This document shows, one piece after another, positions 1 through 32,657 of a stretch of 32,657 nucleotides of DNA. The translations under genes were made by a program, and so were the position numbers. Each line of letters begins with the position of its first letter. Within the stretch, counting starts at the first letter, position 1. The notes beneath the pieces were generated by a model. That model saw only the letters and a program-made list of their open reading frames with translations, ran no database searches and was not told the origin of the DNA. This DNA comes from Gemmatimonadaceae bacterium (GTDB lineage Bacteria > Gemmatimonadota > Gemmatimonadetes > Gemmatimonadales > Gemmatimonadaceae), in the NCBI GenBank assembly GCA_013813715.1, contig JACCRF010000054.1, positions 1-32,657 on the forward strand, read 5' to 3'.

Positions 1-1841
1 GTCGGGTCGGCGACATCGGGAGGGACGAACGATGCTACTTCGCGCGGCGCTCCGGCGGAGAGATCGATCACGCGCGCGCCATCCGAGTTCCACGGCACCA
101 CGGCCATGCTTCCACGAACAGCGGCCCGTTGTGGCGACAGTACACTGAGATCCGTGGGCGGAAAAATCCGAGAGCGCGGCGTGCGATGCACGCCGAGCTC
201 GCGGGGGGCCGCCGGGTCGGTCACGTCGAGGACGCGCAGCGCTCCCCATTCACCCGCGGCGTCGCGCATGGTAGCAGTTATCATTGCCCCTGTCGTACAC
301 CTTCCCTTTTCGACCGCCGGACACAATGCCGCGCGCAGTGCATCCCCGTCAGGCTTGTCGATCATGATTACGGGAATCGAGACTCCCTTCGGATCGCCAT
401 CGGGAGAAAACGCCTCGGGGGCCGTGGAACTGGTTTGGAGAACGACAACGGCAATGGCGCCCGCCGCCTGAGCGGCCTTCACGCGGTCAGCCATCGAACA
501 TACCGACCCCGTTGCCAGCTCGGGCTGCGTAGGCTGACGACTTCGGTCAACGACGGCGATCCGCCTTTTCGGATCTGCGAGATAGGGATCGGCAGGAACT
601 TTCGGCGCATCACTGTGCATCATCGCCATGTCAGAGTGCATGTCACCGCCGCCGCTGACCGGACATCCGCGGCCGATATACGCAAGCTCGCCTCGCACCC
701 GCGCGCCGGGCTGGCGGTAGAGCTGCGCCTTGTTCTGCGGATCATAGAGGGTGAAGATGGCTTCACAGCCAAACTTCGATCCCGCGACCGCCACCGGACC
801 ATCGACCTCGAGCGTCGTGGCCGGTCCGATGAAATCCGCTTCCGAGATCAAGGCGAGGTCCCGTCCATTCACGCGCGCGGCCGCGACGTAGGCAGCGCTC
901 CCCTCGAATCCGCGATCCTTGGGGTAAGTGAACTGTCCCAGCTTGACGGGTGAGCCCGACGCGGTCAGGTCTACGACAAAGAGACCACCGTCATAGAAAG
1001 CCAGCATTCCCCGTGTTCCATTGTGCGAGAACGCAGCGCCGTGCCCCGCGCTGAAGGGCCGGCATCCGTTCGTAGAGAAAATCGGGACGCCGGCCGGCGG
1101 AAACGCACCCACCTGAGTTGGGCGGCGCGGGTCGGTCACATCGACGATCCGGAAATCTCCCGAAGGGAGCTTTCCCGCCGAGGCGCCAGGCTCAATGGAG
1201 AGCGAGAACACTCGCCCGTCGGCTCGCTGAATCATGGAAACCGAGTGCTGCGACGATGCACAACGCTCGCCGCTGCCCGCCGGTGGTGCTCCGCACGGAG
1301 GAATCGTGTCTGCCCTGACAACGTCCGCGTCGGCGGTATAGCGGCCAAGCAACCGCGGGGAGGTCGGTCTAGATATGTCATAATAGACCAGACCTCGCTC
1401 GATGACCGAGCCTGCCCGGCCGCACATCGTCAGAGCTACCGCGAGCAGATCGCCGCTGAACGCTGGTGTCTTTACGCGCGCAGTCGCTACGCCGTGCGCA
1501 GCGACTCCGGCGGGTACCGGAATCGTCGAAACAACGACCGGTTTCTCCGGCTTCGACAGATCGACGAGCTTGACGGCGACTGCAGGGCACGGATACGGAT
1601 TGTAAAGGTGCGCATGCACTCCGGCGGCGGGCATCAACCCCGCGGCAACGACTGCCGTTGTGCCGACCACGGAGACGTCACCGTTCAGTCCGCCGCCGCC
1701 CAGGTCGCTGTGGCCAACGAGCCGCATGGACTGGGCGCTCCCGGCAGCGGGCGCTGCCAGCGCGAGCGCGAGCGCAAGGGATACGCCGCTGGTCATGGAG
1801 CGCGTGAATTTTTTCTGAATGGTGAACCGCCAGTTTGCCAT
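1..1841 (-). CDS. Exported LVIVD-repeat protein with PA-like insert (3' end outside window)
   Basis: An open frame runs without a stop from an ATG at 1841 to the left edge (613 codons seen), so the C-terminus is missing. The N-terminus is a typical Sec signal: basic MANWRFTIQKKFTR, then the hydrophobic run SLALALALAAPAAGSAQS. Repeated blade-like segments of the LVIVD type follow, for example VKLVDLSKPEKP (about residue 89), FRIVDVTDPRRP (about 229), LFVVDLTASGSP (about 285) and LRVLDVTDPAAP (about 535). A stretch at about 429-513 (AAGAIAVVVLQ, VSIPVIMIDK) resembles a protease-associated (PA) domain inserted between blades. AAGGGG lies five bases before the start, and the gene begins 10 bases after the CooC stop, so it is probably the last visible gene of the hydrogenase operon. 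The fold is inferred from repeats; the function is unknown. An outer-surface or periplasmic binding role is possible. Confidence 0.75.
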   Translation of the reverse strand, partial: MANWRFTIQKKFTRSMTSGVSLALALALAAPAAGSAQSMRLVGHSDLGGGGLNGDVSVVGTTAVVAAGLMPAAGVHAHLYNPYPCPAVAVKLVDLSKPEKPVVVSTIPVPAGVAAHGVATARVKTPAFSGDLLAVALTMCGRAGSVIERGLVYYDISRPTSPRLLGRYTADADVVRADTIPPCGAPPAGSGERCASSQHSVSMIQRADGRVFSLSIEPGASAGKLPSGDFRIVDVTDPRRPTQVGAFPPAGVPIFSTNGCRPFSAGHGAAFSHNGTRGMLAFYDGGLFVVDLTASGSPVKLGQFTYPKDRGFEGSAAYVAAARVNGRDLALISEADFIGPATTLEVDGPVAVAGSKFGCEAIFTLYDPQNKAQLYRQPGARVRGELAYIGRGCPVSGGGDMHSDMAMMHSDAPKVPADPYLADPKRRIAVVDRSRQPTQPELATGSVCSMADRVKAAQAAGAIAVVVLQTSSTAPEAFSPDGDPKGVSIPVIMIDKPDGDALRAALCPAVEKGRCTTGAMITATMRDAAGEWGALRVLDVTDPAAPRELGVHRTPRSRIFPPTDLSVLSPQRAAVRGSMAVVPWNSDGARVIDLSAGAPREVASFVPPDVADP

Positions 1842-1844
1842 CGC

Positions 1845-1898
1845 TACCCCTTACCCGTTGCTCTCTGGCGTTGTCCGTTGCCCGTTTCCCGTTGCCGC
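1845..1898 (-). repeat. Degenerate CAACGGG-type heptamer array spanning the CooC stop
   Basis: Read on the minus strand this stretch holds several imperfect heptamers (CAACGGG, AAACGGG, CAACGGA, CAACGGG, then TAAGGGG). It encodes the last residues of the CooC-like protein (ATGNGQRTTPESNG) and supplies the ribosome-binding site of the next gene. A related array (CACGGG, CAGCGGG, TAACGGG, TATCGGG) lies at 27087-27127 between egtD and egtB on the other strand. The similarity is visible by eye; whether it is a dispersed genomic repeat cannot be told from one window. Confidence 0.45.
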
Positions 1899-2663
1899 GA
1901 GTGTATCGGCCAGCTTCTCAATCGCCTTCACGGCGGGCGAACTCGGATCAAAATCGATCGGCGTTTTTCCCGCGCGCTCCGCATCGAGCAGCGACGGGTC
2001 GAAGGGAATCTCTCCGGCGAGCTTGAGCGAGTGCGCTGCGCAGAATTCGCCGATCGCCTTCCTGTCGCCTTCGTCGCGCACCTTGTTGGCAACGACGAAC
2101 ACATCGCCGATTCCTAGCTCGGCAGCGAGACCTGCAACCCGTTTTGCGATCTCCATCGAGCGGTAATACGGCTCGATCGTCGCTACGAAGCGCGAGAGAT
2201 GCCTCCCCGTTCCTCTCGACAGGTGCTCGAGTCCCGCCTCCATGTCTACGATGATGTCACGATCGTCGTCGTCTCTTCTGACTATCTCACCGATCAGGCC
2301 GCGGACCGCGGCGTGGGCGCTGCACAGTCAACCGGCGCCGCCGTGATTGATTTTTCCCATCACGAGGAGGCGAACACCGTCGGGGCCGGCGGCTGAATAC
2401 CTGGATATCACCTCTTCCGAGTCAGCCGTGAAAACTGTCTTCATCGTTCCGTCATCCTGCTGCTGCCGCTCCATCATGTTCCGTGGGAGCTCCATCATCT
2501 CCTGCGCCCGCGCTGGAGGCACACCCAGCGTGACCGCGAGATTCGGCGTGGTGTCGGCGTCGATCGCCAGAACCTCTCGTCCGCGACGGGCCAGCACGCG
2601 CGCCAGCGTTCCCGATATCGTTGTTTTTCCCGTTCCGCCCTTGCCCGCTATGGCTACTCGCAT
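1851..2663 (-). CDS. cooC: CooC-like nickel-insertion ATPase with an in-frame UGA at codon 112
   Basis: P-loop ATPase of the MinD/CooC family, known to drive nickel insertion into CO dehydrogenase. The deviant Walker A motif GKGGTGKTT is at residues 7-15, DADTTPNLA follows, and the switch region DMEAGLEHLSRGT comes later, all as in CooC. The start is ATG at 2663, overlapping the upstream stop as TGATG. The frame has a TGA at 2330-2328, codon 112, in the context GKINHGGAG-UGA-L-C-SAHA. CooC proteins have a CXC metal and dimer motif here (Cys112 and Cys114 in Carboxydothermus CooC1, from memory). The UGA therefore replaces exactly the first cysteine, while the second is intact. Reading through gives 270 residues, close to the family length, with no other stop or shift. 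Either UGA is decoded as selenocysteine, or it is a one-base nonsense mutation or sequence error. As no hypA or hypB is seen nearby, this ATPase may load nickel into the hydrogenase. Confidence 0.85.
2298..2312 (-). promoter_or_regulatory. Hairpin just after the in-frame UGA, possible bacterial SECIS
   Basis: On the minus strand the six bases GCCGCG (2312-2307) pair perfectly with CGCGGC (2303-2298) around GTC. Opening the closing pair gives a GGUCC loop on a five-base stem. The loop lies about 21 bases after the UGA, inside the spacing known for bacterial SECIS elements, and a GGU in the apical loop is the feature bound by SelB in the E. coli formate dehydrogenase elements. A short pairing of UGACU with AGUCA further down could close a longer stem. 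GC-rich coding DNA forms such hairpins by chance, so this is suggestive only. Confidence 0.35.
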
Positions 2664-3046
2664 CAGTGCTTGTGACCTCCGGCTGCGCGGGCAGCATGGC
2701 ATTCCGCCGCTCCCGCTGGATTATCGTGACAGTCGCAATCGGGATCGCTGCACTCGCCGTGCCCCTGGCTTAGCAGCTCCGAGAACTCGTCCTTGAATCT
2801 ACGGGCCGCTTCACGCCGACCGACCTCGGTGAGCCGGTATTCCGTACTGCCTTCGCCGAGCTCGACAACAAACCTCCGGTCGACGAGATCGGTCAGAGTC
2901 GCCTGGACCAGGGTTTCCGGATGAGCGAGGAAGCGCGTAATACCGGGCAGGGTCGCGCTCGCCTGCAAGCCTTCGCCCTCGAACCAGTAGAGCAGCTCGA
3001 GCATCTCATCGCGTCGCGCAATTTCGTGTCCCGCGTCTTCGCTCAT
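2663..3046 (-). CDS. Winged-helix protein with Cys/His-rich C-terminal tail
   Basis: 127 residues. Residues about 10-85 look like a small winged-helix domain (helical DEMLELLYWFEGEG, then TLTDLVDRRFVVEL and the wing-like STEYRLTEVGRREAARRF). The tail holds C99, C104, C106, H107, C116, H117, H125 and H127, a spacing suited to binding Ni or Zn. The gene overlaps the protease gene upstream (ATGA at 3046-3043) and the CooC-like gene downstream (TGATG), so the three are probably translationally coupled. It could be a nickel-responsive regulator or a nickel chaperone that passes metal to the ATPase; both are inferences from tail and context. I do not recognise a named family. Confidence 0.8.
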   Translation of the reverse strand: MSEDAGHEIARRDEMLELLYWFEGEGLQASATLPGITRFLAHPETLVQATLTDLVDRRFVVELGEGSTEYRLTEVGRREAARRFKDEFSELLSQGHGECSDPDCDCHDNPAGAAECHAARAAGGHKH

Positions 3047-3543
3047 ATGCCTGCTTCGGTAACTATCGGGGGAAGTTCCTTCTCCAGCAGATGATGGATG
3101 CGTTGCACCGCGACGTCAACCGCTGCCCGCACCGGCGGCGTCAGCTCACCCGTCAGGTCACACGTCATCTCATCCACTTGCATGGGCTCGCACCCGACCA
3201 GTATCACCTTCGCCGGCAGGACCTTGAGGGCCTGCGCCACCGACAGCGCATGTGAGGGAATCGCGAGGTGCATGTCGACGCGCTGAACCTGCTCCACGGC
3301 ATCCACCTCAAGCACATAAATCGAACCGGGCTCGCCCCCTCTCGTCATGGCATCAGCGATGATGAGAAGGCCACAGGGCGTCAGCAGCTCCTGGGCGAGG
3401 CGAATCCCCGCCGTACCGACTTCCATCAGATCAACGCCGGGCCGGGAGACTCCGTCGTCCCGGAGACGCCGTATCACCTCGATTCCGAAGCCATCGTCGC
3501 CGCGGAGCGTATTGCCGAACCCCGCGATGAGTGTTCGCAGCAT
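3043..3543 (-). CDS. Hydrogenase maturation endopeptidase (HyaD/HybD family)
   Basis: 166 residues, the normal length for this family. These proteases clip the C-terminal tail of the large subunit after nickel insertion. The nucleotide-like start LIAGFGNTLRGDDGFG is diagnostic. D17 matches the nickel ligand E16 of E. coli HybD, D64 (IADAMT) matches D62, and H98 (IPSHAL) matches H93, so all three ligands are in place. EVGTAG and the C-terminal GELTPPV segments also fit. It starts two bases after the NifU/Rieske stop and overlaps the next gene by ATGA. It should act on the large subunit encoded at 4996-6894. Confidence 0.93.
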   Translation of the reverse strand: MLRTLIAGFGNTLRGDDGFGIEVIRRLRDDGVSRPGVDLMEVGTAGIRLAQELLTPCGLLIIADAMTRGGEPGSIYVLEVDAVEQVQRVDMHLAIPSHALSVAQALKVLPAKVILVGCEPMQVDEMTCDLTGELTPPVRAAVDVAVQRIHHLLEKELPPIVTEAGI

Positions 3544-3545
3544 TT

Positions 3546-4430
3546 TCAGCGCGGAACTGGCTCGACACCGACCGCAACCTCCACCCGGCCGGCTTCGACC
3601 CTCACTGGATACACACGGATGCGGTCGCCGCCGGAAGCATCAGCGCGCGTTCCCGAACGGAGATCGTACCGGCATCCGTGCCAGCTGCACACGAGGATGT
3701 CATCATCGAGGCGACTGTACGCCAGGGGAAGGGGACTCTCACCGCAGCGGTTCGCCACTGCGTAATACTCGCCTCCGAGATTGGCGATGAGGATCGACTC
3801 TTCGCCCCATTCGATCGCGCGTGTTTGACCAGGCTCGAGCTCCTGCGCAGGAAATGCCGTCTGGTATACCGGGCGGTTCGCCCGGCGGAGTCCACCGAGC
3901 TTCACCAGCTCGGACCCCTTGGTCGGCCGCTCACGTTCTCCGATGACGAGCATCTGAAATCCAATCAACCCTTCGTGCAGGGCCGCCTCGATGTCCCTTC
4001 GCACGGCATCCAGCGGGAGGGAGCTATCATCGATGCCGTGCAACTTGACGAAAACCTCGCTGCCTCCGACGTCGAGCAGCTCCACGTCGATGCCGTGCGC
4101 GTGCAGATGCCCGCGCACCGCATCCAGAGCCTCCTCGGCGATTATCCGGCGGTCCACTGCAAGCAGATCGTACGACATGAGAAGAAGGCGGATGGCCGGA
4201 TCCGCAGTGAGACGATCCATGAATTGCTCTCCGCCAATCCCGACGATCGCGTTGAACATGTGCGACAGTGCAGTCCGATGGACCGCATCGATGCCGCGCA
4301 GCAACTCTTCCACTCGTTCACCCACGGCCGGGTCGGGGTGACTCTGAAGCGATGCAATCAGGTTCGAGATTTCGTCGAGCAGATCCTGATCCTGCCGCAC
4401 TGCTCCCTCGTCCCCGCTATGTCCCGTCAT
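3546..4430 (-). CDS. NifU C-terminal-like and Rieske-like fusion protein with altered ligands
   Basis: 294 residues in three parts. Residues 1-100 are helical and unrecognised. Residues about 101-160 (LHAHGIDVELLDVGGSEVFV) match the NifU C-terminal scaffold fold, but the usual CxxC is replaced by DDSS near 134-137. Residues about 190-290 are a Rieske ferredoxin fold (EYYAVANRCGESPLPL, then LVCSWHGCRYDLRSG). The second ligand box CxxH is intact (C248, H251), but the first box, normally CxH, reads C229-G-E231. One histidine ligand is therefore glutamate unless C253 or another residue takes over. Such proteins are found in clusters of this hydrogenase type and are thought to relay electrons or help build clusters. 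It overlaps the preceding gene by ATGA. The cytoplasmic location is inferred from the lack of a signal peptide. Confidence 0.85.
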   Translation of the reverse strand: MTGHSGDEGAVRQDQDLLDEISNLIASLQSHPDPAVGERVEELLRGIDAVHRTALSHMFNAIVGIGGEQFMDRLTADPAIRLLLMSYDLLAVDRRIIAEEALDAVRGHLHAHGIDVELLDVGGSEVFVKLHGIDDSSLPLDAVRRDIEAALHEGLIGFQMLVIGERERPTKGSELVKLGGLRRANRPVYQTAFPAQELEPGQTRAIEWGEESILIANLGGEYYAVANRCGESPLPLAYSRLDDDILVCSWHGCRYDLRSGTRADASGGDRIRVYPVRVEAGRVEVAVGVEPVPR

Positions 4431-4984
4431 CCGAAGCGAAACGCCGGGGCGGTGGCCAGGGCGAGCGATCCAACCGGTAGCGCCGCAACCGCACTGTCAT
4501 CGGTCGCAAAGGACCATACGAGGTCACACACACGATCGACCTGCGCGGCGACCGCCGGGCTCAGCGCGGCGCCGAACTCGTGCGTCTCAGGCTCTACTTC
4601 CACGACGACCACCTCGTTCGGAAGCGCGCGGAAGTACCTGGCGATCACCAGCGTATTATCGAGCCGGATGATTCCGGTGACCGCTTCGGTGATTGCGCGC
4701 TGCACCTCATCGTCAGACGGCAGGATCCCATCCCATCGGAAGCAGCTGACTGTTCCCGCCGGCCTGTCTCCGCGCTTGACGGCGGACACGAACACTGCGC
4801 GCTCGAACCGATCGTCCGGGGGCTCATCTTCCAGCCGCTGGATGACTGCGATCGGATTGTAGCTCAGATCTTCGACGACGACGTTGGCGGGCGCCTGCCT
4901 CCCGGACAAGCGCTCCTGAACCTCCATGCCGATCGAGTAGTCACAAAGATCTGGATACGCGACTCCACCAACTATGACGCGCAC
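4427..4984 (-). CDS. Maturation-protease-like protein without catalytic metal ligands
   Basis: 185 residues. The N-terminus (IVGGVAYPDLCDYSIGMEV) lines up with the start of HyaD/HybD proteases, as do VVVEDLSYNP and the C-terminal HEFGAALSPAVAAQV. At the three metal-ligand positions the residues are Y16 (for E16), S67 (for D62) and D91 (for H93) by my hand alignment, so it should not bind nickel in the usual way. It follows the large subunit by 11 bases and precedes the NifU/Rieske gene with an ATGA overlap. A chaperone or recognition role for the large-subunit tail is plausible. The fold assignment is by motif pattern, so the identity is moderately sure and the function unknown. Confidence 0.8.
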   Translation of the reverse strand: MRVIVGGVAYPDLCDYSIGMEVQERLSGRQAPANVVVEDLSYNPIAVIQRLEDEPPDDRFERAVFVSAVKRGDRPAGTVSCFRWDGILPSDDEVQRAITEAVTGIIRLDNTLVIARYFRALPNEVVVVEVEPETHEFGAALSPAVAAQVDRVCDLVWSFATDDSAVAALPVGSLALATAPAFRFG

Positions 4985-4995
4985 CGACTACAGCT

Positions 4996-6894
4996 TCAAT
5001 CGTCGAGCCCGCACGCGCACGTGTTCACTTCGCGCGTGATCAGGCCACCCTCGGACTGGATGTGCGTAGTGCAGGGCATGCACGGGTCGAAGCTGCGGAT
5101 CGCGCGCAACACGTCGAGGCCCCGGAACTTCGCAGGATCGTTCGTCTCTTCGAGAAGCGGCGTGTTCAGGACCGCCTCTTCGTAGGGACCGGGCTGCCCC
5201 CACCTGTCGGTGGGAGATGCGTTCCAGCTGGACGGAGTTACGATCTGATAATTGGCGACGGCCCCGCGATCGAGTGTGAGATGATGGGTAAGATACCCGC
5301 GGCCCGCGCCCCAGAATCCGACACCCTGCTGCGTTCCACGCTTCGGAATCTCGAACTTCGTGCTCGTGCGCGAGTCACCGTCCTTGAGCCGGTCCATCGC
5401 CGCGCGCCACTGCTCGAAAGCGATGAGCGTCGTAAAGGCCTGGCAGTAGGCCCGCGCGCGGTTTCTCTCGAAGGCGTTCCATACCTCGGGCACGTGCCAC
5501 TCCAGCTCGGTCTCCGGCAGAGCGCCTGCCGGCACGCGCATCTTGAGTGAATGACCGGTGGACTCCATGAACGGGCTCTCGGGCATCTTTCGCGCGACAG
5601 CCGTGTTCCAGAGGCGCGCGTAAGCACCGGCTTCCATGCTCTGCCGGTCCCACCTGGGCGTCGTGTCCCACGTGTACTTCTCCTTCCAGTTCGTACCCTG
5701 CGGGCGCGGTCTCGTGACCTTGTTCCACGGATGATACGGCGACAGCGGATTCCCGCTTGGATCGGTCGCGAAGTGCTGCTGCTGCCCGTCGCCAGTCCAC
5801 TCCTCGTAGAAGGAATGCTCGACGAACTCCTCGAGCCCGATGTTGATCGTCTTGAGATCCGTCGTGACGAGCTTTCCCTCGACTATCGCTCCGGGGGTCG
5901 CCCAGCGCCGATTCCCCCAGTCGTTGGCGCTCTCGTACGTCGCGTCGTACGCGTCCGGATGATCGAAAATTCCCGTGTCGATCATGTTCGCGCGTCTTGC
6001 TCCCACCTTCTTGTATTCCGGGTTCGCATCGTAGAAAAAATCTGTGATGTCATCCCAGATCAGCGCAAGCTTCTTCGAGTAGTCGAAGAATTGAGACAAT
6101 CGAACGAACATCTCGTTCATTACAGTGAGATTGATCGTCGAGCTCATGCCGCCCGGCACGATGGTCTGCGGATGGGGATACTTGCCGCAGATCAGCACAT
6201 ACGCCTCGCGCGCGACGCGAGTCATGTGAAGCGCTTCCACATACAACCGTCCTGTGAGCGGATTGAGATCCGTCATCAGGTCAGCAATGGTTCGGTATCC
6301 GTGGATCGCGGTATGGTGAGCTTCGGTAACCTTCGCGCGCTCGTACAACGAGGGATTCGTCGGCTCGACGATCACTTGCGAGTAGTCGGGCCCGGCGAGA
6401 AGATGAAGATGCAGCGGGTGGTCGTAGAGGAACTCGAGCGCCAACGCGAGATTGCGGATCAGCACTCCCATGGGTGGCGGACAACATCCGATGGCCATCT
6501 CGGTGGCAAGCGCCGAACAAACGGAGTGAACCCCGCCGCATACACCGCAGGCGCGGCTGGTGATGTAGATCGCGTCACGCGGATCGCGGCCCACCATGAT
6601 GACCTCGTACCCGCGAAACAGCGTGGCCACAGACCGAGCCTCGAGCACCTTCCTGTTCTCGAAGTCAGCCACCGTATGGAACGCAAGGGCGCCGGCCACG
6701 CGCGTAACCGGATCGAAATCCAGGGACTTGATGTGGCCGTTCCGCTTGAGCAGCTCCTGGATATTTTCGGAAGTGAGCTGCCGCGGTCCTTCCGGCGGCG
6801 TGGCCGTTGCCGTGGCGTATGGATCACCGACACCGTTGCGCAGAAACGGCTTACCGCCGGCGTCGAACTCCACTGGGAGATTCTTGAAGCACAT
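4996..6894 (-). CDS. hhyL: [NiFe]-hydrogenase large subunit, group 1h/1l-like
   Basis: 632 residues. This is the catalytic subunit that splits H2 at a NiFe(CN)2CO centre. The L1 motif SRACGVCGGVH supplies C116 and C119, and the L2 motif DPCMPCTTH supplies C605 and C608. After H611 there is a 21-residue tail ending TCACGLDD, which a maturation protease should remove. The short N-terminus with the phrase DFDPVTRVAGAL and the DPCMPC motif point to the actinobacterial-type, high-affinity uptake enzymes (group 1h, or the related 1l) that scavenge atmospheric H2. A tree is needed to choose between them. There is no Tat signal. GAAGGA lies 12 bases before the ATG. It is separated from the small subunit by five small membrane-protein genes. 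Confidence 0.95.
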   Translation of the reverse strand: MCFKNLPVEFDAGGKPFLRNGVGDPYATATATPPEGPRQLTSENIQELLKRNGHIKSLDFDPVTRVAGALAFHTVADFENRKVLEARSVATLFRGYEVIMVGRDPRDAIYITSRACGVCGGVHSVCSALATEMAIGCCPPPMGVLIRNLALALEFLYDHPLHLHLLAGPDYSQVIVEPTNPSLYERAKVTEAHHTAIHGYRTIADLMTDLNPLTGRLYVEALHMTRVAREAYVLICGKYPHPQTIVPGGMSSTINLTVMNEMFVRLSQFFDYSKKLALIWDDITDFFYDANPEYKKVGARRANMIDTGIFDHPDAYDATYESANDWGNRRWATPGAIVEGKLVTTDLKTINIGLEEFVEHSFYEEWTGDGQQQHFATDPSGNPLSPYHPWNKVTRPRPQGTNWKEKYTWDTTPRWDRQSMEAGAYARLWNTAVARKMPESPFMESTGHSLKMRVPAGALPETELEWHVPEVWNAFERNRARAYCQAFTTLIAFEQWRAAMDRLKDGDSRTSTKFEIPKRGTQQGVGFWGAGRGYLTHHLTLDRGAVANYQIVTPSSWNASPTDRWGQPGPYEEAVLNTPLLEETNDPAKFRGLDVLRAIRSFDPCMPCTTHIQSEGGLITREVNTCACGLDD

Positions 6895-6909
6895 GGCGAC
6901 CCCAGTCCT

Positions 6910-7173
6910 TCAGGTGAGTTTGAATACCGAGGCGGCGCGGCCCAGGTGGCCATCGGCCACGCGCAGCCCGCCGAGAAGCGCGACGAGCGCTCCGTTTATC
7001 GTCGTCAGCTTTTCGGGGAGCGGAGCGGTATGGCCCGCGACCGCCTCCAGTCCATTGGCAATCGCGATCACGCTTTTCCGGGCAGCAAGCAGTGCCCAGG
7101 CGATACCGATCAAGTAGCCCGCGAGCGCAATGACCACCAGCGCGACCGTGATGAGCGTGAGTGTCAGCAACAT
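6910..7173 (-). CDS. Small single-helix membrane protein E (family B)
   Basis: 87 residues from ATG at 7173, chosen because GAGGA lies eight bases upstream and the protein then begins directly with the membrane helix (LLTLTLITVALVVIALAGYL). The soluble part (IANGLEAVAGHTAPLP, then INGALVALLGGLRVADGHLG) repeats the pattern of the protein at 7489-7809 (GVRAIEVQTGHLAP, LNGGLTAIRDGLGAIDGNLD), so the two are paralogs. It sits just before the large subunit gene. A membrane anchor or quinone-path scaffold for the hydrogenase is inferred from position only. Confidence 0.8.
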   Translation of the reverse strand: MLLTLTLITVALVVIALAGYLIGIAWALLAARKSVIAIANGLEAVAGHTAPLPEKLTTINGALVALLGGLRVADGHLGRAASVFKLT

Positions 7174-7183
7174 TGCGAAATCC

Positions 7184-7492
7184 TCATTGGGCTCTCTGCT
7201 CGAGAACGTCGGCGATCGTCCCGAGCTTGCCGGCCACATTGCCGGCGGTGCCAAGAATCTGCCCGGCCACCTCGATGGTGGTATCGAGCGCGACGATGTT
7301 TGCGGTATTGCCCGCTATCCCGGCCGCCGCCTGCAATGCGTCAGCCGCGAAACGCTGAATCGACCGCGCGGCCAGAAAGGTGCGATTGAGATAGTAGACC
7401 GCCATTGGCACGAAGAGCACGAGCGTTACGATCAGCCCGATCCACCAGATCGTAAACACTGCGTCGGGAAACATCGCTGGCTGGTCGGTCAT
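7184..7492 (-). CDS. Small single-helix membrane protein D (family A)
   Basis: 102 residues. After a short N-terminus come one membrane helix (WWIGLIVTLVLFVPMAVYYL) and a helical tail with IVALDTTIEVAGQILGTAG and a final GKLGTIADVLEQ. The tail matches the first small protein of the series (IWALETTNEVAGELLETVK, GGKLVEALES), so they are duplicates. The start ATG at 7492 overlaps the previous stop as ATGA. No catalytic or metal motif is visible. Confidence 0.85.
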   Translation of the reverse strand: MTDQPAMFPDAVFTIWWIGLIVTLVLFVPMAVYYLNRTFLAARSIQRFAADALQAAAGIAGNTANIVALDTTIEVAGQILGTAGNVAGKLGTIADVLEQRAQ

Positions 7493-7809
7493 CGGACCTC
7501 CTGCGCTGATACGGCGGCGATGACGCCGTCCAGGTTCCCGTCTATCGCGCCGAGTCCGTCACGAATCGCCGTAAGTCCTCCGTTCAGCGCGATCACCTGG
7601 GGCGCCAGATGCCCGGTCTGCACTTCGATCGCCCGCACTCCGAGACGAATCTTCGAGAGAAAGCTTGCGGGAAGGCCGTACCCCGCTTTCTTGACGCCCC
7701 CGATCCGCTCCAGCTCGCCGACGATGTGGTGCAGGAAAATCGCCAACGCGATGAACAGCGCAGCAGCGGCGACCAGGGATACCATCGCCAGCACTGTCAT
7801 GGTATTCAT
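7489..7809 (-). CDS. Small single-helix membrane protein C (family B)
   Basis: 106 residues from ATG at 7809, which overlaps the previous stop (ATGA). A longer frame reaching further upstream has an Arg-rich non-membrane start and is unlikely. The membrane helix is VLAMVSLVAAAALFIALAIF at residues about 6-25. The tail IRLGVRAIEVQTGHLAPQV and LNGGLTAIRDGLGAIDGNLD is shared in pattern with the protein at 6910-7173. It probably packs as a helical bundle beside the membrane. Function unknown; it is part of the hydrogenase operon. Confidence 0.82.
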   Translation of the reverse strand: MNTMTVLAMVSLVAAAALFIALAIFLHHIVGELERIGGVKKAGYGLPASFLSKIRLGVRAIEVQTGHLAPQVIALNGGLTAIRDGLGAIDGNLDGVIAAVSAQEVR

Positions 7810-8138
7810 CGCAGCCACTCCGGCCCGATCACGCAGGCAGGGCAGCCCGGGCATTCCTTTGCGTGCGCATGCACTCCTGCAGTCGCGTTCACCACCCCCA
7901 CGGCCGATCCGAGAATTGCTCCGGCAACTGCGTTGGTCTTGAACAGCAGCGCGATGTGAATTGTGTTGTTCGCTATCCGCTGGCCGACGTTCCAAATAGC
8001 GGAGACGCCGCCGGTGATATCCTTTGCGGTACGGAGTATAAGTGTCAGAAGGATCGCAACGACCACGAGCACGACGACGAACACCGCGAGGGTGATCGTC
8101 CAGATCGTTTGAACCGTTGCTGGAGTGAGCTCAGCCAT
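7806..8138 (-). CDS. Small single-helix membrane protein B with CPGCPAC tail (family A)
   Basis: 110 residues from ATG at 8138, preceded by GGGGGAGG at good distance. It overlaps the upstream gene by 8 bases and the next one by ATGA. One membrane helix (ITLAVFVVVLVVVAILLTLI) is followed by a tail with LLFKTNAVAGAILGSA, a divergent copy of the TTNEVAG block of its neighbours. Unlike the others it ends with HAHAKECPGCPACVIGP, three cysteines spaced CxxCxxC with nearby histidines, which could hold a metal or cluster. This is a visible motif; any electron-transfer role is speculation. Confidence 0.82.
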   Translation of the reverse strand: MAELTPATVQTIWTITLAVFVVVLVVVAILLTLILRTAKDITGGVSAIWNVGQRIANNTIHIALLFKTNAVAGAILGSAVGVVNATAGVHAHAKECPGCPACVIGPEWLR

Positions 8139-8442
8139 GGACACCTCCCCCACTCGCACCGGCGTGGCTTTCCAGCGCTTCAACGAGCTTTCCCCCTTTC
8201 GCCTCGATGCTCTTTACTGTTTCGAGCAGCTCCCCCGCTACCTCATTAGTCGTCTCCAGCGCCCAGATGGGCATAGTGCTCTCGCGAATCTTCTCCGCCG
8301 CGGCAAGCGCCCGTCGCGCGTGAGCGAGAATGCTGCGCGCGGTGAGCCAGATCGTGATGAGAAGCGCGGCAGCGATGACGATCACGACTGTTGCCAGCGC
8401 CATCCAGAGCCACCATGCCCGCCATAGTTCAGCGTCCGTCAC
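8131..8442 (-). CDS. Small single-helix membrane protein A (family A)
   Basis: 103 residues if it starts at GTG 8442, which has GGGAGG six bases upstream. An ATG at 8448 abuts that site with no spacer, so GTG is preferred. It overlaps the small-subunit gene by 14 bases. The layout is an aromatic N-terminus (ELWRAWWLWM), a membrane helix (ALATVVIVIAAALLITIWL) and a helical tail with IWALETTNEVAGELLETVK. It is the first of five such genes set between the two hydrogenase subunits. Confidence 0.83.
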   Translation of the reverse strand: MTDAELWRAWWLWMALATVVIVIAAALLITIWLTARSILAHARRALAAAEKIRESTMPIWALETTNEVAGELLETVKSIEAKGGKLVEALESHAGASGGGVHG

Positions 8443-9733
8443 GTGCATCCTCCCGGGCGGAACTGTCATCGAGATAATCGGCACTGGTGCCCGGACGGTC
8501 CACTCCCCAGAACCGATCTTCGGTTCCCTTCGGCCGGCCCGGCGCCTTCGCTCCCCAGAACTGCCACTTCTTGTAGAAGAACTCCATCATCTTGAGCGTC
8601 GGCGACGCACCCTTCACGTTCGCCCATCCGCTTGGAACCGCGTTGAGCTTGTCCCATCGAACTTCACTGTTCGCGTGGCGGTTGCTGAGCCGCCTCGCCC
8701 GCCGTATTACGGCTCCCGTCCCGCGAGACATGGCCGTCGAGATCATCCCGCCGGGGGGCTCCTTGTAGAATGGCGAGAACTTGTCGGGGAAGCCGGGCAT
8801 CGTGCACGCGATGCAGACGCCGCCCGCCTCCATGCATCCGCCCATGTGGTTCATCGCCCCGCGCTTCACGATGTTGCAATTGACGACCGGACCCCAGCAT
8901 CCCAGCTCGATGAGACATTCCGGATCGCCGTAATTCTTTGCGAACACGCCTTCCTCGTAGTATCCGGCGCGGTTGCACCCGCGATGCACTGTCTCGGTGA
9001 ACAGCCAGGCCGGCCGCCCGAGCTCGTCGAATGCCGGCAGCGGCCCCAGTCCTTGCAGGAACAGGAGAATCGCGAATACGGTCTCAGTAAAGTTGTCGCC
9101 CTGCGGCGCACAGCCCGGGATATTGATGACCGGCAGACCGAATGCGCTGCGGTAATCCTTGCCCAGGAAATCCATCAGGCTCATGGCGCCTGTGGGGTTG
9201 CCTGCCGCGGAGGGAACTCCTCCCCATGTCGCACAGGTACCGATCGCGATTGTAGCAGCGGCGCCGGGTGCAAGACGAGAGATCCATTCCGCCGACGGAA
9301 CGGGACACGACTGTCCGCCTTCCGACAGTACTTCGGTACCCATCGCCGAGAAGTATCCCCCGGTACGCGCCGCTATTCGCTCGTCGGCAATAGACCCCTC
9401 GGCCACGATGACGTAAGGATCCTGGAGTCTGCCTTCCCACGCATCCTTGAATGGCTGAATGAACGCTTCGCCGGCCTCTACAGAAAGAACGGTGTGATGG
9501 AGTATGACCTGAGGCATCGTCGGTACGATGCCGAGCAGAAGACCCTCGATGCCGGGATTGGTCGCGCCCGCGACGGCGACGGTGCAGCCATCGCAGCTCA
9601 TTCCGGCGAGCCAGAAGACGTGCACGGTCTTGATCGGACCCAGCGGCAACCGCTCGGGTTTCGGATGGGGCTCCGTTGCCGGGATGGATGGCTGACCCCC
9701 CTGGACCGTGTCCCTTTCCAGCACTGTCGCCAT
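8429..9733 (-). CDS. hhyS: [NiFe]-hydrogenase small subunit, group 1h/1l-like
   Basis: About 434 residues. This is the electron-transfer subunit with three FeS clusters. The proximal motif is WLAGMSCDGCTVAV; later ligands are in IGTCATWGG and IPGCAPQGDN, and the medial and distal cluster ligands are in TVHRGCN, LGCWGPVVNC and GGVCIACTMPGFPDKF. CDGC is the form seen in actinobacterial-type enzymes, where an aspartate is reported as one proximal ligand (recalled for the Ralstonia enzyme). There is no twin-arginine signal at the N-terminus, so the enzyme should stay inside the cell. Start: AAGGAG (9745-9740) touches the ATG at 9739 but is six bases from the ATG at 9733, so 9733 is preferred. First gene of the operon. 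Confidence 0.94.
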   Translation of the reverse strand: MATVLERDTVQGGQPSIPATEPHPKPERLPLGPIKTVHVFWLAGMSCDGCTVAVAGATNPGIEGLLLGIVPTMPQVILHHTVLSVEAGEAFIQPFKDAWEGRLQDPYVIVAEGSIADERIAARTGGYFSAMGTEVLSEGGQSCPVPSAEWISRLAPGAAATIAIGTCATWGGVPSAAGNPTGAMSLMDFLGKDYRSAFGLPVINIPGCAPQGDNFTETVFAILLFLQGLGPLPAFDELGRPAWLFTETVHRGCNRAGYYEEGVFAKNYGDPECLIELGCWGPVVNCNIVKRGAMNHMGGCMEAGGVCIACTMPGFPDKFSPFYKEPPGGMISTAMSRGTGAVIRRARRLSNRHANSEVRWDKLNAVPSGWANVKGASPTLKMMEFFYKKWQFWGAKAPGRPKGTEDRFWGVDRPGTSADYLDDSSAREDARDGR

Positions 9734-9739
9734 GCCCAT

Positions 9740-9745
9740 CTCCTT
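9740..9745 (-). promoter_or_regulatory. Ribosome-binding site deciding the small-subunit start
   Basis: AAGGAG on the minus strand abuts an ATG at 9739 with no spacer and sits six bases before the ATG at 9733. The second spacing is the workable one. The same arrangement recurs at the next gene (GGGAGG, then ATG, then GTG six bases away). Confidence 0.7.
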
Positions 9746-9963
9746 GTCCGAGATGAATACCTACTGTACCGCTAACCCGCCCTTTCGCATGCAGGTGTCC
9801 ACGCGCCGCATGAGGGCGGCGTTGCTTCTGCCGCGTTCCGCATCATTCGATTCGGCTTTCTGCGGCGCTTCAACTCGTTCTCTACGATGCGACCAGGAAT
9901 CCCAGAAACATTCAGGCCGCCCTTATGCCAAACAGCACGAAGTGAGCCGCCGACTGACATTCG

Positions 9964-9992
9964 ATTCTAGCAGCAGATTTTGCAAACAGCAA
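9964..9992 (-). promoter_or_regulatory. Candidate sigma-70-type promoter of the hydrogenase operon
   Basis: On the minus strand TTGCTG (9992-9987) and TAGAAT (9969-9964) are separated by exactly 17 bases. The -10 box matches five of six consensus bases, the -35 box only the TTG. Transcription would start about 220 bases before the small-subunit start. No sigma-54 type GG/GC pair was found. Confidence 0.35.
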
Positions 9993-10095
9993 GCAACTGA
10001 CGACTGGACGTACGAGCCGCGCGTCGCCCAATTTCCGGCGTGATGCAGTCCTCTCTGCCGTTAGCTCGCTGAGTCGCTCGATCCACCGGCACCGG

Positions 10096-11643
10096 TTGCC
10101 GTGGCCATTGGTGGTCGCCGCCGCCGCCACGGCGTGCCAACCCGCCGAAGAGCCGCGCTCGATAGACGATAGCGTCCCCGCTTCGAGGCAGGAGATGACA
10201 GTCGGCGCCCTCGAGGACGAATTCGGGCTCGAGCTCAATCGCCCCCGCCTCGGCATGTACCCGTTGAATGCCGGCATCTGCGAGCCATTGACGAGATTGA
10301 CCGACGGTCTGCACGCAGAGCCGTGGCTCGCAACAAGATCGGAGTATCGTGGGGACAACACCTACCGGCTCACTCTTCGGCGCGGCGTGAGCTTTCACGA
10401 CGGAAGCGAGTTCAACGCGAAGGCCGCGAAGTACGCCCTCGGTCATTCCGTGAGAGTGAAGACGCAGTACAGCTTCCTTTCCGAGGAATCTGTGCGAGTC
10501 ATCGACGATTCGACTGTGGAAATACGCCCGACGCTGCCGAATCTCCGCGTGATAGACCAGCTGGTACACCCTTTATATGGTATGATCGCTCCGGGATCCA
10601 ACCCGGTCACCCGCCCGGTATGCACCGGTCCCTTCCGATTTGTGGAGTACGTGCCCCAGAGCCACATCACGGTTGCCAGGAACGACTCTTATTGGGGCAA
10701 CAAGGCGCGGCTTCAACGGCTGACGTTCCGGTTTTTCCAGGACGACAACACCCGCGCACTGGCGCTTCGATCAGGTGAGGTGGACGCGATCTTCGACGTC
10801 AGTCGCGGGATGATCGCGAGTCTCAGGTCAGTGCCTGGAATCAGTATCGTAATGTCGCCACCGGGGGCGGTGATTCTGATGTACATCGCGACGCGCGGCG
10901 TTCCCCCTTACACGAAGATGAGCGATCCGGCCGTTCGCAGAGCGGTAGCGCTGGCGATAGATCGCAAGGTTCTCGCAGAGAACGTCCTGGAAGGTCACGC
11001 GGCGGTCGTCAGCACAGTCAACCCGCCGCGGGTGCTGGGGAAGTATGCCGCGCGGGTCAGGGGGATTCCATACGACCCCGAGGAGGCTCGGAGGATCCTC
11101 GACGGTGCCGGGTGGAAATTGGGCAATGGACGAGTACGCGCGAAGTCCGGTAAACCGCTTGAGCTGGTGATGATCACGCAGTCAGGGAATGTCGATCGGT
11201 TCGTCGGGGAGTACGTTCAGGCGCAGCTCGCCGCGGTCGGCATAAGAGTGAAGCTGGATCAGCTCGACCCTGGTGCTTTTTCCAGCCGCATAAACTCCGG
11301 AGCGTTCGACCTCGACCTCGAGGTTCCGAACCAGAACGATGCGAACCCTGCGTTCCTGCTGGCGCTCCGGTGGTATTCGAAGTCGACCGTCAAGAGTGCC
11401 CGGTTCATGTTCGCGGGACAGCAATTTGACTCGCTGGTCACCGCGTCATTGACCAGCGAGTCGCGGGATGACGCACAGCGCAACGCGGCCGAAGCGATGC
11501 ATCTCCTGGTTGACGAGGAAGTCGCGGCGATTCCCCTGGCCGGCATCTACCGCATCTACGCGATGAGCGACAAGGTCAGAGGCTTCAACCCTCACCCCTC
11601 GCGCAACAACCAGTGGTGGAACACAGTCTGGCTGGCGAGGTGA
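10096..11643 (+). CDS. Family-5 solute-binding lipoprotein (Dpp/Nik type)
   Basis: 515 residues. Periplasmic binding component of a peptide or nickel ABC importer. Family signatures are the GVSFHDGSEFNAKAAKYAL region near residue 97, VARNDSYWGNKARLQRLTF, NTRALALRSGEVDAIF and VRRAVALAIDRKVL. The N-terminus is a short hydrophobic segment ending in ATAC, a likely lipobox. The start is uncertain: TTG at 10096 is used, but the hydrophobic segment then lacks basic residues, and the frame is open further upstream (RSIHRHRLPWPLVV) without ATG. It is followed after four bases by the first permease. Placement between hydrogenase and hyp operons makes nickel a reasonable ligand, but peptide is equally possible on sequence. 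Confidence 0.85.
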   Translation: MPWPLVVAAAATACQPAEEPRSIDDSVPASRQEMTVGALEDEFGLELNRPRLGMYPLNAGICEPLTRLTDGLHAEPWLATRSEYRGDNTYRLTLRRGVSFHDGSEFNAKAAKYALGHSVRVKTQYSFLSEESVRVIDDSTVEIRPTLPNLRVIDQLVHPLYGMIAPGSNPVTRPVCTGPFRFVEYVPQSHITVARNDSYWGNKARLQRLTFRFFQDDNTRALALRSGEVDAIFDVSRGMIASLRSVPGISIVMSPPGAVILMYIATRGVPPYTKMSDPAVRRAVALAIDRKVLAENVLEGHAAVVSTVNPPRVLGKYAARVRGIPYDPEEARRILDGAGWKLGNGRVRAKSGKPLELVMITQSGNVDRFVGEYVQAQLAAVGIRVKLDQLDPGAFSSRINSGAFDLDLEVPNQNDANPAFLLALRWYSKSTVKSARFMFAGQQFDSLVTASLTSESRDDAQRNAAEAMHLLVDEEVAAIPLAGIYRIYAMSDKVRGFNPHPSRNNQWWNTVWLAR

Positions 11644-11647
11644 CGGA

Positions 11648-12622
11648 GTGCCCAATCGGATAGCGAGCTTTGTGTCCCGCCGCGCCCTTCACCTGATTCC
11701 GGTTTGGCTGGGAGTGTCCCTCCTTGCGTTCAGCATGGCAAACCTGGCACCGGGCGATCCCGCGGAGATAATGCTGCTGCGACAGATGGGCCAGGCGCCG
11801 GACGCCGAGTCCGTCGCCCGTATCCGTGGCGATCTTGGACTCGACCGCCCATTCGCCGTCCGGTACATACGCTGGCTTGTCAAGGCTGTGAGGGGCGATC
11901 TGGGATTGTCGTATCGCACCGGCACGCCCGTTCTCCGTGTGCTCGCAGACCGCCTGCCCGCAACGCTTCAGTTGGCGGTAGCCGCCTGGCTCCTCAGCCT
12001 CGTCATGGCGATTCCGCTGGGAGTGATCGCGGCGGTAAGTCGGGATTCCACTGGTGACAACTTCGCTCGCGTGATCGCTCTTCTGGGCACGTCGATTCCG
12101 AGCTTCGTGCTCGCCTACGTGCTGATTCTCGCTTTCGCCGTCACGTTCAGATTGCTGCCAGTCGCTGGATACGATGGATGGCGCTATCTGGTTCTCCCGG
12201 TGCTGACGCTGGGGATCGGTGAAGCTGCTGCGCTGGCGAGGCTGACACGCGCCAACATGCTCGAAGTTCTGGAGCAGGACTATGTGCGGACGGCCACGGC
12301 GAAAGGCGTTCCACGGCATATGGTGCTGGTGCGGCACGCGTTGAGGAACGCGCTGAATCCTATCGTCACTCTCGCGGGCGTAAGAATTGGACGGCTCCTC
12401 GGCGGCGCCGCAATCGTCGAGACGATTTTCGCGCGTCCGGGAATTGGCAAGGCAATCGTTGATTCAATTCACGACCGCGACTATCCGGTCATTCAGGGGT
12501 TCGTCCTCTTCACGGGAACCGTATTCCTGATCGCAAATCTTCTCGTTGACCTTTCCTACGCGTGGCTTGACCCCCGGGTAAGGCTGGCCGATACCACGAA
12601 GGAAGCTCGTGGCTCGGCTTGA
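11648..12622 (+). CDS. ABC importer permease, DppB/NikB type
   Basis: 324 residues from GTG at 11648. Inner-membrane channel half. It has the N-terminal signature of this family (LLAFSMANLAPGDPAEIML), the LGLDRPFAVRYIRWL and GDLGLSYRTGTPV segments, and the EAA loop DYVRTATAKGVPRHMVLVRH that contacts the ATPase. About six membrane helices are apparent. It overlaps the next permease gene by 14 bases. The substrate is not fixed by sequence. Confidence 0.92.
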   Translation: MPNRIASFVSRRALHLIPVWLGVSLLAFSMANLAPGDPAEIMLLRQMGQAPDAESVARIRGDLGLDRPFAVRYIRWLVKAVRGDLGLSYRTGTPVLRVLADRLPATLQLAVAAWLLSLVMAIPLGVIAAVSRDSTGDNFARVIALLGTSIPSFVLAYVLILAFAVTFRLLPVAGYDGWRYLVLPVLTLGIGEAAALARLTRANMLEVLEQDYVRTATAKGVPRHMVLVRHALRNALNPIVTLAGVRIGRLLGGAAIVETIFARPGIGKAIVDSIHDRDYPVIQGFVLFTGTVFLIANLLVDLSYAWLDPRVRLADTTKEARGSA

Positions 12623-13436
12623 GCGACTTGCGATGCTGGGCCTTGTGCTCGTCGCGGGCGTCGCGGTGACGGCTCTCGCCGCCCCCCTTATCGCCACGCA
12701 TGACCCGGGCGTGATAGACGCGATGCGACGTCTCGAGGGTCCGAGCCGGGACCACCTGCTCGGTACGGACAACCTTGGACGCGATATGTTGAGCCGCTTG
12801 ATTCACGGATCCCGGTATTCGCTTGGGACAGTCGCGCTCTCGACGCTGCTGATCATGGGCATCGGCGTGCTCGTAGGAACCGTGGCGGGATACTATGGAG
12901 GATTGATCGACGACATTCTGATGCGGGTCGTCGATGCGCTCCTCGCGTTTCCGAGCCTGCTGCTCGCACTCGCGATCGCCGGCACGCTGGGACCGGGCCT
13001 GACGAGCGTTATCGCCGGTGTGGTGACTGTCTGGTGGGCCGGTTATGCGAGGGTGGTCAGGGGAATGGTGCTCGCGATGCGGGAGACTGGCTTCGTCGCG
13101 TCGGCGAGAAGCCTCGGAGGGACGGACGGCCACATTATCCTGCATCACATCCTGCCGAACGTCGTCCCTTCGGTGGTGATTCTCGCGACGATCGAGATGG
13201 GGGAGCTGATTCTCGCAGTGGCGGGACTGGGTTTTCTCGGCCTCGGAGCTCAATCCCCCGCACCCGAATGGGGAACGATGGTCAGTGACGCTCGTTCTTT
13301 TTTGCTGTCGGCACCTCAGCTGATGATTTATCCGGGAATCGCAATAAGCCTGTCGGTGATCGGATTCAATCTGCTTGGGGACGGTTTGCGAGACGTGCTC
13401 GATCCGCGCGCGCGCGTTGAAATGCCGGGCCGTTAG
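12609..13436 (+). CDS. ABC importer permease, DppC/NikC type
   Basis: 275 residues from GTG at 12609. Second channel half, with the family hallmark HLLGTDNLGRDMLSRLIHGS, the EAA loop GFVASARSLGGTDGHIILHH and the terminal NLLGDGLRDVLDPR. The operon stops here: the following genes are on the other strand, and no DppD/DppF-type ATPase is present in the window. The transporter must therefore borrow ATPases from elsewhere. Confidence 0.92.
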   Translation: MARLERLAMLGLVLVAGVAVTALAAPLIATHDPGVIDAMRRLEGPSRDHLLGTDNLGRDMLSRLIHGSRYSLGTVALSTLLIMGIGVLVGTVAGYYGGLIDDILMRVVDALLAFPSLLLALAIAGTLGPGLTSVIAGVVTVWWAGYARVVRGMVLAMRETGFVASARSLGGTDGHIILHHILPNVVPSVVILATIEMGELILAVAGLGFLGLGAQSPAPEWGTMVSDARSFLLSAPQLMIYPGIAISLSVIGFNLLGDGLRDVLDPRARVEMPGR

Positions 13437-13451
13437 CTTCGGTGCTGACCG

Positions 13452-16400
13452 TCAGGGCGACGTCTTTTTCACATGAGGCCATCGCTCTTCCACCATCTGG
13501 TACATTGCCGGCAATACGATCAGCGTAAGGAGTGTCGACGTGATGAGCCCGCCGATTACGACGGTTGCCAGAGGCCGCTGCACCTCCGCGCCCTGACTGG
13601 TCGACAGCGCCATCGGTAGAAAGCCCGCGCCGGCGACAAGGGCAGTCATGAGCACCGGCCGGAGCCGAGTGTCGGCAGCTTCTCGCACTGCGTTCCCGAG
13701 CGCCTTCCCCTTCGCTCGCAGCTCGTTGGTGTAGGTGATCAGCACGACGCCGTTCAGCACCGCCACGCCAAAAAGCGCAATGAACCCGACGGACGCGCTC
13801 AGGTTCAGATTGATCCCGCGTATCCAGAGCGAAGCAATCCCGCCGACCAGCGCGAAGGGGACGTTCAACATCACGAGCCCGGCCTGACGGCCGTTGCCGA
13901 ACGCCCAGTAAAGCAGCCCGAATATCACGAGCAGCACCAGCGGGACGACGAGCGAGAGGCGCTTCATTGCGCGCGCCTGGTTTTCGAATTGTCCGCCGTA
14001 GGTGACGTAGTACCCGGTGGGAAGCGTGACTCTGCGATCGACTGCGCGCCGGACGTCGGAAACGAATCCGCCCAGATCGCGACCCCTGACATTTGCCTGC
14101 ACGACCGTGAATCGCTGTCCGGCCTCGTGGTCGATAGTCTCGGGGCCCTCGACAACATTCACCCTGGCGACCTGTTGCAGGGCGATTCTCCCTCCGGCGG
14201 GGGTTGTCAGCAATAGCTGGCCGACCGCCTCAGGAGAGCCGCGGTATTGTTCCGAGAAACGCACTACGACAGGGAAGCGACGCCGGCCGTCGATCACCTC
14301 GGTTGCGGTCTGCCCGCCAATGCCGGCCTGAACGGCCGATCGAACGTCGCCGACGTTCAATCCATACCGTGCCATGGCGGTGCGGTCGAGATCGAGCTCG
14401 AGGTGCATGGCTCCGGCGCTCACACGGACGGATACGTCCTCGGCCCCGTCAATCGTCTCGACGATGGCTCGGATCTCATCGGCCTTCGCTTGAAGGATGG
14501 GGAGGCTGTCACCGAACAGCTTGATGCCAAGCTGCGTGCGTACGCCCGAGATCACCTCCTCGAGACGCATCGCCATCGGCGCGCTGAACTCGTAATCCAG
14601 ACCCGGAACCTCGGCGAGCGCCGAGTCCATTTTTTCGATCAGCTCGTCGTTCGATCCGGCCTTCCATTCGCTGCGGGGTTTGAGGCCGACATACACGTCG
14701 GCCTGGTACAGCCCCATCGTCTCTGTCGCGACTTCCGGGCGGCCGAGGTTCGTCACGACACCGCTGACCTCGGGGAACTCGAGCAGAGTGCGCTCCACCT
14801 CGTTTGAGATGCCGACGCCTTCGCCGAGCGCGGTGCTCGGAATCCGGCGCGTTTCGATCAGCAGGGAGCCCTCGTCGAGCCGAGGCATGAATTCGGTGCC
14901 GAGGAAGGGAAGTGACAGCAGCGAAACGAGCAGAATCGAAAACGCGCCGCCAATCACCTGCCAGCGATGCCCGAGCGACCCTTCCAGGAGCGCGCTGTAT
15001 CGTGACCGCACTGCATCGAACCAGCGTGACTGCTTCTCGCGTACCGACGTGAGGGCGAAGCTGGAAATGACGGGGACGTACGTGAGAGCGAGGAGCAGAG
15101 AGCCAAGGACGGCGACGCATACCGTGAACGCCATCGGCTCGAACATCCGGCCTTCGAGCCCCTGGAGCGTGAAGATCGGAATGTAGACGGCGATGATGAT
15201 GCAGACCCCGAACACCACTGGGCGTCCCACCTCGAAGGCGGCTTCCCGAATCAGCGATACTCGCGATTCGGAGTCGGACGCGGGGCCGTTCACGCCCGCC
15301 TTTCGCACGAAGTTCTCCATCATCACGACGGATGCGTCCACTATCAGGCCGAAATCCAGCGCGCCAAGGCTCATGAGATTCGCCGACACGCCAAAGCGGC
15401 GCATTGCGATAAATGCGAATAGCAGAGAAAGCGGAATGACGGACGCCGTGATCAGCGACGCGCGGCCGTTTCGCAGAAAGAGAAAGAGGACCAGCGTCAC
15501 AAGCAGGCCACCTTCGAGGAGGTTTCGGAAAACTGTCCGCGTCGTATTGTCGACGACCTCTCCCTGGTTGTAGAAAGGCCGGATCGTGACACCGGAGGGC
15601 AGCAGCCTTCTGATCTCGTCCAGCCGGGCGGTCACGTCCTCGATGACGGCGTGACTGTTTGCGCCCTTAAGCACGACGACCGTAGCGGAGAGTGCCTCGC
15701 CTCTGCCGTCGCGGGTGACTGCTCCTTCGCGAGGCATCGCTCCAATCACCACTTCCGCCACATCGCGCACAAAGATCGGAGTGCCGCCGCGAGTGGCGAC
15801 GACCACATTGCCGATGTCTGCCGTACCCGTGACGCGCCCAAGTCCCCTCACTCGAAGGCGTTCGCCTTTCTCTTCTATGTATCCAGCGCCGAAATTGTCA
15901 TTGTTCTTCGCGATCGCTGTTTCGAGATCCTGGAGGGTCAATCCATAGCCGCTCAGTCTGGCCGGATCGGTGAGAACCTGAAACTGCTGTACGAGCCCGC
16001 CCCAGGCATTTATGTCCGCGACCCCGGGAATCGTGCGAAGCCGCGGCTTGATGACATACTCCTGCAGATTGCGAAGCTCGATAGGTGAGACGCGGTCGGA
16101 TTCCACCAGATACTGGTACGCTTCACCCATTGCGGTTGCCGCGGGACCCAGCATCGGCTGATATCCGTGAGGCAGCTCCATCGCCGCGTCGAGCATCTTC
16201 TGTTGCACCTGCGCCCGCGCAAAGTAGAGGTCGACGTCGTCACTGAAAGTGACGGTTACGACAGAGACTCCCGGCTTGGAGATCGAGCGCACGTTCTCCG
16301 TTCTCGGGAGTCCCAGCATTTCCGTCTCTATCGGATAGCTGATGAGATTCTCGATCTCCGTGGCCGAGAGACCAGGCGCGCTCGTCATGACCAGCACCTG

Positions 16401-16535
16401 ATTCGGTGTCAGTTCCGGGAACGCTTCGACGTTGAGCGTGGAGAAAGCCCATATCCCGCCCGCAACGAGCGCGAGAACCGCGGCAATGACGACCGCCCTG
16501 AATCGGAGCGCGAGCGCGATGATTCGATTGATCAT
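13452..16535 (-). CDS. czcA: Heavy-metal efflux RND pump (CzcA/CusA family)
   Basis: 1027 residues, full length. Proton-driven inner-membrane pump that exports divalent metal with its adaptor and outer-membrane channel. It has the family start (FRAVVIAAVLALVAGGIWAF, NVEAFPELTPNQV), FYNQGEVVDNTTRTVFRNLL, and the membrane motif DFGLIVDASVVMMEN near 393-407. The D, D and E of that motif correspond to the proton-relay acids of CzcA-type pumps. That argues for Co, Zn, Cd or Ni rather than Cu, though the DAS in place of DGA or DSA leaves the metal open. It starts two bases after the adaptor gene and ends facing the importer operon. Confidence 0.93.
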   Translation of the reverse strand: MINRIIALALRFRAVVIAAVLALVAGGIWAFSTLNVEAFPELTPNQVLVMTSAPGLSATEIENLISYPIETEMLGLPRTENVRSISKPGVSVVTVTFSDDVDLYFARAQVQQKMLDAAMELPHGYQPMLGPAATAMGEAYQYLVESDRVSPIELRNLQEYVIKPRLRTIPGVADINAWGGLVQQFQVLTDPARLSGYGLTLQDLETAIAKNNDNFGAGYIEEKGERLRVRGLGRVTGTADIGNVVVATRGGTPIFVRDVAEVVIGAMPREGAVTRDGRGEALSATVVVLKGANSHAVIEDVTARLDEIRRLLPSGVTIRPFYNQGEVVDNTTRTVFRNLLEGGLLVTLVLFLFLRNGRASLITASVIPLSLLFAFIAMRRFGVSANLMSLGALDFGLIVDASVVMMENFVRKAGVNGPASDSESRVSLIREAAFEVGRPVVFGVCIIIAVYIPIFTLQGLEGRMFEPMAFTVCVAVLGSLLLALTYVPVISSFALTSVREKQSRWFDAVRSRYSALLEGSLGHRWQVIGGAFSILLVSLLSLPFLGTEFMPRLDEGSLLIETRRIPSTALGEGVGISNEVERTLLEFPEVSGVVTNLGRPEVATETMGLYQADVYVGLKPRSEWKAGSNDELIEKMDSALAEVPGLDYEFSAPMAMRLEEVISGVRTQLGIKLFGDSLPILQAKADEIRAIVETIDGAEDVSVRVSAGAMHLELDLDRTAMARYGLNVGDVRSAVQAGIGGQTATEVIDGRRRFPVVVRFSEQYRGSPEAVGQLLLTTPAGGRIALQQVARVNVVEGPETIDHEAGQRFTVVQANVRGRDLGGFVSDVRRAVDRRVTLPTGYYVTYGGQFENQARAMKRLSLVVPLVLLVIFGLLYWAFGNGRQAGLVMLNVPFALVGGIASLWIRGINLNLSASVGFIALFGVAVLNGVVLITYTNELRAKGKALGNAVREAADTRLRPVLMTALVAGAGFLPMALSTSQGAEVQRPLATVVIGGLITSTLLTLIVLPAMYQMVEERWPHVKKTSP

Positions 16536-16537
16536 CG

Positions 16538-17797
16538 CTACATCTCCATGCCGGGCATTTTTCCTTTCTCGAACTCGGCTTTCACGACATAGGCGCCCTC
16601 GGTGACGATCAACTCGCCAAGCTTCAATCCCCGCGCGACTGGCAAGCGTGCTCCGGCGGGCGCGCTCAGCTCGACTTCTCTCCTCTCGAAACGCACGCCC
16701 CCGTCCGCTGCGGGATGCGCAACGAAAACGACATTCTTGTTACCGAGTCGCTGGACGGCCGATTCGGGAATGGTGATCGTGAGCTGCGGCGTGCCGCTCT
16801 CGACCCATACTCTTGCAAACATCTCCGGCCGCAAGCGACCGCCCGGGTTGGAGACGACGCCTCGCACCGGAAGGGATCTGGTCGTCGGATCGAAGGAAGC
16901 AGACACGCTCTGGATTCGAGCAGTGAACGTGTCCCGTGGTGCCGTCGGAACAGTGAAGCGAAGTGCAGCGCCGACCCGGACTGCGCTGGCACTCCCCTCT
17001 GGCAACGCGACGGTCAGCCAGAGGCTCGAGGGATCGGTGACCGTTATGAGTGGTGCACCTGCGCTCACGACCGCACCGGCGGCGACGTCGCGGGTCGTGA
17101 CTACTCCGCCGATCGGAGATCTCAACGTCATCGTGCCTGCGCGTACGTCAATGCCGAGCTGGGAGGCGTTCGACTGCGATCGCCGCAGCTCAGAAATCGC
17201 CTGAGCAACACCGGCCCGTGCCAGCTCGTCATCGGCGATCGCTCGCTCGTAGTCCTGCCGCGGAATGGCCTTGAGGGCGAGAAGCCGCTCAGCGCGATCT
17301 TTCGCCGACTTCGCGTAGACCGCGGCAGCGCGGCGCGATGTCAGCTCAGCGCGGGCTTTCCCGAGGTCGGCCTGGGCCATGCTGGCTTCCGGACTTTGCA
17401 GAGTGACGAGGCGACCGCCGCCGGCAACGCGATCGCCCGGACTCACGTGCACGGCTATGACCCTCGCTTGCACAGGCGCCGCGAGGCGCGCCGTTCGGTC
17501 GTCGTTCGCTACTAGCTGACCGGGAACTTCGACGAGCCCGGACATCGACGACTGCACTACCGCATTCCACTTGACGCGTGAGTGAGTTAACTGCGCTGCG
17601 CTGAACTCGACCGATACCTCCGCCTCAGCAGGAGCCAATCCAGACATCTTCGCCGCAGTATCGACGGCCGATGCCCGACCCTCGTTCTCAGCCGCGCCCC
17701 TTTCGGCCGTGCATCCGCTTGCAGACGCCAGCACCACGATGAGCGAAATCGCAATTCGATGTCTCATCGACCATGAGGGTACAATTGACCGTTCCAT
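16538..17797 (-). CDS. czcB: RND membrane-fusion adaptor (CzcB family)
   Basis: 419 residues. Periplasmic adaptor linking pump and outer-membrane channel. The signal is MRHRIAISLIVVLASASGC with a lipobox-like ASGC, so it is probably lipid-anchored. Biotinyl-lipoyl-like halves (VIAVHVSPGDRVAGGGRLVT and MTLRSPIGGVVTTRDV) flank a helical hairpin, followed by a beta-barrel (LRFTVPTAPRDTF). The start at 17797 overlaps the channel gene stop as TGATG; the ATG at 17767 would give a more usual signal peptide. No His-rich N-terminus of the CzcB type is seen. Confidence 0.9.
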   Translation of the reverse strand: MERSIVPSWSMRHRIAISLIVVLASASGCTAERGAAENEGRASAVDTAAKMSGLAPAEAEVSVEFSAAQLTHSRVKWNAVVQSSMSGLVEVPGQLVANDDRTARLAAPVQARVIAVHVSPGDRVAGGGRLVTLQSPEASMAQADLGKARAELTSRRAAAVYAKSAKDRAERLLALKAIPRQDYERAIADDELARAGVAQAISELRRSQSNASQLGIDVRAGTMTLRSPIGGVVTTRDVAAGAVVSAGAPLITVTDPSSLWLTVALPEGSASAVRVGAALRFTVPTAPRDTFTARIQSVSASFDPTTRSLPVRGVVSNPGGRLRPEMFARVWVESGTPQLTITIPESAVQRLGNKNVVFVAHPAADGGVRFERREVELSAPAGARLPVARGLKLGELIVTEGAYVVKAEFEKGKMPGMEM

Positions 17798-19089
17798 CAG
17801 CGTGCTCTCTCGGCCGAAGGATGAACGAGCGTCAAAGCGATGAACTGATGCTCCCGCGTAAAGAGTGCTCGGTAGTAGAGCTGACGCGCTTCGGCGAGTG
17901 CGCGAGCCGCTTCGAGCACCTGGGTCAGCGGGGTTGCTCCCTCGCGGTATGCTCCCTCCGCTATCCGTCGCGCTTCTTCGGCGCGCCGAATCAAACCTCC
18001 CTGCATTCGAGCGAGCTGCGCCGAGAGGGTTTCGACCGCGGCGTAAGTCGCGCTGACCTCAGCAACGATCTCCCTCTCGGACAACTGGCGATCGAACGCC
18101 GCGATGCGTCTCTCCGCCACCGCGCGCTGAATCTCCCCTCGGTTCTGGTCAAAGAGAGGAAGTGTGACGCTGAGTCCCGCAATCATTGAACGAGTTCCGC
18201 TCATAGTCTTGAGCCCCGTCATCAGCCCCAGGTCGCGCACGATCGCATTCCGCTGAACCGAAACTCCCGATGCGGCGGCGGCGATTCGTGCGTCTGCGGC
18301 CGCGAGCTCCGGACGGTTCGTCACGGCTCGAGCGACAACATCTTCGAGCGGAGGGAGAGGTGCCGGCCTCCAGGCGGATTCCGCCGCCCGCGCAGGATCG
18401 ATATCGAATTGGTTCGTCCCGATGAGCGAGGCGAGCTCGGACCGCGAGCGAGCGACATCGACTCTGGCCAATGCGAGATCCGTCTCCGCTCGATCGCGCT
18501 CTAGCTCCAGCCGAATCAGGTCGACTTCAGCGGCCGCGCCTTCCCTGACTCGTGCGGCGGTGTACGTGATGAGCGAATCGACCCACGCCCGGCTCTCGTC
18601 CAGCGAGGATACAGAGACTTGCGCAAGCGCCGCGCTGTAAAACGCGCCGACGGCGTCCAACGATGCTGACCGGCGCACCGATTGGAGCTCTGCTTCAGCG
18701 GCCCGAACCTCCGCGTTCGCCTGCGCGGACCGGGGACGGAGCTGATACAGTGGCGCGAGCGGGATCATCGCTGTCGCAGAGGTCTCCTTCTCGAGCCCGG
18801 CGGGCGTCGCTTGCCCCGGGAAGCCGGTGTCCTCTACCTGATAGCTGAGGGTCGGATTGATCCAGCTCCGCGCCGTTCGGCGGCTTCCCTCGGCGGCCCG
18901 CACTCTTTCGCCCGCGGCAGCAATGCGCGGATTACTGTTCAGCACCATCGAGATCACAGCCGTTACCGTCAGCGGCTGTTGCGCCTGACCCTTGCTCGCG
19001 GCCGAAATCTGGCACTCGAGCAGCAAGGGCCAGGCAAGGATGACGAAGGCGCCAATCGAGCGGATTGGTCGCATGACTGAATAATTCAA
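17797..19089 (-). CDS. czcC: RND outer-membrane channel (TolC/CzcC family)
   Basis: 430 residues. Outer-membrane efflux channel. It starts at TTG 19089, supported by GGGGAG six bases upstream; an ATG at 19074 is the alternative. Signal region IGAFVILAWPLLLECQI, then two repeated helical halves (NPRIAAAGERVRAAEGSRR and NRPELAAADARIAAAASGV) typical of the family, and VTLPLFDQNRGEIQRAVAE, a CzcC/CusC-like phrase. First of three overlapping genes for the pump. Confidence 0.9.
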   Translation of the reverse strand: MNYSVMRPIRSIGAFVILAWPLLLECQISAASKGQAQQPLTVTAVISMVLNSNPRIAAAGERVRAAEGSRRTARSWINPTLSYQVEDTGFPGQATPAGLEKETSATAMIPLAPLYQLRPRSAQANAEVRAAEAELQSVRRSASLDAVGAFYSAALAQVSVSSLDESRAWVDSLITYTAARVREGAAAEVDLIRLELERDRAETDLALARVDVARSRSELASLIGTNQFDIDPARAAESAWRPAPLPPLEDVVARAVTNRPELAAADARIAAAASGVSVQRNAIVRDLGLMTGLKTMSGTRSMIAGLSVTLPLFDQNRGEIQRAVAERRIAAFDRQLSEREIVAEVSATYAAVETLSAQLARMQGGLIRRAEEARRIAEGAYREGATPLTQVLEAARALAEARQLYYRALFTREHQFIALTLVHPSAERAR

Positions 19090-19163
19090 GATTCACTCCC
19101 CGGGAGCGGCCGACGCCAATGCCAGTGAAGACACATGGAGCGACGACAAGTCGATTGTCTGGA

Positions 19164-19210
19164 GCGGCGCATCCTGCGCCGCGGGTGTCACGCGCTCACG
19201 CAAGAGCGCG
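19164..19210. repeat. Two adjacent perfect hairpins in the leader of czcC
   Basis: GCGGCGCA (19164-19171) pairs with TGCGCCGC (19175-19182) around TCC, and CGCGCTC (19191-19197) pairs with GAGCGCG (19204-19210) around ACGCAA. They lie between the stop of the small Cys-rich gene (19220) and the czcC start (19089). There is no T run, so they look like mRNA-stabilising or attenuating structures rather than a standard terminator. Confidence 0.45.
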
Positions 19211-19219
19211 CACAGCGCG

Positions 19220-19600
19220 TCAGGCTATGACGCGGCCTTGGGGGGGAGGAACCAGAGGTTCGTTGTCAATCGTCAGAGCTCGCCCGAGCTTTCGCGCCGC
19301 CGTGTCAAATGCGGGGTGCACGGCAATTGCCGGAGAGTCAGGAGCGACCTGCACCCCGAAGCAGTGTGAGCAACCGCAGCCGAGTGCAGCATCACGCCCC
19401 GCCCCCGCGTTAGGCGTGACGAACGCGGGCGTGGCCGATTGCTCTTCAACGCTGCGGTTGGACATGCAGGCAGACTGAGCAGAGCTGGTTTGCCCGAACG
19501 CCGCGTCGAGCAGCGGCTCGAATGAGCTGCAGCCGAGGCACCAGATCGCAAGAAAAGCGAACATAGGGCGGCCGAAGCGAACGATTTGTGAGCGGCTCAT
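19220..19600 (-). CDS. Small exported Cys-rich protein upstream of the efflux operon
   Basis: 126 residues. Signal region RFGRPMFAFLAIWCLGCSS suggests a lipoprotein or exported protein. The middle has GCGCSHCFG, a compact Cys/His group that could bind a metal ion, resembling small DUF2946-type proteins found beside czc/cus genes. The ATG at 19600 has no ribosome-binding site, but a TATATT box lies 9 bases before it, so it may be read from a leaderless mRNA. A metal-binding or sensing role is inferred from neighbours. Confidence 0.65.
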   Translation of the reverse strand: MSRSQIVRFGRPMFAFLAIWCLGCSSFEPLLDAAFGQTSSAQSACMSNRSVEEQSATPAFVTPNAGAGRDAALGCGCSHCFGVQVAPDSPAIAVHPAFDTAARKLGRALTIDNEPLVPPPQGRVIA

Positions 19601-19609
19601 GAGAAAGGG

Positions 19610-19634
19610 AATATATCGGCTGGCTCGAGGAGCC
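19610..19634 (-). promoter_or_regulatory. TATATT box with adjacent perfect dyad, candidate metal-responsive promoter
   Basis: On the minus strand TATATT (19615-19610) precedes the ATG at 19600. Six bases further upstream GGCTC-CTC-GAGCC (19634-19622) is a perfect inverted repeat placed where a -35/spacer operator would sit. A repressor or MerR-type regulator could bind there. The -35 box is not clear. Confidence 0.35.
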
Positions 19635-19677
19635 GTGAGCCTTTTTTCACCGCGCCACCACAGGCCCGTTCAAAGGC

Positions 19678-21936
19678 TCAGCGCCCCGAACCTTCTAACC
19701 AGAGCGCCGCCTGGCCCAGACTGATCCCGCCATCGTTCGGTGGCACCTCGCGGTTCGTCCAGAGGTGGATTGGCGTCGAGCCCAGGTACGCCGCGACGTC
19801 CGCGAGCAGGAGGTCGTTCTGGAACACGCCGCCTGAAACCACGGCGGTATCGGTCGCCTCTTCCTCGCAGAGCGCGACGACCGCGTCGGCGATCCCTCGT
19901 GCGAGCCCACGGTGGAACGCGCGCGCGATCTCCGCCACACCGCGTCCCCTTCGTCGATCCTCGACGATTGCCAGCAGCGCCGGCAAAAAATCCAGCTCTG
20001 CGCCCGCGAATGGAACAGTGTAGAGCTCCGCCGCGCCGGCCCGCCGTGCCAACTGCTCCAGCCAGATCGCCGCTTGACCCTCGAACGTGACTTCGCGCGT
20101 GAACCCCAGGAGCGCTGCAACCGTATCGAAGAGGCGGCCGACAGAGGTCGTACGGAATGTCCGTACGGAGCTGTCGACAAGCCGGCGCGCCGCGAAGTAG
20201 CGCTCTGGAAAGCCGAATGGCGGTGCCGTGAGGTCGGGAAGCCCGTCGACGCCCGCGAGAAACCCTGCGGCGGCTTGCACCGGCCATCGCGCCGCTGCAT
20301 CGCCGCCGGGGAGCACCGCCGCGCGCAGATGAGCTACGCGCCGGAACCCGCCAAGAACACTCCCCGCGAAGAACTCACCACCCCAGATCGTGCCGTCGTC
20401 GCCGTAGCCAGTTCCGTCGAATACCACGCCGATAACGCGCTTCTCCAGCTCGCCGCGCTCGGCGAGCACGCTGGCGACGTGCGCTCGATGGTGTTGGACT
20501 GCGCGCCGTTGCCGGCAGGGCAGCGTGAGCGCGTAGGATGTGGACGCGTACTGTGGATGGAGATCGTGCACGACTCCGAGGTCGTCGTGAGTCACGTCGT
20601 GCATGACCATCAGATCGCGAATCGTCTCCTCGAACGCGACATATGCGTCATGGTGTTCGAGATCTCCGACGTGCTGACTCATGACCGCCTCGCCGTCGAC
20701 GACGAGCGTGATCGTGTTCTTGAGGTCAGCCCCGAGCGCGAGGATCGGGTGCGTCGTCGGAAGGCGGGCCACAGAGCTCGGCGCGTACCCACGCGCGCGC
20801 CGGAGCACCACCGGGCCCAGCGCCCCCACTGTCGCCACCGAATCGTCAATCCGACGGGCGATCGGCCGCTCGCCCACGAGGAACGCGTCAGCGATGCCCG
20901 ATAGCCGGTCGAGTGCGTCGTCGTCGCGGTAGGCGATCGGCTCGCTCGAGTGGTTCGCGCTCGTCATCACTAGCAGGTCAGGGGCGCCGCGCGCGAAGAG
21001 CAGGTGATGCAATGGTGTGTAGGGCAGCATCACGCCCAGATCGAGATTCTCCGGTGACACGCCGCGGAGCTCGTTCCGCGCGGGCGCGAGCACAATCGGG
21101 CGCTGGCGCGAGGTGAGCAGTACTTCGGCCTCGGGCGAGAGTACCACGGCGGCGCGGGCCACGCCGACGTCACTCGCCATGACGGCGAACGGGCGATCCT
21201 TGCGGAACTTGCGCGTCCGCAGCAACGCGACCGCCTCGCCAAGCGCGGCGTCGCAGGCGAGGTGGTATCCCCCCAGCCCCTTTATCGCGACGATTCTGCC
21301 CGCTCGAAGCGCGCCAACAGCCTCCGTGATCGCGGCTTCGTCGCCCGCCACCGTTCGTGCGCCGTCCCTGAACAGGTAATGCGGGCCGCAGTCCCCACAA
21401 GCGAGAGGTTGGGCGTGAAAGCGCCGGTCCGCCGGGTCGCGATACTCGCCGGAGCAGCTCACGCACATGCGCCAGTTCCACATTGTCGTTCTCGGCCGGT
21501 CATACGGGAGGCCGAGAACGATGGAGAAGCGGGGACCGCAGTTAGTGCAGGTGATGTAGGGATACCCGTGGCGCCTCTCTGTCGGCTCGAACAGCTCAGC
21601 CAGGCACGCTTCACACACCGGCAGGTCAGGCGAGATACGCGCCGTGGGACGATCTCGCAGCACGCTGTCGATAATCTGGAATTGTTCGAAGCCGGAAACT
21701 TCAGCCGGCGAGACTTCGACGGACTCCACACGCGCTGCCGGGGGCGGGTGCCCCTCGAGCTCCAAAATGAACGACGTAAGCGCATCGTCTCGCCCCTCGG
21801 CGTGGATTCGCACGCCGTCGCCGTCGTTGAGCACCCACCCCGTCAGTCCATGGGTGGCCGCAAGGCGGAACACAAACGGCCGAAAGCCGACCCCCTGAAC
21901 GATGCCACGCACGCGAATCGAGCGGGCGCACGTCAC
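19678..21936 (-). CDS. hypF: Carbamoyltransferase HypF
   Basis: 752 residues from GTG at 21936. An in-frame ATG at 22179 would add an Arg-rich tail overlapping the neighbouring gene, so the shorter form, with the family's usual length, is preferred. HypF makes the thiocarbamate on HypE that becomes the cyanide ligands of the active site. Domains in order: acylphosphatase (GIVQGVGFRPFVFRLA), two zinc-finger pairs (CEACLAELF with CTNCGPRF; CVSCSGEY with CGDCGPHY), a YrdC-like domain (GRIVAIKGLGGYHLACDA) and a Kae1-like domain (VQHHRAHVASV, FDGTGYGDDGTIWGGEF, VVSGGVFQND). Last gene of the hyp operon. Confidence 0.95.
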   Translation of the reverse strand: MTCARSIRVRGIVQGVGFRPFVFRLAATHGLTGWVLNDGDGVRIHAEGRDDALTSFILELEGHPPPAARVESVEVSPAEVSGFEQFQIIDSVLRDRPTARISPDLPVCEACLAELFEPTERRHGYPYITCTNCGPRFSIVLGLPYDRPRTTMWNWRMCVSCSGEYRDPADRRFHAQPLACGDCGPHYLFRDGARTVAGDEAAITEAVGALRAGRIVAIKGLGGYHLACDAALGEAVALLRTRKFRKDRPFAVMASDVGVARAAVVLSPEAEVLLTSRQRPIVLAPARNELRGVSPENLDLGVMLPYTPLHHLLFARGAPDLLVMTSANHSSEPIAYRDDDALDRLSGIADAFLVGERPIARRIDDSVATVGALGPVVLRRARGYAPSSVARLPTTHPILALGADLKNTITLVVDGEAVMSQHVGDLEHHDAYVAFEETIRDLMVMHDVTHDDLGVVHDLHPQYASTSYALTLPCRQRRAVQHHRAHVASVLAERGELEKRVIGVVFDGTGYGDDGTIWGGEFFAGSVLGGFRRVAHLRAAVLPGGDAAARWPVQAAAGFLAGVDGLPDLTAPPFGFPERYFAARRLVDSSVRTFRTTSVGRLFDTVAALLGFTREVTFEGQAAIWLEQLARRAGAAELYTVPFAGAELDFLPALLAIVEDRRRGRGVAEIARAFHRGLARGIADAVVALCEEEATDTAVVSGGVFQNDLLLADVAAYLGSTPIHLWTNREVPPNDGGISLGQAALWLEGSGR

Positions 21937-21995
21937 TGGGCTACCGGCTAGTCCAGGTGTAGCCGATCCCGCTGGAGGCACCGCGTCCAGGCTGG

Positions 21996-22250
21996 CTACG
22001 GCGCCTCGCCTCGCGGCGGGGAGACCACGCAGCCTCGACCCTGCCAGCCGATCTGGGCAACCCGGCCTCTTTCGACGAGCACGGGTACCGTGCGCCGGCC
22101 ACTGGTGAGCTCGAGCATTCGCTTGAGCGCCGCCTGGTCGGCCTCGACGTCGTATTCCGCGAATGTCCTCCCCTCCCACAACAGCTGCTCGCGAAGCTCG
22201 GCCGTGTAGAGACAGCTCGCGGTGCCGTACAGCTCGACGTCGTCAGCCAT
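21996..22250 (-). CDS. Glutaredoxin-like protein in the hyp operon
   Basis: 84 residues with a thioredoxin fold pattern: VELYGTASCLYTAELREQL holds a single active-site cysteine (C13, CLYT rather than CPYC), and RRTVPVLV gives the cis-proline. A second cysteine is near the end (GRGC). The ATG overlaps the SIS gene stop by eight bases, and hypF follows 59 bases later. It may handle thiols or FeS clusters during hydrogenase assembly; that is inferred from context. Confidence 0.85.
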   Translation of the reverse strand: MADDVELYGTASCLYTAELREQLLWEGRTFAEYDVEADQAALKRMLELTSGRRTVPVLVERGRVAQIGWQGRGCVVSPPRGEAP

Positions 22251-23424
22251 GCTCGATCATCCCGATGGCGTCCCGCATCACATGATAGATCGAAGCGTGC
22301 ACTTCCTGAATGCGGGGGATGTAATCGGACGGCACCACAATCGCAAAATCGGCGAGGCCACGCCGTAGAATCTCTCCGCCGTCGGAACCAAGCAACGCGA
22401 CGGTGAGCAGACCTCGCTTCCTCGCTTCGACGAGAGCGGCGGTGATGTTTGCGGAGCCGCCGCTCGTGGACAAGGCAATGGCAACGTCCTCGCCGCTGGC
22501 GTGGGCGATCAACTGGCGGAGGAAGACAACCTCCGCTCCGACGTCGTTGGCGATCGCGCTGATGTTTGCCGGCTCCATCGACAGCGACACGGCCGGGATG
22601 CGCCGATACTCCTTGGGCGGCGCAACGCAGTCGATCGCCCAGTCGTTGGCGTCGGTCGCCGAGCCTCCGTTGCCGAACAGGATGAGCTTGCCGCCGATCG
22701 CGATCCGATCGTGCATCGCGCGCACCGCCTGCGCGATCCGTTCCGACTGCGCGCGGGCAACCTCAACCCGCAGCTGCGCGACGTCACTCGCCTTCGCCTG
22801 AATCGAACGCGCAACGTCGCCGAGGACGGCCGTCGTGTCCTGCTTCACCTGCCCGAGGAACGGGTAGAGGAAGCCTGCGTCCCCGACTTCGTGGCCCAGC
22901 TCGCGGTGCTCGAAGAAGACGTGCACCGTTTCCCAGAGAGTGTGGTACAGGATCTCGATGATTTCCTGATGGATGAACGGATCCGGAGACGGGGGTTCGA
23001 GCACGTAATCGGCGTCGCGGCCGGACAGGGCGAGCGTCAGCGCCCCGATGGCGCGCAGTTCGGCAAGGACAGCGGCGACTTCGGGATCGCCTGTCGGCGC
23101 CGCGAACCCCAGCGCGATATCGTCTGGGCGACAGATCGCCGGTGCCCATTCCGCAAAGGCAATCGATAGATCGAGTCCGGGAAGCGCCCGCTTGCCCACA
23201 ATCACCGGGTGCACAAATTCCACGGATACGTGTTGAGCGTCCGTCGCGTACGCTCCTCTGCCGAATGCCAGCAATCGGCCGCCGCGAAGAAATCGTTCCG
23301 CCATTTCCTGACACAAGGTGGCCAGCCGCTCCGCTTCGCGGGCGAAGCACGCTTCCGAGACGTCATTGCGAGCGAGCAGGCCGTCGGCGACGAGGGTCAC
23401 CTGGTCTCTCGCGTCGGTGATCAT
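22243..23424 (-). CDS. Double SIS-domain protein, GmhA-like
   Basis: 393 residues from ATG at 23424; the longer open frame overlaps hypE and has no protein-like start. There are two sugar-isomerase (SIS) domains in tandem. The first (RGGRLLAFGRGAYATDAQHV) is divergent; the second (GGKLILFGNGGSATDANDWA, then ALSTSGGSANITAAL) keeps the phosphosugar-binding serines of phosphoheptose isomerase. GmhA-like genes are known inside hyp operons of high-affinity hydrogenases, but their role there is unclear; a sugar-phosphate-derived step in ligand synthesis has not been shown to my knowledge. It starts 23 bases after the hypE stop and overlaps the glutaredoxin gene. Confidence 0.87.
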   Translation of the reverse strand: MITDARDQVTLVADGLLARNDVSEACFAREAERLATLCQEMAERFLRGGRLLAFGRGAYATDAQHVSVEFVHPVIVGKRALPGLDLSIAFAEWAPAICRPDDIALGFAAPTGDPEVAAVLAELRAIGALTLALSGRDADYVLEPPSPDPFIHQEIIEILYHTLWETVHVFFEHRELGHEVGDAGFLYPFLGQVKQDTTAVLGDVARSIQAKASDVAQLRVEVARAQSERIAQAVRAMHDRIAIGGKLILFGNGGSATDANDWAIDCVAPPKEYRRIPAVSLSMEPANISAIANDVGAEVVFLRQLIAHASGEDVAIALSTSGGSANITAALVEARKRGLLTVALLGSDGGEILRRGLADFAIVVPSDYIPRIQEVHASIYHVMRDAIGMIEHG

Positions 23425-23447
23425 GATCGTCCGCTGCGCGACCACGG

Positions 23448-24479
23448 CTAGCAGATTCTGGGAAGCGGGTCCCCAACCAGCATGTCCACGACCCGGCTGC
23501 CCCCGTATGCGGAGGCAGCAAGCACCGTCCTCGCAGGCTGCTCGCGCACCTCGCCAATTATGACAGCGCCCTCGCCGCCGCGGACGGAGCGTACGGCGTC
23601 GATCGCCGCGTCGGCATGCTCCGGCGCGAGCACGGCGAGGAACTGACCCTCGTTCGCGATATGCAGCGGCTCGAGGCCGAGCAACTCGCAGGCGCCACGC
23701 ACCTCGTCGCGCACGGGAATTCGGTCCTCCCACAGGACGATCCCCAGCCGCGTATCCGCGGCGAGCTCATTGAGCGCGCTCGCGACGCCGCCTCGAGTCG
23801 GATCGCGCATCCAGCGGATGCCACCCCCGACCCGTTCCACCAGTCGCTCGATCATGGGGTACACCGATCGCGTATCCGAGCAAAGGTCTGCCTCCAGATC
23901 GAGCTCACCGCGCGCGAGCAGGATGGTGATGCCGTGGTCCCCAATCGGTCCGGAGAGCATGATCCGGTCGCCCGGGCGAACCGACGCCGCGGCGCACTGC
24001 ACCCGGATGTCCGCGATTCCAATGCCGGCTGTCGTGATGTACATCCCGTCGGCCTCGCCGTGCTCCACCACTTTCGTGTCGCCGCCGACGACCGAAACGC
24101 CCGCCTGGCGCGCGGCAGCGGCAACCGCGCGCAGCTCGATCTCCAGCGCCTCAGTGGAGAGGCCGGCCTCGAGAATGAGCGTCACTAGCAGCGCAACGGG
24201 CTTCGCGCCTGCCACGGCGAGGTCGTTGACCGTTCCGTTCACAGCCAGGTCGCCGATCGAGCCACCTGGAAAACGGAGCGGCCGCACCACGAAGCTGTCC
24301 GCGGTTACGGCGAGCCGTGCCCCTCCGAGTTCGAGGAAGGCGGCATCGCCCAGCGAATCCAGCAATGGTCCACCAAGCACCGGGGCGATGAGCCCCTCAA
24401 TCAGCCGCCGGGTTGCCTTGCCACCGGCGCCGTGCGCCATCTCGATCTGGGCATCGTGAAAGCGAATCGGGGGCTGCAC
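23448..24479 (-). CDS. hypE: Hydrogenase maturation protein HypE
   Basis: 343 residues from GTG at 24479. It dehydrates the thiocarbamate received from HypF to thiocyanate and gives cyanide to iron on HypCD. Diagnostic parts are EMAHGAGGKATRRLIEGL, NGTVNDLAVAGAKPVALLV, VVGGDTKVVEHG, RDPTRGGVASALNEL and the C-terminal PRIC, whose last cysteine carries the group. It lies 31 bases after hypD. Confidence 0.96.
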   Translation of the reverse strand: MQPPIRFHDAQIEMAHGAGGKATRRLIEGLIAPVLGGPLLDSLGDAAFLELGGARLAVTADSFVVRPLRFPGGSIGDLAVNGTVNDLAVAGAKPVALLVTLILEAGLSTEALEIELRAVAAAARQAGVSVVGGDTKVVEHGEADGMYITTAGIGIADIRVQCAAASVRPGDRIMLSGPIGDHGITILLARGELDLEADLCSDTRSVYPMIERLVERVGGGIRWMRDPTRGGVASALNELAADTRLGIVLWEDRIPVRDEVRGACELLGLEPLHIANEGQFLAVLAPEHADAAIDAVRSVRGGEGAVIIGEVREQPARTVLAASAYGGSRVVDMLVGDPLPRIC

Positions 24480-24510
24480 GTTCGGCGCGGCAGAGATTGC
24501 TGAACAGAGT

Positions 24511-25626
24511 CTAGACGGCGACCGCGTCGGACTTTCGCATCGCGTAGTTGTAATACGCCGCGCACGCTCCTTCCGAGGAGACCATCAGGGCGCCGATGGG
24601 GTGCTCGGGCGTGCACTCTCGCCCGAACAGCTTGCATTGGTGGGGCTTGAGCACACCCTTGAGCACCTCGCCACACTGCGCCGCCTTGGGATCGGTCACC
24701 CGGACGCCTGGCATGCTGAAGCGGCGCTCGGCGTCCCAGTCGGCATAATCATCCCGAATGCGAAGCGCTGATTGGGAGATGAATCCCAGTCCGCGCCACT
24801 CGAAAAACGGACGGAGCTCGAACACTTCGGCCATCGCCCGCAGGGCCGGCAGATTGCCCTCCCACGGAACAACGCGCGCGTACTGGTTCTCCACGCGGGC
24901 GCACCCTTCCTCGAGCTGCCGGAGGATCATCACGATGGACTGCAGCACATCGAGGGGCTCGAACCCCGACGTGACCAGCGGCTTGCCGTAATCGCGGCAG
25001 ATGAATTCGTAGGCGCGGCACCCGATCACCGTCGAGACGTGTCCAGGGCCGATGAACGCCTCGACCCGCATGTCTGGCGAATCGAGAATGGCGCGAATGG
25101 CCGGAATGATGGTGACGTGATTGCAGAAGACCGAGAAATTGCGAACACCGAGTTGACGCGCGGCGCGCAGTGTGAGCGCCGTCGAGGGAGCGGTGGTCTC
25201 GAAGCCGATGGCGAAGAACACGACCTCGCGGTCCGGGTTCTCGCGGGCGAGCTTGAGCGCGTCGAGCGGGGAGTAAACCATGCGGATGTCCGCGCCCCTC
25301 GCCTTGTGCTCGAGCGGGCTCCCGGTGCGCCCCGGCACGCGCATCATGTCGCCGAACGCCGCGAGGATGACGCCGTGGTCGCGGGCGAGCGAAAGCCCGT
25401 CGTCCACTCGCCCCATCGGCAGCACGCACACCGGACAGCCTGGGCCGTGCACGAGCTCGATGTTCGGAGGGAGGACGTCCTGGAGCGCGAATCGGTAGAT
25501 GGCGTGTGTATGACCGCCGCACACTTCCATGAGCCGATAATGCCGGTCGGGGTTCGCAAGCCGGCGGATCTCCTGCGCGGCCTGACGAATGAGCTTCGGG
25601 TCGCGGAACTCGTCGACGAACTTCAT
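24511..25626 (-). CDS. hypD: Hydrogenase maturation protein HypD
   Basis: 371 residues. FeS scaffold that builds Fe(CN)2CO with HypC. Invariant motifs are MEVCGGHTHAI (C36), VHGPGCPVCVLP (C64 and C67), FFAIGFETTAPSTALT, FIGPGHVSTVIG and the C-terminal cysteines (AQCGEVLKG, PHQCKLFGRECTPEHP) that bind the 4Fe-4S cluster. No key residue is missing. It follows hypC by 55 bases. Confidence 0.97.
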   Translation of the reverse strand: MKFVDEFRDPKLIRQAAQEIRRLANPDRHYRLMEVCGGHTHAIYRFALQDVLPPNIELVHGPGCPVCVLPMGRVDDGLSLARDHGVILAAFGDMMRVPGRTGSPLEHKARGADIRMVYSPLDALKLARENPDREVVFFAIGFETTAPSTALTLRAARQLGVRNFSVFCNHVTIIPAIRAILDSPDMRVEAFIGPGHVSTVIGCRAYEFICRDYGKPLVTSGFEPLDVLQSIVMILRQLEEGCARVENQYARVVPWEGNLPALRAMAEVFELRPFFEWRGLGFISQSALRIRDDYADWDAERRFSMPGVRVTDPKAAQCGEVLKGVLKPHQCKLFGRECTPEHPIGALMVSSEGACAAYYNYAMRKSDAVAV

Positions 25627-25681
25627 GATGCCGCCTCCACTTCGAGCATGCCGGTGCCGGCGCGCGCACGCCGGCGGTTAC

Positions 25682-25951
25682 TCATCCGAATCGGTAGCCT
25701 TCCAGCTCTTCCATCGCCTGTTTGTCCTCGCCCAGCATCGCCAGGAGGCGCATTTGCTCCTCGGCCTCGGCGACGCCGATCTTGCTCATCGCGAAGCCGA
25801 CGTGGATGAGCACCCAGTCGTCGATCGCGAGCCCGTCCTCGCGCAGCAGGTCGATGTTGACCTTGCGACGCACCTTGCCCACCTCGACGACTGCGAGGTG
25901 TGACGCCGCGGGCAGGAATTCTACGATCCTGCCCGGAATGGCTAGGCACAC
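25682..25951 (-). CDS. hypC: Hydrogenase maturation chaperone HypC
   Basis: 89 residues from GTG at 25951, with the perfect site AGGAGG five bases upstream. The N-terminal MCLAIPGRI supplies the essential Cys2, and VLIHVGFAMSKI is the second family mark. It carries iron on HypD and then to the large subunit. First clear gene of the hyp operon. A longer minus frame over the same region has no similarity. Confidence 0.96.
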   Translation of the reverse strand: MCLAIPGRIVEFLPAASHLAVVEVGKVRRKVNIDLLREDGLAIDDWVLIHVGFAMSKIGVAEAEEQMRLLAMLGEDKQAMEELEGYRFG

Positions 25952-25956
25952 CGGAA

Positions 25957-25962
25957 CCTCCT
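25957..25962 (-). promoter_or_regulatory. Strong ribosome-binding site of hypC
   Basis: AGGAGG on the minus strand, five bases before the GTG at 25951. It fixes the GTG as the start, so that the protein begins MCLAIPG. Confidence 0.85.
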
Positions 25963-25984
25963 CTGCGGAAAGCGATTGAACGTG

Positions 25985-26104
25985 TTATCGCGTGACGTGG
26001 TGCACGCAGCTGGTGCCCGCCGCGAGACATTCGTCACCGCAGCGCTCACACGTCCATGATGCGAAGATAGCGCCTGATGTCCGCCAGTGCAGCGAAAAGA
26101 ACAA
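25985..26104 (-). CDS. Possible Cys-rich micro-ORF upstream of hypC
   Basis: A 39-codon frame (TTG at 26104, TAA at 25987-25985) in the 189-base gap between egtD and hypC ends in WTCERCGDECLAAGTSCVHH. It has four cysteines and two histidines in a zinc-ribbon-like spacing. No good start codon or ribosome-binding site is seen, so it could be a remnant or chance. The rest of the gap holds the hypC ribosome-binding site and presumably its promoter, which I cannot pinpoint. Confidence 0.25.
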   Translation of the reverse strand: MFFSLHWRTSGAIFASWTCERCGDECLAAGTSCVHHVTR

Positions 26105-26140
26105 CCAAGGCCTCTAGGGCTTGCCGCCACGGAGGAATGG

Positions 26141-27085
26141 TTATGCCCGCAACTTCGACGGCGTGAGCCAGCACACCCAGAAACGTTCCTCGCTGTCAGT
26201 CCAAAGCCGCGCCAGCTCGAACCCACCGCGCCGGACGAGCTCCTCGAGCCCAGACCGATCGTACTTGTAGGACGATTCGGTCCAGATCGTCTCGCCCTTC
26301 GCGAAATGCACCGGCTCATCGGCCACCCGAACCGTCTGTGCTTCGAGACTCTCGAGGTGCATTTCGATTCGGCTCGCCTGATCGTTCCACAGCGCGTTGT
26401 GTCGGAATCGCTGGAGGTCAAAGTCCGATCCAAATTCCCGGTTGAGGCGTGCGAGCACGTTCAGATTGAACGCAGCGGTCACACCGCTGGCATCGTTGTA
26501 CGCCGCCTCCAGCACGCGCGCATCCTTACGGCGGTCAACGCCGAGCAGCATCGCGCCTTCAGACCCGACGGTGATCCCGGCCCGCCGCAGGAACGCGGCT
26601 GCCTCATGTGGATCGAAGTTGCCAATCGTCGAGCCGGGGAAGAACACGAGGGGGCGCGTGCCTTCGGGGAGCGGTGGCACCAGGAGTGGCCCGGTGTAAT
26701 CGGCGACGAGCGGCCGCACCGACAGCCCGGGATATTCCGCCGCGATCTCTCTCGCGATCCGTGCAAGCTGATCGGCGGAAATGTCTACCGGCGCGTACGC
26801 GGCGGGTTCGTCCAATACATCCAGGAGCAATCGCACTTTTGTGCCCGCCCCGCTGCCGTACTCGATCAACCCGCAACGCGGGCCCGCCAAGTCGGCGATT
26901 GTGCTCGCGTGCGACGTAAGTATCTCGAGCTCCGCGCGGGTGAGATAGTACTCGTCGAGCGTGCAGATCCGCTCAAACAGGGCGGCTCCGATCTCATCGT
27001 AGAAAAGCTTCGGCGGAAGGGTCTTGGGGGTTGCCCACAACCCTCGAATGATCTCGGGCCGCGCACTCAGGCTGCTAGCGATCAA
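26141..27085 (-). CDS. egtD: Histidine N-methyltransferase EgtD
   Basis: 314 residues from TTG at 27085, without a clear ribosome-binding site. It trimethylates histidine to hercynine using SAM. Family marks are PPKLFYDEIGAALFERICTL, DEYYLTRAELEIL, the SAM site LIEYGSGAGTKVRLLL, FFPGSTIGNFDPHEA, and NDASGVTAAFNLNVLARLN. Length and motifs are normal. It follows egtB by 61 bases that include a heptamer repeat. Confidence 0.95.
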   Translation of the reverse strand: MIASSLSARPEIIRGLWATPKTLPPKLFYDEIGAALFERICTLDEYYLTRAELEILTSHASTIADLAGPRCGLIEYGSGAGTKVRLLLDVLDEPAAYAPVDISADQLARIAREIAAEYPGLSVRPLVADYTGPLLVPPLPEGTRPLVFFPGSTIGNFDPHEAAAFLRRAGITVGSEGAMLLGVDRRKDARVLEAAYNDASGVTAAFNLNVLARLNREFGSDFDLQRFRHNALWNDQASRIEMHLESLEAQTVRVADEPVHFAKGETIWTESSYKYDRSGLEELVRRGGFELARLWTDSEERFWVCWLTPSKLRA

Positions 27086-27086
27086 C

Positions 27087-27127
27087 GGTCACGGGTACCT
27101 GGCAGCGGGTAACGGGTATCGGGCAAC
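27087..27127 (+). repeat. Degenerate ACGGG-type heptamer array between egtB and egtD
   Basis: Read on the plus strand: CACGGGTACC, CAGCGGG, TAACGGG, TATCGGG, CAACAG. The same kind of units occur on the minus strand at 1845-1898. The array fills most of the gap between two genes of one operon. Confidence 0.45.
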
Positions 27128-27146
27128 AGTTTGACTCGCTGCCCGG

Positions 27147-28436
27147 TCAGAAGTTGTCCGCCAGCCGAATCCCGGTGAACTGCCATCGAGCGCTCGAGGG
27201 GAAGAAGTTCCGGTACGTCAGCCGCGCGTGCGATGATGGTGTTGCACACGACGCGCCACGGAGCACCCACTGATCGCACATCCACTTACCGTTGTATTCG
27301 CCGATCGCGCCGCCGGCCGGCGAAAAGCCGGGATACGCCACGTACGGACTCTGAGTCCACTGCCAGGCATCGCCATAGAGCTGCTCGAGCGGACCGGCAA
27401 CTGGCTCATTTAATGCGCTCGGCGCCGCGAAAGGATGGTAGCGCGCCGCCTCGACGAATCGCCCGTCGAGCGGGGCGGTTGCGGCCGCTATCTCCCACTC
27501 GAACTCGGTCGGCAGCCGCTTGCCGGCCCATCGAGCGAAAGCGTCGGCCTCGTAGTAGCTCACGTGGCAGACGGGGGCGTTTCCGTCCAATGGTCGCTGA
27601 CCGCGGAGAGTAAACTCGGTCCAGCCACTCGCCGAATGCTCCCAGTACAGCGGCGCCTCCCATGCAAGCTCGCCTACCGTTCCCCACGCGTTCGAGAGCC
27701 AGAATTCGGGACGACGGTAGCCGTCTGCTTCCACGAACTCGAGGTACTCGGCATTGGTCACGAGCCGCGAGCCCACGCGAAACCTTTCGACGAACACCCG
27801 GTGACGCGGCATCTCGTTGTCGAAACTGAAGCCATCGCCAGCGTGTCCCACGGAATGAATCCCTTCATCCATGTCGAGCCACGCGAGCGGCCGCGCAGAG
27901 GATTCTTCGCCTGCTCCCGGGAGGTAGGCAGGGCGAAGGGGATTCGTCCAGAACACGTGCTTGATGTCGGTCAGCAGCAGCTCCTGATGCTGCTGCTCGT
28001 GATTCAGTCCCAGCTCAACGACCGCCCATGCCGCGTGTTCAGCGGGCAGGCGTGCCAGCAGTTCCTGCATGGCATGGTCGACATGCGCGCGGTATGTGTA
28101 CACCTCCTCAACGGTCGGCCGCGTTACAAGTCCGCGTTGCGCACGGCAGTGTCTCTCGCCTGCCTGTACGTAATACGAGTTGAACAGGAAAGCATATCGC
28201 GGATCCGGCGAACGGTAGGCAGGATCGTGCGGACCCAGCATGAACGTCTCGAAGAACCAGCTCGTGTGGGCAAGATGCCATTTCGTGGGGCTTACGTCTG
28301 TCATACTGCTGACGACGTAGTCCTCGACCTGGAGCGGACGGCACAACGCCTCCGTTTGCGCCCGCACGGCAGAGTACCTCTCAGCGAGCCCGTTCAAAGC
28401 ATTCTCACTGGGGCCGCCGTTTTCTCGATCAGTCAT
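27147..28436 (-). CDS. egtB: Hercynine oxygenase EgtB
   Basis: 429 residues. Non-heme iron enzyme that joins hercynine with a thiol donor (glutamylcysteine or cysteine) in ergothioneine synthesis. The N-terminal DinB-like helical domain carries the iron ligands (WHLAHTSWFFETF near 53-65 and LNHEQQHQELLLTDIKH), and the C-terminal FGE-sulfatase-like domain shows RLPTEFEWEIAA, GDAWQWTQSPY and the ending RWQFTGIRLADNF. It is divergent from the ChrA gene, with 211 bases between. Confidence 0.95.
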   Translation of the reverse strand: MTDRENGGPSENALNGLAERYSAVRAQTEALCRPLQVEDYVVSSMTDVSPTKWHLAHTSWFFETFMLGPHDPAYRSPDPRYAFLFNSYYVQAGERHCRAQRGLVTRPTVEEVYTYRAHVDHAMQELLARLPAEHAAWAVVELGLNHEQQHQELLLTDIKHVFWTNPLRPAYLPGAGEESSARPLAWLDMDEGIHSVGHAGDGFSFDNEMPRHRVFVERFRVGSRLVTNAEYLEFVEADGYRRPEFWLSNAWGTVGELAWEAPLYWEHSASGWTEFTLRGQRPLDGNAPVCHVSYYEADAFARWAGKRLPTEFEWEIAAATAPLDGRFVEAARYHPFAAPSALNEPVAGPLEQLYGDAWQWTQSPYVAYPGFSPAGGAIGEYNGKWMCDQWVLRGASCATPSSHARLTYRNFFPSSARWQFTGIRLADNF

Positions 28437-28647
28437 TCCATCAACCTGGTGAACGTCTGCTTCTCACTCGTGACCTGTCTCAGTCAAATCCCGACTGATA
28501 AAATATGATTGCGCTCAGCGGCCGTGACTGAAGATCCACCTGCTGGCAATTATCCAGCCGCCGGTTGTGCGCCCTGGGGGGAACTGAACATCGCATTCGC
28601 GTTCATCATGCTGTGAAATCCCCAGTATGCGATCACTTGAGGGGGCG

Positions 28648-29859
28648 GTGACGGAGAGCGCAGTCGCCCCCGAAGAGCGGGTGCCTCACGAGAGTTACCC
28701 GCGGCTCTTCTGGCGCTTTCTGCGCTTCGGCCTCCTGGCCTGGGGAGGGCCGGTGGCGCAGATCGCCATGATTCGCAGGGAGCTGGTCGATCAGGATCGA
28801 TGGGTAACACCGGGCCGGTTCAACCGCGTCTACGCCCTGTATCAGGTGCTCCCCGGTCCCGAAGCTCACGAGCTCTGTGTGTACTTCGGGATGCTCGCGC
28901 GGGGGCGGCTCGGCGGCCTCATCGCTGGACTTGCGTTCATGCTGCCGGGCTTCATCCTGATGTTCCTGCTTTCAGCGCTCTACGTGGCGCAGGGCGGATC
29001 GTCAGCGGTCATGGCCGCGGTATTCTACGGCACCCAGCCTGCGATCGCTGCGGCAGTACTCCGCGCCGTACATCGGATTGGTCAGCCGGTGCTCAAGGAT
29101 CCGTGGCTGTGGATGGCGGCGGTGGCGACAGGGCTGGGCCAGGTCGCGGGCGTCCCGTTCTTCATCTCGCTTTTTCTTTCAGGCGTCGCTTATTCGGCTG
29201 CACGACAAAACTGGACGGCCCTTGCGCTCGCGATCCTCGCCGCGCTCACCGCGATGGCGATCATTGGGATTCTCGATGACGCTACATCCGGGATCTCTGC
29301 CGAGGTGACGGGCCAGGGCGTCGCGCGCGAGACCCAGTCGCCGCTGGAGCTTCTCGGCTCGGGGCTTCGCGCCGGGCTGTTGACGTTTGGAGGCGCGTAT
29401 ACGGCCATTCCATTCCTCCAGCACGATGCGGTTGTACGCGGGGCGTGGATGACCAACGATCAGTTCCTCGACGGTCTCGCGCTCTCCGGAATTCTGCCCG
29501 CTCCACTTATTATTTTCGCTACGTTCGTTGGCTATCTCGGCGGAGGCGCAGTGGGTGCGATCGCGCTCACCTTCGGCGTATTCCTGCCCGCTTTTGGATT
29601 CACGCTGGTCGCGCATGACTGGCTTGAACGGACCGTAACCCGTCCCGGCCTTCATGACTTCCTTGGTGGAGTTACCGCCGGTGTTGTTGGGCTGATTGCA
29701 GTAACGGCGGTGGTGCTGGTGCGCGCTGCGATTACTGACGCCACGACTGTCGCAATAGCGTTGGCGTCGCTTGCAGTGCTCTACTTGTGGCATTCCAAGC
29801 TGTCGGTTCTCGCGGTGGTGCTGGGCGGGGCGACTGTTGGTTGGATGCTGAATGTGTAG
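28648..29859 (+). CDS. chrA: ChrA-type chromate transporter (two-domain)
   Basis: About 403 residues from GTG 28648, which has a GAGGGGG site just upstream; an ATG at 28627 lacks one. It has the two homologous membrane halves of long CHR proteins: LRFGLLAWGGPVAQIAMIRR with LPGPEAHELCVYFG in the first, and LRAGLLTFGGAYTAIPFLQH with LSGILPAPLIIFATFVGYLG in the second. Family members export chromate with proton exchange. The 190-base gap before it shows no clear promoter to my eye. Confidence 0.92.
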   Translation: MTESAVAPEERVPHESYPRLFWRFLRFGLLAWGGPVAQIAMIRRELVDQDRWVTPGRFNRVYALYQVLPGPEAHELCVYFGMLARGRLGGLIAGLAFMLPGFILMFLLSALYVAQGGSSAVMAAVFYGTQPAIAAAVLRAVHRIGQPVLKDPWLWMAAVATGLGQVAGVPFFISLFLSGVAYSAARQNWTALALAILAALTAMAIIGILDDATSGISAEVTGQGVARETQSPLELLGSGLRAGLLTFGGAYTAIPFLQHDAVVRGAWMTNDQFLDGLALSGILPAPLIIFATFVGYLGGGAVGAIALTFGVFLPAFGFTLVAHDWLERTVTRPGLHDFLGGVTAGVVGLIAVTAVVLVRAAITDATTVAIALASLAVLYLWHSKLSVLAVVLGGATVGWMLNV

Positions 29860-30058
29860 TGGGTCACTTTCGGCCGGCAGGCACGCCGGCGGTCGCTACG
29901 TCTTGGGAGGCCACTAACAAAAAGGCACGCGCCAGTTGCGGGAGCTATGTAGCCCGACCCTCATCGGTACAAACCCCGACCGTTCAAGCGCGGTTCAAAC
30001 CTTCAGCCTGATGCGAGTGTCCTACCTTGCCGGAAACCCATCCCCCAGGAGTCTTTCA

Positions 30059-30952
30059 GTGAAAGCAATCGCCGTTCTCTTCGTGTCCCTTCTGGCGGTT
30101 GCGCCAGTGCTCACAGAAGCGCAGGACGCGCTCACTTCCCCTCGCCAGGTATTCAACGGCGAGATCAGCAGCGGATCGTGGCTTCGCGTCCGCAATCTCA
30201 AGGGCGACATCGAGGTGCGTGAAACCTCCGGCCGCGCTGCGGTAGTGACGGCGCGACCCGGGAAAGACGGCCGGTCGATGGAAGGGGTCAGGTTCGAGGT
30301 GAAGCGAGACGGCGGGAGCGTGACGGTCTGCGCGATCTATCCGCGCACGTCGCGGTGCGACGCCGAGGGCTACGACTACAACTGGCGACGCGGCGACAAC
30401 GAGCTCGGGGCCGTGAATTTCACGGTCGAGCTTCCGAGGGGAGTAAAGCTGGTGGCCGCAAGCGGCAACGGAGACGTGTCCGTGCGCGGGGCCGGTGCCG
30501 AAGTATATGCCAGCTCGGGCAACGGCGAAGTGAGTGTGCTAGGCGCGAACGGTCGCGTCTCGGCAAGCACTGGCAACGGAGATGTTCATGTGAGCGAGGC
30601 GCGGGGTGACGTCAAAGCCAGCAGCGGGAACGGAGACATCACTGTAGGCACAACCGCGGGCCCGGTCTCAGCATCGACTGGCAACGGTCGGATCGAAGTT
30701 CGCATGGCGACACTGTCCGTTCCGGGCAACATGGAATTCAGCACCGGCAACGGGTCGATCGACGTAAGCCTGCCAGCGAATCTATCGGCCGACATCGTCG
30801 CAAACGTGCCGTCGCGGTCGTTCACCACCGAGTTCGCGATGGAGCTTCCGGGGCGGTGGACAACCGGCCGCATCGAGGGAAAGATCGGGAATGGCGGCCG
30901 GAGGATCAGGATGTCTACGGGCAACGGGCGCGTGACGCTCAAGAAGATCTAG
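30059..30952 (+). CDS. DUF4097-type exported protein with SGNG repeats
   Basis: 297 residues from GTG 30059 (AGGAG seven bases upstream); the longer frame from 29936 has a non-signal start. The signal peptide AIAVLFVSLLAVAPVLTEAQ is followed by a right-handed beta-helix-like domain. Seven related units, each with SGNG or STGNG followed by a strand (DVSV, EVSV, DVHV, DITV, RIEV, SIDV, RVTL), are spaced about 17-30 residues apart. Function unknown; DUF4097 proteins are often linked to envelope stress. The gap 29860-30058 before it holds a GCCGGC-AGGCAC-GCCGGC hairpin (possible end of chrA) and nothing else I can name. Confidence 0.88.
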   Translation: MKAIAVLFVSLLAVAPVLTEAQDALTSPRQVFNGEISSGSWLRVRNLKGDIEVRETSGRAAVVTARPGKDGRSMEGVRFEVKRDGGSVTVCAIYPRTSRCDAEGYDYNWRRGDNELGAVNFTVELPRGVKLVAASGNGDVSVRGAGAEVYASSGNGEVSVLGANGRVSASTGNGDVHVSEARGDVKASSGNGDITVGTTAGPVSASTGNGRIEVRMATLSVPGNMEFSTGNGSIDVSLPANLSADIVANVPSRSFTTEFAMELPGRWTTGRIEGKIGNGGRRIRMSTGNGRVTLKKI

Positions 30953-31038
30953 TGGACGTCAGCTCAATCGATGCTGGCAGGAAGCGTTCCGGGAGATGGC
31001 GGTAAGTAGACTAGCCGCAAGCCATGCATCTTCGGCGT

Positions 31039-31077
31039 AGCTCTCCGCTTTCTGGCTGAATGCCAGAAAGCTGAGCT
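31039..31077. terminator. Long perfect hairpin between convergent genes
   Basis: GCTTTCTGGC (31047-31056) pairs perfectly with GCCAGAAAGC (31062-31071) around TGAAT, and outer arms AGCTC (31039-31043) and GAGCT (31073-31077) extend it. It lies between the stop of the plus-strand DUF4097 gene and the stop of the minus-strand PIN gene, so a two-way terminator is likely. There is no U run on either side. Confidence 0.55.
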
Positions 31078-31084
31078 GGTGGGG

Positions 31085-31492
31085 TCATGACGCCACTACG
31101 GTAATCCCTCTAAGGCCGCTGAAGTCGTCGCCGAACGTGGCGACGAAGCCGGGCGAATGCTGCCTCGCAACAGTCACGATTGCGGCATCGACGAAGCTCA
31201 GGTCGTGCGCCCGATCGCGACGAAACGTGTCGAACGCAACAGAGAATACGTCGGAGCATGGAACGAAATCGGTCTCGCTTGCCTGGAGCAGAATCTTCCC
31301 GACTGATGTGGCGACTTTCAGGTCGCGCCGGGCTCGCAGCACAGTGACTATTTCGAGGAAGACGTATTCGAGTAGAAGCCCCTGGCCCCACTTTCCGCCA
31401 AGGAACTGGATCATCGTACGCGCGGCGGCGGCGTGGTGAACGTCGCGTGTGTTGTAGTAGGCGATGATAAAACTCGAGTCGAGGACGATCAC
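31085..31492 (-). CDS. PIN-domain protein, VapC-like
   Basis: 135 residues from GTG at 31492. PIN ribonuclease fold: IVLDSSFIIAYYN supplies the first acid (D5), LLEYVFLEIVTVLRAR the middle acids and LSFVDAAIVTVARQ the late aspartates, with FATFGDDFSGL at the end. VapC toxins cut tRNA or rRNA. No antitoxin gene is seen in the 110 bases upstream, which hold only a short frame ending ALEIKQFQQRAAQP; that could be a remnant. It may be a solitary PIN protein. Confidence 0.8.
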   Translation of the reverse strand: MIVLDSSFIIAYYNTRDVHHAAAARTMIQFLGGKWGQGLLLEYVFLEIVTVLRARRDLKVATSVGKILLQASETDFVPCSDVFSVAFDTFRRDRAHDLSFVDAAIVTVARQHSPGFVATFGDDFSGLRGITVVAS

Positions 31493-31602
31493 TTCGAAGT
31501 CGAGGCGGGTCCATAGACGACTGCATCTATCTCATGGCTGAGCCGCTCGTTGCTGAAACTGTTTGATCTCCAGCGCTAGGCCACCTTCAGCCCGGGGCCA
31601 GC

Positions 31603-32657
31603 CTAATCCATCGCAGCGAACGTCTCGCGGATCTGCTGGGCGGCCCACTCCAAGTCTTCCCGGGTTACGACAAGCGGGGGCGCGATGCGGACGACGAAAT
31701 CGTGAGTCTCCTTGCACAACAGCCCGCGGCCCATGAGCGCCTCGCAGAAAGGCCGCGCAGACTCAGTGAGCTCGACGCCGACGAGAAGGCCGCGCCCGCG
31801 AACTTCGCGAATCTTCGGGTGCTCGATCGTGCGCAGCTCTCGAATGAACCAGTCACCCAGCTCCGCGGAACGGTCGGCCAGCCTTTCATCCCTGATCACT
31901 TCAAGTGCCGTGCGTGCCACCGCGCATCCCAGCGGATTGCCGCCGTACGTGCTGCCATGACTTCCCGGGTCGAACACATCCATCACTTCGCGCCGCGTTA
32001 CGAATGCGGAGACCGGATAGAAGCCGCCGGAGAGCGCCTTGCCGAGGATGTAGGCGTCCGGTTTGACGGACTCGTGATCGCAGGCGAAGGACTTGCCCGT
32101 GCGTCCGAGTGCCGTCTGGATCTCGTCGGCAAGAAAAAGGATGCGGTGTCGCTTACAGAGTTCGGACACGCCCCGGAGGTACCCGTCTGGCGGAATGAGT
32201 ATTCCGGCCTCGCACTGGATCGGCTCGAGGAGAACCGCGCAGGTGTTGGGATTGACCGCCGCTTCGATTGCGGCAATGTCGCCGAACGCCACGGTGACGA
32301 ACCCGGGAGTAAAGGGGCCGAAGCCTTCCTTATAGCTCGTCTCCGACGAGAAGCCGACGATGGTCGTCGTGCGGCCGTGGAAGTTGTTCGCACAGACGAT
32401 GATCTCGGCCCGATCCGTCGGAATCTGCTTCGTGCGATAACCCCAGCGGCGTGCGGCCTTGATGGCTGTCTCGACCGCTTCGGCGCCGGTGTTCATCGGC
32501 AGCACCGCGTCCATACCGCAGAACTGCGCCAGCTCCTCGCAGAACAACGGAAGCTGATCGTTCCGGAATGCGCGTGATGTGAGCGTTACTCGTTCCGCTT
32601 GAGCGCGCATCGTCTCGAGAATGCGCGGATGGCAATGTCCTTGATTGACCGCCGAAT
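31603..32657 (-). CDS. rocD: Ornithine aminotransferase-like PLP enzyme (5' end outside window)
   Basis: The frame is open to the right edge. Beyond an internal ATG at 32610 the residues SAVNQGHCHPRILETM continue the family sequence, so the start is missing. About 350 residues are seen. It transfers the delta-amino group of ornithine to 2-oxoglutarate. Marks are MNTGAEAVETAIKAARRWGY, NNFHGRTTTIVGFS, LEPIQCEAGI, FLADEIQTALGRTGK and the PLP lysine in ILGKALSGGFYPVSAF. Class-III aminotransferases are alike, so the exact substrate is a strong guess. Confidence 0.9.
   Translation of the reverse strand, partial: SAVNQGHCHPRILETMRAQAERVTLTSRAFRNDQLPLFCEELAQFCGMDAVLPMNTGAEAVETAIKAARRWGYRTKQIPTDRAEIIVCANNFHGRTTTIVGFSSETSYKEGFGPFTPGFVTVAFGDIAAIEAAVNPNTCAVLLEPIQCEAGILIPPDGYLRGVSELCKRHRILFLADEIQTALGRTGKSFACDHESVKPDAYILGKALSGGFYPVSAFVTRREVMDVFDPGSHGSTYGGNPLGCAVARTALEVIRDERLADRSAELGDWFIRELRTIEHPKIREVRGRGLLVGVELTESARPFCEALMGRGLLCKETHDFVVRIAPPLVVTREDLEWAAQQIRETFAAMD

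Follow-up and report, generated by a model that had tools for sequence, protein, structure and literature searches.

The window, a 32,657-nucleotide stretch of a Gemmatimonadaceae genome (contig JACCRF010000054.1), carries a [NiFe]-hydrogenase gene cluster in which five small genes separate the two enzyme subunits, all on the minus strand. The small subunit, HylS (8429 to 9739), matches the Pfam models NiFe_hyd_SSU_C and Oxidored_q6, and the large subunit, HylL (4996 to 6894), matches NiFeSe_Hases at 7e-77. Between them lie HylTM1 (8131 to 8442; 103 amino acids, GTG start), HylTM2 (7806 to 8138; 110 amino acids), HylTM3 (7489 to 7809; 106 amino acids), HylTM4 (7184 to 7492; 102 amino acids), and HylTM5 (6910 to 7173; 87 amino acids). 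An earlier note on this DNA had called these genes overlapping, which is accurate for four junctions (HylS/HylTM1, 14 nt; HylTM1/HylTM2, 8 nt; HylTM2/HylTM3 and HylTM3/HylTM4, 4 nt each) but not for HylTM4/HylTM5 and HylTM5/HylL, which are spaced by 10 and 15 nt. The same note gave each protein one N-terminal membrane helix, and each indeed has a single strong hydrophobic segment. No Pfam or NCBIfam model scored above its cut-off for any of the five proteins. We could nevertheless rule out that they are chance open reading frames, because homologues of all five recur in the same order in 25 clusters from eight phyla.

When we compared the five families by profile-profile alignment (25 rows per family), HylTM1, HylTM2, and HylTM4 formed one group, family A (probability, 98.4 to 98.8; E about 1e-15 to 1e-17), and HylTM3 and HylTM5 formed another, family B (probability, 98.8; E of 1e-16). 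Scores between A and B were weak or mixed, the best being HylTM1 against HylTM5 (probability, 95.5). This grouping agrees with the earlier sorting of the tails into three A and two B members, and it supports the proposal that the set grew by duplication. All five families have positive charges after the helix, conspicuously so in HylTM1, -2, -4, and -5 and slightly in HylTM3, so that the positive-inside rule predicts an N-out/C-in topology with cytoplasmic tails. Averaged over 25 sequences, tail amphipathicity exceeded that of shuffled sequences (mean z of 1.9 to 3.5); the window's own HylTM2 and HylTM3 tails are modestly amphipathic (z of 1.2 and 1.5). A structure model of HylTM2 (mean pLDDT, 79) places helices at residues 6 to 57 and 62 to 95, with the break at a conserved NNT region, and ends in a loose cysteine-containing tail.

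Downstream of HylL, still on the minus strand, the cluster encodes two HycI/HupD-like maturation proteases, one matching TIGR00072 weakly, just under the cut-off (4427 to 4984; E of 2.8e-12), and one over it (3043 to 3543). Between these, at 3546 to 4430, lies a protein with Rieske (3.9e-10) and NifU (1.5e-4) domains arranged as in HucE, a protein that mycobacteria require for H2 oxidation and that has been proposed as an electron acceptor (PMC6883350). A CooC-type ATPase gene with an in-frame TGA at 2330 to 2328, a candidate selenoprotein, occupies 1851 to 2702.

Conservation and rearrangement of the HylTM set

The earlier note had considered a five-member set of two families unusual. That judgment did not stand, as the set is the published HylTM1-5, the hallmark of the group 1l [NiFe]-hydrogenases (Ray 2022, PMC9561532, citing Ortiz 2021 PNAS); the group 1l passages of that paper describe five short predicted membrane proteins between the small- and large-subunit genes. 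The window has five such proteins between hylS and hylL, and we provisionally assign the enzyme to the group 1l type of atmospheric [NiFe]-hydrogenase, with HylTM1-5 as its putative dedicated membrane proteins.

To follow the set across genomes, we ran profiles of the five families over 80 loci from a HylS genome scan and over further loci from phylum searches. The comparison with other clusters that the earlier note had proposed revealed the order S-TM1-TM2-TM3-TM4-TM5-L in 25 clusters, which belong to the Gemmatimonadota, Chloroflexota, Thermomicrobiota, Rubrobacteria, Verrucomicrobiota, Pseudomonadota, Myxococcota, and Bacteroidota. Four- or five-member sets lie near nearly all other TM-bearing clusters. 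Many Actinomycetota (loci L063 to L103 and L123) have S and L adjacent and the set rearranged, either split, with three TM genes divergent upstream of S and two 4 to 5 kb downstream of L, or as four TM genes upstream of S. In still other clusters the set has four members, located upstream of S or within the gap between S and L. Within a HofK-like clade (L036 to L044) we found neither a HylTM homologue nor any other small single-helix protein nearby. The presence of the set in related clusters and its absence from this TM-less clade bear out the suggestion that it is tied to the hydrogenase.

Two further arrangements deserve mention. A Thermomicrobiales cluster (L060, 8137 to 8974) has just two HylTM homologues, one A-like and one B-like, between S and L, and this is possibly a minimal HylTM set. 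In Pseudonocardia nigra (L074), a further HylTM-like set of four members (1300 to 2345) lies next to HypD/HypE-like genes and is separate from the one adjacent to HylS.

In a tree of HylS sequences, the TM-less and split clades each formed one fully supported group, and the window fell in the TM-bearing clade beside five-gene clusters of Bacteroidota and proteobacteria, apart from the HofK-like clade. The closest PDB matches of HylS and HylL are HofK and HofG, respectively (both 5aa5); no group 1l structure was present in the PDB copy that we searched. HylS lacks a Tat signal, and the enzyme is therefore expected to be cytoplasmic. In TM-bearing clusters, whether five-member, four-member, or split, HylS runs beyond the end of HofK in a conserved VPSGWx...FxYxKx segment (about residues 365 to 436 in the window, VPSGW...FFYKKWQ), whereas HylS of the TM-less clade ends without it. 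Because this extension co-occurs with the TM set, we regard it as the best candidate for a docking site. Natural fusions between TM genes, or between HylS and a TM gene, numbered 0 among 340 open reading frames with hits, and gene fusions thus offer no evidence for contact between the HylTM proteins and the enzyme.

The HylTM2 cysteine tail and its putative selenocysteine form

HylTM2 is the only one of the five families with two or more cysteines in its tail, a feature that the earlier note had passed over. Its C-terminal motif, HAxxCPGCPxC[VI], is conserved in Gemmatimonadota, Bacteroidota, and Gammaproteobacteria, and a variant, CPRCPQQC, occurs in one Chloroflexota MAG; overall, the motif is conserved across four phyla. 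The window's version, CPGCPAC, spans residues 96 to 102 (7853 to 7833), with the middle cysteine at residue 99. The motif is missing from 6 of the 25 five-gene clusters and from all four-member and split sets, and the lineages without it include Thermomicrobiales, some Rubrobacter, and Myxococcota. Since several lineages keep all five genes without the motif, it appears to be accessory rather than needed for the complex.

A search that read through stop codons collected seven genomes, six Rubrobacteria and one Chloroflexota MAG, in which the middle cysteine codon is replaced by an in-frame TGA. At loci L050, L052, and L124, the frame reaches CPG, then the TGA, and then P[HR]C[VA]L as in the cysteine forms. 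From comparative sequence evidence, we consider it very probable that this position is selenocysteine (Sec). The TGA could instead be a real stop, with the similarity downstream reflecting a ribosome-binding or leader sequence of hylTM3, whose start follows closely. We give this reading very little weight, because the peptide after the TGA agrees with the cysteine-form tails residue for residue and because the ten codons after it are 94% identical among the six Rubrobacteria, compared to 24 to 60% after the true stops of HylTM1, -3, -4, and -5. Codons for the same residue are also identical more often after the TGA (108 of 126, 86%) than before it (661 of 1,053, 63%), as expected if the RNA were constrained as well. 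Furthermore, a deletion of exactly 36 nt in two Rubrobacter relatives has removed a clean block of 12 codons corresponding to LDCPG(TGA)PxCVLG and leaves the following RGQG in frame.

The decoding machinery points the same way. SelB scored over its cut-off in all three of the seven Sec-form genomes searched for it (G395 to G397), tRNA-Sec was found in G396 and G397, and a SelD with its own TGA was found in five of the seven (G395, G397, G417, G425, and G448). In G422 a SelD fragment is the sole marker, and each of the seven genomes has at least one. No tRNA-Sec was found in the Chloroflexota MAG. Neither SelB nor tRNA-Sec scored over the cut-off in the Bacteroidota and gammaproteobacterial genomes with the cysteine form.

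A hairpin whose loop begins with GG follows the TGA (GUCCUC-GGUC-GAGGAC; at L050, CCUGGCC-GGU-GGCCAGG) and has no counterpart at the corresponding place in the cysteine forms. The published bSECIS model has G in the first two loop positions, a stem of 4 to 16 bp, a minimum free energy of -7.5 or lower, and a loop 16 to 37 nt after the UGA (PMC13188914). Stem, loop G, and energy of our hairpins fit this model, and the spacing is 18 nt at L050 but 15 nt, one short of the published range, in Rubrobacteria, where the hairpin of the CooC-type ATPase has the same 15-nt spacing. In G417, a different fold of the stretch is slightly preferred. The shuffle z-scores of the HylTM2 hairpins are weak, in keeping with a real stop, and for this reason the case for Sec rests on the conservation, the deletion, and the machinery. 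The tree, with L053 as sister, suggests that the cysteine form is likely ancestral, with one change to Sec and later loss. HylTM2 is not among the 119 prokaryotic selenoprotein families of a 2026 inventory (PMC13188914), and it has no NCBIfam model.

The window's CooC-type ATPase is a second candidate selenoprotein. Its two half open reading frames (2702 to 2328 and 2243 to 1851) join into one protein when read through the TGA at 2330 to 2328, and we rejected a broken gene in favor of a Sec codon. The TGA aligns with the first cysteine of the CxC motif in CooC1 (3kje), a position at which 23 distinct sequences have TGA and 40 have cysteine. Just downstream of the TGA, a helix is paired in 97.6% of cells across 17 TGA sequences, with changes on both sides; no shuffle out of 500 and no slid register matched this level. 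The genome has SelB, tRNA-Sec, and a SelD of the Sec type, and the organism appears to decode Sec. With a TGA/Cys pair, a covarying SECIS helix, and the machinery in place, the ATPase is probably a selenoprotein; CooC-type ATPases are absent by name from the 119-family inventory (PMC13188914). The SelD gene (L192, C12:16662-17606) itself contains an in-frame TGA and adjoins the tRNA-Sec gene. We also looked for a link between the HylTM2 motif and the Sec state of the ATPase and rejected it, as the two vary independently across loci.

Proposed role of the set

Taken together, these observations lead us to favor, with reasonable though limited confidence, a model in which HylTM1-5 anchor the cytoplasmic HylSL near the quinone pool and the HylTM2 tail serves as an accessory redox or soft-metal site. 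The five single-pass helices would bundle in the membrane, and their cytoplasmic tails would dock HylSL through the HylS extension. Docking would hold the distal cluster near this pool, so that quinone could be reduced nearby. The cysteine tail of HylTM2, which follows two cytoplasmic helices and would sit next to the enzyme, may serve redox protection, regulation, or the handling of metals. Replacement of Cys by Sec is a change typically seen at redox cysteines (PMC1794560). The ATPase of the same clusters has Sec at a metal-binding cysteine, so both the redox and the metal readings of this thiol or selenol site stand. A bolder version, in which the CPGCPxC/CPGUPxC tail makes HylTM2 a redox-active subunit that has HylSL or its electron acceptor as direct reaction partner, strikes us as conceivable but somewhat doubtful.

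Other functions would account for part of the evidence. The five tails could form a hetero-oligomeric hydrophobic tube that brings quinone to HylS, like the HucM stalk, with the HylTM2 tail incidental. The amphipathic tails, the two HylTM2 helices (about 50 and about 34 residues long), and the precedent of Huc, in which quinone travels a long range through a coiled-coil tube (PMC10017518), are all compatible with such a tube. However, HucM is one soluble, peripheral, tetrameric protein, compared to five single-pass proteins here; a search with the HylTM2 profile, the one of the five that was used, recovered no HucM chain at E values up to 10; and with true transmembrane helices the enzyme could reach the membrane even if there were no tube. 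We therefore regard the stalk as unlikely, though it is the strongest of the competing functions.

A poorer prospect is that the HylTM proteins are assembly factors, docking the maturing HylSL, aiding metal delivery or quality control alongside the CooC-type ATPase and the proteases, and standing outside the mature enzyme. The clusters do encode that ATPase and those proteases, a CxxCxxC tail is a possible ligand for Ni, Zn, or Fe, and the ATPase's Sec at its metal-binding CxC sets a precedent in the same cluster. Yet five co-conserved membrane proteins exceed the needs of a chaperone, the HylTM2 motif varies independently of the ATPase's Sec state, and Bacteroidota clusters have the motif with no ATPase detectable nearby. 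Still less credible is an obligatory relay, in which the Cys/Sec/His motif would hold an Fe-S cluster or a metal that hands electrons arriving from the HylS distal cluster on to quinone. A CxxCxxC sequence preceded by His does resemble metal-binding motifs, and its conservation spans phyla, but Sec is a rare Fe-S ligand and the motif is lost from several lineages that retain the five-gene set. For this latter reason, the tail is probably not an obligatory relay.

When Sec has taken the place of cysteine in a conserved motif, the site is usually a functional redox or metal center. The probable exchange in HylTM2 thus points to a working chemical site rather than a mere anchor, and turns one of five anchor-like proteins into a testable active component with three residues to mutate. 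If both the redox-active HylTM2 and the Sec-type ATPase are real, aerobic oxidation of atmospheric H2 would depend partly on selenium outside the [NiFeSe] active site, and the HylTM2 tail would have been upgraded to a CPGUPxC selenoprotein in desert Rubrobacteria. In arid and hyper-arid soils, group 1l is reportedly more abundant than any other hydrogenase lineage (PMC8528921). Selenium supply could affect the uptake of atmospheric H2 by some desert bacteria.

Comparison with known systems

In the eukaryotic selenoproteins SelS and SelK, a single membrane helix is followed by a cytosolic helix or loose tail with Sec near the C terminus. The Sec form of HylTM2 would have a similar layout, and since the systems are unrelated we claim no homology. 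Among hydrogenases, the closest solved relatives of HylS and HylL are those of group 1h HofKG (5AA5), and the HofK-like clusters that we sampled differ from the window in having neither the TM set nor the HylS extension. HucM, the 188-residue, peripherally attached tetramer of the group 2a hydrogenase Huc (PMC10017518), is, as we propose for the HylTM set, a helical protein linking a high-affinity hydrogenase of the cytoplasm to the membrane.

Group 1l itself has the same five short membrane proteins in the same position as the window. The five-member set, its position, and the membrane prediction were already known (PMC9561532). The group 1l passages of that paper give the number and position of the proteins and do not describe the A and B families, the conservation of gene order, the CPG[C/U]PxC tail of HylTM2, its Sec form, or the HylS extension. 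What we add is this tail with its putative Sec form, the extension, the rearranged sets, and the apparently Sec-type CooC ATPase. The split clusters also recall group 1m, for which the corresponding passages report two small membrane proteins (PMC9561532). They share with it adjacent S and L genes, an actinomycetotal host, small single-helix proteins, and a CooC-type ATPase, but they carry four or five HylTM homologues where group 1m is described with two small proteins.
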